A stretch of 64,000 nt of DNA. Source: Streptomyces capillispiralis (GTDB taxonomy: Bacteria > Actinomycetota > Actinomycetes > Streptomycetales > Streptomycetaceae). A program made the translations under genes and the position numbers. Every line of letters starts with the position of its first letter. Positions within the stretch are counted from its first letter, which is position 1. Location: assembly GCF_007829875.1 (NCBI RefSeq), contig NZ_VIWV01000001.1, positions 1,116,001 through 1,180,000 of the forward strand. The letters are read 5' to 3'. Of this stretch, positions 1 to 64,000 are shown piece by piece. A model generated the notes under the pieces. That model searched no databases and was not told the DNA's origin. It saw nothing but the letters and a program-made list of their open reading frames with translations.

Positions 1-1
1 G

Positions 2-1315
2 GTCGACGGCGTCCCGCTGACCGCGTACGTGCGCCCCGGCCAGCAGCCGCCCCTCCCCCTCAGCTGGGCGGTGTCCGTGGCGGCCCAGGTGGCGACCGTG
101 CTGTCGTACGCGCACGACGTGCCCGTCGTCCACCGTGACCTGAAGCCGGGCAACATTCTCGTCGCCCGGGACGGCACGGTGAAGGTGCTGGACTTCGGCA
201 TCGCGGCAATCCTGCGCACGGACGTCACCAAGCTGACGGCGACCGGCAGTCCGATCGGGACACACCAGTACATGGCACCGGAGCAGGTGCGCGGCGCCCG
301 GGTCACGCCCCGCACCGACCTGTACGCGCTCGGCTGCGTCCTGCACGAACTGCTCGGCGGGCGACCGCTGTTCGCCGGGGACAGCGAGTGGCAGCTGATG
401 ATGCAGCACATCAACGCGGCACCGACACCGCTGCGGCAACTGCGCTCCGACGTGCCCGAAGCGCTGGAGGAACTCGTCCTGCACCTGCTCCGCAAGGCGC
501 CCGAGGCGCGTCCGGCGGACGTGCAGGAGGTGTACGAGCGGCTGCGGCCGTATCTGCCGGTACCCGGCGAGGAACCCGCGCCGGAAGCGGCGGGTCCCGC
601 CGGGGCGCCCGACCCGACGGGGATCTTCCGGCGTCCGTACGCACCCCGGGCGCGCACCGGCACCACGGGCGCGCGGCCCGCCGAGGCAGCCGTGGCACCG
701 GACGCGCCGCCCGCCGTCCCAGCGGCCGAGCGGGAGGCGCTGCGGGAGCAGATCCGCGAGGTGTACGCGCACTACGTCGCCCTCATGGAAGAGGAGCGGT
801 ACGCGCAGGCCACCGAGGTGGTGGACGAGATGATCGAGCCGGCCGCACGCGCCCTGGGCTCGGAGAGCAGGGCGGTCCTGCGGCTGCGCACCTGGCGGGC
901 GGTGAGCCGGCAGCTGGCCGGTGACCACCGGGCGGCGCTGCCCGAGTTCGAGGCGCTCGCCGACGCCTACGCGCGCGTCGGCGGCCCGAGCAGCGAGGAA
1001 GCCCTGGACAGCCGCGCCCAGGCCGCCCGCTGTCGTGGGGAACTCGGCCAGGTCACCGAGGCACTGGCCGGACTGAACGGCGTACTGGACGCCGTACGCG
1101 CGATCGACGGCGACGTGAGCGAGAACGCGGTGGAGCTGCGGCGCGACATCGGCATGCTGCTGCTGGCGCAGCAAAGGGCGGCGGAGGCGTACGACGTGCT
1201 GGAGCCGCTGCACTCGGACCTGTGCGTGGTGTTCGGCCCGGACGACGAGCTGACGGCCGAGGTGGCGGAGACCCTGGCCGTGATCCGCCTCGATCTGGAT
1301 GGTCCTGGCTACTGA
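2..1315 (+). CDS. Serine/threonine protein kinase, C-terminal part (5' truncated by window edge)
   Basis: This is an open frame entering from the left edge; the true start and the kinase N-lobe lie outside the window. The catalytic loop HRDLKPGN is followed by a DFG motif, an activation segment with APEQ and the DLYALGC helix, so it is a Hanks-type kinase that phosphorylates Ser/Thr. A Pro/Ala-rich linker follows, then about 200 residues of helical, TPR-like sequence that probably mediates partner binding. No transmembrane segment is visible in this part, so it may be cytosolic. Its substrate cannot be told. It is co-directional with the AIPR gene, but the 130-bp gap and different base composition argue against a shared function. 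Confidence 0.88.
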   Translation, partial: VDGVPLTAYVRPGQQPPLPLSWAVSVAAQVATVLSYAHDVPVVHRDLKPGNILVARDGTVKVLDFGIAAILRTDVTKLTATGSPIGTHQYMAPEQVRGARVTPRTDLYALGCVLHELLGGRPLFAGDSEWQLMMQHINAAPTPLRQLRSDVPEALEELVLHLLRKAPEARPADVQEVYERLRPYLPVPGEEPAPEAAGPAGAPDPTGIFRRPYAPRARTGTTGARPAEAAVAPDAPPAVPAAEREALREQIREVYAHYVALMEEERYAQATEVVDEMIEPAARALGSESRAVLRLRTWRAVSRQLAGDHRAALPEFEALADAYARVGGPSSEEALDSRAQAARCRGELGQVTEALAGLNGVLDAVRAIDGDVSENAVELRRDIGMLLLAQQRAAEAYDVLEPLHSDLCVVFGPDDELTAEVAETLAVIRLDLDGPGY

Positions 1316-1447
1316 CCGGATTGGCCATCGCGGCTGAAACCGCACCTAAACACCTGACGTTCGGGCCATCATGGGACGATCAAGTAGGCGGTAGCGGCAG
1401 CAACGCTTGTTCATGCTGCGCTTCGCCAGTGGGAGGGGACCGAAGGC

Positions 1448-3610
1448 ATGACGGCAAAGAAGGCCGGGGAAACCACGCCGAGCGTGGCCACACAGGTGCG
1501 TCAGGTTGGCGGAGCGCTGAAGACGGTGTATGGCAGTCTGCTGGACGTCAGCGATCTCGAAGGCATGCCTGCACATGAGCAGGAGCCGCGGCTGCTGTCG
1601 CGGGCCTTGACTGCACAGGCCGTACGCATGGTCACCGGCTTCAGCCCGCAGGAGGCGGCCCGGAGCGTCATCGACGGGCACGCGGACCAGGGCATTGACG
1701 CCATCGCGGTGGTGGACGGCCCTCAGCCGCACGTATACCTGGTGCAGGGAAAGTGGAGCCCCGAGGGAAGAGCCGCAGCCGACCGGAAGGCGGTCTTGGA
1801 ACTCTTCGCCGGTCTGCGCCTCATCGACGACGAGGACTTCGCCCCATTCAACCCACGAGGGCGTCAGCTGGCCGAGTACGCCAAGGCCGTCATGGATCGA
1901 GGGCCCGTACCCGTGACCCAGGTCATCGTGCTGATGCGACCCGACAATCCCGGTATCGGCTTCCAAGATGCTCTGGTCAACGGCGAGAAGGAGTTCAACC
2001 GCTACGGCGACATCCTCGACCACAAGGTCATCCTGGCACCCGAGGTGTGGGCCTCGGTCCGCGAGGACCTCACGCCAAGGCCGGTCCAACTCACTGCGAC
2101 TCTTTTCCCTTGGTTCGGAGTCAGCTCTCCCTACGAGTCCTACCAAGGCGTTGTCATGGCCGAAGAGGTCGCCGACTGGGCCGCAAGCGGCTCCGACCTG
2201 TTCAACCTGAACATCCGGAACCCTCTTGGCCGGACCCCGATCAACAACGCCCTCATCGAGACCCTTACGGAGGAGCCGTCCCACTTCTGGTACTTCAACA
2301 ACGGCATCACCGTGCTGTGTGACTCGGTCGAAAAGGCCCAGCAGAACAGGCGTGCACCACAGCACTATCCCCTCACCCTCACTCTGCACAACGCCAGTGT
2401 GGTGAACGGTGCGCAAACCGTCCGGTCCGTGGCCGAGGCACTCGATTCCGACGAGGCCGCGGCCCAGGCACAAATCGGCGTGCGCATCATCGTGACAGGT
2501 GCTGCTCAAGAATTCGCCAGAGAAACGACAAAAGCGACGAACCGGCAGAACAGCGTGGTCGCACGCGACTTCATTGCTCTTGACCCAGTGCAAGCGGCCA
2601 TCCTGGAAGAAATGCGGGCCGAACTCGGCCTGGACTACAGCGTGCGCCGCAGCGAGTTGGAGCCGCCTGAGGAGACCGGCTGCTCCGTGGTCGAGGCCGC
2701 TTGCGCACTGGCCTGCGCCCACAAGGACAGCCAGTACGCAGCGCGCATGGGGGTTTCGCTCGACGTGCTCTGGGAGAGGGGCGGACAAGGCATTTACGAC
2801 GTCCTCTTCCGACCTCAACCAGGCGCTTACCTTCTGTGGAATGCGGTGCAAGTCCTGCGCGAGGTCCGCCGCACGCTCTACGGACTGCGCAGCCGCTACG
2901 AAGGGCGTGGCGCGGCCCTGACCGAGCACGGTGTCTTTTTGATCGCCCACCTTGTCTTCCGGCTGTTGGACACGGAAGCCATCGACGAACCGGACCCCGC
3001 ACTCGAGTGGTCCAAGGAGGCCACCGGCAGAACGGGGCCCCTCGTCAAACGATTGTTGCCCATCGTGTCCGCATCCATCGACGAGCTGTTCAAAGAGCGT
3101 TCCCAGATCCGTGCCGTCTGCTCGGACGTCGTGCGATGTCGTGAGCTTTCCGAGCATGTGCTTGACATCGTCGCGAACGGCGATGCGGCCAGGACTCCGG
3201 ACAAGTACCGGCGAGTCCAGGCACAGCGCAAACGCCGTCGCCCCAACGCGGTTTCCGTGTTGGTCGACAAGCAGATCCTCGCCAATGGAGATCCGCTCAC
3301 GCTCAAGGCCGGGTACCCGTTGGAGGAGGAAGCGCTACGAGGTTGGCTCGCCGAGGACGAACGGCGAGTGCGGGCAACCTGGGTGAACCACCGAACCAAG
3401 CCGCTCCTCTGGGCAGCCGATGGCAAGCAGTACTCGCCTTCCGGCCTGATCACCCGTATGTGGGAGCTCGCGGAGTGGGAGAAGCGGCCCGTGGCCAACC
3501 AGGGCACGGCCAGGTGGGCGATCGCCACGGGCGAGACCCTGGCGGATCTGGCGTGGCGGGCTCTGGATGAACTCGAGGAGTCAGCCGAGGACGAACGGGA
3601 CCGTGATTGA
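1448..3610 (+). CDS. AIPR-family (abortive infection phage resistance) protein
   Basis: A 720-residue protein with the AIPR-domain hallmarks: the FWYFNNGIT block at about residues 280-288 and NGAQTV at 320-325, with a preceding region that handles a nuclease-like substrate in this family. AIPR proteins were first linked to abortive phage resistance and occur in phage-defence islands; the molecular activity is not settled. The ATG at 1448 follows GGGAGGGG at good spacing. Codon third positions are visibly richer in A/T than in the neighbouring kinase, which suggests horizontal acquisition. It stands 73 bp upstream of the helicase gene in the same direction, so co-transcription is likely. A function in phage defence is inferred from family and context only. 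Confidence 0.8.
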   Translation: MTAKKAGETTPSVATQVRQVGGALKTVYGSLLDVSDLEGMPAHEQEPRLLSRALTAQAVRMVTGFSPQEAARSVIDGHADQGIDAIAVVDGPQPHVYLVQGKWSPEGRAAADRKAVLELFAGLRLIDDEDFAPFNPRGRQLAEYAKAVMDRGPVPVTQVIVLMRPDNPGIGFQDALVNGEKEFNRYGDILDHKVILAPEVWASVREDLTPRPVQLTATLFPWFGVSSPYESYQGVVMAEEVADWAASGSDLFNLNIRNPLGRTPINNALIETLTEEPSHFWYFNNGITVLCDSVEKAQQNRRAPQHYPLTLTLHNASVVNGAQTVRSVAEALDSDEAAAQAQIGVRIIVTGAAQEFARETTKATNRQNSVVARDFIALDPVQAAILEEMRAELGLDYSVRRSELEPPEETGCSVVEAACALACAHKDSQYAARMGVSLDVLWERGGQGIYDVLFRPQPGAYLLWNAVQVLREVRRTLYGLRSRYEGRGAALTEHGVFLIAHLVFRLLDTEAIDEPDPALEWSKEATGRTGPLVKRLLPIVSASIDELFKERSQIRAVCSDVVRCRELSEHVLDIVANGDAARTPDKYRRVQAQRKRRRPNAVSVLVDKQILANGDPLTLKAGYPLEEEALRGWLAEDERRVRATWVNHRTKPLLWAADGKQYSPSGLITRMWELAEWEKRPVANQGTARWAIATGETLADLAWRALDELEESAEDERDRD

Positions 3611-3683
3611 CGCGGGAACGGCGCAGAATCGCACCATTCAACGAACGGGCTAAGCCAATTCGGGTCTAGGAAAGAATCCAGTT

Positions 3684-5849
3684 ATGCCGCACCTCGCTTT
3701 CGACATCGGCTTCTTCGCCGAACTCCCCAAGCTTCAGCCGCCGGTCAGGAAGGGGGTCCTGGACGCCTGGGAGAAGTTCGGCCGGCTCACCCTCGACCAG
3801 CTCTTCAAGGACCAGGGGCTGAAGCTGGAGAGCCTGACGAAGGCGAAGGACAAGCAGATCCGGACGATCCGCATCGACCAGTTCTGGCGCGGTGTGGTGC
3901 TCGCGCCGCCCACCGGGGACACCTTCGTCCTGCTGCGTGTTCTGCCGCACGACAAGGCCATCGACTGGGCGATGAAGCAGAAGTCCAGCATCAACGAGGT
4001 CACGCGCGCGGTGGAGATCCGGGACGCGGCGACCCTGGACGAGATCACGCCCGCGTACGAGCGGGTGGCGGAGTCGTCGCCGAAGCCGCGCCTGTTCGCG
4101 AAGTTCTCCGACGGGGACCTCACCGCGCTCGGCATCGACGCCGAGACCCTGCGGCAGGCCCGGTCGCTGGTCGACCAGGAGCAGTTGGACGTCTTCGCGC
4201 CGCTGCTGCCGCAGGACCAGCGGGAGGTGCTGCAGTACCTCGCCGCGGGGTGCACGGTGGAGGAGGTCTGGCAGGACATCGTCGCGCCCGCCCTTCAGGC
4301 GTCCACGCAGCCGGTGGACACGCGGGACTACGAGACGGCGATCCAGCACACCCGGGCCCGTATCGCACTGGTGACAGCACCCGAGGAGCTGCGGGACATC
4401 CTCGAGAAGCCCTTCGCGGCCTGGCGGGTCTTCCTGCACCCCTCCCAGCGGAAGGTGGCGTACCGGGGGTCGTACTCGGGACCCGCTCAGGTCACGGGCG
4501 GGCCGGGCACCGGCAAGACCGTGGTCGCGCTGCACCGGGTCAAGCACCTGCTCGGGCATCTGCGCGACGGCGACCGCATCCTGCTGACGACATACACCAA
4601 CGCGCTCGTCAACGCCCTCCGGTCGGGCCTGGAGTCGCTGGTGGACGACCCGGAGCTGCGCGAGCGTGTGGACATCTCGACGGTGGACGGCTTCGCCAGC
4701 CGTGTCGTCGCGGAGGCGCCGGACGCCGTGGCGCTGCGGCCGCTGATGAGCAACGAGGAGGTGAGCCGGTGGGGCAAGGCCGCCAAGGCGACGGGCTTCT
4801 CCGGCAGTGCGCACTTCCTCGCGCAGGAGTACCGGCACGTCGTCCTGGCGCAGGGCATCACCTCCCTGGCCGAGTACGAGGCGGCGGACCGGCGAGGGCG
4901 CGGCAGCAGGCTGGCGGCGGGCGAGCGGCCGCTGGTGTGGGAGACGGTGGAACGGTTCACGGCCGATCTCGCGGCCGACGGGTGCCGCACCTGGCTGCAG
5001 ACGTGTGTGGAGGCGGCGCGGCTGCTGGAGGCGAAGGGGCCGCAGTACCGGCACGTGGTGGTGGACGAGGCGCAGGACCTGCATCCGGCGCAGTGGCGGC
5101 TGCTGCGCGCCGCCGTTCCGGCCCGCCCGGACGACCTGTTCATCGCGGGCGACCCGCACCAGCGCATCTACGACTCGAAGGTGTCACTGAAGTCCCTCGG
5201 CATCAAGGTGGCCGGGCGGTCGGTGAAGCTGCGCAAGAACTACCGCAGTACGCAGGAGATCCTGCGCTGGTCCACCGCCCTGCTCATCGGCCGGCCGATC
5301 GCCCAGTTGGAGGACGAGGGCCGTAACGAGACCCTGCTCGGCTACCGCTCCGCCCTGCACGGCGATGGTCCGGTGGTTCGGGGTGCAACGAGCGAGGAAG
5401 AAGAACTGGACGCGCTGGTCGCCCAGGTGCGGGCGTGGAGGGACGCGGGCGTCGGCGCCGGGGAGATCGGGGTGAGCGCCCGGTTCAACAAGACGTGCGC
5501 GAAGGCGGTGGCACGCCTGAAGGACGCAGGCATTCCCGCGGTGACCCTCCGCAACGTCTCCGGCGGTTCCTCCACGGCCGAGGAGACGGCCGTACGGGTC
5601 GGCACCATGCACTCGTTCAAGGGCTTGGAGTTCCGCTGCGTCGCGGTCATCGGCGTCACCGAGGAGGCACTGCCGTTCGCGAAGGCGGTCACGCCGCCCG
5701 AGGTGGACCCCAAACAGCACGAGACGGACATGCTGTCCGAACGCTGCCTGCTGTTCGTCGCCTGCACGCGTGCGCGGGACAGCCTCTCCGTGTCCTGGTC
5801 GGGCGAACCGAGCACCTTCCTGACCGAGGCCGGCGTCACCACCGTCTAG
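3684..5849 (+). CDS. UvrD-like superfamily 1 helicase with N-terminal RelE/ParE-like domain
   Basis: 721 residues. Residues 8-98 look like a RelE/ParE-type fold: a short helix-rich start, a basic strand with RTIRIDQFWR at 60-69, and the closing HDKAIDWA at 89-96. The helicase core follows: Walker A GGPGTGKT at 272-279, motif II DEAQD at 461-465, a DPHQRIY motif III, KNYRST motif IV, and motifs V/VI with THMSFKGLEF-like (GTMHSFKGLEF) and CTRARD. It should be an ATP-driven 3'-5' DNA translocase. The ATG at 3684 has a GGAAAG ribosome site. The gene lies between AIPR and OLD nuclease genes; UvrD helicases beside OLD nucleases are known from Gabija-type defence, but here the helicase comes first and carries the extra domain. 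Confidence 0.85.
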   Translation: MPHLAFDIGFFAELPKLQPPVRKGVLDAWEKFGRLTLDQLFKDQGLKLESLTKAKDKQIRTIRIDQFWRGVVLAPPTGDTFVLLRVLPHDKAIDWAMKQKSSINEVTRAVEIRDAATLDEITPAYERVAESSPKPRLFAKFSDGDLTALGIDAETLRQARSLVDQEQLDVFAPLLPQDQREVLQYLAAGCTVEEVWQDIVAPALQASTQPVDTRDYETAIQHTRARIALVTAPEELRDILEKPFAAWRVFLHPSQRKVAYRGSYSGPAQVTGGPGTGKTVVALHRVKHLLGHLRDGDRILLTTYTNALVNALRSGLESLVDDPELRERVDISTVDGFASRVVAEAPDAVALRPLMSNEEVSRWGKAAKATGFSGSAHFLAQEYRHVVLAQGITSLAEYEAADRRGRGSRLAAGERPLVWETVERFTADLAADGCRTWLQTCVEAARLLEAKGPQYRHVVVDEAQDLHPAQWRLLRAAVPARPDDLFIAGDPHQRIYDSKVSLKSLGIKVAGRSVKLRKNYRSTQEILRWSTALLIGRPIAQLEDEGRNETLLGYRSALHGDGPVVRGATSEEEELDALVAQVRAWRDAGVGAGEIGVSARFNKTCAKAVARLKDAGIPAVTLRNVSGGSSTAEETAVRVGTMHSFKGLEFRCVAVIGVTEEALPFAKAVTPPEVDPKQHETDMLSERCLLFVACTRARDSLSVSWSGEPSTFLTEAGVTTV

Positions 5850-6150
5850 TCCTCTCAGCGCTGCACCTCTCCCTCAACACCAACGCGCGGTCACCCGGGA
5901 GCGCTTCCTTCCTCCTGCGGTGTCCGCGTGCCCGTACCCACGACAGGCCTGGTGTCTCCGCACGCCCATCACTGTTCGATTGACAGTGCTTTCATTGGCA
6001 TGGTTGAGTGCTCGTGCTTCCGGTGACGCCTAAAGGGCATCACCCGAAGCAACTGCCCTTCGTGCCCGGCTCAACCCGGAGTGCCCTGGCGTCACGGCCC
6101 TTTCGACACCCCGTCCCGGGCATGCCGCACCGTCACACCTCAGGAAAACC
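5850..6150. other. 301-bp intergenic gap with possible promoter
   Basis: No convincing coding frame is present. A TTGACA hexamer lies at 5980-5985 in the most A/T-rich stretch and could be the -35 box of a promoter for the OLD gene. No good -10 partner is seen at the usual spacing. The gap suggests that the OLD nuclease has its own transcription start rather than strict co-transcription with the helicase. Confidence 0.4.
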
Positions 6151-8046
6151 ATGAAGATCAAGCGCGTTCGCATCGAGAACTTCTGCTGCCTGCGCAGCCT
6201 CGACGTCTCCTTCGACTCCATCACCTCGCTCATCGGCCCGACGGGCGTCGGCAAGTCCACCGTCCTGCGTGCCCTCGACTGGTTCTTCAACGGGGAGAAG
6301 GGCGGGACCCTCAGCGAGGAGGACGTCCACTCGGCGGCGGAGACCAGACGGATCCGCGTGGAGGTCGAGTTCGACGGTCTCACCGCCTCCGACCGGTCCG
6401 CGCTCGGTCACTACGCACCCGACGGACTGGAAACCCTGAGTGTCTGGCGCACCTGGGAGAACGGAGAGGACCGGATCACGGGCAAGGCCCTGGCCTATCC
6501 GCCCTTCGAGCGGATCCGGCAGGGCGCCGGCAGCAGGGAGAAGACGGCCGCGTACAAGGCCTTACGCGAGCAGGACCCGGCTCTCGGCCTGCCCGCCGTC
6601 CGCGGCTGGGACGCCGCCGAAGCGGAGATGCGGTCCTGGGAGGCGAGGAACCGGGACCGGCTCGCCGAAGCCGAGGTGGAGGGCACGCACTTCTTCGGCT
6701 TCGCCGGCCAGGGGCTGCTCGGCAAGCTGATCGACTTCGTGTTCATCTCGGCCGATCTGCGGGCCTACGAGGAGACGGACGACAACAAGGCGTCCGTGGT
6801 GGGCCGGATCCTCGAGCACGCGGTCGACCGCTCGGAGGCGGAAGCCCAGTTCACGGCCATCGACGAGGACGCTCAGGCGGCTCGCGAGAAGGTGCACAAG
6901 GAGATCTACGAGCCGGTGCTCGCGAGACTGTCCGGGGCCCTGTCCGCGGAGGTCGGCCGGTTCACCACCGGCCGGGACGTCGTCGTCACCCCGACGGCCC
7001 AGGTACCCAAGCGCGCCAAGACCGCGTTCGCGGTCAGCATCCGTGACGGGGCGGCTCTGACGCCGGTCCGCCGCCAGGGGCACGGATTCCAGCGCGCGCT
7101 GATCATCGCGGCGCTCCGGTACCTCTCGGAGTGCCGGCGCCCCGAGAACGGCACGCGCTCCCTGTGCCTGGCGATCGAGGAGCCCGAACTGTTCCAGCAC
7201 CCGGCGCAGACGAGGGTCTTCGCGCAGGTACTGCGCAGCCTGGTCGCGTCGGCCGAGGACCAGACCCAGGTGATGTACGCGACGCACAGCCCGGTGTTCA
7301 TCGACCCGAGTGACTACCAGCAGGTCCGCAGGCTGTACCGGGTCAGCGGTGGCGAGCATCCGGAGGTACGCCTGCGCGCCCTCACCGAAAAGGAGCTGCG
7401 TCAGTCCCTCGACGGCCATGTACCGGAGAGGTCCATCGCACGACGAGGGGCCACGCGGTACGTCAAGGAGCTTGCCGAGGCGCTGTTCGCCGACGTCGCC
7501 GTCCTGGTCGAGGGCGCCACGGACGAGAGCGTCCTCCTGGCCTTCGCCGAGCGTCAGGGCCTCAGCCTCGGCGCCGAAGGCATCTGCGTGGTGAACGCCG
7601 AGGGCAAGGGCAACATGATCCTCTGCCACGCCATCCTCACGGGGTTCGGCGTACGCTGCCACCTCGTCTTCGACGCGGACACCGGGCCGAGGAAGGTGGC
7701 CGACGCGGACACCGAGAAGAAGGCCGCGAGCATCCGGGAGTCCGTCACGAAGAACACGAGGATCCTCAGCTATCTGGGGATCACCGCCGAAGCCAGCCCC
7801 GCGAGCGTGAGCGAGGCGACCCACACCCTCTTCGAGGAAGACCTCGACACCTACCTCAGGGACGACTGGCCCGCCTGGAACGCCCGCCGCCAGGAACTGA
7901 TCGCGCAGGGCGATGGTTACGTGGACGGCAAGCACGGGCCGACGTACGCCGAGGCCACACGCACCGCCGACGGTGAACCGAAGCTGCTGCACGCGCTGCT
8001 GGAGAACGTGAGGGCCATGGCAGGGCGGCCGGCACCTAGCACCTAG
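6151..8046 (+). CDS. OLD-family ATP-dependent endonuclease (AAA ATPase + TOPRIM)
   Basis: 631 residues. The N-terminal ABC/SMC-like ATPase has Walker A GPTGVGKST at 29-37, a signature/dimerisation region in the middle and Walker B-like LAIEEPE at 340-346, followed by the ATHSP switch. The C-terminal TOPRIM domain keeps VEGATDE at 453-459 and FDAD at 507-510, the acidic residues expected to bind metal and cut DNA. This is the GajA/OLD architecture. The neighbouring UvrD-like helicase makes it a class-2 OLD candidate, i.e. a Gabija-like pair. Start at ATG 6151 after AGGAAAACC. Catalytic residues look intact. The gene order is reversed relative to canonical gajA-gajB, and identity as true Gabija is not shown. 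Confidence 0.85.
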   Translation: MKIKRVRIENFCCLRSLDVSFDSITSLIGPTGVGKSTVLRALDWFFNGEKGGTLSEEDVHSAAETRRIRVEVEFDGLTASDRSALGHYAPDGLETLSVWRTWENGEDRITGKALAYPPFERIRQGAGSREKTAAYKALREQDPALGLPAVRGWDAAEAEMRSWEARNRDRLAEAEVEGTHFFGFAGQGLLGKLIDFVFISADLRAYEETDDNKASVVGRILEHAVDRSEAEAQFTAIDEDAQAAREKVHKEIYEPVLARLSGALSAEVGRFTTGRDVVVTPTAQVPKRAKTAFAVSIRDGAALTPVRRQGHGFQRALIIAALRYLSECRRPENGTRSLCLAIEEPELFQHPAQTRVFAQVLRSLVASAEDQTQVMYATHSPVFIDPSDYQQVRRLYRVSGGEHPEVRLRALTEKELRQSLDGHVPERSIARRGATRYVKELAEALFADVAVLVEGATDESVLLAFAERQGLSLGAEGICVVNAEGKGNMILCHAILTGFGVRCHLVFDADTGPRKVADADTEKKAASIRESVTKNTRILSYLGITAEASPASVSEATHTLFEEDLDTYLRDDWPAWNARRQELIAQGDGYVDGKHGPTYAEATRTADGEPKLLHALLENVRAMAGRPAPST

Positions 8047-8120
8047 CACGGATACACGAGGTTCGTGCCGTCCGTGCCGGACGCCGACCGTAGGCTGTCG
8101 CTGGACAAAAAGGGGAGACG

Positions 8121-9425
8121 ATGACTGACCACCGCAAGGGAACCGTTCCGGTGTGGACGCTGGCGACCGGTGATACCCGGGTGCCCGCACTGGCCGAAGA
8201 CGGACCGATGACGGCTGAGCGCCTGGCTGAACTGCGCAGCGTGCTGGCCGCCCTGGCCGACGATCCGATCGCCACGCTCGAGGTACATCCGCTGCCCGAC
8301 AAGCTCGACCGCAGCCGGGGTATCCCTCTCGATGGTGCAAGTCCCTTGGCGCAGCACCTGTCGCAGCTCATCACGCAATCAGCGCGGAGTTCCTCTGCGG
8401 CGGTGACAACCGCGGGCGACGGGCTGTACCGCATGGTGATTCCGGCGAAGGTCGCCGCCCAGTGCGGTCAGGGCCTCATTCGCCCGATGGCAGCGAAGGG
8501 GGTGGCCGGTGCCATCCGCGGCCCGCTCGTGAACTCGGCGGGGAAGATTGTCAGCGGTGCGACGTTCGTGCCGGTCGGTCAAGTGGCGACGGCGGGTGCG
8601 GTGGGTGGAGCCGGTGCGACAGCCGGTGTAGCGATCGGCGGCAGTGCGGCGCTCACCGTGGCCGCACCGCTCGTCCTCATGGCCGTGGCGGTGGGGGTGA
8701 GCGCGCATGCCGACGGCAAGCGGCAGCAGGCCATCGAGCACATCACGGAACTGCTGGAGCAACTGAAGGAGCAGGAGCTCGAACAAGAGCACAGCGCACT
8801 CGACGGCTGCCGCGACGCCATCGACAAGGCCACGGCCATTCTGCTCGACCAGGGCAAGCCCGGTGCCTCGCTGGGCCTGGACTCGGCAGTGCATGCCATC
8901 AACTCGGCGCTGGGCGCCGTCGACCGCCGCCTCGCCAAGTGGCAGAGCGCACTCGACAAACTGCCGGAGGGCCAGCCGGTCGACCTCGGCACGCTGACCA
9001 AGTCGTTCCCCGGCATCGACGACCATGGCGGCGTCTTCCGCGCCCACCTCGAACTCGCGAACCTGGCCATCGCGTTGAAGCGGCGGGTCGTCGTCCTGCA
9101 AGCCGTGGAACACGCCCAGACCGACCCCGGCAACCTCTTCGAGAACTTCACGCGCGTACTCAAGCGGGACCAGCAGCGCCTCGACGAACTGGAGTCGAGC
9201 ATCGCTGGTGTCCTGGTCCGCCTGTCGGCACTGGAGCTGGCCCGCCCGCACGGTTTGCGGCCCGTCTTCACTACGGCGGAAGTCGATCGCCTGATGCGCG
9301 CGGCACACCGGATTCACCAGCTCGGCGACGACGTCGTGCTCGACGGCAGCGCTACCGACGTGGCGATCGAGATCGCCCGCGACGAGGACGGCTCGGTGGT
9401 CGTGTTCCCCGCGCTGCCCGCGTAG
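8121..9425 (+). CDS. Unknown protein with Gly/Ala-rich hydrophobic segment and coiled coil
   Basis: 434 residues, not recognised. Residues about 125-195 form a continuous small-residue hydrophobic stretch rich in Gly, Ala and Val that could insert into membrane as one or two hairpins. It is followed by a charged, Glu/Lys/Gln-rich coiled coil at about 198-225 and a mainly helical remainder. The ATG at 8121 follows AAGGGGAGACG, a strong ribosome site, 74 bp after the OLD gene in the same direction. The layout (soluble N-terminus, glycine-zipper-like segment, helices) is compatible with a membrane-acting effector of the upstream defence-like genes, but this is only inference from position and composition. 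Confidence 0.7.
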   Translation: MTDHRKGTVPVWTLATGDTRVPALAEDGPMTAERLAELRSVLAALADDPIATLEVHPLPDKLDRSRGIPLDGASPLAQHLSQLITQSARSSSAAVTTAGDGLYRMVIPAKVAAQCGQGLIRPMAAKGVAGAIRGPLVNSAGKIVSGATFVPVGQVATAGAVGGAGATAGVAIGGSAALTVAAPLVLMAVAVGVSAHADGKRQQAIEHITELLEQLKEQELEQEHSALDGCRDAIDKATAILLDQGKPGASLGLDSAVHAINSALGAVDRRLAKWQSALDKLPEGQPVDLGTLTKSFPGIDDHGGVFRAHLELANLAIALKRRVVVLQAVEHAQTDPGNLFENFTRVLKRDQQRLDELESSIAGVLVRLSALELARPHGLRPVFTTAEVDRLMRAAHRIHQLGDDVVLDGSATDVAIEIARDEDGSVVVFPALPA

Positions 9426-9539
9426 CGGGCCGGCCCACCACCGCACCAGCCGCGACGTCCCGCCGCCGACCTGACTCCGGCACTTCCGGCACAGTCGTGT
9501 TCTCGACGGACTGCCGGCGACCAGCCGACGAGTACGGCG

Positions 9540-9573
9540 AAGGCACGGACTGAGAACTCCCCTCCGTGCCTTT
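9540..9573 (+). terminator. Rho-independent-like terminator after the accessory block
   Basis: A perfect 10-bp inverted repeat, AAGGCACGGA at 9540-9549 and TCCGTGCCTT at 9563-9572, is followed by a short T run. It lies 115 bp after the stop of the 434-residue protein and would end that transcript. Confidence 0.65.
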
Positions 9574-9870
9574 GCCGTCATGACAGCGCCCGTGTGCACG
9601 GCGGCACCAGATTCTCGCTCGCTCCGATCCACCCAGCGGTGGCGGCGGTGCTGAGAGCGAGGCAGACGCCCGGTCCCCGAGGGCGGGAGCCGGTGCCGTC
9701 AGGCGGTGACCTTCCGCACCGGACGGGCCGTAAACCATGCCGGACGGGGGCAGCCGTGCGGGTCGCCGGGTGACCAGGGATGAGCCTTTTCCGCTCTTTC
9801 CGTCGCCCGGCGACCGACGCGGAGACATGACGGACATAAGACTCGGCACCCATCTGCTGCGTTCAAGGCA

Positions 9871-9900
9871 TTGACACGTGCATTACAGAGGCTTTACGTT
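9871..9900 (+). promoter_or_regulatory. Candidate promoter of GH81 gene
   Basis: TTGACA at 9871-9876 matches the housekeeping -35 box. TACGTT at 9895-9900 with an 18-bp spacer is a weak -10. The LacI-type operator begins nine bases further on, so bound repressor would cover the start site. Confidence 0.5.
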
Positions 9901-9908
9901 CCGCCCAC

Positions 9909-9932
9909 CTGAGAGCGCTCTCAGAGCGTTCT
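9909..9932. promoter_or_regulatory. LacI-family operator (16-bp perfect palindrome plus degenerate second copy)
   Basis: CTGAGAGCGCTCTCAG at 9909-9924 is a perfect palindrome with the GAGCGCTC core typical of LacI-family sites for polysaccharide genes. An overlapping half-degenerate copy, AGAGCGTTCT, spans 9923-9932. The same core recurs at 34987, 42197 and 42363, next to a lacI-type gene and two other beta-glucan genes, so it is probably read by the regulator encoded at 33836-34951. Confidence 0.75.
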
Positions 9933-9966
9933 CGGACTCCCCACTTGTCATGACTCGAGGTGTTTC

Positions 9967-12738
9967 ATGCCAGCCCCCCGCACCAGACCGGCAGCCGTCG
10001 CGCTGCTGGCCTCGGCCCTCGTCGCCGTCGGCGTGGGCCCGGCCGCCGTACCGGCGGCCGCGGCCACCGTCCCCGTAGGCTCCGGCAGTTACTCCGACAC
10101 CCGGCCCTCCGGCACGTCGGGCCCCACCACCAACACGGGAACCCCGGTCACACCCAAGGTGACCGACGCCGCCCGGAACCGGCCGGTGCCCACCAACGAC
10201 TGGTGGTCCTCCCTCGCCTTCCAGCGCTACGGCGACAACCCGTACTCGACCCCCATGTACGGGCACCCCCTCACCTACCAGGCCACGGCCGGCGGGCTCG
10301 ACGTCGGCTATCCGACGACCCCCGCGATCGTCGGTGACGGCCGCCAGTACGAGTACGCCCACAAGCGCGACCTCACCATCGGACTGACCGGCCTCAACTC
10401 ACCGAACACCAAGGCCGACGACTGGTCCGACTGGACGGTCACCCCCTACTGGTCCGACGGCGCCCGCACCCTGCGCACCACCATCGGGCACGGCTCCCCG
10501 TTCGTCTACGCCAAGGGCTCCGGCGGCAACGCCCAGATCACCACCGCCGGCTCGCCCGCCGTCTTCGCCGACCAGGGCAACGTCCTCGGCATCACCGTCG
10601 CCGGGCACCACTACGCCCTCTTCGCGCCGACCGGCAGCGACTGGAACGTCGCCGGCTCCACCGTCACCGCGGGGCTCGGCTCCAAGGACTACTTCTCCGT
10701 CGCCGTGCTGCCGTCCACCGACGCGCTGGCCACCTTCAAGAAGTACGCCTTCAGCTTCGTCACCGGTTCCAAGGTCACCTGGAACTACTCCGGGGGCACC
10801 GTCGGCGCCACCTACACGCTCACCACCGAGGCGAAGGAAGGCACCGAGCGCGGCACGCTCCAGGCCCTCTACCGCCACCAGTGGCTGAACACCAAGGACC
10901 CCCTCACCTCCTACACCTACGTCTCGCCGCGCGGCACCATGAAGGTCCGCGAGTCGGCCTCCTTCACCACGAGCCAGAAGGCGTCGGCGGTGCTGCCCGC
11001 GCTGCCCAAGTCGAACGGTGTGGACACCGCCCGGCTGCGCGGCTACCTGAACGAGGTCGTGAACGCCTCCGACCCCTTCTCCGGGGCCTCGGACACCTAC
11101 TGGACCGGCAAGGCGCTCGGCCGCCTCGCCCAACTCGTCCCGGTCGCCGACCAGATCGGCGAGACCGGCACCCGCGACCGGATGCTCGGCCTGATGAAGG
11201 GCAAGCTCCAGGACTGGTTCACGGCGGGAGGCGCGAACGAGTTCAGCTACGACAAGGACTGGAAGACCCTCACCGGCTACCCCGCCTCCTACGGCAGCGA
11301 CACCGAGCTGAACGACCACCACTTCCACTACAGCTACTACGTCTACGCGGCCGCGATCGTCGCGCAGTACGACCCGGCGTGGGCCGCCGACTCCGCCTGG
11401 GGCGGCATGGTCAAGGCCCTCGTGCGGGACGCCGCCAACCCCAGCCGCACCGACGCCGCCTTCCCCTTCCTGCGCGGCTTCGACGTCTACGCGGGCCACA
11501 GCTGGGCCTCCGGCCACCAGGGGTTCGCCGCCGGCAACAACCAGGAGTCCTCCTCCGAGTCCACCAACCTCAGCGCGGCCCTCGTGCTGTGGGGCTCCGC
11601 CACCGGCGACACCTCACTGCGTGACCTCGGAACCTACCTGCTGACCACCGAGTCGGAGTCGATCGCCCAGTACTGGTTCGACGCCGACGAGCAGGTCTTC
11701 CCGTCCTCCTTCGGTCACGACACGGCCGGCATGGTGTGGGGCAGCGGCGCCGCCTACTCGACCTGGTGGACCGCCAACCCCGAGGAGATCCACGGCATCA
11801 ACGTCCTGCCCGTGACCGGCGGGTCGCTCCACCTGGGCGGCGAGAAGGCCGCGATCCGGCGCAACATCGCCGAGATGGAGCGGGAGAACGGCGGCCCGGC
11901 CGTCGAATGGCGCGACATCCTCTGGGAGTTCCAGTCCCTCGCCGACCCGGCCACGGCCCGGGCGAAGTGGGACGCGGGGCACGCCGGCTACACCCCGGAA
12001 CAGGGGGAGTCGAAGGCGCACACCTACCACTGGATCAACACCCTCGACACCCTCGGGGCCCCGGACGCCACCGTCACCGGTGACATCCCCACCTCCGCCG
12101 TCTTCACCAAGGGCACGACCCGCACCTACGCGGCCCACAACCACGGGTCGACGGCCCGCACCGTCACCTTCTCCGACGGCAAGACCCTCTCCGTGCCGGC
12201 CCGTTCCACCGCGACCGGCACCGGAAGCGGTTCACAGGAACCCGACCCGGAACCGCCGACCGGCAACACCTTCCAGTTGCGCAGCGGTGGCACGCTGACC
12301 ACGGCGACGGGGGGCACGGCGGGCAGCGACACCATCGCCTCCGCCGGCGGCACCAACCACGACGGCACCCCGTACCAGCCCGTCGTCTACGAGGTACGCG
12401 GTGTCAACGGCACGCTCACCCCGGGCGCGCAGACCGCCTTCCGGCTCCAGGTGGACGCGGGCACCTCGGTCGGGCTGGGCCAGCAGGCGCGGATCAGCTA
12501 CGACCTCACCGGCGACGGCACCTTCGACCGGACGGAGACGTACCACTACTTCGCGACCGACCCGGTCACCGGATGGGAGGAGTACACGCAGGCCCGCGGC
12601 CTCAAGGCGTCCACGGGCACCCTGGGCGCTCTCGTCGGCGGCACCGTCCGTCTCGAGGTGTGGAACGCCATCGGCAACGGCACCTCGAAGCTCCAGACGG
12701 GCACGGACAAGTCCGTGCTGGTGATTCCCTACAGCTGA
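9967..12738 (+). CDS. Secreted GH81 endo-beta-1,3-glucanase
   Basis: 923 residues. A Sec signal peptide ending near AAA-AT is followed by the GH81 fold, recognisable from NDWWSSL near the start of the mature protein, GHSWASG, and the NNQESSSE active-site block at 524-531, where Glu is the catalytic base in this inverting family. After a Pro/Glu linker at about residue 760, a C-terminal beta-rich domain of about 155 residues resembles a carbohydrate-binding module of the CBM56 type (tentative). The enzyme should hydrolyse internal beta-1,3 bonds of fungal or algal glucan outside the cell. ATG 9967 follows GAGGTG. The upstream operator links it to the beta-glucan genes around 34-44 kb. Confidence 0.9.
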   Translation: MPAPRTRPAAVALLASALVAVGVGPAAVPAAAATVPVGSGSYSDTRPSGTSGPTTNTGTPVTPKVTDAARNRPVPTNDWWSSLAFQRYGDNPYSTPMYGHPLTYQATAGGLDVGYPTTPAIVGDGRQYEYAHKRDLTIGLTGLNSPNTKADDWSDWTVTPYWSDGARTLRTTIGHGSPFVYAKGSGGNAQITTAGSPAVFADQGNVLGITVAGHHYALFAPTGSDWNVAGSTVTAGLGSKDYFSVAVLPSTDALATFKKYAFSFVTGSKVTWNYSGGTVGATYTLTTEAKEGTERGTLQALYRHQWLNTKDPLTSYTYVSPRGTMKVRESASFTTSQKASAVLPALPKSNGVDTARLRGYLNEVVNASDPFSGASDTYWTGKALGRLAQLVPVADQIGETGTRDRMLGLMKGKLQDWFTAGGANEFSYDKDWKTLTGYPASYGSDTELNDHHFHYSYYVYAAAIVAQYDPAWAADSAWGGMVKALVRDAANPSRTDAAFPFLRGFDVYAGHSWASGHQGFAAGNNQESSSESTNLSAALVLWGSATGDTSLRDLGTYLLTTESESIAQYWFDADEQVFPSSFGHDTAGMVWGSGAAYSTWWTANPEEIHGINVLPVTGGSLHLGGEKAAIRRNIAEMERENGGPAVEWRDILWEFQSLADPATARAKWDAGHAGYTPEQGESKAHTYHWINTLDTLGAPDATVTGDIPTSAVFTKGTTRTYAAHNHGSTARTVTFSDGKTLSVPARSTATGTGSGSQEPDPEPPTGNTFQLRSGGTLTTATGGTAGSDTIASAGGTNHDGTPYQPVVYEVRGVNGTLTPGAQTAFRLQVDAGTSVGLGQQARISYDLTGDGTFDRTETYHYFATDPVTGWEEYTQARGLKASTGTLGALVGGTVRLEVWNAIGNGTSKLQTGTDKSVLVIPYS

Positions 12739-12797
12739 ACCGGTGAGCCCTGACCGGTGAGCCGGGGAACCGGATACCGGAGAACCGGCGGAGGCAG

Positions 12798-12832
12798 GCG
12801 GCGGGCATCGGCATACGGCCGGTGCCCGCCGC
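12798..12832 (+). terminator. Terminator hairpin after GH81 gene
   Basis: A 15-bp inverted repeat with a single G-U-type mismatch (12798-12812 with 12818-12832) and a 5-nt loop lies 60 bp after the GH81 stop. There is no T run, as is usual in high-GC actinobacteria. Confidence 0.6.
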
Positions 12833-12950
12833 TCCCGCTCGGTCGGGTGCGTGTCCCTCCCGGACGGCCGGTGACTGCTCCGAACGGACGTACCGATGAT
12901 TCCCGCACGGGCGGGGGGGTCGATACAGGAGGAGAGCAAGGAGACCCGCC

Positions 12951-13508
12951 ATGCCCGAGCAGCGCCCCGCACACCACCCCACGACCGAACTCGACAGCCG
13001 CTACAGCTCCGCCCTCAATCCCCGCCCCGGTGCCGGGGACGTCACCGCCACCGAGTGGGCCGAGGCCCAGCGGCACCTGGAGGCCGCCGAGATCTTCTGG
13101 GTCTCCACGGTGCGGCCCGACGGCAGGCTGCACGTCACGCCCGTGATCGCGGCCTGGCACGACGGTGTGCTGTACTTCTCCACCGGCCGGGAGGAGCAGA
13201 AGGCGAAGAACCTCGCCCATGACGCGCACTGCGCGGTGACCACCGGGGGGAACGCGCTCGGCAAGGGGCTGGACCTGGTGGTCGAGGGCGAGGCGGAGCC
13301 GGTGACCGATCCGGCGCTGCTGGAGGAGGTGATCGCGGCGCACGAGACGAAGTACGGGCCGCACATCACCTCACCGGAGGGCACCTTCCACGGGCTCGGG
13401 GACTCGTTCCGCAGGGGTGACGCCGTGGTGTTCGCGGTCCCCCCGGCCACCGCGTACGGCTTCGGCCGGGAGGACGGTGTGTTCAGCCATACGCGATGGG
13501 TGTTCTGA
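12951..13508 (+). CDS. Pyridoxamine 5'-phosphate oxidase-like flavin/F420-binding protein
   Basis: 185 residues with the split beta-barrel pattern of the PNPOx-like family: a strand with FWVSTVRPDGRLHVTPV, a second with GVLYFSTG, then KAKNLAHDAHCAVTTG, where flavin or F420 phosphate is bound. Members include F420-dependent reductases and general stress proteins. The exact cofactor and substrate cannot be read from sequence. ATG 12951 follows an AGGAGG-type site and the gene appears monocistronic. It converges with the next gene. Confidence 0.8.
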   Translation: MPEQRPAHHPTTELDSRYSSALNPRPGAGDVTATEWAEAQRHLEAAEIFWVSTVRPDGRLHVTPVIAAWHDGVLYFSTGREEQKAKNLAHDAHCAVTTGGNALGKGLDLVVEGEAEPVTDPALLEEVIAAHETKYGPHITSPEGTFHGLGDSFRRGDAVVFAVPPATAYGFGREDGVFSHTRWVF

Positions 13509-13560
13509 GGGCCGGGCGCCCGGGGGCGGTCCCTGTCCGGCCGCGGGCGTCACCGCCGCG

Positions 13561-13959
13561 TCAGAGGCCCGCCCGCGCCAGCAGCACCGGCAGTGCCTCC
13601 GGCTTCACCTTCTGCACGGAACGCACCTGTCCCAGGGCCAGTTCGGCACGGCCCACCGGTTCCCGGTGGAGCGCCTTCGTGGCCTCCGGCAGCAGGGTCG
13701 CGGCGACCAGGAAGGAGACGTCGGGGTCGTCGGGCTCCTCCCAGGGCTCCTCGTCGACCTCGGCCACCGCCGCGACCGCCGCCTCGGGGCCGGTGAAGTA
13801 GAACCAGAGGCGGTCGCCCGGCCGCATGCGGTTGCGGCGGCTGAGCCAGAGCTCCAGCTCCGGTTCCTCCTCGGCCAGTTGGCGCATCGTCTCCTTGTCG
13901 GACGGCTCCCCGTCCAGCGTGTCCTTGCGCGGATCGAGGATGTAGATCCAGTCCGCCAT
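13561..13959 (-). CDS. Small EVE/PUA-like domain protein (tentative)
   Basis: 132 residues, acidic. It starts with MADWIYILDPR and has GDRLWFYFTGP followed by a beta-rich segment, which resembles EVE/PUA-like modified-nucleotide binding folds that open with a similar WxxxxDP motif. The assignment is weak because key aromatic-cage residues cannot be confirmed by eye. It is a single gene, convergent with the flavin protein. The ATG at 13959 is preceded (minus strand) by GAGAGGGATTTC, a good ribosome site. Confidence 0.6.
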   Translation of the reverse strand: MADWIYILDPRKDTLDGEPSDKETMRQLAEEEPELELWLSRRNRMRPGDRLWFYFTGPEAAVAAVAEVDEEPWEEPDDPDVSFLVAATLLPEATKALHREPVGRAELALGQVRSVQKVKPEALPVLLARAGL

Positions 13960-14190
13960 GAAATCCCTCTCGGTCAGGACCGCTCGGCCCGCGAAAAGAC
14001 ACCTCGGTGCAGCCCTTCATGGTGCCAGGTCTCCGGGACGGAGGGGTACGTATTTTCGAGAGCCGTTGATATCGCGGCGGCACGTCGACGGCGGGCGACC
14101 CGCGCCCACGCGTTCACACCCCGAACGTGCCGCCCGGCTCGCCGCTCCTCCAGGTGACCGGGCGCACCGGGCGGCCGGGGGCGTGTCCGC

Positions 14191-15849
14191 TCAGTCCGCC
14201 GGCCGCAGGGCGCCGTTGCCCAGTCCGTCCCGTGCCAGGACGGTGATCTGCCGGCTGAGCTCGGCCACCCTGCGCGACCGCTCCTCGAACTCGCGGAGCG
14301 CCTGGAAGACGGTCCCGTAGCGGCGCTGTGCGGTGATGTCCATCTGGGGGATGCGGGCGCCCTTGCCGTCGAACCGGAAGGTCCCGCTGGTGCTGGTGGA
14401 GCGGCGGCTGTTGACGGCGCTGTGCATGAAGCCCTGGAGGAAGTCCGTGTCGAGCTGGTCGCTGACGGACACCGGTTCCGGGTCCGCGTACCGCACCAGT
14501 CCGGCCCTGATCAGGTCGGCGACGGCGACGCTGGCACCGTCCAGGGCGCCGGGGCCCTCGCCCGCGGCCAGGGTGGGCAGCAGTTCGCCCAGGCGGTGCA
14601 GCTGCTCGGCCAGCTCGCGGTGGAGGGCGTCGTATTCGGCGACGTAGTCGCGGTGCGACTCCTCGACGTGGCGGCCCGGGGTGAGGTCCACCAGATCGTC
14701 GAGCAGGTCGATCTGGGCGACCTCGGTGATCTGCTCGGGGCGCGGCTCCAGCGGGTCGTCCGGGTCGTTGGCGGTCAGGTCGACCATGCGTACGGTGCCG
14801 GCGGCGTCGTCCGGTGCCGCCGGCCGGCGCAGCTGCCACAGGTGGACGGGGAGGGAGTGCGCGGCGGCGGTACCGGGCGGCAGTGCGGTGACCTGGGTCA
14901 GGATGCCCCGGCGCACGAGCTCGGCGCGGATCCGGCGGCCGGCCTTGCGGTAGGCCACGGAGGCGGGCATCACCATGACGACCCGGCCGCCCGGCGCGGT
15001 GTGCGCGTAGGCATGCTGCAGCCAGGCCAGCTCGCCCTCGGCGCGGGAGGGCGTGCCGAGTTCCCAGCGCGGGTCGAGGAGCAGGTCCTCCCGGCCCCAG
15101 TCGGTGTCGCTGACCGGCGGGTCGCAGACGACGAGGTCGGCCTTGAGGTCCGGCCACTGGTCGGCGCGCAGGGAGTCGCCCTGCCTGATCTCGGTGCCGG
15201 CCTCCGCCGCGAGCTCGGCCCGCCACCGCGCGAACCGTGCGCTGCGGGCGTCCACTTCCTGGCCGTAACGCCGGGTGCCCGGTGCCGCGGTGATGCCGAG
15301 GAGGAGGGAGCCGATGCCGCACGCCGGGTCGAACAGCACCGCGTCGGCGGCCACGTCACCGACGTCGTGGCGGACGGCGCGGACCACCCGGGGCGCGGTC
15401 ACCTGATCGGATCCCGCGCGGCGCACCGACTCCGTGAACCGCTCGGCGAGGCCGTTCACCACCTCGACGGGGGAACGTTCCTCCGCCAGGCGGTGGGCCA
15501 GGACGGCCCCCTGTTCGGGCAGCGCGGACGGCGTGCCACCGCCGGGGCCCGCGAGGGCCTCGGCGACGTCCGCGAGCCCGCCGAGGATGTCGTCGCCGTA
15601 GGCTCCGCGCAGCACCTGCCACAGCTGGACCTCGTCGGTGACGTCCTGACCCTTGCGCTGTCTGTCCAGCCACGTCTGCACCTCGGCCAGGTCGAACAGG
15701 GGGCTGTTCACCCCGCCTCCGACCGGTGCCGGGAAGTCGTCGTACCGGCGCCTCCAGTTGGACACGGCGGCACGGGTGACACCCGCGATACGGGCGATCT
15801 CGGAACCGGTTACCAACGGGTTCGTCGGAGTGGCCGGGGTCTGCGACAT
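14191..15849 (-). CDS. HTH-linked N6-adenine DNA methyltransferase-like protein (solitary type I M/S-like)
   Basis: 552 residues. Residues 14-60 form a MerR/excisionase-like helix-turn-helix (EIARIAGVTRAAVSNWRRR). The SAM site DPACGIG is at 174-180 and motif IV is DPPV at 243-246, where the usual aromatic residue (NPPY/F) is replaced by Val. The last 45 residues resemble the coiled-coil spacer that ends type I specificity subunits. This suggests an M domain fused to half an S subunit. No restriction subunit is nearby. It may be an orphan methyltransferase or a catalytically altered DNA-binding regulator. A palindrome just upstream may be its own operator. Confidence 0.75.
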   Translation of the reverse strand: MSQTPATPTNPLVTGSEIARIAGVTRAAVSNWRRRYDDFPAPVGGGVNSPLFDLAEVQTWLDRQRKGQDVTDEVQLWQVLRGAYGDDILGGLADVAEALAGPGGGTPSALPEQGAVLAHRLAEERSPVEVVNGLAERFTESVRRAGSDQVTAPRVVRAVRHDVGDVAADAVLFDPACGIGSLLLGITAAPGTRRYGQEVDARSARFARWRAELAAEAGTEIRQGDSLRADQWPDLKADLVVCDPPVSDTDWGREDLLLDPRWELGTPSRAEGELAWLQHAYAHTAPGGRVVMVMPASVAYRKAGRRIRAELVRRGILTQVTALPPGTAAAHSLPVHLWQLRRPAAPDDAAGTVRMVDLTANDPDDPLEPRPEQITEVAQIDLLDDLVDLTPGRHVEESHRDYVAEYDALHRELAEQLHRLGELLPTLAAGEGPGALDGASVAVADLIRAGLVRYADPEPVSVSDQLDTDFLQGFMHSAVNSRRSTSTSGTFRFDGKGARIPQMDITAQRRYGTVFQALREFEERSRRVAELSRQITVLARDGLGNGALRPAD

Positions 15850-15896
15850 ACCGCCACGCTACACAGGGGTGGGGCCCCGCATCAATCATGAACGGC

Positions 15897-15913
15897 CGTT
15901 GACGGCGTCAACG
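15897..15913. promoter_or_regulatory. 17-nt palindrome upstream of the HTH-methyltransferase gene
   Basis: CGTTGACG and CGTCAACG form perfect 8-bp arms around one central G, 48 bp upstream of the methyltransferase start. The arm includes TTGACG. It could be an operator for the protein's own HTH domain. Confidence 0.4.
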
Positions 15914-15958
15914 CGGGGCGTGGAGGTGATGTTGCTGGTGTGACTGGTGGTGCTGATG

Positions 15959-15990
15959 TGCCCTGTGTGACGATGTCGGTACACAGGGCA
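15959..15990 (-). terminator. Terminator after alpha/beta hydrolase gene
   Basis: A perfect 10-bp inverted repeat (TGCCCTGTGT with ACACAGGGCA, 12-nt loop) lies immediately after the hydrolase stop codon on the minus strand. Confidence 0.6.
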
Positions 15991-15993
15991 GGC

Positions 15994-16719
15994 TCAGGCG
16001 AGCTTGAGGAGCAGTTCGCTGAGTTCGACCGGCATGGTGATCATGGAGTCATGGCCTGTCGGCAGTTCCCAGACCTGGGCGGGCGTGCCGTTGGGCTGGA
16101 CCGGGGGGACGGGGCGGCGGGTGATGCCCGCCGGCATGGCGCCGACGTTGTGGATGTGCGTGCGCGGGATCGCGTCCACCGCCGGGTCGTCCAGGTGCAC
16201 CGGCTGTTGCAAGCAGCGCACCGGCTGGTCCGAGAGCATCCCGCGCAGCCAGGCTACGTCCGCCGGGTCGGTGACGCCGAACAGGCCCAAGGGCGGGGGC
16301 AGTTCGGGCATCGGCGGCACGCGCCAGCCGCTCTCGGACCGCACCGCGGCCTCGATCAGCTGCCGCGTCGCGGGCTGGACGTCGACCGCGGACTCGCCGT
16401 CCTCCGGGACCATCGCGTCGAGGTACACCAGGTGCCCGATGCGGTCCGGAATCCGGTTCGCCGCGGAGGAGATCACCAGCCCCGCGTAACTGTGGCCGAC
16501 GAGTACGACGTCACCGAGATCCTCCCTGGTGATCAGGTCGACCACGTCGTCGACGTGCGTGTCGAGCCCCACCTCCGGGCCCAGGAGGTGTGCCTTGTCG
16601 CCGTGGCCGGTCAGGGACGGCGCGAACGCCCGGTGCCCGGCGGCCTCCAGCAACGGCACCACCCGGTCCCAGCACCGTCCGCTGTGCCAGGCTCCGTGTA
16701 TCAGCAGGAATGTTGACAT
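15994..16719 (-). CDS. Alpha/beta hydrolase (EstC/methylesterase-like)
   Basis: 241 residues, cytosolic, no signal peptide. The nucleophile elbow GHSYAG places Ser at residue 77. The oxyanion HGAWHSG is at 8-14, and the C-terminal TGHDSM supplies the catalytic His near 223. The compact size and motifs match the plant-esterase-like/EstC group that cleaves small carboxylic esters. It is transcribed divergently from an HxlR regulator across 204 bp, so it is the likely target of that regulator. The ATG at 16719 has an AAGGAAGG site about 11 bases upstream. Confidence 0.82.
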   Translation of the reverse strand: MSTFLLIHGAWHSGRCWDRVVPLLEAAGHRAFAPSLTGHGDKAHLLGPEVGLDTHVDDVVDLITREDLGDVVLVGHSYAGLVISSAANRIPDRIGHLVYLDAMVPEDGESAVDVQPATRQLIEAAVRSESGWRVPPMPELPPPLGLFGVTDPADVAWLRGMLSDQPVRCLQQPVHLDDPAVDAIPRTHIHNVGAMPAGITRRPVPPVQPNGTPAQVWELPTGHDSMITMPVELSELLLKLA

Positions 16720-16824
16720 GACTGAGTCGGCCTTCCTTTACGTCAAGGGATGAACACGTGAGGGGATGAGCACGGCCGTGCCTCGCGCATGCCGCCGGTT
16801 GGCGGCAGAGGACGGTTACTCTTC

Positions 16825-16908
16825 GTGCCTCGGTACCGTTCGAGTACCAGGATCATGCTGGTGCAGGAGGCGCACCGCAGGCAATAAGGCACTTTTCGGT
16901 GCCTCGGT
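16825..16908. promoter_or_regulatory. Divergent hydrolase/HxlR control region with repeated GTGCCTCGGT
   Basis: The 10-mer GTGCCTCGGT occurs at 16825-16834 and 16899-16908. The second copy overlaps an inverted repeat AGGCAC...GTGCCT (16887-16904). GGTAC...GTACC at 16832-16848 forms another. HxlR proteins bind such paired sites as dimers, so these are candidate operators for the divergent promoters. Confidence 0.45.
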
Positions 16909-16923
16909 TCCCCGGAGGTAACC

Positions 16924-17310
16924 ATGGACACGGCACACGGCGATCCGCGGCCCGAGCCGCGGTCCAGCGACGCCTGCCGGACCCGGGTGGTGCTCGACAT
17001 CGTCGGTGACAAGTGGTCGCTGCTGGTCGTACGCAACCTCAGGGACGGTCCGCGCCGGTTCACCGAGCTCAAGAGGGCCATCGACGGAATCAGCCAGCGC
17101 ATGCTCACCGTGACGCTGCGCAGCCTGGAGCGCGACGGCATCCTGACCCGCACCGTCCACGGCGTGATGCCGCCCCATGTCAGCTACGAGCTCACCGAGA
17201 TGGGGGTCGCCCTGCGCGAGGCCACGGCGCCCCTGCTCGAATGGAGCGTGGCGCACCTCGCCCGCATCGACGACGCCCGCGCCGCTTACGACGCCCGCAC
17301 GGACGGGTGA
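16924..17310 (+). CDS. HxlR-family winged-helix transcriptional regulator
   Basis: 128 residues with the standard HxlR layout: a conserved Cys near the start (CRTRVVLDIVGDKWSLLV), then FTELKRAIDGISQRMLTVTLRSLERDG, which forms the recognition helix, and the YELTEMG beta-wing. The N-terminal Cys is shared with redox- or aldehyde-sensing members, but sensing is not proven. ATG 16924 follows CCGGAGGTAACC, an excellent ribosome site. It likely controls itself and the divergent hydrolase. Confidence 0.88.
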   Translation: MDTAHGDPRPEPRSSDACRTRVVLDIVGDKWSLLVVRNLRDGPRRFTELKRAIDGISQRMLTVTLRSLERDGILTRTVHGVMPPHVSYELTEMGVALREATAPLLEWSVAHLARIDDARAAYDARTDG

Positions 17311-17407
17311 CGCCGTAGCCTGCGGACGGGTCGCGCCGGAGCCGACCGGCCGGTGACGTGGCAGCGCCGACCGACGCCCGCTCCGCTTCGCGCATCCGGG
17401 TTCGGCG

Positions 17408-18442
17408 TCAGCCGTCGGCCCGGAGAGCGCCGAGCAGCATCGGCAGTGAGGCGTGCAGTTCGCGTTGCCAGTACGCCCAGCCGTGCGTTCCCGGCCCGTA
17501 GAAGTGGGTGGTGAGGTGCTTCGCGCCGACGCGCCTCAACTCGGCGGCCAGTGCGTGGTTCTGCCGGTTGAAGTCGGCCTCGAGGGCGCTGGTGCTGCCC
17601 GGCGAATCCAGCGGGCCGGTGGTGCCGTCGCCGCAGGACAGGTACACGGGCAGCGACGTGAGCCGCCGGGCCAGGTGGAACGGGTCGTGGGCCTGCCAGA
17701 CGGAGCGCTGGGCGACCGGGTCGCCCCAGACCCTCAGGGGGTCGTCGCCCTGGCCGGCGAAGAAGCCCATGATGCGGTCGACCGACTCGTCGTCGAGCAG
17801 CGGGTGGGCCGAACCGGAGTAGGCGGCGGTCGCCTTGAACATGCCGGGGTGCCGTGCCGCGTACAGCAGGGCGCCCTGGCCGCCCATGGACAGTCCGGCC
17901 ACGACGCGGTTGGTTCCGGCGCCCCAGTCGCGCTCCAGGAGGTGCCGCAGCTCGACGGTGTGGAAGGTCTCCCAGGCGGGGTCGCCGCCCTCGCCGTGGT
18001 TCCACCAGTCGCTGTACCAACCGTTCCAGCCGGCCTCCGGCATGACGACGAGCACGTCGCGCAGGCTGCCGATCCCGGCCACGTCGGTCCTGGCGGTCCA
18101 CGAGGTGTAGTCGCCGCAACAGCCGTGCAGCAGCCAGAAGGTCGGCCAGTGCCGGCGCCGGTCGTGCGGGTTCCAGCCGTCGGGGGTGAGGAGGCGGACC
18201 TTGACCGTACGGCCGCCCAGGGCCGCCGACCGGACCGACAGGTCGACCTGCCGGTCCGCGACCCGCGTGACCGCGACGACCTCCGCGCCACGCGGACTCG
18301 GGGCGGCAGCCTGGCCGGCGACGACCGGCGCGGCGGCGAGTGGGCCGACGCTCGGCGGGGACGCCTGGGCCGGCAGCGCACCCAGTACGAGGAGGGCGCC
18401 GAGGGCCGCGATCGCGCCGCACAGTCGCTTCTTCATCTGCAC
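17408..18442 (-). CDS. Secreted alpha/beta esterase, antigen 85-like
   Basis: 344 residues. A Sec signal peptide (MKKRL core, cleavage near AQA-SPP) is followed by an esterase D/Ag85-type alpha/beta hydrolase: WLLHGCCGDYTSW, PEAGWNGWYSDWW, and the nucleophile GLSMGGQG with Ser at 185. Such proteins cleave small esters or transfer acyl groups at the cell surface; in Streptomyces no mycolates exist, so an esterase role is more likely. Start given at GTG 18442; ATG two codons later is equally possible. It is convergent with the HxlR gene. Confidence 0.83.
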   Translation of the reverse strand: MQMKKRLCGAIAALGALLVLGALPAQASPPSVGPLAAAPVVAGQAAAPSPRGAEVVAVTRVADRQVDLSVRSAALGGRTVKVRLLTPDGWNPHDRRRHWPTFWLLHGCCGDYTSWTARTDVAGIGSLRDVLVVMPEAGWNGWYSDWWNHGEGGDPAWETFHTVELRHLLERDWGAGTNRVVAGLSMGGQGALLYAARHPGMFKATAAYSGSAHPLLDDESVDRIMGFFAGQGDDPLRVWGDPVAQRSVWQAHDPFHLARRLTSLPVYLSCGDGTTGPLDSPGSTSALEADFNRQNHALAAELRRVGAKHLTTHFYGPGTHGWAYWQRELHASLPMLLGALRADG

Positions 18443-18632
18443 CGCCTGGGAGGATGGGCGTGAGGATGTGACCGTGGTTCGTCGGGCGCGTACCGCTGGT
18501 CCTGCGCCCCGATCAACTATGGACCTGTTCCGGCGCGCGTCAAGACGTGGTCGACCGTCGTCGTCATGGCGCGCGGATGAGTCGCGGCGTCGGTGCGCGC
18601 CGTCCCGTGCCGGGGAGGTGACCGGATACGGA

Positions 18633-18761
18633 TCAGGTGTAGGGGTAGTGCTCGGACGCCGCCTCGACGGTCCTCTCCACGTGCAGGAGGGCGCACGTCA
18701 CCGTTCCCGACTGGACGATGAACATGTCGGGCACGTGCGACCCATAGAAGGTGTCGGCCAT
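18633..18761 (-). CDS. Possible 42-residue small protein
   Basis: A short frame starting with MADTFYG and ending HYPYT. Its amino-acid mix (few Arg/Pro runs, conserved-looking hydrophobic core TCALLHVERTVEAA) looks like real protein rather than a GC-rich shadow. An in-frame TAG lies three codons before the ATG, so the start is fixed. The ribosome site is poor. No family is recognised. It lies alone between the esterase and the next unknown gene. Confidence 0.35.
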   Translation of the reverse strand: MADTFYGSHVPDMFIVQSGTVTCALLHVERTVEAASEHYPYT

Positions 18762-18895
18762 GCCCGAGGACTACGCGCACGGCCGGAAGCGGCGGGGCGC
18801 GGTCATCGTGGTCGCGTGGAGGACAACCTCGCGCCGGGGCACGGCAGTTGCAGCGAGGCGTCCTGCCCCGCCCCGGAAACCGTGCGGGGCGGCAG

Positions 18896-18927
18896 CGGTT
18901 CCCGGGTGCCGGGGGCACCCGGGACCG
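18896..18927 (-). terminator. Terminator hairpin downstream of the 174-residue unknown gene
   Basis: A 14-15-bp inverted repeat with one bulge and a 3-nt loop sits 16 bp after the stop codon at 18943 on the minus strand. Confidence 0.6.
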
Positions 18928-18942
18928 GTGCGAGGGGGCCGG

Positions 18943-19467
18943 TTACCGGCAGACCGGAGGATCCGGGTAGGAGCAGCCTCCGTACGTGTCGCCCTCGTAG
19001 GTGATGCCTCCGTCCATCCGCTGATCGCACTCGGGACAGTGGACGACGAAGTGGGGGTTGACGCGGAGGAGGACCGAGTTCTTCATCTCGAAGATCGACC
19101 TCACCGAGTCCGCTCCGTGTTCGCGGATGCCCTGCCGCAGGAAGGCGAGCGCGCCGAACCTGTGGCCGGACTCGCAGGAGAAGCTCCCGAAGCGGAACCG
19201 GCCGATATCGCTGATTCCCAGTTCGGCCTCGATGCTCGCCTTTTCCTCGCTCGACACCGGTTCGAGGTTCGAGGCCTCGATGAGTTCGGGTGTCCAGTGC
19301 GCGTCCCTGATCCGGGCGGACTGTTCACGGGACACATAGAACGATGCGGTTCTGCCGCTTTTCACGGCCTCCTGCACCATGGCTGCGATCGTTTCGTCGT
19401 CCGCCGAGACGACGGCCTTTCCGCTGCCGACGAGATATTCGATCCTGTCCACTGTCGCTTCGTCCAC
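18943..19467 (-). CDS. Unknown protein with possible zinc ribbon
   Basis: 174 residues, not recognised. I start it at GTG 19467 because GGAGAGG lies seven bases upstream and the upstream frame is Gly/Pro-rich shadow. The N-terminal half is acidic and helical (VDRIEYLVGSGKAVVSADDETIAAMV written in part as residues 5-30). The C-terminus has CESGHRF and CPECDQRM, plus two later Cys, which could bind zinc. A terminator follows. Its function is unknown; the protein-like composition and good start support it as a real gene. Confidence 0.65.
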   Translation of the reverse strand: MDEATVDRIEYLVGSGKAVVSADDETIAAMVQEAVKSGRTASFYVSREQSARIRDAHWTPELIEASNLEPVSSEEKASIEAELGISDIGRFRFGSFSCESGHRFGALAFLRQGIREHGADSVRSIFEMKNSVLLRVNPHFVVHCPECDQRMDGGITYEGDTYGGCSYPDPPVCR

Positions 19468-19800
19468 GAAACACCTCTCCGAGTCCGGCCCCCCGGGTCC
19501 CGATGCTTGCGGACATATATTCAGTTCACCGGCTCTCCGGGCCGGGATGCCACACGGGCACCGCACCCGCCCGGCCCAATACGTCCCGCCGCCCTGTCCC
19601 CTCCCCATGCCCCTTCACCGGTCGGCGGGGCACCGTTCCACACGGCGGTGAGCCGCTCGGCGTGACGCGGAGAGCGGCGCCGGAGGCTTCGTGAGCCCGG
19701 CGGCGAGCCGGTCGTCCGCTGGACCGACGGCGTTGTCAGTGGCCCCCGATAGATTCCGTCATGTTCCGCCGATCGGGCGTGAACACCCCCTTTCGCATGC
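19468..19800. other. 333-bp intergenic region
   Basis: It lies between two divergently oriented unknown genes and so must hold both promoters. An A/T-rich patch with ACATATATTCAG is at about 19513-19526. No clear -35/-10 pair, operator or RNA gene could be assigned. Confidence 0.4.
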
Positions 19801-20319
19801 ATGGGAGATGGTGCGTTGTCGGTCTGGGAGAGGTCGAGCACGGCACGGGTGACGCCGTCCGCGCGGCCGCGGAAGCTTGCCAAGGTGCCGTTCGTGGAGT
19901 TGGCCGACGGGCGCTTGCAGGGCGTGGTGTCCAGTGGGTCGGACATCGGGCGGGTGTATGTGTCGTCGGTCGAGGCGGGGACGTACGCGTTCGCGTGCAG
20001 CACCAACAACAACCGTCCCTGTGGCGGGGCGCGCGGGTGGTTCTGCAACCACATAGGCGCGCTGATCGGTGAGGCCGTGCTGCAGTACGGGGTCGAGCGT
20101 GTGGCCCGGTACCTGAAGGTCGAGGTTCCCGGCGAGGGGGCCGACGCCGGTGCCGTCACCCACGCCATGACCTCCACGCGCCCTCCGCAGGGGGACAGTT
20201 CGGCGGCCGCCCAGGTGTTCAGCCGGTTCCTGCGGCACCTGGCCTATCTCGAACTCGCGCCGACCACGGCCCCGCTGCCCGAGATGCAGTGGTTCCCGAC
20301 GACCAGGGCGGTGGCCTGA
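19801..20319 (+). CDS. SWIM-like zinc-finger protein, first gene of MoxR-VWA operon
   Basis: 172 residues. The central segment contains Cys-x7-Cys-x7-Cys-x-His, close to a SWIM finger (CxC...CxH) but with the first Cys pair spread apart. SWIM-type proteins accompany MoxR/VWA genes in related loci such as E. coli yehLMPQ, where they may bind DNA or protein. Its stop overlaps the next start by one base (TGATG), so it is translationally coupled. The start is uncertain: ATG 19801 is used, but the first 30 residues are poorly ordered and a later start is possible. Confidence 0.65.
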   Translation: MGDGALSVWERSSTARVTPSARPRKLAKVPFVELADGRLQGVVSSGSDIGRVYVSSVEAGTYAFACSTNNNRPCGGARGWFCNHIGALIGEAVLQYGVERVARYLKVEVPGEGADAGAVTHAMTSTRPPQGDSSAAAQVFSRFLRHLAYLELAPTTAPLPEMQWFPTTRAVA

Positions 20320-21713
20320 TGCGTGCCGATCTGCTGACCGATGCCGTCGAGGGACTCGACGAGGCCCTCGCGGCCGTGGACGGCTTCGACGACACTCTCG
20401 TCGGCGGGCTGCTCCGTCCGCAGCCGGCTCAGGCGGGCGGGCTGGCCGGGCTCGCGGACGCCGTCGCCGGGTCGCCGCTGGCCGCTCGGGTCGCCGAGGC
20501 GGCCGAGAAGACGGCGGCCGGGGCCGCGGGCGAGGAGCACTTCGTGGCGCTCGCCGCCGCGCGCACCGCTCTGCTCGGTTCGGTGCACGACGCGCTCGTC
20601 GCGCGGGTCGAGGAGGCCGTGGGGCGGCCGCCGGCCGAGGAGAGCGGGGGCGCGGCGGCCGACGGCGCGGAACACGCGGTCAACCTGCACGCCGCCGCCC
20701 GAAGTTGGCTGTGCGACCTCGCCCGCGCGGGGTGGCAGGGGATCGACCACGAGCTGGTGGGCGGGGCCGCGCCCGTCGTGTCCGCGATGCTCCCCGACCC
20801 GGCGCTGCGCCGCCTGGCCACGCTGCTCGACGGCTTCGCCGCCGAACTCGCCGCATCCTGCCCCGGCTCGGGCCTGGAGCGCGTTCCGGTGCGCCGCTGG
20901 GCCGATCTGTGGTCGCGGGCCATGCTGCTGACGCTGCCCGGGGCGGCCTCCGCCCCCGCGGCCGAGGAGGCGACGGGGCGACTGCTGCCGCTCGGCGTGG
21001 ACGTCCAGGAGCACGCCACTGCCGTACAGGCGCAGGTGCACGCCGTGTTCGAGCCCGCGGGCGGTGGCACGCCCCGGCTGGTGCGGGCCTCGGTGTCCGC
21101 GCCGAAGCCGGACACGGTCGTCGGGGCGGGGCTGTGGCAGCTGCTGCGGCCGCACATGTCCCTGCTGGCCGCCGTCGGCGAGGGGCGTGCCATGGAACTG
21201 GACGCGATGCCCGTCACCGCCGAGGGCGACCTGGTGTGGGACGACGCCCGCGCCCGCACGGGTGAGCCCGCCGAGGCCTTCGCCACCGCCCGGGTGGCGC
21301 TGCCCGCCGCGACCGCTTCCCCGACCGCGCCACTGGACCGGCATCCGGCCCGCATCGCGGTGCCCGTGCTGCTGGAGGGGTACACCGTGGAGGAGGGCGA
21401 GGAGGGGGTGGCCTTCCAGGTCGCCGGACAGCGCCTTGCGGTCGACGTCGACCGGATACCGGCCGCGGGACCGCTGACCCCGGAGGTCGTCGGCTCGTCC
21501 GGTGCGTGTCTGGCGCTGCTGCGCTGGGACGCCGGGGAGTTCCTGCTCCAGCCGCTCGCCGTGGAGCGGACCGTGCGGAAGAAGCCCGTAGCGGTGCACG
21601 CGGGGGCCTGGGCCGGGGGCACCACCGACAAGGCGGGGGTGCGGGCCGAGAAGGCGGCCACCGACGCCGTCAAGGTGCTGCGCGAGCGTGCCGGAAGGCT
21701 GCTGCGGAAATGA
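20319..21713 (+). CDS. Unknown protein of the MoxR-VWA operon
   Basis: 464 residues, Ala/Val/Leu-rich, no signal peptide, no family recognised by eye. The start at ATG 20319 is set by overlap with the preceding stop, and its own stop TGA overlaps the VWA gene start by four bases (ATGA). The sequence is mostly helical in the first 220 residues, then more beta-rich toward the end. The tight coupling shows it works with the VWA, MoxR and DUF5682-like proteins, possibly as a scaffold or target-recognition subunit (inference). Confidence 0.75.
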   Translation: MRADLLTDAVEGLDEALAAVDGFDDTLVGGLLRPQPAQAGGLAGLADAVAGSPLAARVAEAAEKTAAGAAGEEHFVALAAARTALLGSVHDALVARVEEAVGRPPAEESGGAAADGAEHAVNLHAAARSWLCDLARAGWQGIDHELVGGAAPVVSAMLPDPALRRLATLLDGFAAELAASCPGSGLERVPVRRWADLWSRAMLLTLPGAASAPAAEEATGRLLPLGVDVQEHATAVQAQVHAVFEPAGGGTPRLVRASVSAPKPDTVVGAGLWQLLRPHMSLLAAVGEGRAMELDAMPVTAEGDLVWDDARARTGEPAEAFATARVALPAATASPTAPLDRHPARIAVPVLLEGYTVEEGEEGVAFQVAGQRLAVDVDRIPAAGPLTPEVVGSSGACLALLRWDAGEFLLQPLAVERTVRKKPVAVHAGAWAGGTTDKAGVRAEKAATDAVKVLRERAGRLLRK

Positions 21714-23146
21714 GCGAGCAGAGCAACGAAGCGGCGCCGACGCCCGATCCGTACGACAACCGGCGGCAGGTGCTGTACTGGCGGCTGCTGGCCCGGCTCT
21801 TCGACCCCGAGGAGCAGGCGTCGCTGGAGTCGGCCAGTCTGGCCGTGGTCGAGGACATCGGCCTGCCGGCCGCGCTGCTCGACCCCGGGGCGTCCGTCGA
21901 TTCCGTGGTGCAGCGGCATCCCGAGCTGGCGGGGGAGTTCGACGGGCTGATGGCGCCCGGGCCGAACCAGGACGGTGTGCGTGACCGGGCCGCCGAGGTG
22001 CGGCGTGCGGCGCTGGCGTCGAAGGTCCTGCTGAACGTCTTCGCCTCCGGCTCCGGTACGGTCACCGCCGAGCAGCTGGCGCGCTGGCAGTCCGACGCGG
22101 GCTGGCTGGAGCGGGCGCTGGGCTGCCGGCCGGGGGACCTGCGCGGCGGCCGTGCGGGCGGGGCAGGTGTCAGTCCGACCGGCAGGGGCGGGGCGGGCGT
22201 CAGCCCGACCGGTACCGGCGTCGGCGGGCCCACGCCCGACCTCAGCCGGCTGATCCCCGAGATCGGGCCGGAACTCGGCTCGATCGAGGCCGGTCTCGTC
22301 AAGCGGATGCACCTGCGCGAGGTGCTGGCCGACCCGGCGCTGGCCTCCCGGCTGACACCGAGCATGTCGCTCATCGAGCAGTTGCTGCGCGACAAGGACA
22401 ACCTCTCCGGCGTGGCCCTGGCGAACGCCAAGGCGCTGATCCGGCGTTACGTCGACGAGGTCGCCCAGGTGCTGCGCACCCAGGTGGAGAAGTCCACGGT
22501 CGGTGACATCGACCGGTCGGTCCCGCCCAAGCGGGTCTTCCGCAACCTCGACATCGACCGGACCATCTGGAAGAACCTCACCAACTGGGACCCGCAGGAG
22601 GAGCGGCTCTACGTCGACCGCCTCTACTACCGGCACACCAGCCGCAAGACGACGCCGCAGCGGCTGATCGTGGTCGTCGACCAGTCCGGCTCCATGGTGG
22701 ACTCCATGGTCAACTGCACCATCCTGGCGTCCATATTCGCCGGGCTGCCGAAGGTGGACGTCCATCTGATCGCCTACGACACACAGGCGCTGGACCTCAC
22801 GCCCTGGTCGCACGACCCGTTCGAGACGCTGCTGCGCACCAAGCTCGGCGGGGGCACCGACGGCACCGTCGCCATGGCGCTCGCCCAGCCGAAGATCGCC
22901 GAGCCGCGCAACACCGTCGTGGTGTGGATCTCCGACTTCTACGAATGGCGGACCGAGGAGCTGTTCGACAGCATGGCCGCCATCCACCGCTCGGGGGCGA
23001 AGTTCATCCCGGTGGGCTCGGTGACCAGCGCCGGCCGCGGCAGCGTCAACCCGTGGTTCCGGGAGAAGTTCAAGGACCTCGGCACGCCGGTGATCTCCGG
23101 CCACATCAAGAAGCTCGTGCACGAACTCAAGACGTTCCTCACCTGA
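21710..23146 (+). CDS. VWA-domain (MIDAS) protein of MoxR-VWA operon
   Basis: 478 residues. The N-terminal 300 residues are helical with a Gly/Val-rich insert at about 145-180 containing a direct repeat. The von Willebrand A domain begins near 318 with VVVDQSGSM, so the metal-ion-dependent adhesion site DxSxS is at 324-328, and the T/D partners follow (LGGGTDG; WISDFYEW). VWA proteins pair with MoxR AAA ATPases as chaperone-like machines. It resembles YehP in the E. coli yeh cluster. Start ATG 21710 overlaps the upstream stop; the MoxR gene follows after 52 bp. Confidence 0.88.
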   Translation: MSEQSNEAAPTPDPYDNRRQVLYWRLLARLFDPEEQASLESASLAVVEDIGLPAALLDPGASVDSVVQRHPELAGEFDGLMAPGPNQDGVRDRAAEVRRAALASKVLLNVFASGSGTVTAEQLARWQSDAGWLERALGCRPGDLRGGRAGGAGVSPTGRGGAGVSPTGTGVGGPTPDLSRLIPEIGPELGSIEAGLVKRMHLREVLADPALASRLTPSMSLIEQLLRDKDNLSGVALANAKALIRRYVDEVAQVLRTQVEKSTVGDIDRSVPPKRVFRNLDIDRTIWKNLTNWDPQEERLYVDRLYYRHTSRKTTPQRLIVVVDQSGSMVDSMVNCTILASIFAGLPKVDVHLIAYDTQALDLTPWSHDPFETLLRTKLGGGTDGTVAMALAQPKIAEPRNTVVVWISDFYEWRTEELFDSMAAIHRSGAKFIPVGSVTSAGRGSVNPWFREKFKDLGTPVISGHIKKLVHELKTFLT

Positions 23147-23198
23147 TCGCACCCGGCGCACCCGCCCTGTGATCACACCGTACGAAAGGCCTTCCCTC

Positions 23199-24323
23199 AT
23201 GTCCGACCTGCTGCGCGCGCCCGCCGAGATCAAGTACGCCGAGGAGCTCGACTGGCTGGAGTCGATCGACGACAACCCCAAGCCGTTCTCCTGGCGCCTG
23301 TCCCCGAAGATGGTGCGTCTGTTCATCCTCGGCTCCGAGCGCGCCGACGGCCTGGACCGGGAGATCTCCCAGAAGTGGTTCGGCGACCGCAGTTTCGTGG
23401 AGCGGTCGATCGTCACGCTCGCCTCCGACCGCGGTCTGCTGCTCATCGGTGACCCCGGCACGGGCAAGAGCTGGCTGGCGGAGCTGCTGTCCGCCGCGAT
23501 CTGCCGCAACTCCACCATGGTGGTGCAGGGCACGGCGGGGACGACCGAGGACCACATCAAGTACTCGTGGAACGTGTCCATGGTGATCGCCAAGGGGCAG
23601 TCGCGGGAGTCGATGATCCCCTCGCCGATCATGACGGCGATGGAGGCCGGTGCCATCGGCCGCTTCGAGGAGCTGACCCGTTCGACCAGCGATGTGCAGG
23701 ACGCGCTGATCTCGATCCTCTCGGAGAAGTACATCTCCGTGCCCGAACTGGAGAGCGGCAGCGGTGACGACAACATCGTCTTCGCCAAGCCGGGCTTCTC
23801 CATCATCGCCACCGCCAACAGCCGCGACCGCGGTGTCAACGACCTGTCGTCCGCCCTGAAGCGCCGCTTCAACTTCGTCCGCATCCCGGTCGTGACGAAC
23901 AAGAAGAGCGAGGCGGAGATCGTCCGCTTCCGCACCGAGGAGCTGCTGCGCCGGCACTCGATCGACCTCGACGTGCCGCCGACCCTGCTGGACGTGCTGC
24001 TGCAGAGCTTCGCCGACCTGCGGGCGTCCGCCGCGGCGGCCGGCAGCGACGACGAGAAGCTGGAGTCCGCGCTGTCGACGGCCGAGCAGATCGGCGTGCT
24101 CGAGGACGCCGTCCTGCACAGCAACTTCTTCGGCGAGCGCACCCTCACCGCCCGCGCGCTGGCCTCCTCGCTGGTCGGCTCCCTCACCCGCCGCGAGCCC
24201 GAGGACCTCGCCATCCTCAACAAGTACCTGCACGGTGTCGTCGAGCCGCGCAGCAAGGAGGAGGGCGGCTCCTGGCCCGAGTTCCTGGAGGGCGGCCGCG
24301 ACGCGATCGCCACGCTGTCGTGA
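23199..24323 (+). CDS. MoxR-family AAA+ ATPase
   Basis: 374 residues. Walker A GDPGTGKS is at 84-91; a Walker B/sensor region with GRFEELTRS and the sensor-1 ATANSRDRG follow, and the arginine finger lies in LKRRFNF. This is the MoxR/YehL-type AAA+ fold, expected to remodel a partner through ATP hydrolysis together with the VWA protein encoded just upstream. ATG 23199 has an AAAGG site nine bases upstream. Its stop overlaps the GTG of the next gene by four bases, so the two are coupled. Confidence 0.92.
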   Translation: MSDLLRAPAEIKYAEELDWLESIDDNPKPFSWRLSPKMVRLFILGSERADGLDREISQKWFGDRSFVERSIVTLASDRGLLLIGDPGTGKSWLAELLSAAICRNSTMVVQGTAGTTEDHIKYSWNVSMVIAKGQSRESMIPSPIMTAMEAGAIGRFEELTRSTSDVQDALISILSEKYISVPELESGSGDDNIVFAKPGFSIIATANSRDRGVNDLSSALKRRFNFVRIPVVTNKKSEAEIVRFRTEELLRRHSIDLDVPPTLLDVLLQSFADLRASAAAAGSDDEKLESALSTAEQIGVLEDAVLHSNFFGERTLTARALASSLVGSLTRREPEDLAILNKYLHGVVEPRSKEEGGSWPEFLEGGRDAIATLS

Positions 24324-27163
24324 GCGGGCCCCAGGAGAGCGGCACCTTCGCGGCGCTGCGCGGGCAACTGCAGGACGCGGCGGCCACGTTCGCGGACGGA
24401 CCGGGCGCGCTGGAGGGCATCCTCCTCGGCATGGTCGACGACGTGGACCGCGCGGCGCGCGAGCCGCTGGAGATCTTCCCCGTCTGTCACCACTCCCCCG
24501 CCTCGGCGCTCGCCATGGCCCGCCGGCTGCGGGAGAAGCAGCCCAAGGTCGTCTATCTGGAGCTGTGCGAGGACATGGCGCCGCTCCTGACCGAGCTGCG
24601 CAACTGCCGGCTCCCGGTGGCGGTGCAGGCGTTCGCCGGTGACCTCGACGGTTTCCCCGCCGAATGGGCGCCGCTGTCGGTCGTCGCGCCCGTCACGGAG
24701 GCGTCGGCCGAGTACCAGGCCATCGCGTACGCGCTCGACACGCCCGGCGTCGAACTGGTCCTGGTCGACCGGTCCTCGGACCACGTCTTCCAGTGGGACC
24801 GGCGCGACGAGCGCGCCCAGGAGGCGTCCGCCGAGGCGGGCACCCCCGCGGACCAGCCCGAGGCCGCGCTGCACGGTGAGGCCGTCGGCGTGGAGATCGG
24901 CGACCTGCGGCCGCGCTTCGCCGAGCTGGAGGAGCACCTGCTGCGCCACGGCAAGGTGCGGCACTGGTCGGAGTGGTGGCACCAGTACGTGGAGGTGCCG
25001 CTCGGCACCAGCGACCACGACACCTACCGTCAGGTCATGTTCCTCATCGGCAGCCTGTTCCGGCGGCTCGCCCCCGGGGACGGCGACCGGGTACGGGTGG
25101 ACGAGGACCGCGAGCGGTACATGTGGACGCGGATGCGCGAGCACCTGGCGGCGACCGGCACGGACCCGGAGGACTGCCTGTACGTGTGCGGGGCGTTCCA
25201 CGCCGCCAGCCGGGTCGAGGAGTTCGGCGTGCACGGCAGCCAGGGTGCCTTCACGATCTCCCCGCGTACCGCCACCACCTGGCAGTACGGGCTGATCCCG
25301 TCCAGCCACGCGGCGATCGAGGCGCAGTTCGGCCTCGCCCCGGGGTCGGTGTCGATCGCCTCGACGGAGTGGACGAAGAGCCTCAAGCGCACCCGGGTGC
25401 GGCCGTACCGGCTGGCGGGACAGGCCGGCACGAAGGCGTCCCCGGCGAAGAAGACCCCGGGAAGGGGGACCGCGGCCGGAGTGGCCGTCACGCCGGCGCC
25501 GGACCCGGCCGGCGGGGACCGGCTGACGGGTTTCCTGCGGCGGCCGCCCGTGCTCGACCCGCTGGACGAGGCCGAACTGCTCGGCTGGTCCGTGGACATC
25601 GTGCGCGCGGCCCGCCGCAACGGCTACCTCGCCTCCACCGCCGACGCCATCGCCGTCTTCGAGACGTCGATCCTGCTCGCCGGCATGCGGGACCGGGCCA
25701 AGCCGACGCCGTACGACTTCCAGGACGCGGCGGTCACGTGCATCGAGAAGGACAGCGTGCCCGGGCGGCGGGACGTGCGGCGCCTCGTCGAGATCATGAT
25801 GGGCGGCGACCGGATCGGACAGGTGGGATACGAGTCGCTGCCGCCGCTCGCCCGCGACGTGTACGACCGGCTGGCGCCGCTGGAGCTGAACCTCCAGCAG
25901 CGTGGGGTGCGGCGCGCCCTGCTGGACCTGGCCGCCCGTCCGGAGCTGCGGGCGTGCTCCGACGTGCTGTGGATGCTGCGGCGGCTGATGCCGCACGGAG
26001 CGGCACGGCCGATCATGGGCGAGCGGCGGCTCGGTGAACGGTCGATCCAGGAGTCCTGGGACCTGGCGCTCGGCACCCACCAGCGGGCCCTCATCGAGCT
26101 CGGCTACGAGGGTGTCAGCCTGGAACAGGTGCTGGAGCAGCGGCTGCGGCGCGAGGCGTACGGGCCGCAGGCGACGACCGCCACCGTGCTGGCCGCGGTC
26201 GAGGACGCGACCCTGTACCTGGGGAGCCGTCGCCTCGCCGACGAGCTCGGCACGCACGCGCTGAAGGTGCTGTCCGCGGAGCGCAGTGTCGACGGGGCAC
26301 CGGAGGTGCTGCGCCGGGTGCGCGCTCTGCTGGCGTACTACCGCACCAACGAGCCGGTGCTGCCGGCGTGGATCGAGGCGTTCACCAAGACCGGTTACGC
26401 CCACTACTGCACCCTGCTGCCGACGGCGTTCCGGGACGAGGACGCGACGGTGGGGCAGGTCGCGGCGATGCTGGGCTTCCTGTTCAGCATGGAGAGCCTG
26501 GCGCTGTCGCTGGGCTGCGACCGGACCCAGCTGGAGCTCGCGGTCGCCCAGTCGCACCCCGACGACCCGGCGAAGACGGCGCTGCTGTGGGCGGCGCAGG
26601 TGCAGCTCGGCACGCTGTCACGGTCCGAACTGCGCGCCCGGTGCGCCGCGTTGCTGGACAACCCGCTGGTGGTGCCGTCCTACCCGCGCTACCTCAGTGG
26701 CTTCGTGCACGCGCTGGAGCCGGTGCCCGGGCTGGCGGACGTGGTGGTGGAGGCGGTGTCGAACGCGTTCGGCCGGCTGCCGGACGCGGTGCTGCTGCCG
26801 TGGCTCCCCCTGCTGATCACCACCCTGCGCTCCGGCGCGGCGGACCTCGCCCCGTTGCTGATCCGCGAGGCCGGGCGGATCTTCCCGGCCCGTCTGCCGG
26901 CACTGGACGCGTGGATACCGCCGTGGCGGGCCCCGCAACCGGACCCGTTCGCGGCCCGCCGCACACAGCCGGAGCCGGACGCCCCCCGGGGCGCCGCGCT
27001 GCTCCCGGCCCATCCGGCGACGTGCGACGCGGTGGCGGGGCTGCTGGGCTGCGACGGTGCGTGGACGGCGGCAGCCGGTCCGTCCCCGGCGGGCGGCGCC
27101 GCACTCGCGGCGCGCCACCCGGCCACGGCGAACGCCCTGGATTCCCTCCTCGCCGGCACATGA
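24320..27163 (+). CDS. DUF5682-family large protein of MoxR-VWA operon
   Basis: 947 residues, starting at GTG 24320 within the overlap GTGA. The first 300 residues contain FPVCHHSPASALAMARRLRE and VYLELCEDM, typical of the DUF5682/YehM-type protein that accompanies MoxR and VWA. The long remainder is helical and repeat-like (many Leu/Ala/Arg helices), probably a scaffold. The last 60 residues contain two similar 20-residue HPATxxAxxxLL motifs. It is the final and largest gene of the operon, followed by a strong terminator. The reaction it carries out is unknown. Confidence 0.82.
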   Translation: MSGPQESGTFAALRGQLQDAAATFADGPGALEGILLGMVDDVDRAAREPLEIFPVCHHSPASALAMARRLREKQPKVVYLELCEDMAPLLTELRNCRLPVAVQAFAGDLDGFPAEWAPLSVVAPVTEASAEYQAIAYALDTPGVELVLVDRSSDHVFQWDRRDERAQEASAEAGTPADQPEAALHGEAVGVEIGDLRPRFAELEEHLLRHGKVRHWSEWWHQYVEVPLGTSDHDTYRQVMFLIGSLFRRLAPGDGDRVRVDEDRERYMWTRMREHLAATGTDPEDCLYVCGAFHAASRVEEFGVHGSQGAFTISPRTATTWQYGLIPSSHAAIEAQFGLAPGSVSIASTEWTKSLKRTRVRPYRLAGQAGTKASPAKKTPGRGTAAGVAVTPAPDPAGGDRLTGFLRRPPVLDPLDEAELLGWSVDIVRAARRNGYLASTADAIAVFETSILLAGMRDRAKPTPYDFQDAAVTCIEKDSVPGRRDVRRLVEIMMGGDRIGQVGYESLPPLARDVYDRLAPLELNLQQRGVRRALLDLAARPELRACSDVLWMLRRLMPHGAARPIMGERRLGERSIQESWDLALGTHQRALIELGYEGVSLEQVLEQRLRREAYGPQATTATVLAAVEDATLYLGSRRLADELGTHALKVLSAERSVDGAPEVLRRVRALLAYYRTNEPVLPAWIEAFTKTGYAHYCTLLPTAFRDEDATVGQVAAMLGFLFSMESLALSLGCDRTQLELAVAQSHPDDPAKTALLWAAQVQLGTLSRSELRARCAALLDNPLVVPSYPRYLSGFVHALEPVPGLADVVVEAVSNAFGRLPDAVLLPWLPLLITTLRSGAADLAPLLIREAGRIFPARLPALDAWIPPWRAPQPDPFAARRTQPEPDAPRGAALLPAHPATCDAVAGLLGCDGAWTAAAGPSPAGGAALAARHPATANALDSLLAGT

Positions 27164-27168
27164 GGCGA

Positions 27169-27201
27169 CGGCCGGGTCCCGGTGGCACCGGGACCCGGCC
27201 G
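27169..27201 (+). terminator. Terminator of MoxR-VWA operon
   Basis: A 16-bp perfect inverted repeat (27169-27184 with 27186-27201) starts five bases after the last stop codon. It is the strongest hairpin seen in this part of the window. Confidence 0.75.
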
Positions 27202-27496
27202 CTGCTGGTGGGGCAGCTCCCCCCGCACCCGGTCCACCTCCGCCCGCATTCCCCCGGCCGGGTTCGCGGTGTGGGCGGCTGCCGCGCGGTCGGTGTCTCA
27301 GGCGGCGGGGTCCGCCGTCAGTGCGGCGGTCGTGGCGAGGGCGGTCAGGAGGATGCGGGGGGTGCTGGATGGCATGCGGCTCTCCTCGGGGAGGGAGGGT
27401 GGGGGCGCCGGTTCCCCGTCCGGGTGGTGGTGGAGCGGAACTGACCGGTGGGCGCGGGCCGTTCACCGGCGCGCGCCCACCTCGGTCGTCGGGACG
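27202..27496. other. Intergenic region between MoxR-VWA operon and GH1 gene
   Basis: Apart from one signal-peptide-like short frame on the minus strand, nothing was recognised here. No operator or RNA gene was seen. Confidence 0.4.
27298..27375 (-). CDS. Possible 25-residue secreted peptide or gene remnant
   Basis: A minus-strand frame with ATG at 27375 after a good GAGGAGAG ribosome site encodes a peptide that looks like a signal sequence (PRILLTALATTAALT) and then stops at once. It may be a tiny membrane peptide, or the 5' end of a secreted-protein gene destroyed by a nonsense mutation or frameshift. No downstream coding continuation is convincing. Confidence 0.3.
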   Translation of the reverse strand: MPSSTPRILLTALATTAALTADPAA

Positions 27497-28858
<1,362 letters not shown>

Positions 28859-28890
28859 GTAGGTCCTCTCGTTGCGTTCGGGGAGGGTGG

Positions 28891-29829
28891 TCACTTGACC
28901 GCGCCCGCCGTCAGGCCGGCCACCAGGTAGCGCTGGAGCAGCAGGAAGCCGGCCACCACGGGGACGCTCACCACGAGCGAGGCGGCCATGATCTGGTTCC
29001 AGTACACGTCGTTCTGGGTGGAGTAGCCCTGGAGGCCGACGGCGAGGGTGCGGGTGGTGTCGTTGGTCATCACCGAGGCGAACAGGACCTCGCCCCAGGC
29101 GGTCATGAAGGCGTAGACGGCGACCGCGACGATGCCGGGGATCGCGGCCGGGACCACGACCCGGAACAGCGCCTTGAGCGGGCCGCAGCCGTCGACCAGG
29201 GCCGCCTCGTCCAGGTCGCGCGGCACCGAGTCGAAGTAGCCGATCAGCATCCAGATGGAGAAGGGGAGCGAGAAGGTCAGGTAGGTCAGGATCAGGCCGC
29301 CGCGGGAGCCGAACAGGGCGATGCCCGTGGCGTTGCCGATGTTGACGTAGATGAGGAACAGGGGCAGCAGGAAGAGGATGCCGGGGAACATCTGCGTCGA
29401 CAGGACCGTCACCGAGAAGACCCGCTTGCCGCGGAAGTCGTAGCGGCTGACCGCGTAGGCGGCGAAGACGGCGATGACGACCGAGCAGACGGTCGCCGCG
29501 CCCGCCACGACGAGGGAGTTCACGAAGTACTTCGCCAGCGGGACCGTCGACCAGATGTCGATGTACGGGCGGATCGTCAGGTCGGTGGGGAGCCAGCGGA
29601 ACGAGCCGGTGACGTCCTCCAGCGGTTTGAGCGAGCTGGAGACCATGACGTACACGGGCAGCAGGACGAAGCCGGTGAGCAGGGTCAGGAAGACGCGGCG
29701 GGTCCAGAGGAAGGACGGCGGTGCGGCCATCGGGGACCGGGGTGCGGCCGTACGGGACCGGCGCGCGGCCGTGGGTGACTCGGGTGCGGCCGTGGATGAC
29801 GCGGGTGGGGCCGTCTGCGGGCTAGACAC
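28891..29829 (-). CDS. Sugar ABC transporter permease (MalG type)
   Basis: 312 residues with six predicted membrane helices and the EAA loop [23 protein letters not shown] that docks the ATPase. The N-terminal 45 residues are a Pro/Ala/Ser-rich cytoplasmic tail with the motif AAPxSP repeated. Start GTG 29829 follows GGAGGT; it overlaps the end of the upstream permease by eight bases. No ATPase gene is in the operon, so a shared MsiK-type ATPase is expected, as in other Streptomyces sugar systems. Confidence 0.9.
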
Positions 29830-30823
29830 GGGCGGACCTCCGTTCACGCGAGGTCAGGAACAGGTACACGCCCGTCACGAGCAGCAGGAAGAGCAGCAGC
29901 AGGACCGACATGGCGGAGCCGGCGCCGAAGTTCCAGGTGACGAACGACGACTGGTAGATGTGGATGGAGATCAGGTCGGCGGCTTCCGGGGCGGCCTTGC
30001 CGAACAGGACGAACGGTGTGTTGAAGTCGTTGAACGTCCACAGGAACAGCACCAGGACCAGGACCTGGTTGACCGGGCGCAGCGACGGCAGGGTGATGCG
30101 GCGGATCTGCTGGATGACGCCGGCGCCGTCCAGGGCGGCCGCCTCGTACAGCTCCCTGGGGATGTTCTGCAGGCCGGCCATGACGATGAGGAAGGCGAAC
30201 GGCCAGCCCTTCCAGACCGACACGACAAGCAGCGCGATGAAGCTGTTGTCACCGATCAGCCAGAAGGAGGGCTTGTCGGTGAGGCCGAGCTGGTCGTGCA
30301 GGACGTGGTTCACCAGGCCGTTGTCGTGCTGGAACATGAACGCCCAGGTGATGACGGCGGCGTAGACCGGCAGGGCGTAGGGGACGAGGAAGAGCGCGCG
30401 GAGCAGGCCGCGGCCGCGAAAGGTGTCCTGCATGCAGATCGCCGCCGCCGTGCCGATGAACCAGCACAGGCCGACGGACAGGAGCGTGAAGGCGCAGGTG
30501 ACCAGGAAGGAGTGGAGCAGCGCCTCGCCGACGGGGGCGTTGAAGTCCACCGACATCGCGTAGTTGTCGAGGCCGGCCCAGGGCGCGGTGGTCCAGTCCC
30601 GGATGTGGAACTGGGTGAGTTCCTTGAAGCTCATCACGATGCCGATGACCATCGGCACCAGGTGGACGAGGAGTTCGAGGAGCAGGGCCGGCAGGAGCAG
30701 CAGGTAGGGCAGTCCGATGCGGCGGATCCGCCCGGTGCGGCGGCGGGGTCCGCGCGCCGCACCGGGGGAGCTCTTGCCGACCGTCCGCCCGCCCGGCCCC
30801 GCCGGGGCGGTGGTGGTGGTCAT
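29822..30823 (-). CDS. Sugar ABC transporter permease (MalF type)
   Basis: 333 residues. A basic N-terminus is followed by six membrane helices and the EAA loop (EAAALDGAGVIQQIRRITLP). It forms the transport channel with the MalG-type partner. The start codon has only a weak ribosome site and is preceded by a TGTCCG hexanucleotide tandem repeat in the 57-bp gap to the binding-protein gene, which may affect expression. Confidence 0.9.
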   Translation of the reverse strand: MTTTTAPAGPGGRTVGKSSPGAARGPRRRTGRIRRIGLPYLLLLPALLLELLVHLVPMVIGIVMSFKELTQFHIRDWTTAPWAGLDNYAMSVDFNAPVGEALLHSFLVTCAFTLLSVGLCWFIGTAAAICMQDTFRGRGLLRALFLVPYALPVYAAVITWAFMFQHDNGLVNHVLHDQLGLTDKPSFWLIGDNSFIALLVVSVWKGWPFAFLIVMAGLQNIPRELYEAAALDGAGVIQQIRRITLPSLRPVNQVLVLVLFLWTFNDFNTPFVLFGKAAPEAADLISIHIYQSSFVTWNFGAGSAMSVLLLLFLLLVTGVYLFLTSRERRSARV

Positions 30824-30828
30824 GGCGA

Positions 30829-30850
30829 TGTCCGTGTCCGTGTCCGTGTC
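30829..30850. repeat. TGTCCG hexanucleotide tandem repeat (about 3.7 copies)
   Basis: Three complete TGTCCG units at 30829-30846 and a partial fourth lie six bases upstream of the MalF-type permease start. On the coding strand the unit reads CGGACA, so the repeat supplies the only purine-rich sequence where the ribosome site should be. Confidence 0.75.
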
Positions 30851-30880
30851 GGGGTTTCGGAGTCGGTGGGGGCGGGGTTC

Positions 30881-32197
30881 TCACTTCGTGGGCATCTGCT
30901 GCTGGGCCTTGGCGAGCTTGGCCTTGACCGACTCGGTGGTCACCGGGCGGCCGGCGGCGGCATCGGCGAACAGTTCCTTGACGGCGGTGCCGACCGCGGT
31001 CTCGAACTGCGACTCGTCGGGCACCTGGGGCAGTGCGGCGGCGCTGGTGGCGAGGGTTTCGCGCAGGACGCCGGTGGCGGGGCCGTTGAACGCGGGGTCG
31101 GACTGGGCGGCCTTGACCGGCGGGATGGAGCCGTAGGCCTTGTTGAGGATCTTCTGCTCGGCGTCGCTGGTCATGAACTCGACGAACTTGGTGGCGCCGT
31201 CGACGTTGTCGCTGTTCTTGAAGACGGCCATGTTGATGCCGGCGACCATGGAGTTGGTCTGCGCGCCGGTGCCGGGCGCGCCGGAGGGGACGGGTGCGGG
31301 GGCGACGCCCCACTCGTCGTCCTTCATGCCCATGGTCTTGAAGGTGGCGGAGGCGGTCTGCCAGAGCACCATCGCGGTCTTGCCCTTGGCGAAGTCGCCG
31401 AGCGACTGGTTCTGCGCGTACTCGGCGTTGCCGGGGGCGATGACCTTGTCCTTGGCCATCAGGTCGACGTACTGCTTGACCGCCGCGACCGCGCCGTCGG
31501 AGGTGAAGTCGGGCTTGCCGTCGGGGGTGAAGAAGTCGGCTCCGTGCTGCTTGCCGAGGACGAACACCTGGTGGATGTTGTTGGACAGGTTGGACCCCTC
31601 GGCGCCCAGGGCCCACTTGCCGTCCTCGGAGATCTTCCTGCCGGTCTCGACGAGCTCGTCCCAGGTGGCCGGGGGCCCGGAGACGCCCGCCTCGGCGAAC
31701 ATCTTCTTGTTGTAGTAGAGGGCGTACGCCATCGAGTACAGCGGTACGGCGGCCGGGTCCTGGCCCTGGACGCCGGTGGAGCCGAGCGCGGACTCCACGA
31801 AGCGGTCCCTGCCGCCGATCCTGTCGAAGTTCTTCGCGTCCCAGGGCAGCAGGGCGCCGGTGGCCTGGAGGGAGGCGGACCAGGTGTTGCCGATGTTGAG
31901 GACGTCGGGGCCCTGGCCGGAGGTGGTGGCGGTGAGGATCCGGTTGAGCAGGTCGGACCAGGGCACGACCTCCAGCTTCACCTTGATGCCCGTCTCCTTC
32001 TCGAACTTGTCGAGTTCGGGCTGGAGGACCTTCTTGTCGATCTCGACGCTGGCGCCCTGGTTGGAGGCCCAGTAGGTCAGTTCCCTGGGCGAGTCGTTGG
32101 ATCCGCCGCCCGTGGAGGAGCCCCCGCCGCAGGCCGAGGCGGCGAGAGCGAGAGACATGGTGACGGCGCCTACGGCCGCGGCTCGGATGCTGCGCAT
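30881..32197 (-). CDS. Sugar ABC transporter substrate-binding lipoprotein
   Basis: 438 residues. The signal peptide ends in the lipobox LAASAC, so the mature protein starts at Cys and is lipid-anchored outside the membrane. The rest fits the family-1 solute-binding fold (YWASNQG; GQGPDVLNIGNTW; TWDELVETGRKI). With the GH1 enzyme downstream, it probably captures a beta-gluco-oligosaccharide. ATG 32197 follows AGGAG. First gene of a four-gene operon, divergent from a ROK regulator that likely represses it. Confidence 0.92.
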   Translation of the reverse strand: MRSIRAAAVGAVTMSLALAASACGGGSSTGGGSNDSPRELTYWASNQGASVEIDKKVLQPELDKFEKETGIKVKLEVVPWSDLLNRILTATTSGQGPDVLNIGNTWSASLQATGALLPWDAKNFDRIGGRDRFVESALGSTGVQGQDPAAVPLYSMAYALYYNKKMFAEAGVSGPPATWDELVETGRKISEDGKWALGAEGSNLSNNIHQVFVLGKQHGADFFTPDGKPDFTSDGAVAAVKQYVDLMAKDKVIAPGNAEYAQNQSLGDFAKGKTAMVLWQTASATFKTMGMKDDEWGVAPAPVPSGAPGTGAQTNSMVAGINMAVFKNSDNVDGATKFVEFMTSDAEQKILNKAYGSIPPVKAAQSDPAFNGPATGVLRETLATSAAALPQVPDESQFETAVGTAVKELFADAAAGRPVTTESVKAKLAKAQQQMPTK

Positions 32198-32280
32198 GGC
32201 TCCTGGGTCCCTTTCCGGGAGGCGAGAAGTCAGAGTGCGGCTTCCGGAAACGACACCCCGTGCGCGCCCCGAAGCCCCTC

Positions 32281-32310
32281 ATGGCTTAATTTAGGACGTG
32301 AGTTAAACCT
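32281..32310. promoter_or_regulatory. A/T-rich candidate ROK operator/promoter region
   Basis: TTTAGGACGTGAGTTAAA at 32290-32307 is an imperfect dyad with TTTA/TAAA ends in an otherwise GC-rich intergenic region, between the divergent sugar-transport operon and the ROK gene. It is the best candidate operator for the ROK protein. Confidence 0.5.
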
Positions 32311-32379
32311 CAAGAGAAGGACACGTCAAGGTGTCGCGCACGGTCGGCCACCGGCCGTGGGCCACGGAGGAGGGGCCGG

Positions 32380-33768
32380 ATGGCCAAGCGGATCGGACGC
32401 ACCGTCCGTGACCTGCGGCGGGAGAACCGCACCGCCGTTCTGCAACGGTTGTATTTCGACGGCCCGATGAGCAGGCTCGCCCTCGGGTCGGCCGCCGGGC
32501 TCAGTTCGGGTTCCGTCAGCAACGTCGTCGCCGAACTGCTCACCGAGGGACTGGTGGAGGAGGCGGGCAGCCTCGGCGCGGACGGCGGCCGGCCCCGCAC
32601 CCTGGTCCGTGTCGCGGCGGACCGCGGCCGCCTGATCGGCGTCGACGTCGGCGAAACACGGGTGCGGGTCGAGCTGTTCGACCTGTCGATGACGGAACTG
32701 GCCCGCGCGGAGCGGCCGTTGCCCGGCCACGGCAGGCGGTCCTACGACGTCGGCGTGGTCGCCGGCCACATCCTCGACGGCATCGCGGAGGTGCTCGGCA
32801 CGGGCCCCGGCGCGGGCGCGAGCCTCGGACCCAGCTGGGGCCCCGGGACGGGCGTCGGGGCCGGGGGTGGTGCCGGGGCCGGTGAGCTGCTGGGCATCGG
32901 CATCGGCGTGCCCGGGATCGTCGAGCACACCGCGGACGGCCCCCTCGTGCACGGTCAGACCATCGGCTGGGACGCCGTACCGCTGGAGCGTCTGCTGCGG
33001 GCGTCGGGACGGCTGCCCGCGCAGGTGCCGCTGTTCACCGACAACGGGGCGAAGACGCTGGGGCAGGCCGAGATGTGGTTCGGCGGCGGCCGCGGGGCGC
33101 GCAGCGCCGTGGTGGTGCTGTTCGGCTCCGGGGTGGGCGCGTGTGTCGTCGGCGACGAACTGGAGCGGGGCCGCGCGCTGGAGTGGGGCCATCTGACGGT
33201 GCGGGTGCGCGGGCGCCGGTGCCGCTGCGGTGCGCGGGGGTGCCTGGAGGCGTACGCGGGCGCGGAGGCGCTGCTCGCGCGCTGGCGGGAGGAGGGCGGC
33301 CGGCCCCCGCGCGGGGCCGACGAGGAGGCCGCGCTGACCGCGATGCTCGCCGCCGCCCACCCGGCGGACGGTGGCGCACCGGACCCGGTGGCGGCGCGGG
33401 TCCTCGAGGAGACGGCGGAGTACCTGGGCGCGGGCCTCGCCGACCTGATCAACCTCTTCCAGCCCGAACGGATCCTCGTCGGCGGCTGGGCCGGCCTCCA
33501 GCTCGGCGCGCGCTTCCTGGAGTCGGTGCGCGCACACGCCCTGGACCACTCGCTGCGGCACCCGGCGGCCCGGGTCCGCGTCGCGCTCGGCCGGCTGGGC
33601 CCGGACGCGGTGACGGTGGGCGCCGCCACCCTGCCCCTCGCGGCGTTCTTCGCCCGCGGCGGCTACCGCGCACCCGCCGGCTCCCCGGCACCGGCACCGG
33701 CGTGGCGGGCGGCCCTGGGCGCGAGGATGGCGGGGACCGGACCGGCTGTGGGAGGACGCGCCGAATGA
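32380..33768 (+). CDS. ROK-family transcriptional repressor
   Basis: 462 residues. A winged helix-turn-helix at about 8-75 (MSRLALGSAAGLSSGSVSNV) precedes the ROK sugar-kinase-like fold: the phosphate loop GVDVGET, a Gly-rich insert, GIGIGVPGIV, and the zinc-binding CRCGARGCLEAY. This is the architecture of NagC/XylR-type sugar-responsive repressors. A low-complexity insert rich in Gly/Ala/Pro at about 140-170 is unusual. ATG 32380 follows GGAGGAGG. It most likely controls the divergent ABC transporter/GH1 operon. Confidence 0.9.
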   Translation: MAKRIGRTVRDLRRENRTAVLQRLYFDGPMSRLALGSAAGLSSGSVSNVVAELLTEGLVEEAGSLGADGGRPRTLVRVAADRGRLIGVDVGETRVRVELFDLSMTELARAERPLPGHGRRSYDVGVVAGHILDGIAEVLGTGPGAGASLGPSWGPGTGVGAGGGAGAGELLGIGIGVPGIVEHTADGPLVHGQTIGWDAVPLERLLRASGRLPAQVPLFTDNGAKTLGQAEMWFGGGRGARSAVVVLFGSGVGACVVGDELERGRALEWGHLTVRVRGRRCRCGARGCLEAYAGAEALLARWREEGGRPPRGADEEAALTAMLAAAHPADGGAPDPVAARVLEETAEYLGAGLADLINLFQPERILVGGWAGLQLGARFLESVRAHALDHSLRHPAARVRVALGRLGPDAVTVGAATLPLAAFFARGGYRAPAGSPAPAPAWRAALGARMAGTGPAVGGRAE

Positions 33769-33791
33769 TCGTCCGGCCGGCCCTGCCGCAC

Positions 33792-33830
33792 CCCGGCCGG
33801 GACACCCTCGTGTGTCGTGTCCGGGCCGGG
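33792..33830. terminator. Bidirectional terminator between ROK and lacI genes
   Basis: CCCGGCCGGGACAC at about 33792-33804 pairs with GTGTCCGGGCCGGG at 33817-33830 with one bulge. It lies between the convergent stops at 33768 and 33836. Confidence 0.6.
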
Positions 33831-33835
33831 TGGGG

Positions 33836-34951
33836 CTACGCGGAGTCCCGTACCACCAGTTCCGGATCGAAGATCACCGATGTGGGTTCGGCGCGCCTGC
33901 CCCTGATGTGGTCGTCGAGGAGGCCGGACATCGTGGCCGCCATCTCCTCCACCGGCTGGCGGACGGTGGTCAGCCGGGGCCGGCAGGTGACGGCCACGCT
34001 GGAGTCGTCGAAGCCGACGACCGCGACGTCCTGCGGCACCCTTCGCCCGTGGTCGCGCAGGACCTGGACCGCCCCCTGGGCCATCAGGTCGTTGCCGGCG
34101 AACACCCCGTCGGCATCGGGGTGTTCGGCGATCAGCGAGGTCATCGCCGCCATGCCGCTGTCGACCGTGAAGCCGCCCTCCGCCACCGGCACGAAGGGCT
34201 TCCCGTGCCGGGCGAGGGTGTCCCGGAAGCCGGCCAGGCGTTCCTGGCTCGCGGGGACGGCGAGCGGTCCGGCCACGGTGACGATCCGGCGGCAGCCGCG
34301 GGCCAGCAGGTGCTCGGCGGCGAGCCGGCCGCCCTCGCGGTGGGCGAGGTCGACGTAGCTGAGCGGCACCGGACGCCCGGGGCGGGCGAACAGCACCGCC
34401 GGCAGCCGGGCTTCGGCGAGCAGTGCGGGCAGCGGGTCGTCGGGGTGGGTGGACACGACGAGCGCCCCGTCCGCGCCGCCCTGCCGGAGGTACGTCACGA
34501 CCTCCTGGCGGGTCTCGGGGGTCTCGGCGAACATCAGCACCGGGTGCATGGAGCGCGGCCGGAGGTGACCGACCACGCCGCCCACGACCCGGCCGAAGAA
34601 CGGGTCGGCGAACACCCGGGTGGCGAAGGCGATCTGCTCCCGGTCGGGCCGGGGCCCACGCTCCGCCGGCCCGTCCGCTTCCGCTTCCCCCGTCCCGTGC
34701 GTGTCCTCCCCGCCCGCCTCCGGTCCGTCTCCCGCGCCGGAGACGACCAGCGCCACGGTCGTCGTACGGCGTGTGACCAGTTGTCTGGCGGCCTGGTTGG
34801 GGGCGTAGCCGGTCCGTTCGATGGCCCGGCGGACCAGGTCCTGGATGGCGGGGTCCACGTTGCGGACGCCGTTGACCACCCGGGAGACGGTGGCCCGGGA
34901 GACGCCGGCCTCCCGCGCCACGTCCTCCAGGGTCGGGGCCTGTCTGCTCAT
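33836..34951 (-). CDS. LacI-family transcriptional regulator
   Basis: 371 residues. The N-terminal helix-turn-helix (TLEDVAREAGVSRATVSRVVNG) with hinge is followed by a periplasmic-binding-protein-like sensor. A charged insert of about 35 residues (rich in Glu, Gly, Asp, Pro) interrupts the first subdomain at about 75-110, which is unusual. The gene lies downstream of GH3 and GH2-like genes. The GAGCGCTC-type palindrome 36 bp upstream of its start suggests autoregulation; the same site in front of GH81, DUF1996 and the beta-helix gene suggests that it controls beta-1,3-glucan use. Confidence 0.9.
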   Translation of the reverse strand: MSRQAPTLEDVAREAGVSRATVSRVVNGVRNVDPAIQDLVRRAIERTGYAPNQAARQLVTRRTTTVALVVSGAGDGPEAGGEDTHGTGEAEADGPAERGPRPDREQIAFATRVFADPFFGRVVGGVVGHLRPRSMHPVLMFAETPETRQEVVTYLRQGGADGALVVSTHPDDPLPALLAEARLPAVLFARPGRPVPLSYVDLAHREGGRLAAEHLLARGCRRIVTVAGPLAVPASQERLAGFRDTLARHGKPFVPVAEGGFTVDSGMAAMTSLIAEHPDADGVFAGNDLMAQGAVQVLRDHGRRVPQDVAVVGFDDSSVAVTCRPRLTTVRQPVEEMAATMSGLLDDHIRGRRAEPTSVIFDPELVVRDSA

Positions 34952-34986
34952 GACCGCACCCTAACCGGCGGGGCCGCCCGCCCGGT

Positions 34987-34996
34987 AGAGCGCTCT
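34987..34996. promoter_or_regulatory. LacI-type operator upstream of lacI-family gene
   Basis: AGAGCGCTCT is a perfect 10-bp palindrome 36 bp before the lacI start. It shares the core of the sites at 9909, 42197 and 42363 and forms the beginning of the first 35-bp repeat unit. Confidence 0.65.
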
Positions 34997-35218
34997 CCCG
35001 CACCGGGACGCGTGACATCCTGGCACGCTCTCCCCGCCCAGGAGGGGTGGCATCCTGGCACGCTCTCCCCGCCCAGGAGGGGTGGCATCCTGGCACGCTC
35101 CCGCGCCCCGGGACGAACGGCATCCTGGCACGCTCCCCCGCCCCGCGACAGGTCGCGTCCTGGCAGGCTCCCCCGCCCCGCGACGGGTGGCATCCTGGCA
35201 CGCTCCCCCACCCCGACG
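34991..35218. repeat. 35-bp direct tandem repeat array (about 6.5 copies)
   Basis: Units of exactly 35 bp begin at 34991, 35026, 35061, 35096, 35131 and 35166, with a partial unit from 35201. Each begins CGCTCTCCC or CGCTCCCCC (one begins GGCTCCC) and most end CATCCTGGCA. Two central units are nearly identical and the outer ones diverge. The array fills the gap between the GH3 stop and the lacI start. The first unit includes half of the lacI operator. No open frame on either strand is plausible here. Confidence 0.88.
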
Positions 35219-35242
35219 CGCTCCCCCGCCCCGGAGCAGGTG

Positions 35243-37684
35243 TCACCCCGGCGGGCGGACCACCACCCCCGCCGCCAGCGGCAGGTCCCCCGCCGAGCGT
35301 CCCGCCAGCACCCGGCAGGGTCCCGGCTCGACGCGCCAGGCGTGCTCCTCGACCGACCAATGGCGCAGTGCCCGTGCCGGGATCCGCACCGGCGCCGTCA
35401 CCGTCTCCCCCGGCCCGGCGTGCACGGCCGCGTACCCGGCGAGCCAGCGTTCGGGGTGGTCGACCGGTCCGGGCGGCCGGGACAGGTACACCTGGACCAC
35501 CTCCCGTCCCGCCCGCCCACCGGTGTTGCGCACGCGCACGCGGACCGTCAGCTCCTCCCCCGCCTCCCAGGCGGACGGGACGGTCAACTCCTCGTACGCC
35601 CAGGTGGTGTAGCCGAGCCCATGGCCGAACCAGTAGGCGGGGGTGCGGCGTTCGCGCAGCCAGCCGCGGTAGCCGATGTGCAGGCCCTCGTCGTAGGTGA
35701 GGCGGCCGTCGACCGGGCGGGTGCGGGTGACCGGGGCGTCGGCGAGGGCGGCCGGCCAGGTGGTGGGCAGCCGTCCGCCGGGCTCGGCGCGCCCGAAGAG
35801 CACGTCGGCCAGCCCGCCGCCGCCCTCCTGCCCGGGGAACCACGCCAGCAGGACGGCGCCCGCCGCCTCGCGCCACGGCATCTCCACCGGACCGCCGCTG
35901 TTGACCACGGCCACCGTGCGCGGATTGGCGGCGGCGACGGCGTGGACCAGCGCGTCCTGGGTGTCGTCGAGGGCGAGAGCCGTCCGGTCGTACCCCTCCG
36001 ACTCGCCGTGCTCGGTGGTGCCGACGACCACGATCGCCGCGTCCGCCGCCCGGGCCGCGCGGGCCGCCTCCGCCAGCGCCGCGGTGACGTCGGGGGCGGG
36101 CGGTGCCGCGCTGACGACGGTGGCCCGGCCGGTGCCGGGGGCGAGTTCGCGGCGGGCCGTCAGCAGGGCGTCCCGGCCGGCCGCCAGATCGGCGGTCGCG
36201 CACCGGGCGGGCGGGTTGACGTGGACGACCGCCGGATCGTCGGTCGGCGGCGAGAACGTTCCGTCCAGGAGGACGCGTCCGTCCAGGCTCAGGCTCATCC
36301 GCCCGAAGCCCGCGACACCCAGCGTCCAGCGGCCCCCGGTGCGGGGGCGCACCAGGGCGCTGATCTCGACGGTGTGTGCGCCCGGCACCAGCCGGGGCTC
36401 CAGCAGCCGTCCGCCGGCGCGCCGCTCGGCGTACAGCTCGGCGCCGGTGGCGTCCAGCACGCGCAGCAGCACGCCGGGGCGGCCGGAGCGCGGTTCGGTG
36501 CACAGCTCGGGGTCCAGCGCGGGCGGCGGGCCGTCCGGGCGGGGGCCCGGGACGTGGACGACGCGGGCCCGGCCGCGCAGCGCGGCCCGGATGCCGTCCA
36601 GGAAGGACACCTCGCCCTGGGGGAAGACGCCCGCGCTGCCGCCTCCCTGGGTGCGGGTGCGTGCGGCGTGCGCGCCGATCACGGCGACCGTGGTGAGGCG
36701 GCCGGGATCCAGGGGCAGTACGTCCCGGTTGCTCAGCAGGACCGTTCCCGCAGCGACCGCCCGCCGGGCCAGCGCCCGTACGTCGCGGGTGCGCGCCGGG
36801 GCACGGACGGGCGGGCGTTCGTCGCCGAGGGCGCCACAGCGGGCAGCAAGCCGCAGCAGGCGCCGTACCTTGTCGTCGACGGCCGCCCCGGGCACGCCGC
36901 CGTCGGCGACCGCGCGGGCCAGGGCCTCGCCCCAGGGGCCGTCCGGTCCGGGCATGGCGAGGTCGAGCGCCGCGCGCCCGGTGCGCACGGTGTCGCGCAC
37001 CGCGCCCCAGTCGGAGACGACGACGCCGTCGAAGCCCCACTCGCTCTTCAGCGGGTCGGCGAGCAGGTCGCTCGCGGTCATGGTGGTCCCGTCGACCGCG
37101 TTGTAGCCGGCCATGACCAGCCGGACCCCGGCGGCCACCGCGGCCTCGAAGGGCGCGAGGTACACCTCCCTGAGGGCCCGTTCGCCGACGCGTACGTCGA
37201 CGGTGAGCCGGTCGGTCTCGGAGTCGTTGGCGACGTAGTGCTTGGCCGTAGCGGCCACCCCGCCCGCCTGGACGCCGCGGATGAGGGCGGCGCCGATGCG
37301 GCCGGTCAGTTCGGGGTCCTCGGAGAAGCACTCGAAGTGCCGGCCGCCCAGGGGGCTGCGGTGCAGGTTGAGGGTGGGGGCGAGCAGGACGTGCACGCCC
37401 TTGCGCCGCGCCTCGGCGGCGAGTAGGCCGCCGAGGCGTTCCACGAGGGCCTCGTCCCAGGTGGCGGCGAGCGCGGTGGCGGACGGCAGCAGCACGGAGG
37501 TGCTGCGCTCGTCCCACGCCTGTCCGCGCACGCCCGCCGGACCGTCGGACATCACCAGCTCCCGCAGTGCCACGGCCGGTTCGGCGCGGGTGCGCCAGGT
37601 CGTGGCGCCGCTGAGCAGCAGCGCGCGGACGCGCGGTGTCAGTTTGCCGAGCAGCCGGTCGATGTCTTCCTCGCTCGTTCCCAC
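35243..37684 (-). CDS. GH3 beta-glucosidase with PA14 domain
   Basis: 813 residues, no signal peptide, so probably cytosolic. The GH3 barrel contains KHYVANDSE and the nucleophile Asp225 in VVVSDWG. The alpha/beta sandwich carries a PA14-like insert at about 395-530, as in large bacterial beta-glucosidases, and a fibronectin-III-like domain ends the protein. It should remove glucose from beta-linked oligosaccharides. GTG 37684 is chosen because AAGGAGAGGGG lies just upstream. It follows the GH2-like gene by 29 bp and forms an operon with it. Confidence 0.9.
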   Translation of the reverse strand: MGTSEEDIDRLLGKLTPRVRALLLSGATTWRTRAEPAVALRELVMSDGPAGVRGQAWDERSTSVLLPSATALAATWDEALVERLGGLLAAEARRKGVHVLLAPTLNLHRSPLGGRHFECFSEDPELTGRIGAALIRGVQAGGVAATAKHYVANDSETDRLTVDVRVGERALREVYLAPFEAAVAAGVRLVMAGYNAVDGTTMTASDLLADPLKSEWGFDGVVVSDWGAVRDTVRTGRAALDLAMPGPDGPWGEALARAVADGGVPGAAVDDKVRRLLRLAARCGALGDERPPVRAPARTRDVRALARRAVAAGTVLLSNRDVLPLDPGRLTTVAVIGAHAARTRTQGGGSAGVFPQGEVSFLDGIRAALRGRARVVHVPGPRPDGPPPALDPELCTEPRSGRPGVLLRVLDATGAELYAERRAGGRLLEPRLVPGAHTVEISALVRPRTGGRWTLGVAGFGRMSLSLDGRVLLDGTFSPPTDDPAVVHVNPPARCATADLAAGRDALLTARRELAPGTGRATVVSAAPPAPDVTAALAEAARAARAADAAIVVVGTTEHGESEGYDRTALALDDTQDALVHAVAAANPRTVAVVNSGGPVEMPWREAAGAVLLAWFPGQEGGGGLADVLFGRAEPGGRLPTTWPAALADAPVTRTRPVDGRLTYDEGLHIGYRGWLRERRTPAYWFGHGLGYTTWAYEELTVPSAWEAGEELTVRVRVRNTGGRAGREVVQVYLSRPPGPVDHPERWLAGYAAVHAGPGETVTAPVRIPARALRHWSVEEHAWRVEPGPCRVLAGRSAGDLPLAAGVVVRPPG

Positions 37685-37713
37685 CCGTCCCCTCTCCTTG
37701 TCGTGATGGGGCG

Positions 37714-39549
37714 TCAGCCGTAGACGCCGAACTCGTACAGCGAGTAGCCGTAGCCGGTGCCGCGCGCGGTGCCGTTGACCCGGACGTAGCGGCCGGTGCC
37801 GGTCACGTCGAGGGTGTCGACGCCGCCGTTGCCGTCGGTGACGGTGCGCACGGTCCGCCAGTTCTGTCCGTCGTCGGAGGTCTGGACGGTGTACGCCTTG
37901 GCGTAGGAGGTCTCCCAGTACAGCTGCACGTGCCGGAACGTGGTGCGTGTGCCGAGGTCCACCCGCAGCCACTGGGGATCGCTCCAGTCGCTGGCCCACC
38001 GGGTGTCGGGGTCGCCGTCCACGGCGTTGCCCGCGGGGCAGGGGCAGTCGCCGTAACTCGGCTGGTACGACGAGGCGGTGGCCGGCCTGCCCAGCGCCAC
38101 GTTCGTGCCGTCCACGGCGGGCGGCACGACCCGCGCCGAGAGGGTCTCCACGCCGACGTTGCCCCTGCCGTCCGTGGCCTTGACGTACAGCTTCCACACC
38201 CCGGGCCGGTCGGGTGCGGTGACCCTGAGGCGTCCGCCGCCCAGGTCGGTGTGGGGCAGCGTGGTCAACTGCTTGCTCTGGTCGATGTAGTTGCTGTTCG
38301 CCTGCACCTCGTACGCGATCGGGTCGCCGTCCGGGTCGGTGGCCCGCACGGTGAGCACCAGGTCCTTGCCCGCCTGCACCTGGCCCGCGTCGCCCTCGAC
38401 GCCGAGGCCGGAGAGCACCGGTGGTGTGTTGTCACCGGCGCCGGAGCCGCCGTACGCACGCTTCACGGCGTAGTACGACAGCCGCTTCTGGCCCGCCGGG
38501 AGGAGGTTGAACCAGATGCCGCCGAAGTCGTACTCGGTGCCGTAGTGGAAGAGGGTCGCGCCCAGGGCGACGCCGCGGTGCCCGGTGACGCAGTCCCACG
38601 CCTTGGTGTAGCCCTCGGCCTTGGCCTGGTCGGCGGGCTCCTTCGGTACACCGTTGGCGTCGTCGGGTACCTCCCACTCACCGGCCGGGCCCGACTCGGT
38701 GACGATGTACGGCTTGGTGTAGCCGCCCTGCTCCCAGGCGGCCCGGACGTCGCAGACGGCGTCGTAGGCGTTGACGGCGTACAGGTCGAGGTCGGGGGCG
38801 TTCTTCTTGTAGTAGGGCCAGGCGCCGACCCAGGCGTCGGTGGAGGTGACGGGGTGGCCGGGGTCGACGGCGTGGATCCTCTTCGTCACGTCGTTGACGA
38901 AGGTGGTGTAGGCGTCGCGCTGCCGTTCGAGTTCGTCGCCGCTGTAGCAGTTCTGCAGGCCGAGGACCGACTCGTTGCCCACGTTCCACATCAGGACGCC
39001 CGGGTGGTCCTTGTACTCCTGCACCCAGCGGGGGAACTCGGCGAGCATCCGCTCCTTGTACGCGGTGTCGGTCAGGTAGTTGACGCAGCCGCCGCTGCCG
39101 GGGCCGCCGCCGGGCTGGAGCCAGAAGCCGGCGATGACCTTGACGCCGTGCGCGGCGGCCGAGTCGAGCAGCGGCCTGCTGCTCGCGTCGGTGCCCCAGG
39201 TGCGGATCGTGTTGACGCCCATGGACTTCAGGTCCGGCATGTACCGCTCGGCGTCGGCGGCGGCGGGGCCCCAGGTGAGGCCCTTGATCTGGTAGGGGCT
39301 GCCGTCGACGGTGAGTTGCCAGGAGCCCTGGCTGCCGGTGACCTTCACGGTGCTGCCGGCCGCGGCCGCCTGCGGGGCGGGCAGCGCGGTGAGGGCACCG
39401 GCCGTGAGCAGGCCGGCGGTCAGGGAGGTGGCGAGCCGGCGGGTGGTCGAGGAGGCGGTGGCGAGCCGACGGGTGGTCGAAGAGGCGGTGCGTCTGCCGA
39501 GCGCCGGGGAGGTTCCGGATCCGCTCGTGCGCGGGTGTGGTCGGGTCAT
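37714..39549 (-). CDS. Secreted GH2-like TIM-barrel glycosidase/transglycosylase with CBM32 (F5/8) domain
   Basis: 611 residues. A long basic signal region holds a 10-residue duplicated segment, then a Sec signal ending near AAA. The barrel (about 45-350) has VGNES and VTESGP, the two Glu positions expected for acid/base and nucleophile in clan GH-A enzymes. A linker domain follows, then a C-terminal F5/8 discoidin module (about 470-611) likely to bind carbohydrate. Sequences of this type are grouped with GH2/GH72-like glucanosyl enzymes; beta-1,3-glucan is a likely substrate from context. ATG 39549 follows AAGGA. An IS110-type element sits immediately upstream. Confidence 0.8.
   Translation of the reverse strand: MTRPHPRTSGSGTSPALGRRTASSTTRRLATASSTTRRLATSLTAGLLTAGALTALPAPQAAAAGSTVKVTGSQGSWQLTVDGSPYQIKGLTWGPAAADAERYMPDLKSMGVNTIRTWGTDASSRPLLDSAAAHGVKVIAGFWLQPGGGPGSGGCVNYLTDTAYKERMLAEFPRWVQEYKDHPGVLMWNVGNESVLGLQNCYSGDELERQRDAYTTFVNDVTKRIHAVDPGHPVTSTDAWVGAWPYYKKNAPDLDLYAVNAYDAVCDVRAAWEQGGYTKPYIVTESGPAGEWEVPDDANGVPKEPADQAKAEGYTKAWDCVTGHRGVALGATLFHYGTEYDFGGIWFNLLPAGQKRLSYYAVKRAYGGSGAGDNTPPVLSGLGVEGDAGQVQAGKDLVLTVRATDPDGDPIAYEVQANSNYIDQSKQLTTLPHTDLGGGRLRVTAPDRPGVWKLYVKATDGRGNVGVETLSARVVPPAVDGTNVALGRPATASSYQPSYGDCPCPAGNAVDGDPDTRWASDWSDPQWLRVDLGTRTTFRHVQLYWETSYAKAYTVQTSDDGQNWRTVRTVTDGNGGVDTLDVTGTGRYVRVNGTARGTGYGYSLYEFGVYG
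39428..39487. repeat. Two 30-bp tandem copies within a signal-peptide coding region
   Basis: Units at 39428-39457 and 39458-39487 differ at two positions and keep the reading frame. They duplicate about ten residues (TTRRLATASS-like) of the basic N-terminal region of the GH2-like enzyme, lengthening its signal peptide. Confidence 0.8.
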
Positions 39550-39571
39550 GGGGGTCCTTAAGAATGTTGGG

Positions 39572-39651
39572 CGGTCCGGGAGGACCGGGTGTGGCTGATG
39601 GGGTGTTTGCCGTTGATGGCTCCCGGAGAATGGCCGCCCGGTCCTCCGGGA
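39572..39651. other. Paired hairpin-forming sequences upstream of IS110-type transposase
   Basis: CGGTCCGGGAGGACCG at 39572-39587 is itself a hairpin and is also nearly complementary to CCCGGTCCTCCGGGA at 39637-39651, so the region can fold as two alternative structures. It may be a terminator-like element or part of a structured RNA in the left flank of the IS element. Confidence 0.35.
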
Positions 39652-39665
39652 CGCTCCGACTGCTG

Positions 39666-40976
39666 ATTGAGAACTGCGGGCATCGCTGGTTAAGGACCTG
39701 TCGGCGGAGTGTTCCCCGGGCCACAGAAGTGCTGGTCACGGTGGAACGGAGCGACGGGCTTGAGCAGGGCTCACGCGCGGATATGGGTCGGCATCGACGC
39801 AGGCAAGGGGCATCACTGGGCGGTGGCGGTGAACGCCGACGGTGAGACACTGTTCTCGACGAAGGTGCTCAACGATGAGGCCCAGATCCTGACGCTGATC
39901 GACACGGCCCGGGAGAAGGCCGACGAGGTGCGGTGGGCGGTGGACATCTCCGGCCGTGCCTCCGCCCTGCTGCTGGCCCTGCTGATCGCGCACGGTCAGC
40001 AGGTGGTCTACGTGCCCGGTCGCACTGTCAACCGGATGACCGGCGCCTACCGCGGTGAGGGCAAGACCGACGCCAAGGACGCCCTGGTCATCGCCGACCA
40101 GGCCCGCATGCGCCGGGACTTCGCCCCGATCGGGACTCCGCCAGAGCTGGTTTCCACACTGCAGCTGCTGACCGGCTACCGGCGGGACCTGATCGCCGAC
40201 CGGGTCCGGCTCATCAACCGGCTGCGCGACCTGCTGGTCGGCATCTGCCCGGCCCTGGAGCGGGCATTCGACTACTCCGCCTCCAAGGGCCCGGTCGTCA
40301 TGCTCACCGAGTACCAGACCCCGGCCGCCCTGCGGCGGATCGGCGTCAAGCGGCTGACCACCTGGCTGGAACGACGCAAGGTCCGCAGTGCCGACACCGT
40401 CGCGGCCAAGGCCGTCGAGGCCGCCCAGTCCCAGACCACCGCCCTGCCCGGCGAGGCCCGGGCCGCCAAGCTGGTGCGCGACCTGGCCCACCAGCTCCTG
40501 GCCCTGGACGAACGGATCAAGGACAACGACCAGGAGATCCGCGAGACCTTCCGCACCGACGACCGCGCCGAGATCATCGAGTCCCTGCCCGGCATGGGCC
40601 CGATCCTGGGTGCCGAGTTCGTCGCAATCGTCGGGGACCTCTCCGGCTACCGCGACGCCGGACGCCTGGCCTCGCACGCCGGCCTGGCGCCGGTGCCTCG
40701 CGACTCCGGCCGCCGCACCGGCAACTACCACCGGCCCAAACGCTACAACCGGCGCCTGCGCTGGCTGTTCTACATGTCCGCGCAGTCCGCGATGATGCGA
40801 CCGGGACCTTCGAGGGACTACTACCTCAAGAAACGCGCCGAGGGCCTGATCCACACGCAGGCATTGCTCGCACTCGCCCGCCGACGGGTCAACGTGCTGT
40901 GGGCGATGCTGCGTGACAAGAGGCTGTTCACCTCCGTCCCGCCAGTCACGCAGGCGGCTTGACACGATCATTGAGA
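39666..40976 (+). mobile_element. IS110-family insertion element (boundaries tentative)
   Basis: The transposase gene is flanked by ATTGAGA at 39666-39672 and 40970-40976, the only short matching motif close to both gene ends. IS110 elements usually lack terminal inverted repeats and use matching core sequences, so these could mark the junctions, giving about 1.3 kb. The element separates the GH2-like operon from the DUF1996 gene and runs against their direction. Boundaries need comparison with an empty site. Confidence 0.6.
39760..40962 (+). CDS. IS110-family transposase (DEDD recombinase)
   Basis: About 400 residues from TTG 39760, which has GGAG eight bases upstream; a GTG at 39709 is an alternative. 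The RuvC-like DEDD domain shows WVGIDAGKGHHW at the start, an internal DISG, and KTDAKDA. The C-terminal Tnp domain has LPGMGPILGAEFVAIVGDL and the HAGLAPVPRDSG block with the catalytic-type Ser. All motifs look intact, so the element could be active. IS110 enzymes use an RNA-guided mechanism in which a bridge RNA is made from a non-coding end of the element. Confidence 0.92.
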   Translation: MSRAHARIWVGIDAGKGHHWAVAVNADGETLFSTKVLNDEAQILTLIDTAREKADEVRWAVDISGRASALLLALLIAHGQQVVYVPGRTVNRMTGAYRGEGKTDAKDALVIADQARMRRDFAPIGTPPELVSTLQLLTGYRRDLIADRVRLINRLRDLLVGICPALERAFDYSASKGPVVMLTEYQTPAALRRIGVKRLTTWLERRKVRSADTVAAKAVEAAQSQTTALPGEARAAKLVRDLAHQLLALDERIKDNDQEIRETFRTDDRAEIIESLPGMGPILGAEFVAIVGDLSGYRDAGRLASHAGLAPVPRDSGRRTGNYHRPKRYNRRLRWLFYMSAQSAMMRPGPSRDYYLKKRAEGLIHTQALLALARRRVNVLWAMLRDKRLFTSVPPVTQAA

Positions 40977-40995
40977 TTCTCCGGGGGTGGGGGGT

Positions 40996-41029
40996 GGCCC
41001 GGCCGGCGTGGGGCGAGGACGGCCGGGCC
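40996..41029. terminator. Hairpin between IS110 element and DUF1996 gene
   Basis: A perfect 10-bp GC stem (GGCCCGGCCG with CGGCCGGGCC, 14-nt loop) lies between the convergent ends of the transposase gene and the DUF1996 gene and could terminate both. Confidence 0.55.
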
Positions 41030-41040
41030 TCTCGGTGGTC

Positions 41041-41080
41041 GGTGACTGGTGGCCGGTGACTGGTGGCCGGTGGTCGGTGG
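41041..41080. repeat. 14-bp tandem repeat (GGTGACTGGTGGCC, about 2.5 copies)
   Basis: Two exact units at 41041-41054 and 41055-41068 and a degenerate third end just before the DUF1996 stop codon. No role is evident. Confidence 0.7.
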
Positions 41081-41092
41081 GGCATGGGCGGG

Positions 41093-42165
41093 TCAGGGCA
41101 GTTCGTAGTCCTCGTTCAGGGCCGCCCCGGCCTCCGGGTGGGTCTCGTCGTAGCCGCGCGCGTTGCACTGCAGACCGCCGACGACGCAGTGGTCGACGAG
41201 GGCCTTCAGGGTGGGCTCGTCCCAGGCGTTGAAGAAGTCGTAGTGGAACGAGTAGCCGGGCCCGCTGGACAGCCGGACCCGGGACAGGTCGCCGTTGACC
41301 GGAAAGGCCATCTTGAACTCGATCATCGGCAGGGCGACCGGGTGACTGGCCGGGCAGATGTCGTTGTTGGTGCCGGGGTTGACCACCGGGTAGGCCATGT
41401 GACTCTGGTGGTCGGGCGTGTCCAGGTAGCGCCCGTCCCAGCAACTGGGCGCCTGGAAACGGATGTTGACCTGGACGTCCTGGCGGTCCGGGCAGTCGGC
41501 CGGGAAGTCGACGTTGAAAAGCTGTCACCGCACTCCCAGCCCTCGACGAAGCCCGGGTGGTCGCGGAACTGCCGGGCGCTCTGCAGGGGGCTGCCGACGA
41601 CGTACCGCAGCCCCTTGGGGAAGGGCCGCACGCTCGTGTAGTCGGTGACGCCCGCCTTGTAGTAGATGACCTGCGGGCCCACCGGCAGCACCGGTGTGTC
41701 GCCGTCGTACATGGTCGGCATCCAGTACGCCGACCGGTCGCCGGGGGCGAGGCAGGTGGTGGTGCCGGCGGCGAGCGACGCCGTGGTGCTGTGCGCTTCG
41801 GTCGTGGTGTTGCCCATGAAGGTGTGGTCGTGCGACCTGCCCGGCTGCCGCGGGTAGACGATCGGGTCGTCGGGCGCGGTGTGGGTGACCGAGCAGTTGG
41901 CCTGGAACTCGTGGAAGTAGCGGCGCGGGGGTTCCTTCGTGGACGGGGTGACGCCGGTGACCGGCGGGTTCGCGGGGATGTAGCCGTCGCCGTCGGGATC
42001 CTCGGGCGAGGCGGCGGCCGAGGCCGCCATGGTGTGCCCGGCGTGCGCCGCCGGGGCTGCGGCGCCGGGGTCGGCGCTCGCCGCGACGGTGCCGACGCCG
42101 ATCGAGGTCAGCAGTAACGCGGTCGCGACGAGGGTGCCGGACAGAACTCTTGATCTCCGTGGCAT
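41093..42165 (-). pseudogene. DUF1996-family secreted protein, frameshifted
   Basis: The N-terminal frame (ATG 42165, with a perfect AGGAGG site) encodes a Sec signal and the DUF1996 core up to GFVEGWECGDS. At about 41517-41520 the frame breaks: the continuation (FNVDFPADCPDRQ, then MAYPVVNPGTNNDICP... ending DYELP at 41093) lies in another frame. One base appears to be missing, because inserting one restores the family sequence. DUF1996 proteins are secreted, His/Asp-rich at HDHTFMG, and are often found with glucan-degrading enzymes; function unknown. The upstream LacI operator ties it to the glucan regulon. It is either truly broken or a sequencing error. Confidence 0.82.
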
Positions 42166-42196
42166 GGAGACCTCCTGAGGGGGTCGGGAACATCTC

Positions 42197-42210
42197 GGAG
42201 AGCGCTCTCC
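42197..42210. promoter_or_regulatory. LacI-type operator of DUF1996 gene
   Basis: GGAGAGCGCTCTCC is a perfect 14-bp palindrome 32 bp upstream of the DUF1996 start. On the minus strand a TTGACA box at 42249-42244 lies about 45 nt before the operator centre, the same geometry as at the GH81 gene. Confidence 0.72.
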
Positions 42211-42324
42211 CGTGTTCGGAGTGTTGAGCGCCGCACGGGAAGGTGTCAAGGGATCCGGCACGAGGAGCAACGGGCCGCACGGTCACACTTGTTGAAGGCG
42301 GCGCAGGTGGGACTGTCGTAACTC

Positions 42325-42374
42325 TTGACGTGTCCCGCACACGGATGAAGCATGCACTTCCAGAGAGCGCTCCC
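42325..42374 (+). promoter_or_regulatory. Promoter and LacI-type operator of beta-helix enzyme gene
   Basis: TTGACG at 42325-42330 is a likely -35 box. GAGAGCGCTCCC at 42363-42374 keeps the operator core with one broken pair; its centre is about 44 nt from the -35 start. It stands 46 bp before the gene start. Confidence 0.6.
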
Positions 42375-42419
42375 CCACCCCCACTGCGTTCATGTTCCGA
42401 ACAAGGAGAGAGCCGCCGC

Positions 42420-44219
<1,800 letters not shown>

Positions 44220-44284
44220 TCCCGGTGCCGGGGGCACGCGCCGACCGACGCCGGCGGTTCGGAGCGTGCCCGCGCGGCACCGGT

Positions 44285-44318
44285 GGCGGCCCCTCCCGGG
44301 TGTGCGGGAGGGGCCGCC
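44285..44318. terminator. Bidirectional terminator
   Basis: A perfect 14-bp stem (GGCGGCCCCTCCCG with its complement at 44305-44318) lies between the convergent stops at 44219 and 44326. Confidence 0.75.
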
Positions 44319-44325
44319 GTCCCCG

Positions 44326-46374
44326 TCACCGGACGGGCGACGCGACCGGCGCCGGGGCGTACCCGGTGGGCCGGGTGGTGAAGGTGCCGCGGCCCTGGGT
44401 GCGGCTGCGCAACCGGGTCGCGTAGCCGAACAGTTCGGCCAGCGGCACGGTCGCGGTGACGACCGCCGCGCCCGCCCGGGTGACCGAGCCGCTCACCCGG
44501 CCGCGCCGCGCGGCCAGGTCGCCGAGCACGCCGCCCACCGCGTCCTCGGGCACGGTGACCGTGACCTCGGCGACCGGCTCCAGCAGCACCAGCGCGCAGG
44601 CCCGCAGGGCGTCCCGCAGTCCGAACCGGCCGGCGGTGCGGAAGGCGGTGTCCGAGGAGTCCTTCACATGCGTCGACCCGTCGGTGAGCGTGACCCGCAG
44701 CCCGGTCACCGGGTGCCCGCCCAGGGGTCCCCCGGCCAGGGCGTCCCGGCAGCCGGCCTCGACCGCGCGGACGTACTCCTGCGGCACGCGCCCGCCGACG
44801 ACCGCCGAGCGGAACTCGAACCCGGACTCCGGTGACGCGAGCGGTTCGACGTCGAGCACGACATGGGCGAACTGGCCCGCCCCGCCGTCCTGTTTGACGT
44901 GCCGGTACACGAAGCCGGACACACCGCGGCCGACGGTCTCCCGGTGACTGACCCGCGGCCGGCCGACGTTGACGCCCAGCGCGTGCTCACGGCGGATCTT
45001 CTCCACCGCGACCTCCAGGTGCAGCTCGCCCATGCCGGACAACACGGTCTGGCCGGTCTCGGTGTCGGTGCGCACGACCAGCGAGGGGTCCTCCTCGACG
45101 AGCCGTGCGAGCGCCGACGCCAGCCGCCCGGTGTCGGTGCCCTTCAGCGCCTCGACCGCGACGGAGACGACCGGTTCGGCGACGCCGGGGGGCTCCAGGA
45201 GCAGCGGGGCGTCCGGCGCGCACAGGGTGGCGCCGGCGCGGACGGACTTCAGTCCGACCACGGCGACGATGTCCCCGGCCACCGCACGGTCGAGCTGGGC
45301 GTGCCGGTCGGCGCGCACCCGCAGGACGCGGCCGACGCGCTCGGCGCGGTGTGCGGTCGCGTCCCACACGGTGTCTCCCTTCCCGATCGTCCCGGAGTAG
45401 ACGCGGAGGTAGGTCAGGCGCCCGGTCGAGGTGGCGTTCACCTTGAACGCGAGCGCGGTCAGGGGTGCCGCCGGGTCGGCGGCCCGTTCCCGCTCGGTGC
45501 CGTCGTCGTGCGTGCCGCGCACCGGCGGCACGTCGAGCGGCGACGGCAGGTAGGCGAGTACGGCGTCCAGCAGCGGTTCGATGCCGCGGTTGCGGTAGGC
45601 GGAGCCGCACAGGACGACGACGGCGTCACCGTCGCGGGTCAGGTCCCGCAGGGCCGGGCCGAGCGTGGCGTCGCTGAGCGAGCCGGTGTCGCAGAACTCC
45701 TCCAGGGCGCCCGGATGCAGTTCGGCGACGGCCTCCTCCAGCAGTCGGCGCCGCCGGTCCGCCTCCTCGCGCAGGCCGTCCGGCACCGGTGCCGGGCCGG
45801 CGGCCTCCCCTTCGTCGGTCCAGGTCAGCGCGCGCATGCGCACCAGGTCGACGACACCGGTGAAGGTGTCCTCCGCCCCGATCGGCAGCTGCACGGCCAG
45901 CGGCGCGGGGTGCAGCCGCTCCCGGACGGAGGCGACGGCGGCGTCCAGGTCGGCGCCGGCCCGGTCCATCTTGTTGACGAACGCGATGCGCGGTACGCCG
46001 TGCCGGTCGGCCTGCCGCCACACCGACTCGCTCTGCGGTTCCACGCCGGCGACCGCGTCGAACACGGCGACGGCGCCGTCGAGGACGCGCAGGGAGCGCT
46101 CCACCTCGTCGGCGAAGTCGACGTGGCCCGGGGTGTCGATGAGGTTGATCCGGTGGCCGTCCCAGGCGCAGCTGACGGCGGCGGCGAAGATGGTGATGCC
46201 CCGGTCGCGTTCCTGCGGGTCGTAGTCGGTGACGGTGGTGCCGTCGTGGACCTCGCCGCGCTTGTGGGTGGTGCCGGTGGCGTACAGGATCCGCTCGGTG
46301 ACGGTGGTCTTGCCGGCGTCGACGTGGGCGAGGATGCCGAGGTTGCGGACGGCGGCAAGGGGGTTGGTGCGCAT
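44326..46374 (-). CDS. EF-G-like translational GTPase (paralogue)
   Basis: 682 residues with all GTPase motifs: AHVDAGKTT (G1), ERDRGITI (G2), DTPGH (G3), NKMD (G4). The later domains II-V have EF-G order, including [22 protein letters not shown] of domain IV. It is shorter than a housekeeping EF-G (about 700) and is not next to rpsL/rpsG/tuf, so it is an accessory paralogue like the second EF-G known in Streptomyces. It could support ribosome recycling or translocation under stress; a TetM-like ribosome protection role is less likely from domain IV. The ATG at 46374 is used. Confidence 0.85.
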
Positions 46375-46852
46375 GGCCCGTGGCCTTTCGGATGATCCGG
46401 GAAAGGGCGGCGCGATTGTTCCGGCGCACGGCGGCGCACGCCCCTGGACGGCAGGGGGTGCGGGTTCAGACGTGCGTCACGGATTCCGGTGCCGGCCGCG
46501 CAGCGGGCGCCGGACGGCCGGAGACACCAGGATCACCACGGACCGGCGGGACCGGGAACGGGGAGCGGCGACGACGGCGCGAGCACGCACGGCCGGACTC
46601 CCCTCACTGGTCATGGGCGCACCGCCCGGTGGTGGGCGGTGCCTGCCCGGCGAGTGTAGGGAGGGGCGGGAAGGCCCGGCCACCCCTTTTCGGCGTCTCA
46701 CATACCGGTATGGCGTTCCTGATAATTGAGATGTCTGAGATCTTTGGGTGACCCGCACCGTGCACGCGCCCCTCCCGTGCGGGGGACGCGTGGCGTCGTG
46801 CGGGCCGTCGGCGCACGCCTCCGACGGCCGTTCTACCCGGAAAGACCGTGAA
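46375..46852. other. 478-bp divergent intergenic region
   Basis: It separates the EF-G-like gene and the transporter gene, so it contains both promoters. An A/T-rich island with ATAATTGAGATG at about 46720-46735 is the only obvious low-GC patch. No riboswitch, tRNA or clear operator was recognised. Confidence 0.4.
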
Positions 46853-48265
46853 ATGCCCGCACCCACCACCAGTCCGGCCCCGGCCCCCGTCAACTCGCGG
46901 TCCCGCGTCCTCATCGCGAGCCTCATCGGCACGACGATCGAGTTCTACGACTTCTACATCTACGCGACCGCCGCCGTCCTGGTCTTCCCCACGCTCTTCT
47001 TCCCGAGCAGCGACCCGACCACGGCGCTGCTGTCGTCGTTCGCGGTGTTCGGCGCCGCGATGGTCGCCCGCCCGATCGGCGCCGTGGTCTTCGGACACCT
47101 CGGCGACCGGCTCGGACGCAAGGGAACGCTGGTGGCCTCGCTCCTCACCATGGGCATCGCCACCTTCCTGATCGGTGTGCTGCCCACCTACGAGCAGGCC
47201 GGCTGGATCGCCACCGCGCTGCTGGTGCTGATGCGGCTCGCGCAGGGCTTCGCCCTCGGCGGTGAGTGGAGCGGCGCCGCCCTGATCGCCACCGAGAACG
47301 CCCCGCGCGGCAAGCGCGCCCTCTACGGCACCTTCCCGCAGCTGGGCGCACCGCTCGGCTTCATCATCGGCAACGGCCTCTTCCTGATCATCGGCGCGCT
47401 GCTGCCGTCCGCGGCGGGCGCCGACCCGTCGCAGCCCTCGGAGGCCTTCCTGACGTGGGGCTGGCGCGTGCCGTTCCTGTTCTCCGCGGTGATGGTCGCG
47501 ATCGGCCTGTGGGTGCGGATGCGGCTCGTGGAGTCGACGGTCTTCGCCAGGACCCGGGAGGCTGGTCTGGTGCGGAAGCTGCCGCTGGCCACCGTCTTCC
47601 GCAACCACTGGAAGCAGCTGGTCCTGGGCACCTTCTTCATGCTGGCGACGTACGTGCTCTTCTACCTGATGACCACGTTCTCGCTGAGCTACGGCCGCAC
47701 GCCCGAGGACGCCGCCGTGCCCGGCCTCGGCTACAGCTACACCACCTTCGTCCTGATGATGATCTTCGGTGTGCTGTTCTTCGCCGTGTTCACGCTGGTC
47801 TCCGGCCCGCTCGCCGACAAGTACGGCCGGCGCGGCACGCTGATCCTGGTCACCGCCGGCATCCTGGTCTTCGGTCTGGCGTGGGTGCCGCTGATCGGCC
47901 TGGGCACGCTGGGCGTGGTGCTGTGGCTGGTGCTGGGCTTCACGCTGATGGGCATGACGTTCGGCCCGATGGGCGCGCTGCTGCCGGAGCTGTTCCCGAC
48001 GAGCGTGCGCTACACGGGCTCCGGCATCTCGTACAACGTCAGCTCGATCCTCGGCGCGGCGGTCGCCCCGTTCATAGCGGTGGCCCTGTGGGAGGCCGGC
48101 GACGGCTCGCCGTGGCTGGTCGGCGTCTACCTGTCGGCGATGGCACTGCTGACGCTGGTCGCGCTACTCCTCGGCAAGGAGACGAAGGACGTGACGCTCG
48201 ACGAGGGCGAGGCCCCCACCGCCCCCGCCCTGGACGAGGACCGCGCCGCCACCGCGTCCTCCTGA
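46853..48265 (+). CDS. MFS transporter, metabolite:H+ symporter (MHS) type
   Basis: 470 residues with 12 predicted membrane helices. The start IGTTIEFYDFYIY, with its charged first helix, and the loop GHLGDRLGRKGTL (motif A) are typical of the MHS family (ShiA/ProP/KgtP-like), importing organic acids or osmolytes with protons. The substrate cannot be assigned. ATG 46853 is chosen because the conserved N-terminus starts there; the ribosome site is weak (GGAAAGACC). It is followed by a 13-bp-stem terminator. Confidence 0.88.
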   Translation: MPAPTTSPAPAPVNSRSRVLIASLIGTTIEFYDFYIYATAAVLVFPTLFFPSSDPTTALLSSFAVFGAAMVARPIGAVVFGHLGDRLGRKGTLVASLLTMGIATFLIGVLPTYEQAGWIATALLVLMRLAQGFALGGEWSGAALIATENAPRGKRALYGTFPQLGAPLGFIIGNGLFLIIGALLPSAAGADPSQPSEAFLTWGWRVPFLFSAVMVAIGLWVRMRLVESTVFARTREAGLVRKLPLATVFRNHWKQLVLGTFFMLATYVLFYLMTTFSLSYGRTPEDAAVPGLGYSYTTFVLMMIFGVLFFAVFTLVSGPLADKYGRRGTLILVTAGILVFGLAWVPLIGLGTLGVVLWLVLGFTLMGMTFGPMGALLPELFPTSVRYTGSGISYNVSSILGAAVAPFIAVALWEAGDGSPWLVGVYLSAMALLTLVALLLGKETKDVTLDEGEAPTAPALDEDRAATASS

Positions 48266-48276
48266 AACGGCATCCC

Positions 48277-48321
48277 GCCGCGGCCCCCTTCATCCCCGCG
48301 GGAGAGGCAGGGGGCCGCGGC
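48277..48321 (+). terminator. Terminator of MHS transporter gene
   Basis: A perfect 13-bp stem (48277-48289 with 48309-48321) with a 19-nt loop starts 11 bases after the stop codon. Confidence 0.65.
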
Positions 48322-48404
48322 GCGTTCCGCCGCCCCGGGATCAGCCTGCCCCGGGATTCCGGAACGCCGGTGGGCGGTCGGCGTCGCGGGGGAGGATGGT
48401 CGTC

Positions 48405-49226
48405 ATGACGGTTGACGGCCCCTCCATCGACTCCACCAGGCCCAGCATCGCCCGCGTCTACGACTACCTGCTCGGCGGCAAGGACAACTACGCCGTGGAC
48501 CGGGAGGTCGGCGACGTGTTCTTCCGCGACCTTCCCGGTTCGGTGGCCATCGCCTTCGCCAACCGCGCCGCCCTGACGCGGGCGATCGCGCAGATCGTCA
48601 CGACCACCGGCGTGCGGCAGTTCATCGACCTGGGCAGTGGTCTGCCGACCGCCGACAACGTCCACCAGGTCGCGCAGCGGCACGCCCCGGAGTCCCGGAT
48701 CGTGTACGTCGACAACGACCCCCAGGTGCTGGTCCACGGCTGTGCGCTGCTGGAGCAGAACGACCGGACCCGGGTCGTCCGGGCCGACGTACGCGATCCC
48801 GAAGGCGTCCGCACCCACCCGGAGACCCTGGAACTGATCGACTTCGACCGCCCCGTCGCCGTCATCTTCAGCGCCATCCTCCACCACGTCAACGACGAGG
48901 AGGACCCGGCCGGCATCGTCCGCCACTGGCGCGACCACGTGCCCTCCGGGAGCTACTTCTTCCTCAGCCACTTCCGTTCCGGCGACAACCCGGAGACGGT
49001 GGAGGCCGAGCGGGTCCTCCAGCGGACCTTCGGCCGCGGCCGGTGGCGCACCGACGAGGAGATCGCCTCCCTGCTGGACGGTCTGGAGATCCTCGACCCC
49101 GGGATCGTGCCCGCGCCCCTGTGGCGCCCCGACACGGCCCCCAACCCGTGGAGCACCGGCGGTGCGGAACGGGAACTCAGCGTCTGGCAGCACCTCATCG
49201 TCGCCGGGCTGGCCCGCAAGGCGTAG
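48405..49226 (+). CDS. SAM-dependent methyltransferase, DUF574 (Methyltransf_19) family
   Basis: 273 residues. The N-terminus SIARVYDYLLGGKDNYAVDRE is the signature of the actinobacterial DUF574 family, which is expanded in Streptomyces. The SAM site IDLGSGLPT follows, then the acidic loop VYVDNDPQV. Crystal structures of relatives show a methyltransferase fold, but the substrate is unknown. ATG 48405 is preferred over 48396 since GGGGGAGG lies at proper spacing only for the former. A single gene. Confidence 0.9.
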   Translation: MTVDGPSIDSTRPSIARVYDYLLGGKDNYAVDREVGDVFFRDLPGSVAIAFANRAALTRAIAQIVTTTGVRQFIDLGSGLPTADNVHQVAQRHAPESRIVYVDNDPQVLVHGCALLEQNDRTRVVRADVRDPEGVRTHPETLELIDFDRPVAVIFSAILHHVNDEEDPAGIVRHWRDHVPSGSYFFLSHFRSGDNPETVEAERVLQRTFGRGRWRTDEEIASLLDGLEILDPGIVPAPLWRPDTAPNPWSTGGAERELSVWQHLIVAGLARKA

Positions 49227-49432
49227 ACGCGGTCGGTGACCGTGTCGTGGGCGGTCACCGCGGCAGTTCACCGGAACGGGCGACGATGTCACCCGAAAGC
49301 CCTCACCTCACGCGGTTCCGTCCCCCCTTCGCCCCGTGCCCCCTACCGTGGACCCGCCGCCCGAACACCGCCCGCTGCGGCCGCGCATGGCGGCGGTGAC
49401 ACGCAGGACACGGAAGACCGAGAAGGAACGGG

Positions 49433-50959
49433 ATGACACGGGCCGCGGTGACTGAGTGGGACGAACGCGTGCCGGGGCGCCGCTGGACGGTGCGTCTGGA
49501 CCCCGTCGGCCGGGGCAGCGCGGAGGTGCGCGTCACGTGCAGCCGGCCCGCCTGTGCCGAGCTGCGTCTGCCCTCGGCGACGGCGGGCCGCGCGGCCGCG
49601 GCCGCCCATCTCATGGCGCATCTGCGTGCCGCTCCCGCCCCGGGAGCCGGTACCTACTGCGCGTGCAGGGCCGAGGGCTGTCGCGCCCATCTCCCCGGCA
49701 CCGGCGGGCAGGCGCGTACCGAACCCTGGCGGTGCGGCGGGCCGGTCGTCCTGGCGGTGGTCACCGACCGGGCGGGACGCTGGTGGCAGGCCCTGGAGTG
49801 CTGTTCGACGTGCGCCGCCGCCACTCCCGGAGCGCGGACCGCGGACCCCTCGCGGCCGTCCGGGCCCCGGACCACCGCCCGCCCGACGCCCGCGGCGGCG
49901 GGCCCGGGCGGGCCACGGTTCTCCGACCGGCAGGTCGCCGCCGGTGCGGCGGTTCCCGCGCCCCGCCCCGAACCCACGCGGCGGTGCCGCCCGCCGGAGG
50001 AGAGGGTCGGCCGCCGTGTCATCCCGCGCGACCTGCGGCCCGTGTCCCTGCGGGACGAACTCGTCGAACTCGGTGACCTCTTCCGCGCCTACCAGAAGCG
50101 CGCGGAACCCGACCTGGCGATGCTGGCCGGTCTCCAGGAGCGCAAGGCCCGCGCCTTCCTCACCTGGTCCGCTGTCAGCTGCGACGTCACCCTGCGGCTC
50201 GAAGCGACGCGCGCCGAGCGGGCCGCCGCCGTCATCCGGCGCCAGCACCAGCACCGCACCGGCTGTGTGACGGACGGCGACGAACCGGGCGTGGTGCGCC
50301 TGCTGACCGTACCGAAGCAGTGGGATTACGCGCGCTCCGTCCTGGCGTACGTGGCCGCGCACGCGCCGCTGCCCGGACCGGAGGCACGGCTGCTGGTGCT
50401 GATGCTGACCCTGCGCACCGCGCACTCCGGCACCGGCAACCTCGTCGGCCAGGACCTCAGCGGGCTGGGCCTGACCGATCCGGAGGCCCTGGTCGAGCAG
50501 CTGACCGGCTGCGGCTGGCTGGACCTCCCCGGCACGGTGGGCGACCTGCTCACCTCCCGGCCGGAGAACCCCACCCCGATCACCGTGCCCTCCCTGACGC
50601 CCGACGCTGCGGCTCCCCTCACGTTCGGCAGGAAGACACGGCCCAAGCTGTCCGGCTGGGCCCAGAGAGTCGTCTCGGACAAGAAGCTCCGCAAGGCGAA
50701 GGCCCCGGCCGGCACCCGGCTGCTCGCCCTGACGCTGGCCACGCGGACCGACCTCGCGGGACACCTCGGCCCCGGTGGCGAGGGCATCGCCCTGAGCACC
50801 CTCGCCGAGCAGGTCGCACTGCCCCCCGGCGAACTGCCGCCCTTGATCGACCGGTTGACGGCGCTCGACTGGCTCACCGAGACCGTCCTCACCGACACCC
50901 ACCTCACCGCCCGCCTCACCGAACGCGTCCTCCCCCTCACCTGCCCCCTCCTGGAGTGA
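49433..50959 (+). CDS. Cys-rich protein with two winged-helix-like C-terminal repeats, unknown
   Basis: 508 residues, not recognised. The first 130 residues contain several Cys clusters (CSRPAC, YCACRAEGC, CCSTC) that could bind one or two zinc ions. A Pro/Arg-rich linker follows (about 135-185). The second half has two similar helical units (around 305-360 and 420-480), each with a TLRTAHSGTGN- or TLATRTDLAGH-type start and a W-D/L ending, which resemble winged-helix modules. A DNA-binding or replication-initiator-like role is possible but unproven. ATG 49433 follows GAAGGAACGGG. Confidence 0.7.
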   Translation: MTRAAVTEWDERVPGRRWTVRLDPVGRGSAEVRVTCSRPACAELRLPSATAGRAAAAAHLMAHLRAAPAPGAGTYCACRAEGCRAHLPGTGGQARTEPWRCGGPVVLAVVTDRAGRWWQALECCSTCAAATPGARTADPSRPSGPRTTARPTPAAAGPGGPRFSDRQVAAGAAVPAPRPEPTRRCRPPEERVGRRVIPRDLRPVSLRDELVELGDLFRAYQKRAEPDLAMLAGLQERKARAFLTWSAVSCDVTLRLEATRAERAAAVIRRQHQHRTGCVTDGDEPGVVRLLTVPKQWDYARSVLAYVAAHAPLPGPEARLLVLMLTLRTAHSGTGNLVGQDLSGLGLTDPEALVEQLTGCGWLDLPGTVGDLLTSRPENPTPITVPSLTPDAAAPLTFGRKTRPKLSGWAQRVVSDKKLRKAKAPAGTRLLALTLATRTDLAGHLGPGGEGIALSTLAEQVALPPGELPPLIDRLTALDWLTETVLTDTHLTARLTERVLPLTCPLLE

Positions 50960-51210
50960 CCCGCACCCCCTGGGAGCCCCAGGACCGCTCCGCTCCGGCA
51001 CGGCCGCAACGCCTGTGCGCGCACTCGGGATTGCCGCGCCTCGCGCCCGGCGGACGGGACACAGGACGTCACGGGTGGGCGGGGCGGTCGACCCGCTTGT
51101 GTCAACTACCGAATGTGCACGGGAGGTTCACCGATCGACTCCGGTCCCTGTGGTTCACTGCCGAGGCGCGACAGGACGTGACGAACCGTCAACGGAGAGG
51201 TGTCGACCCC

Positions 51211-52344
51211 GTGCACATACGCCGCACTCGCAGCGCCGCCACCGCGTTACTGCTCGCGGTGGCGCTGATACCCGCCACCCTCACCACCGCGTCGGCGGCC
51301 GACGCGCCCGCCCCCACGCCCGCCGCACCGGGCGTGACGTCCGGCCGGCAGAGCACCGACCCGCAGAAGGTCCGTGACTTCTGGACACCCGAGAGAATCG
51401 CCCGCGCCCTGGCGAACGAGAAGAAGGACCAGGCCCGCATCGCCCGCGACGCCACGCTCGCCGGGGCAGCGGCCGAAGCGCCCGAGGACAGGGTCAGGAG
51501 CACCGCCCCGCGGCTGACGGCCGAGGCTCCGCGGGTCCTCCCCGCGCGGCAGGCGGGCGTGTCGGCGACCGCGGCGGCGGCCGACGTCCCCGAGATGCCC
51601 GTCGCGCAGGAGGTGCCGTTCCCGCAGAACGCCCCCGCGATCGTCGTCGGCAAGATCCTCTACACCGACGACGCGGGCGAGGAGCACGGCTGCAGCGGCG
51701 CCTCGGTCTCGGCCGACGGCAACAACACCGTCTGGACGGCGGGCCACTGCGTGCACCCGGGCGACGGGCGCGGCGCCGACGGCTTCTACGACCTGGTGCT
51801 CTTCATCCCGGGCTACAGGGAAAGCCTCGAAACCCCCGGTGAGTACGACGCCCCGTGGGGCGAGTGGGTCGCCCAGTCGTTCGTGGCCCCGGAGGCGTGG
51901 ACCCAGGACCGGGACTACGAGGACGCCGACCTGGCCGCCTTCACCGTCGAGGCCCCGGCCGGCTACACGAACCTCACCGACACGGTGGGCGCGCTCGGCT
52001 ACAAGTTCGGGTACGGCTCGGACTGGCCGGACATCATCGACTCCGGGTTCCCGGGCGAGGGCTACCAGCGCACCGACATGGACGGGTACACGCAGTTCTA
52101 CTGCACCGGTGACGTCGTGGACGCTATGGACTGGAACCCGTTGGACAACCGGCTCGAGATGAACTGCGACATGGGCGGCGGCGCGAGCGGCGGCCCGATG
52201 GCCACTCCCGAGGGGCAGATCGTCGGAGCGAACTCCCACGCCGAAGTCGACGACCAGGACCAGCGGATCAACGATCACCTGTACTCGTCCGACCACGGCG
52301 ACCAGGCCGTCGCGGTGATCAACGCGATCAACGACGCGAACTGA
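51211..52344 (+). CDS. Secreted trypsin-like serine protease
   Basis: 377 residues from GTG 51211 (GGAGAGG ten bases upstream). A Sec signal peptide ending near ASA-AD is followed by a propeptide-like Ala/Pro-rich segment to about 140. The chymotrypsin fold has His179 in WTAGHC, Asp240 in DADLAAF and Ser326 in GGGASGGPM; a Cys at 180 and Cys319 fit typical disulfides. It should be an extracellular endopeptidase of the V8/glutamyl-like S1B group. A single gene, with nothing on activation or regulation visible. Confidence 0.88.
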   Translation: MHIRRTRSAATALLLAVALIPATLTTASAADAPAPTPAAPGVTSGRQSTDPQKVRDFWTPERIARALANEKKDQARIARDATLAGAAAEAPEDRVRSTAPRLTAEAPRVLPARQAGVSATAAAADVPEMPVAQEVPFPQNAPAIVVGKILYTDDAGEEHGCSGASVSADGNNTVWTAGHCVHPGDGRGADGFYDLVLFIPGYRESLETPGEYDAPWGEWVAQSFVAPEAWTQDRDYEDADLAAFTVEAPAGYTNLTDTVGALGYKFGYGSDWPDIIDSGFPGEGYQRTDMDGYTQFYCTGDVVDAMDWNPLDNRLEMNCDMGGGASGGPMATPEGQIVGANSHAEVDDQDQRINDHLYSSDHGDQAVAVINAINDAN

Positions 52345-52411
52345 CCCCACACGGCCCCGGGAGGCGGACCCCGGCCCGGCCCCGCGCGGTCGTGGCCAGG
52401 GTCCGTCCCCT

Positions 52412-52741
52412 TCAGCCGTCCACGCGTCGGTCCATGCCCGGGTCGACGTCCTCGGCGCTCGGAGCGTTGACCATCCGCTGGTGCAGGTAGCGGCCCCGGA
52501 TCTCGTCCGTGGTCAGCAGGTCCCAGCCCTCGGGCAGCTCCTTGCCCGCGTCCTCGAGCTCGGCCGTCCACGCCTCGACCAGTTCCGCCCGGGTCGTCGG
52601 TACCGGCGACGCCGCCGACCGGGCCGCGCCGACCGTCACCGGAGGCGTCTCGTCCTCCTGGACGGACATCACCACGAACGTCAAGGCCCCGCCCGCCGCG
52701 AACGCCGCCAGGGCCAAGCCCCACACCCGCCTGCGTGTCAT
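52412..52741 (-). CDS. Small membrane-anchored or exported protein, unknown
   Basis: 109 residues. MTRRRVWGLALAAFAAGGALTFVV is an N-terminal signal-anchor (basic start then about 18 hydrophobic residues) without a clear cleavage site. The remaining 85 residues are acidic and helical (ELVEAWTAELEDAGKELPEGWD). The ATG at 52741 has GGGAG upstream on the minus strand. Function unknown. It may lie in the same orientation as, but separate from, the tRNA upstream. Confidence 0.7.
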   Translation of the reverse strand: MTRRRVWGLALAAFAAGGALTFVVMSVQEDETPPVTVGAARSAASPVPTTRAELVEAWTAELEDAGKELPEGWDLLTTDEIRGRYLHQRMVNAPSAEDVDPGMDRRVDG

Positions 52742-52861
52742 CCCGCTCCCCTCACGAGCCGCCCTCACCCGTACCGTGCCACAGCTCCACGGGCAGGACC
52801 GAGGCCCGGCACCCACGCCGCCCGTATCTCCCCATCCGTGTGCGCCGCGTGCAGAGACGAG

Positions 52862-52894
52862 CGATGGCCCCGACCGTGCTGGTCGGGGCCATCG
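52862..52894 (-). terminator. Terminator downstream of tRNA-Leu
   Basis: A perfect 14-bp inverted repeat (CGATGGCCCCGACC at 52862-52875 with its complement at 52881-52894) and 5-nt loop lies just past the 3' end of the tRNA gene on its strand. Confidence 0.75.
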
Positions 52895-52905
52895 ATGGTG
52901 CGCGG

Positions 52906-52990
52906 TGTCCGAGGGGGGACTTGAACCCCCACGCCCGATAAAGGGCACTAGCACCTCAAGCTAGCGCGTCTGCCATTCCGCCACCCGGAC
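52906..52990 (-). tRNA. tRNA-Leu (anticodon GAG)
   Basis: The minus strand folds as a class II tRNA of 85 nt with a long variable arm. The acceptor stem GTCCGGG pairs with CTCGGAC, discriminator A; the anticodon stem CTAGC/GCTAG encloses the loop TTGAGGT, giving anticodon GAG; the T loop is GTTCAAGTC. CCA is not encoded in full. It reads CUC/CUU codons. Confidence 0.93.
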
Positions 52991-53164
52991 AAGGTGTCTG
53001 CCGCCGTGCCGGGGTGTTCCCCCCGTGGCGACATGGACAACCATACCAAGCTTTCGCAGTGCCTTTCACCTGCGTTTTCCGTGCGTCCGATGGCGGTCCG
53101 CGCCTCGTGGGCGCGGACCGCCGCCCGTGCACGGTGGGTGTCCGGACGGTTACGGCCGGGCGGC

Positions 53165-54709
53165 TCACGGCATCAGCTGGTACTCCGGGAAGTTGCCGGG
53201 CAGCCGCTCCCCGGCGGGCCCCTGGGTGACGGCGCGGACCAGCAGCTCGCCGCCGACGAACGCGCCCCGCCAGGACGCGCCGAAGCCGCCGAACAGCTCG
53301 TCGCGGTCGCCGCGGGATCGGGGGACCCCGTGGCCGACCTTGAAGGCGCGGATGTGCGGGGCCAGCCGGTCGTAGGTGGACCGGTCGTCCGTGGACAGGG
53401 TGGCCACCAGGGCGCCGTTGGACGCGTTCATGGCGGCCAGCAGTTCCGCCTCGGTATCGACCAGGACGATGGTGTCGACCGGGCCGAACGGCTCCGCGTG
53501 GTGCAGCGGGGAGGAGCGGGGCGGGTCGAGCAGCGTGACGGGCTGGACGTAGGCCGAAATGTCCTGGCCGGGCAGGAAGCGGGCGTCGGACGGGGTGCCC
53601 CGGTGCAGGGGGACGGCGCCGCGGTCGACGGCCTCGGCGACCTGGTCGTGCAGTTCCTTCGCCTTGGCCGCGTTGATCACGGGCCCGAAGTCCAGCGCCG
53701 GGCAGGGGTCGTCGGGGTGTTCCACGGCCAGCGGGTGGCCGACCCGGAGGGTGCGGACCGCGGGAAGGTACGCGGCGAGGAAGTCGTCGAAGAGCCGGCG
53801 CTGGACGACGAAGCGCGGGTAGGCGGTGCAGCGCTGCTTGCCGTAGTCGAACAGTGTGGGGATCACCGCGCCGAGGGTGTCCCAGTCCGAGTGGTCCCAG
53901 ATGCCCCAGGTGTTGAGCCCTTCCTGTTCGAGGATGTGCCGTTTGCCGAGGTCGGCGACGGCGGTGGCGACGGCGGCCCCGGAGTCGCGGCCGCCGACGA
54001 AGGAGACGCAGCCGACCTCGGGCGCCCGCACCAGTGCCTCGGACAGCTCGCCTCCGCCGCCGCTGACGAGGGTGACGGGCAGGCCCTCGCGGGCGGCGAG
54101 CGCCGAGGCCAGGGTCAGGCAGGCGACGCCGCCGTCGGTCGGGGTCTTGGCGATGACCGCGTTGCCCGCGAGTGCCTGCACCAGCATGGCGTGCACGAGC
54201 ACGCTCATCGGGTAGTTCCAGCTGGCGATGTTGGAGACGGGCCCGTCGAGCGGGGCCCGTCCGGTGAGCATCGCGTCGATGCCGTCGACGTACCAGCGCA
54301 CGCCGTCGATGGCCCGGTCGACGTCCGCCCGGGCGAGCCGCCACGGTTTGCCGATCTCCCAGACGAGGAGGAGGGCGAGCAGTTCGCGGTGCTGGGCGAG
54401 GGCGTCGAGGGTGGCCGCGACGCGGGCGCGGCGTTCCGGCAGCGGGAGGTGGCGCCAGGCGCGGTGCTGGTCGAGCGCGGCGCGCACGGCCTGCCGGGCG
54501 GTGGCCCGGTCCAGGCGTGGCGGGCCGGCCACGGGGCCGCCGTCGACGGGGCTGACGGCGGGCAGGGTGCGGCCGTCGGCCTGCCAGGCGGCGTTCCAGA
54601 GGTTGAGGACGCGGTCGTCCCGGAAGGCCTCGGGGGCGACGGCGAGGCAGCGCTGCCAGGCGTCGGTCCAGGAGGTGCCGGATTTGAGGGTGAGGGTGGG
54701 TGGTGGCAT
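53165..54709 (-). CDS. Aldehyde dehydrogenase-family protein (sucCD-linked)
   Basis: 514 residues with the ALDH fold: oxyanion Asn165 in WNYP, NAD-binding AKTPTDGG, an active-site Glu in LEQEGLNTWG (261/263) and nucleophile Cys294 in GKQRCTAYP. The Cys environment (GKQRCTAYPR rather than GQxCxA) and the Glu motif differ from common ALDHs, so the substrate may be unusual, e.g. a CoA-linked or acyl aldehyde. It starts 54 bp after sucD and is in the same operon. Given the oxalate genes across the divergent promoter, a glyoxylate- or semialdehyde-oxidising role is possible (inference). Confidence 0.85.
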   Translation of the reverse strand: MPPPTLTLKSGTSWTDAWQRCLAVAPEAFRDDRVLNLWNAAWQADGRTLPAVSPVDGGPVAGPPRLDRATARQAVRAALDQHRAWRHLPLPERRARVAATLDALAQHRELLALLLVWEIGKPWRLARADVDRAIDGVRWYVDGIDAMLTGRAPLDGPVSNIASWNYPMSVLVHAMLVQALAGNAVIAKTPTDGGVACLTLASALAAREGLPVTLVSGGGGELSEALVRAPEVGCVSFVGGRDSGAAVATAVADLGKRHILEQEGLNTWGIWDHSDWDTLGAVIPTLFDYGKQRCTAYPRFVVQRRLFDDFLAAYLPAVRTLRVGHPLAVEHPDDPCPALDFGPVINAAKAKELHDQVAEAVDRGAVPLHRGTPSDARFLPGQDISAYVQPVTLLDPPRSSPLHHAEPFGPVDTIVLVDTEAELLAAMNASNGALVATLSTDDRSTYDRLAPHIRAFKVGHGVPRSRGDRDELFGGFGASWRGAFVGGELLVRAVTQGPAGERLPGNFPEYQLMP

Positions 54710-54763
54710 GCGGTTCGCTCCGCTCTCGGTGCACGGTCGAGAGAAAGGGGAGGCCGAGGGTTC

Positions 54764-55648
54764 TCAGCCGCCGGCGTTCAGGACGGCGAGGACCTGCCGC
54801 GCCGTCTCCGTGGGCGTGTCGCCGACCCTGACCCCGGCCGCCTCCAGGGCTTCCTTCTTCGCCCGCGCCGTACCGGACGAGCCGGAGACGATCGCGCCGG
54901 CGTGGCCCATGGTGCGGCCCTCGGGTGCGGTGAAGCCGGCGATGTAGCCGACGACGGGCTTGGTGACGTGGTCGCGGACGTAGGCGGCCGCGCGTTCCTC
55001 GGCGTCGCCGCCGATCTCGCCGATGAGGACGATCAGGTCGGTGTCGGGGTCCTCCTGGAAGGCGGCCAGGCAGTCGATGTGGGTGGTGCCGACGACGGGG
55101 TCGCCGCCGATGCCGACACAGGTGGAGAAGCCGGTGTCCCGCAGCTCGTGCATGAGTTGGTAGGTGAGCGTGCCGGACTTGGAGACCAGGCCGATACGGC
55201 CCGGTGTGGTGATGTCGGCCGGGATGATGCCGGCGTTGGACTGTCCGGGGCTGATCAGGCCGGGGCAGTTGGGGCCGATGACCCGGGTGCCCCTGCGGCG
55301 GGCGTGCTCGACGAAGGCGACGGAGTCGTGGACGGGGATGCCCTCGGTGATGACGACCGCGAGTCCGATGCCGGCGTCGGCGGCTTCGGTCACGGCCGGC
55401 CTGGCGAAGGCGGGTGGCACGAAGACGACGGTGACGTCGGCTCCCGTGGCGTCCATGCCCTCGGCGACCGAGCCGAAGACGGGCACCCGGCGGTCGTCGA
55501 AGTCGGCGTTCCGGCCGGCCTTGCGCGGGTTGACGCCGCCGACGACGTTGGTGCCGGCGGCGAGCATCCGCCGGGTGTGCTTCATGCCCTCGCCGCCGGT
55601 CATGCCCTGGACGAGGACCCTGCTCTCCTTGGTGAGGTGGATGGCCAT
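54764..55648 (-). CDS. sucD: Succinate-CoA ligase, alpha subunit
   Basis: 294 residues. The CoA-binding Rossmann domain begins [18 protein letters not shown] with [10 protein letters not shown] and GPNCPG. The phosphorylated His is His249 in [11 protein letters not shown]. With the beta subunit it converts succinyl-CoA, ADP and phosphate to succinate, CoA and ATP, and the reverse. ATG 55648 lies 14 bp after sucC. Being in an oxalate-type locus rather than the TCA cluster suggests a specialised second copy or a related acyl-CoA ligase. Confidence 0.93.
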
Positions 55649-55662
55649 GTCGTCCGGTCTCC

Positions 55663-56793
55663 TCAGGGTGTGGTGGCGAGGTGGGCGGCCCGGCTCGCGG
55701 CGCCGTCCATGGTGGGGACCTGTTCGACGAGCGGGTGCGCGTGCGCGTCGAGGACGGCCCGGCCGCGGGCCGCGTTGTTGCCGTCGAGGCGCACGACGAG
55801 CGGTTTCGTCAGCCGGACGGTGTCCAGGGCGCGGACGATGCCGTCGGCGACCGCGTCGCAGGCGGTGATGCCGCCGAAGACGTTGACGAGGACGGATCTC
55901 ACGGACGGGTCGGAGAGGATGACCGACAGGCCGTCCGCCATGACCTGCGCCGAGGCGCCGCCGCCGATGTCGAGGAAGTTGGCGGGGCGGGCACCGCAGC
56001 CGGCCACCACGTCGAGGGTGGCCATGACGAGTCCGGCGCCGTTGCCGATGATGCCGACCTCGCCGTCGAGCTTGACGTAGGTGAGGCCCTTGGCGGCCGC
56101 GGCGGCCTCGAGCGGGTCCTGGGGGGTTTCGTGCCCGGCCCCCCGACGCGTCCGGCGGAAGCTCGCGTTGTCGTCGAGGGTGACCTTGCCGTCGAGGGCC
56201 GTGATCCGTCCGTCGCGGGTGCGGACGAGCGGGTTGACCTCGACGAGCAGGGCGTCCTCGCGGACGAGGACCTCCCACAGCCGGACGAGGACGTCGACGG
56301 TCTGCGGCGGCAGTCCGGCCGCCTCGGCGATACGGGACGCCGTCGCCGGGGTGACGCCCTCGGCCGGGTCGACGGGGACGCGGGCCACGGCCTCGGGACG
56401 GGTCGCGGCGACCTCCTCGATGTCCATGCCGCCCTCGGCGGAGGCGATCGCGAGGAAGCGGCCGGCCGCGCGGTCGAGGACGTAGGAGACGTAGAACTCC
56501 TCCTCGATGTCGACGGGCCGGGCCAGCATCACCGTGCCGACCGTGTGGCCCTTGATGTCCATGCCGAGCATCTGACGTGCCGTCAGTTCGGCGGCGGCCG
56601 GGTCGGCGGCGAGCTTGACGCCGCCCGCCTTGCCGCGCCCGCCCGTCCTGACCTGCGCCTTGACGACGACGCGGCCGCCGAGCCGACGGGCGATCTCACG
56701 GGCCTTTTTGGGTGAGTCGGTGACCTCGGCCCGCGGCACCACGATGCCGTGTTCCTCGAAGAGTTCCCTTGCCTGGTGTTCGTACAGGTCCAT
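55663..56793 (-). CDS. sucC: Succinate-CoA ligase, beta subunit (ATP-grasp)
   Basis: 376 residues, starting [20 protein letters not shown], with AGGAG six bases before the ATG. The ATP-grasp domain has [19 protein letters not shown] and EVNPLVRT, and the CoA-ligase domain ends with [16 protein letters not shown]. It binds the nucleotide and succinate. First gene of sucC-sucD-ALDH, read away from oxc across a 191-bp region with one inverted repeat. It is slightly shorter than TCA-cycle SucC (about 390). Confidence 0.93.
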
Positions 56794-56907
56794 CTCGGCT
56801 CCTGTCTGCGAAGTCGCCGGAAGGTCCGAGAGGTGGCCGGAGGCCGACGACCGAAAAGTGCCGCGCACCCCCTGGACACCACCCATCGGATGCGGGATAA
56901 CAAGCTT

Positions 56908-56931
56908 CATACAGTATTCGTCGACTGTATG
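56908..56931. promoter_or_regulatory. 24-bp inverted repeat between divergent sucC and oxc operons
   Basis: CATACAGT and ACTGTATG form perfect 8-bp arms separated by 8 bp, in the A/T-richest part of the intergenic region. It is well placed to control both operons, in the style of a GntR/FCD- or LysR-type operator. No regulator gene for it is in view. Confidence 0.7.
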
Positions 56932-56984
56932 CAATGTACCGCGAGAGCGTTCCCCGCCCCCCAGGAAGGGACAAGGACTTCGCC

Positions 56985-58667
56985 ATGCCCGACGAAACCC
57001 AGGACGTCATCTCCGGCGGTCACCTCGTCGCCAAGGCCCTCAAGGCCGAGGGCGTCGACCGCATCTACACACTGTGCGGCGGCCACATCATCGACATCTA
57101 CGACGGCTGCGTCGACGAGGGCATCGAGGTCGTCGACGTACGGCACGAACAGGTGGCCGCCCATGCCGCCGACGGCTACGCCCGGATCACGGGCAAGCCC
57201 GGCTGCGCCGTCGTCACCGCGGGGCCGGGGACGACCGACGCCGTCACCGGAGTCGCCAACGCCTTCCGCGCGGAGTCCCCGATGCTGCTGATCGGCGGTC
57301 AGGGGGCGCTGACCCAGCACAAGATGGGGTCGCTGCAGGACCTGCCGCACGTCGACATGATGAACCCCATCACCAAGTTCGCGGCGACGGTGCCGGACAC
57401 GGCGCGTGCGGCGGACATGGTGTCGATGGCGTTCCGCGAGTGCTACCACGGCGCGCCCGGGCCCTCCTTCCTGGAGATCCCGCGCGACGTGCTCGACGCC
57501 AAGGTGCCCGTGCCCAAGGCGCGCGTGCCGCGGCAGGGCGCCTACCGGGCCTCGACCCGCTCGGCCGGCGACCCCGAGGCGGTCGAGAAGCTGGCCGACC
57601 TGCTGGTGCACGCCGAGAAGCCGGCGATCCTGCTCGGCAGCCAGGTGTGGACGACCCGGGGCACCGAGTCGGCGATCGAGCTGGTGCGCACCCTCAACAT
57701 CCCCGCGTACATGAACGGCGCGGGGCGCGGCACGCTGCCGCCCGGCGACCCGCACCACTTCCAGCTGTCACGGCGCTACGCCTTCTCCAACGCCGATGTC
57801 ATCGTGATCGTCGGTACGCCCTTCGACTTCCGCATGGGCTACGGCAAGCGGCTCTCCCCCGACGCGACCGTCGTCCAGATCGACCTCGACTACCGCACCG
57901 TCGGCAAGAACCGCGACATCGACCTCGGCATCGTCGGCGACGCGGGGCTGGTGCTGAAGTCGGTGGCCGAGGCGGCCTCCGGACGCGTCAACGGCGGCGC
58001 GTCCCGGCGCAAGGAGTGGCTGGACGAGCTGCGGGCCGCCGAGCAGACCGCCCTGGACAAGCGGCTGCCGCAGCTGCGGTCGGACGCCTCGCCGATCCAC
58101 CCCTACCGGCTGGTCAGCGAGATCAACGACTTCCTCACCGAGGACTCGATCTACATCGGCGACGGCGGCGACATCGTCACCTTCTCCGGGCAGGTCGTGC
58201 AGCCCAAGTCGCCCGGGCACTGGATGGACCCGGGCCCGCTCGGCACCCTCGGCGTCGGTGTCCCCTTCGTGCTGGCCGCCAAGCAGGCACGGCCCGACAA
58301 GGAGGTCATCGCCCTCTTCGGCGACGGCGCCTTCTCCCTCACCGGCTGGGACTTCGAGACCCTCGTCCGCTACGACCTCCCCTTCGTCGGCATCGTCGGC
58401 AACAACTCCTCGATGAACCAGATCCGCTACGGCCAGGCCGCCAAGTACGGCAAGGAGCGCGAGCGGGTCGGCAACACCCTCGGCGACGTCCGGTACGACG
58501 AGTTCGCGCGGATGCTGGGCGGTCACGGCGAGGAGGTCCGCGACCCCGCCGACATCGGCCCCGCCCTGCGCCGCGCCCGCGAGTCGGGCAAGCCGTCGCT
58601 GATCAACGTCTGGGTGGACCCGGACGCGTACGCCCCCGGAACCATGAACCAGACCATGTACAAGTGA
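56985..58667 (+). CDS. oxc: Oxalyl-CoA decarboxylase (thiamine diphosphate enzyme)
   Basis: 560 residues. Glu55 in [17 protein letters not shown] activates thiamine; the diphosphate/Mg site starts GDG at about 446 with the NNSSMNQ helper. The order (PYR domain, middle domain with [13 protein letters not shown] domain) and length match oxalyl-CoA decarboxylase, which turns oxalyl-CoA into formyl-CoA and CO2. Acetolactate synthase is an alternative, but the adjacent CoA-transferase and OFA antiporter favour Oxc. ATG 56985 follows AGGAAGGG/AAGGAC. The frc-like gene starts 11 bp later. Confidence 0.87.
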
Positions 58668-58678
58668 GGTGCACGCCC

Positions 58679-59911
58679 ATGACCCCCAAGGCACTTGAGG
58701 GCATCCGCGTCCTGGACATGACGCACGTCCAGTCCGGGCCCTCCGCGACCCAGCTGCTGGCCTGGCTCGGCGCCGACGTCGTCAAGCTGGAGGCGCCGAC
58801 CGGCGACATCACGCGCAAGCAGCTGCGCGACCTGCCGGACGTCGACTCCCTCTACTTCACCATGCTCAACTGCAACAAGCGCAGCATCACCCTCAACACC
58901 AAGACCGAGCGCGGCAAGGAGATCCTCACCGAGCTGATCCGGCGCTCGGACGTGATGGTCGAGAACTTCGGTCCGGGCGCGGTCGACCGGATGGGCTTCA
59001 CCTGGGACCGCATCCAGGAGATCAACCCACGGATCGTCTACGCCTCCATCAAGGGGTTCGGCGAGGGCCCGTACACCAACTTCAAGGCGTACGAGGTCGT
59101 CGCGCAGGCCATGGGCGGGTCGATGTCGACCACCGGCTTCGAGGACGGGCCGCCGCTGGCGACGGGGGCCCAGATCGGGGACTCGGGCACGGGTGTGCAC
59201 GCGGTGGCCGGCATCCTCGCCGCCCTCTTCCAGCGGGAGCGCACCGGGCGCGGGCAGCGGGTGAACGTGGCCATGCAGCACGCGGTGCTCAACCTCTGCC
59301 GGGTGAAGCTGCGCGACCAGCAGCGCCTGACCCGTGGTCCACTCGCCGAATATCCCAACGAGGACTTCGGCGACGAGGTTCCCCGGTCGGGCAACGCCTC
59401 CGGCGGCGGCCAGCCCGGATGGGCCGTCCGGTGCGCGCCCGGCGGCCCGAACGACTACGTGTACGTCATCGTGCAGCCCGTCGGCTGGAAGCCGCTGAGC
59501 GAGCTCATCGGCCGGCCCGAGCTGGCCGAGGACCCCGAGTGGGCGACGCCGGAGGCCCGGCTGCCCAAGCTGAACAAGATGTTCCAGCTGATCGAGGAGT
59601 GGTCCTCCACGCTGCCCAAGTGGGAGGTGCTGGAGCGGCTGAACGCGCACAACATCCCGTGCGGGCCGATCCTGTCCACCAAGGAGATCATCGAGGACGC
59701 CTCGCTGGCCGCCAACGAGATGGTGGTCACCGTCCCGCACCCCGAGCGCGGCGAGTTCGTCACCGTCGGCAGCCCGCTGAAGCTCTCCGACTCGCCCGTG
59801 GCCGTGACCTCCTCCCCCCTGCTCGGCGAGCACAACGAAGAGGTCTACGTCGGCGAACTCGGCCTCGGGGACGAGGAGCTGCGCCTGCTCAAGTCGAACG
59901 GGGTGATCTGA
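58679..59911 (+). CDS. frc: Formyl-CoA:oxalate CoA-transferase (class III)
   Basis: 410 residues of the CaiB/Frc class III CoA-transferase family: [30 protein letters not shown] at the start and the nucleophile Asp168 in QIGDSGTG, aligned with Asp169 of the Oxalobacter enzyme. It moves CoA from formyl-CoA, or possibly succinyl-CoA, to oxalate. The nearby succinate-CoA ligase makes a succinyl-CoA donor plausible. It is in an operon with oxc and overlaps closely with the acyl-CoA ligase downstream (one base gap). Confidence 0.9.
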
Positions 59912-59912
59912 C

Positions 59913-62060
59913 GTGATGGCCGAGGACCGGACGCTCAGGGTGCGCGCGCTGCTGGACGCGGTGCGCGCCGAGGGGCGGACCGCCCTGACCGCGCCCGAGG
60001 GCAAGGTGATCGCCGACGCGTACGGGATCGCCGTGCCCGGCGAGGAGGTGGCGACGGACGTCGACGAGGCCGTGGCGTGCGCGGCGCGGTTCGGCGGGCC
60101 CGTCGTCATGAAGATCGTGTCGCCGGACATCCCGCACAAGACCGACGCGGGCGGTGTGGTCGTCGGCGTGGAGGGGGCGAAGGACGTACGGGCGGCGTTC
60201 TGCCGGATCGTGGAGAACGCGCGGGCGTACGCCCCGGATGCGCGCATCGAGGGCGTGCAGGTGCAGGAGCTGCTGCCGAAGGGGCAGGAGGTCATCGTCG
60301 GGGCGGTCACCGACCCGACGTTCGGGAAGGTCGTGGCGTTCGGGCTCGGCGGGGTGCTGGTCGAGGTGCTGAAGGACGTCACGTTCCGGCTGGCGCCGGT
60401 CGACGCCGACGAGGCGCTGTCGATGCTGGACTCCATCCGGGCGGCGGAGGTCCTGCGCGGGGTGCGCGGCCAGGACGGCGTGGACCGGTGGGCCCTCGCC
60501 GAGCAGATCCGGCGGGTGTCCCAACTGGTCGCGGACTTCCCGGAGATCGCCGAGGTGGACCTCAACCCGGTGATCGCGACGCCGGCCGGCGCGGTCGCCG
60601 CCGACATCCGCGTGATCCTGTCCACCGGGGCGCGCAAGGAGCGGCGCCGCTACGCCCGCGAGGAGATCCTCACCTCCATGCGGCGGCTGATGCAGCCGCG
60701 TTCGGTGGCGGTGATCGGGGCCTCCAACGAGCAGGGCAAGATCGGCAACTCGGTGATGCGCAACCTGGTCGACGGCGGTTTCGCCGGGGAGATCCACCCG
60801 GTAAACCCCCGGGCCGATGACATCGTGGGCCGCAAGGCGTACAAGAGTGTCACCGACGTTCCCGGTGAGGTGGATGTGGCGGTCTTCGCGATCCCCGCCC
60901 GGTTCGTCGCCTCGGCGCTGGAAGAGGTGGGGCGCAAGAGGATCCCGAACGCCGTGCTGATCCCCTCCGGCTTCGCGGAGACCGGTGAGCACGCGCTCCA
61001 GGACGAGATCGTGGCGATCGCCGAGCGCCACGGCATCCGGCTGCTGGGCCCCAACATCTACGGCTACTACTCGACGTGGCAGGACCTGTGCGCCACGTTC
61101 TGCACGCCGTACGACGTCAAGGGCGGGGTCGCGCTGACCAGCCAGTCGGGCGGCATCGGGATGGCGATCCTGGGCTTCGCGCGGACCACCAAGACGGGCG
61201 TGTCGGCGATCGTCGGGCTCGGCAACAAGTCGGACCTGGACGAGGACGACCTGCTGACCTGGTTCGGGGAGGACCCGCACACCGAGTGCATCGCGATGCA
61301 CCTGGAGGACCTCAAGGACGGGCGGGCGTTCGTCGAGGCCGCGCGGGCGACCGTGCCGAAGAAGCCGGTCGTGGTGCTGAAGGCGGGGCGGACGGCGGCG
61401 GGCGCGAAGGCCGCGGGCTCGCACACCGGCGCCCTGGCCGGCGACGACGCGGTGTACGACGACATCCTGCGGCAGGCGGGCGTCATCCGGGCGCCGGGTC
61501 TGAACGACATGCTGGAGTACGCGCGCGCGTTGCCGGTGCTGCCCGCTCCGCGGGGCGACAACGTGGTGATCATCACCGGGGCGGGCGGCAGCGGGGTGCT
61601 GCTGTCGGACGCGGTGACGGACAACGGGCTGTCGCTGATGGAGATCCCGGCCGATCTGGACGCGGCGTTCCGGGAGTTCATCCCGCCGTTCGGGGCCGCG
61701 GGCAACCCGGTGGACATCACCGGCGGGGAGCCGCCGTCCACGTACGAGGCGACGATACGGCTGGGGCTGGAGGACCCGCGGATCCACGCGCTGGTGCTCG
61801 GCTACTGGCACACCATCGTCACCCCGCCGATGGTGTTCGCCGAGCTGACCGCGCGGGTCGTGGCCGAGTTCCGCGAGCGCGGGATCTCCAAGCCCGTGGT
61901 GGCCTCGCTGGCGGGGGACGTGGAGGTCGAGGAGGCGTGCCAGTACCTCTTCGAGCACGGGGTGGTGGCGTACCCGTACACGACGGAGAAGCCGGTGGCC
62001 GTGCTCGGTGCGAAGTACCGCTGGGCCAGGGCGGCCGGACTGTTGGGGGGCGGTTCATGA
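59913..62060 (+). CDS. Acyl-CoA synthetase, NDP-forming type (fused ATP-grasp and CoA-ligase)
   Basis: About 715 residues. The N-terminal 230 residues are ATP-grasp (VVMKIVSPDIPHKTDAGGV), followed by a CoA-binding domain (VAVIGASNEQGKIGN) and the ligase domains with SQSGGIGMA and the phospho-His region SHTGALAG. The order (beta-like then alpha-like) is permuted relative to SucCD. It interconverts an acyl-CoA, ADP and phosphate with acid, CoA and ATP, so here it could recover energy from or form formyl-, oxalyl- or acetyl-CoA. GTG 59913 or ATG 59916 may start it. Confidence 0.86.
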   Translation: MMAEDRTLRVRALLDAVRAEGRTALTAPEGKVIADAYGIAVPGEEVATDVDEAVACAARFGGPVVMKIVSPDIPHKTDAGGVVVGVEGAKDVRAAFCRIVENARAYAPDARIEGVQVQELLPKGQEVIVGAVTDPTFGKVVAFGLGGVLVEVLKDVTFRLAPVDADEALSMLDSIRAAEVLRGVRGQDGVDRWALAEQIRRVSQLVADFPEIAEVDLNPVIATPAGAVAADIRVILSTGARKERRRYAREEILTSMRRLMQPRSVAVIGASNEQGKIGNSVMRNLVDGGFAGEIHPVNPRADDIVGRKAYKSVTDVPGEVDVAVFAIPARFVASALEEVGRKRIPNAVLIPSGFAETGEHALQDEIVAIAERHGIRLLGPNIYGYYSTWQDLCATFCTPYDVKGGVALTSQSGGIGMAILGFARTTKTGVSAIVGLGNKSDLDEDDLLTWFGEDPHTECIAMHLEDLKDGRAFVEAARATVPKKPVVVLKAGRTAAGAKAAGSHTGALAGDDAVYDDILRQAGVIRAPGLNDMLEYARALPVLPAPRGDNVVIITGAGGSGVLLSDAVTDNGLSLMEIPADLDAAFREFIPPFGAAGNPVDITGGEPPSTYEATIRLGLEDPRIHALVLGYWHTIVTPPMVFAELTARVVAEFRERGISKPVVASLAGDVEVEEACQYLFEHGVVAYPYTTEKPVAVLGAKYRWARAAGLLGGGS

Positions 62061-62182
62061 GGTGAGTGGACCGGGGGGCCGACCGGCGGTGCGCGCCGGC
62101 CGGCCCCGGGACCCGGGCGCGCACGAAAGGCATTGGACAGGGGGCGCTGGCCAGAACTTTCGACGCAAGGGGTGCATACAAC

Positions 62183-63568
62183 GTGACAACCACTGACGTG
62201 ACACGGGTCGCCACCTACCGGGAGGTGACCGACAGGAACGGACGCGTCTATCGCGTCGGCGAGTCCGACATCGACATCATGGGGCGCAAGCGCAAGTGGA
62301 TGGTGATCCTGCCCTGGGTCGGCATGATGGGCATCTCCTCCGCCGAGTACGCGTTCGCGTCCGCCGAGGACACGCTCCACGAGGCGCACCACTGGTCCAG
62401 CGGCAGCATCTACTGGATGATGACCGTCTGGGTGTTCTGCCAGGCAGCGGTCGCCTTCCCGGCGGGGCGGCTGCGGGAGAACGGCAAGCTGCCGGCGCGC
62501 TGGGCGATGATGCTGGGCTCGGCTGGCACGCTGCTCGGCTATCTGTCACTGGCGTTCGCGCCGCATGTGGCGCTCGCCTTCATCGGCTTCGGCGTGTTCA
62601 GCGGCATGGGCGCGGGCATGGTCTACGCGACCTGCGTCAACATGGTCGGCAAGTGGTACCCGGAGCGCAGGGGTGGCAAGACCGGCTTCGTCAACGGCGG
62701 TTTCGCCTACGGCTCGGTGCCGTTCGTCTTCATCTTCCACGGCTACATGGACGGCTCCAACTTCCGCTGGGTGCTGGTCTCGGCGGGTGTCTTCCTCGCC
62801 GCGACGGTGGCCTTCGCCGGCTTCTACTTCCGGGACCCGCCGAAGAACTGGTGGCCGGCCTCCATCGACCCGCTGAACCCGCCGGACGACCCGCGGGCCC
62901 GGCGTTCGCTGGCGAAGAACCCGCCGGCCGTCAAGCAGTACTCCCCGATGGAGGCCTGGAGGACCGGCCGGGTGGCGCTGATGTGGTTCTGTCTCGCCTG
63001 CACCTCGGGCGTGAACATCTTCGGCATCGCCTTCCAGGTCGACATCGGTGAGGACGCGGGCTTCGCGGCCGGGATCGTGGCCACCGCGATGTCGCTGAAG
63101 GCGATCGTCAACGGCACCGGACGCGGCGTCATCGGCTGGCTCTCCGACCTCTACGGCCGCAAGCAGTGCCTGCTGTACGTGTGCGCCATCCTGGGCCTCG
63201 CCCAGTTCGGCATCATCTGGTCGGCCGAGATCAAGAACCTGCCGCTGTTCCTGGTCTTCTCCGCCGTCTCCGGCTTCGGCGGCGGTGCCATCTTCCCGAT
63301 GTTCGCGGCGCTGACGGCGGACTACTTCGGCGAGAACAACAACGCCACCAACTACGGGATGGTCTACAGCTCCAAGCTCGTCTCCGGTCTGGGCGCGGGC
63401 ATGGGGTCCGTGGTCGTCGCCGCCTGGGGCTACAACGGCGCCTTCACCCTGGCGGGCTGCATCTCGATCTTCGCCGGCTTCATGGCGCTGTTCCTGCACC
63501 CGCCGGGGCGGTCGAAGCCCCGGCGCATCACTCCCAATCCCCAGCCGCTCGGTGACGAGACGGCCTGA
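62183..63568 (+). CDS. MFS transporter, oxalate:formate antiporter (OFA) family
   Basis: 461 residues with 12 predicted helices. GTG 62183 follows AAGGGGTG. The sequence GMGAGMVYATCVNMVGKWYPERRGGKTGFVNGG (about 145-180) and GWLSDLYGRK are typical of OFA transporters. OxlT in Oxalobacter exchanges oxalate for formate; here it should bring in oxalate or export formate for the upstream enzymes. A Lys at the helix-11 position could not be confirmed by eye. It ends the catabolic operon before a bidirectional terminator. Confidence 0.87.
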   Translation: MTTTDVTRVATYREVTDRNGRVYRVGESDIDIMGRKRKWMVILPWVGMMGISSAEYAFASAEDTLHEAHHWSSGSIYWMMTVWVFCQAAVAFPAGRLRENGKLPARWAMMLGSAGTLLGYLSLAFAPHVALAFIGFGVFSGMGAGMVYATCVNMVGKWYPERRGGKTGFVNGGFAYGSVPFVFIFHGYMDGSNFRWVLVSAGVFLAATVAFAGFYFRDPPKNWWPASIDPLNPPDDPRARRSLAKNPPAVKQYSPMEAWRTGRVALMWFCLACTSGVNIFGIAFQVDIGEDAGFAAGIVATAMSLKAIVNGTGRGVIGWLSDLYGRKQCLLYVCAILGLAQFGIIWSAEIKNLPLFLVFSAVSGFGGGAIFPMFAALTADYFGENNNATNYGMVYSSKLVSGLGAGMGSVVVAAWGYNGAFTLAGCISIFAGFMALFLHPPGRSKPRRITPNPQPLGDETA

Positions 63569-63634
63569 CCCGGGATCCCGACGCCGCGCACCGTCCCCGC
63601 CGTCGTAGGCACCGCACCACGAGCTTCGCTCGCA

Positions 63635-63683
63635 CGGACCGGGCGGCCCCTCCCGCACCCCGCGGGAAGGGCCGCCCGGTCCG
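63635..63683. terminator. Bidirectional terminator after OFA transporter
   Basis: Two 22-nt arms (63635-63656 and 63662-63683) pair with one mismatch around a 5-nt loop, between convergent genes. Confidence 0.78.
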
Positions 63684-63692
63684 TCGTCGGGG

Positions 63693-64000
63693 TCAGTGGC
63701 GCCGCTTGCGCAGGGCCGCCAGGTTGTCGTAGCTGATCTTCGCCTCGCGCAGCGACTGCGCGGGGTCGGTGGCGCTCGGGGAGTTGTCGTCCTCGATCAT
63801 CGGGTTGTGGTAGTTCCGCTGCCCGACCCGTGAGAAGAAGGTCGTGTAGTCGATGACGCCGGTCCCGAAGGGCACCATGTCGTAGCCCATGCCGTTGGTC
63901 GTGCTGGCGACGCCGTCCTTGGCGTGGAACAGCGGGTAGCGCCGGTTGTTGCGGAAGACCAGCCCGGCCGGGTCGAAGACGTTCTTGCGGGTGGAGCCGT
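63693..64000 (-). CDS. Sugar phosphate isomerase/epimerase-like protein, C-terminal part
   Basis: 102 residues of an open frame running off the right edge. The fragment has FHAKDG and VPFGTGVIDYTTFF, the last metal- and substrate-binding segments of AP-endonuclease-2-type TIM barrels, and a C-terminal tail ending NLAALRKRRH. The N-terminal barrel and start are outside the window. Relatives in Streptomyces are secreted, Tat-exported sugar isomerase/epimerase-like proteins, but export cannot be checked here. Confidence 0.75.
   Translation of the reverse strand, partial: GSTRKNVFDPAGLVFRNNRRYPLFHAKDGVASTTNGMGYDMVPFGTGVIDYTTFFSRVGQRNYHNPMIEDDNSPSATDPAQSLREAKISYDNLAALRKRRH

Follow-up and report, generated by a model that had tools for sequence, protein, structure and literature searches.

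Type I restriction-modification (R-M) and DISARM are usually regarded as separate systems. In Gabija (GajA-GajB) a UvrD-like helicase adjoins an OLD-family nuclease, and GajA is placed in class 2 by the OLD class definitions given in PMC10568477. PMC13373217 describes CapK (HTH-STAS-GHKL) and CapS (STAS-wHTH), controllers that in 88 of 443 cases lie immediately downstream of the R-M genes and are proposed as coordinators of R-M and a second immune system.

We have analysed a window of 64,000 nt from Streptomyces capillispiralis (contig NZ_VIWV01000001.1, positions 1,116,001-1,180,000 of the forward strand). It contains the right-hand part of a larger array, which starts left of the window and occurs in Streptomyces and soil bacteria related to it. 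The order of the array is N6-methylase, HsdM, HsdS, HsdR, an XRE/HATPase pair, a TPR-bearing Ser/Thr kinase, a variable position occupied here by AIPR, a RelE-UvrD helicase and a variable cargo (Table 1). No description of it was recognised in the open-access literature searched. The first-pass annotation had proposed a conserved four-gene defence system composed of AIPR, helicase, OLD nuclease and a hydrophobic protein (G4). The four ORFs indeed follow one another on the + strand at the coordinates it gave, and the families given for the first three (AIPR, PF10592; UvrD; AAA_15 with OLD-like TOPRIM) all scored over the Pfam cut-offs. The block is a right-hand fragment, since the kinase and a complete type I R-M set precede AIPR. 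The kinase gene is cut by the left edge of the window and was not named in that annotation.

Table 1 Features of the locus and its right flank, in window coordinates
Feature	Position	Strand	Evidence or remark
Ser/Thr kinase gene, 3' part (C-terminal TPR region)	1..1315	+	full gene 534 aa, start 290 bases left of window
Exchanged segment holding AIPR	1303..3672	+	relatives lack it in backbone DNA that otherwise matches
AIPR protein, 720 aa	1448..3610	+	predicted Mrr-like nuclease N-terminus and AIPR core
RelE-UvrD helicase, 721 aa	3684..5849	+	UvrD-helicase (E 3.4e-24) and UvrD_C, Pfam, over cut-off
Predicted RelE-like domain, helicase residues 1-98	3684..3977	+	structure model and Foldseek
Exchangeable cargo slot, helicase to GH81 gene	5849..9868		blastn vs L020
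OLD-family ATPase-TOPRIM nuclease, 631 aa, class-1-like, cargo	6151..8046	+	AAA_15 and OLD-like_TOPRIM over Pfam cut-off
G4, 434 aa, cargo	8121..9425	+	one predicted hydrophobic segment
GH81 beta-glucanase gene	9967..12738	+	Glyco_hydro81C (E 3.5e-62); right flank, outside locus; same flank in L020

The R-M set of this genome carries N6_Mtase, HsdM_N with N6_Mtase, Methylase_S and HSDR_N with SWI2/SNF2 over the Pfam cut-offs, and was also named by PADLOC (MTase_I, Specificity_I, REase_I). HsdM, HsdS and HsdR are adjacent and belong to the families expected, which gives the set the gene content of type I R-M; the motifs NPPF in HsdM and D...ELK and DEAH in HsdR are present. Like type I systems (HsdMSR), the locus has complete methyltransferase, specificity and restriction subunits, and DNA comparisons show relatives to differ from one another in the segment formed by the specificity gene. 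Unlike type I systems, it has an extra N6-methylase upstream, and the kinase and RelE-UvrD helicase come after. A lone HATPase_c_2 protein and an XRE-DUF5753 protein are encoded between the R-M genes and the kinase. ATPase-type and HTH regulator genes lying between R-M and putative effectors may be a parallel to CapK/CapS as controllers, although the domain composition is different. The promoter scan gave no promoter-like site and the terminator scan 5 terminator-like sites versus 3.4 expected. With MADS the locus shares a methylase, a specificity subunit and a Ser/Thr kinase that matches mad6 over the kinase domain, and an AIPR homologue adjoins mad2, mad5, mad6 and mad7 in another locus (L187). 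In contrast to MADS, HsdR is present here and the best kinase model is PD-T4-6 rather than mad6; the HsdM, HsdS and kinase of this locus matched mad2, mad5 and mad6 only below MTase_I, Specificity_I and PD-T4-6, so that the MADS gene set was not recovered.

What stays constant beside the helicase is the upstream kinase. The full kinase gene matched Pkinase (E 3.9e-44) and TPR_12 in Pfam and its motifs HRDLKPGN, DFG and VAVK are intact. In 199 Streptomyces genomes, all of the 21 best-scoring helicase matches have the kinase at most 2.5 kb upstream on the same strand; full-length hsdM or hsdR was found in 14 of these 21 and hsdR fragments in three more, full-length Hsd genes not being seen in seven, some of them at contig ends. 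Among 119 sampled helicase loci, decayed ones excluded, 81 have a kinase nearby, 86 have type I, DrmA/B or McrBC genes and 15 have none of these. Searching 81 genomes with the kinase C-terminal region gave 13 loci at E < 1e-45, followed by a gap to 1e-19. Eleven of the 13 adjoin the helicase (eight present, one decayed) and/or AIPR (five), and two (G040, G014) have neither; a degenerate kinase locus (G018) was omitted, and 12 duplicate loci are left out of the counts of this analysis. Protein distances, taken without species-tree control, correlate at r 0.90 for kinase and helicase (n 66) and 0.93 for HsdR and kinase (n 44). The kinase is missing from the McrBC-linked helicase branch (0 of 9 sampled genus loci, L146-L154) and from two of four decayed high-identity helicase loci (L133, L134).

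A related kinase-helicase pair is found beside DISARM-type genes. In eight loci of other Actinomycetes, DrmA/B-like genes are followed by a kinase at 37-41% and, directly after it, by the helicase, with no type I genes in that place. PADLOC named DrmA, DrmB, DrmC and a methylase in L211, the single locus tested. In the own locus (L112), covered from 10 kb left of the window to 10 kb inside it, there was no DrmA/B-like match.

The helicase contains a Walker A motif (GGPGTGKT) and DEAQD, and its fold matches UvrD/PcrA/Rep. The extra domain, which the first-pass annotation had called RelE, is predicted to be a RelE fold fused to the N-terminus of the UvrD part. The model of residues 1-111 had a mean pLDDT of 84, and its first 10 Foldseek PDB matches, among them H. 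pylori HP0894, were without exception RelE/YoeB/YafQ-type toxins from bacteria, with probability 1.00 and moderate query TM values of 0.45-0.56. The assignment rests on this predicted model because no Pfam family or PDB sequence match was found for the domain. Two of its residues, R69 and H89, are invariant in 30 aligned sequences, and we take them to be the equivalents of YoeB R65 and H83.

The AIPR protein is a member of PF10592 (E 1.3e-32; 114.2 bits versus a cut-off of 25) and shares this core with AbiU and MzaE, although the match to MzaE is far under its cut-off (26.3 of 1050 bits). In the N-terminal part the Mrr_cat match is below threshold, and D76, D80, D84, Q100 and K102 are identical in 53 of 53 aligned homologues; no Pfam family was found for the C-terminal domain. 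In blastn comparisons with L020, L002, L003, L004, L012 and L019 the match ends at 1299-1303 and restarts at 3673-3684, while L010 is colinear through the segment. Of the 80 other helicase loci, 72 extend 9.5 kb or more to the left, and in 10 of these AIPR is placed directly between the kinase and the helicase. Sixteen of the 52 rows of an AIPR search, partial or with E above 1e-45, were left out of the counts. It also occurs elsewhere, away from this array, and its protein distances correlate with those of the helicase at 0.22 (n 12; without species-tree control). AIPR is a recurrent companion that moves separately. Six genus loci have AIPR between the positions of kinase and helicase; in four of them (L113, L136, L137, L138) the helicase is decayed, which suggests that the helicase is dispensable there.

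In the cargo slot the backbone match with L020 ends at 5847 and restarts at 9869, with different genes inside. AIPR and OLD-G4 are therefore segments exchanged within a shared backbone. The hydrophobic segment described for G4 corresponds to one stretch at about residues 167-198, where Kyte-Doolittle hydropathy reaches a maximum of 2.19 over 19 residues, and the protein has no Pfam family. G4 was found in 24 of the 199 genomes. Fourteen of these genes are near defence genes: the helicase in ten (within about 16 kb), a helicase fragment in G166, type I genes without an adjacent helicase in G040 and G070, and DrmB in G099. The other ten are not near such genes, G052 being counted here without its G4 pieces. 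We also considered G4 as a partner of OLD and rejected it, as both are present in four genomes (G000, G130, G183, G190) and adjacent in two (G000, G190). Of the 80 other helicase loci, four (L004, L005, L008, L034) have both OLD and G4 after the helicase.

A helicase next to an OLD nuclease could represent a reordered Gabija, with the helicase as GajB and OLD as GajA, and PADLOC does match both models (120 and 98.9 bits). The OLD protein scored higher with Old (175.7 bits) and AriA (131.7), its best PDB match was the class 1 OLD 6p74, and no GajA appeared among the PDB matches at E <= 0.01. It resembles class 1 OLD rather than GajA and also occurs alone: it was found in nine of 199 genomes, near the helicase in three of these, and near three of the 21 best-scoring helicase loci. 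Together with the reversed order and the RelE domain, this sets the locus apart from standard Gabija, as the first-pass annotation had said, and makes a rearranged version the least probable of the explanations considered. The four-gene system itself is supported by the close spacing and common strand in this genome. The annotation had named rare adjacency of the homologues, or conservation of the helicase-OLD pair alone, as evidence against it. None of the 80 other helicase loci has the AIPR-helicase-OLD-G4 order or even AIPR and OLD together, the helicase-OLD pair is not conserved either, and AIPR and OLD-G4 are exchanged as separate segments. We have rejected this system as very improbable.

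The reading that we prefer, with a probability of about 0.5, is a multi-layer and likely antiviral locus formed by type I R-M, the XRE/HATPase pair, the kinase and the RelE-UvrD helicase, with AIPR, OLD and G4 as exchangeable parts; the earlier view of a defence-type locus is retained in it. Alternatively, the R-M set, the kinase-helicase pair, AIPR and OLD-G4 could be separate defence units gathered in one insertion hot spot. The exchanged segments of the backbone, the presence of AIPR, OLD and G4 elsewhere and the AIPR distances that scarcely track those of the helicase agree with this, but simple co-location leaves unexplained the kinase beside each of the best 21 helicases, the helicase and/or AIPR beside 11 of 13 kinases and the tight kinase-HsdR correlation, and we regard it as rather unlikely. 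Less probable still is a role in protecting the host from its own restriction, where the kinase would damp HsdR and the helicase would process breaks (restriction alleviation and repair). Helicases of the UvrD kind are known as repair enzymes, and the kinase distances track HsdR most closely; yet the pair also follows DISARM-type genes, and repair needs no RelE domain with conserved R69 and H89.

For the multi-layer locus we infer a mechanism from the architecture. As a first line, HsdMSR would cut incoming DNA that is unmodified; the kinase-helicase pair is likely a portable second layer of the antiviral defence, attached to modification-based systems. The kinase may act as a gate, holding the proteins encoded after it inactive until DNA has been cut or restriction has been breached. 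The helicase would then load on DNA ends or single strands, and its predicted RelE domain would attack mRNA on ribosomes by cleavage and so halt phage production or the growth of the host; AIPR (as a Mrr-like nuclease) and OLD might add further DNA cleavage. A more specific and tentative possibility is that kinase and RelE-armed helicase form a portable module that plugs into type I R-M or DISARM, where the kinase would restrain a ribosome-targeting toxin domain and the helicase motor would deliver it at restriction-made DNA ends, converting a breach of restriction into translation shutdown. If so, the pair that follows type I restriction or DISARM would be a shared, exchangeable second layer, connecting the restriction of DNA with a predicted toxin domain directed at RNA, and this would explain the gathering of AIPR, OLD and GmrSD-type genes at these sites.

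The comparisons establish the anatomy of this locus, its conservation and the exchange of its parts. An ORF check recovered, exactly in place, the four ORFs that the first-pass annotation had grouped as a candidate defence block (AIPR, RelE-UvrD helicase, OLD-TOPRIM nuclease and hydrophobic protein). They match the Pfam families AIPR, UvrD (helicase) and AAA_15 with an OLD-like TOPRIM (OLD); the fourth protein, G4, matched no Pfam family. To the left lie genes for an N6-methylase, HsdM, HsdS and HsdR, named MTase_I, MTase_I, Specificity_I and REase_I by PADLOC, a divergent XRE-DUF5753 gene, HATPase_c_2 and the complete kinase gene (534 aa, kinase domain and TPRs). Judged from these genes, the locus contains a type I restriction-modification (R-M) set. 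A motif check found the catalytic motifs intact in the kinase, methylases, HsdR, helicase, OLD and AIPR.

Coordinates of features in the window and, with locus prefix, in sampled loci
Feature	Position	Strand	Remark
Window	1116001-1180000, contig 1		genome 8.43 Mb
Exchanged AIPR segment	1303-3672		
AIPR	1448-3610	+	
AIPR C-terminal part	3212-3607		last ~130 residues
RelE-UvrD helicase	3684-5849	+	
Slot	5849-9868		exchangeable cargo
OLD	6151-8046	+	
G4	8121-9425	+	434 aa, hydrophobic segment
GH81 gene	9967-12738		
Pyridoxamine-phosphate-oxidase-like gene	12951-13508		downstream of GH81 gene
tRNA-Leu (gag)	52904-52990	-	
EcsC-family gene	L046:12236-13120		immediately after helicase
G4 locus	L157:8706-12123		G4 between hsdR and kinase; no helicase
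AIPR-MADS locus	L187:1-11332		
McrBC-type array	L072:209-13972		
Four-gene run on conjugative E. coli plasmid	L217:738-14100		

The RelE-UvrD fusion claimed for the helicase is backed by predicted structure for RelE, and by Pfam and the whole-model fold for UvrD. Residues 1-111 were modelled as a strand-helix-helix-three-strand domain resembling the RelE/YoeB/YafQ toxins in fold comparison, a predicted RelE-like domain that sequence searches alone did not detect, and the full-length model resembles UvrD, PcrA and Rep. In the alignment R69 and H89 are invariant across 30 helicases, and both recur in a relative, 36% identical, encoded on an E. coli plasmid.

The named helicase relatives closest to ours are from Streptomyces (best 80 of 536 relatives). 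Among these 80, 72 loci have at least 9.5 kb of leftward DNA; the kinase lies upstream on the same strand in 56 and hsdR is present in 43, rising to 51 and 38 of 54, respectively, at helicase identities of at least 60%. Three of the 80, from Nocardiopsis (L065, L067, L068), combine hsdR, kinase and helicase. The helicase was found in 75 of 199 Streptomyces genomes (E <= 1e-60), and each of the 21 best-scoring matches follows the kinase gene at a distance of no more than 2.5 kb. These 21 loci include full-length hsdM or hsdR in 14, full-length AIPR anywhere in the stretch in six (between kinase and helicase in two), OLD in three and G4 in two; three of the helicase genes have one in-frame stop. 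Searched from the kinase side, 81 genomes yielded 13 loci, of which 11 have helicase and/or AIPR adjoining. Raw protein distances, which ignore kinship, correlate for kinase and helicase (r 0.90, n 66) and for HsdR and kinase (r 0.93, n 44). Against the kinase-helicase reading count two kinase loci adjoined by neither helicase nor AIPR (G040, G014) and two loci retaining a helicase piece without kinase (L133, L134). So does the McrBC branch, a separate one to which the lower-scoring Streptomyces matches largely belong: the kinase occurs in 0/9 sampled loci (L146-L154), and McrB/McrC-like and/or DrmA/B-like genes in 8/9. In L072, McrB (AAA_5 and DUF4357), McrC and the RelE-UvrD helicase adjoin DrmA, DrmB, an N6-methylase and a sigma-70-like protein.

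Across the class the helicase was detected in 41 of 394 genomes at E <= 1e-150 (47 matches altogether). Eight of 20 retrieved stretches (L201, L202, L203, L210-L214) have DrmA/B-like genes followed by kinase (37-41% over almost full length) and helicase, with a GmrSD-type gene immediately 3' in four. In L211, the one of the eight tested, PADLOC named DrmA, DrmB and DrmC, and its methylase fits the same model as our first methylase; L216 has our own order from methylase through AIPR and helicase. The 119 pooled helicase loci were not drawn at random; 81 have the kinase nearby, 86 have type I, DrmA/B or McrBC genes, and 15 lack all of these, several of the 15 lying at contig ends. On the conjugative E. 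coli plasmid (L217), genes for SNF2, a large DNA methyltransferase (type IIG/DrmMI models) and a DEAD/DEAH helicase (DruE models) form an operon-like series in overlapping order, and the RelE-UvrD relative overlaps its end.

Six close relatives (L002, L003, L004, L012, L019, L020) match our locus at 85-92% in DNA, and the match breaks at hsdS, at the AIPR segment and at part or whole of the slot. L010 has AIPR at the same position; L004 has OLD-G4 and lacks AIPR; in L020 the match restarts at 9869, on the GH81 side, after different genes including an nSTAND1-WD40 protein. GmrSD_N and EcsC-like proteins are among the other genes 3' of the helicase. EcsC-family relatives were seen near the helicase in 12/119 loci of the non-random sample.

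AIPR occupies its place between kinase and helicase in 13 rows of a 101-row helicase tree (FastTree), requiring at least six changes, and its distances relate little to those of the helicase (r 0.22, n 12, p 0.10; raw, kinship ignored). The company that AIPR keeps nevertheless appears non-random: 25/36 AIPR loci in the 199 genomes have kinase (17, at >=100 bits), hsdR (14) or hsdM (17), versus 0/6 stand-alone OLD loci. Also counting against the kinase-helicase reading, the helicase is decayed in 4/6 genus loci with AIPR between the two positions, and therefore AIPR may substitute for it; in these four (L113, L136, L137 and L138) full-length AIPR adjoins only helicase fragments. The N-terminal D-QxK motif is identical in 53/53 aligned homologues, as expected of an Mrr-like nuclease; the Mrr_cat match falls below the Pfam cut-off. 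The C-terminal part matches no Pfam family and shows 32-38% identity to other proteins in several genomes. A more distant homologue in L187 directly adjoins mad2, mad5, mad6 and mad7 (PADLOC); L184, L185 and L188 have AIPR with similar kinase or methylase matches.

The Gabija reading was rejected because OLD is better matched by the class 1 model and structure (classes as defined in PMC10568477). The locus shares parts with DISARM and MADS but belongs to neither. We did not recognise the array in searches of an open-access library, although a published description may exist.

In the scheme we propose, restriction would be the first line, and XRE and HATPase could be controllers, paralleling CapK/CapS, which PMC13373217 places immediately downstream of R-M in 88/443 cases. 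The kinase would be a putative gate, AIPR and OLD would add further nucleases, and the helicase may be a DNA-end-guided carrier of the predicted RelE domain, with putative trigger and RelE target.
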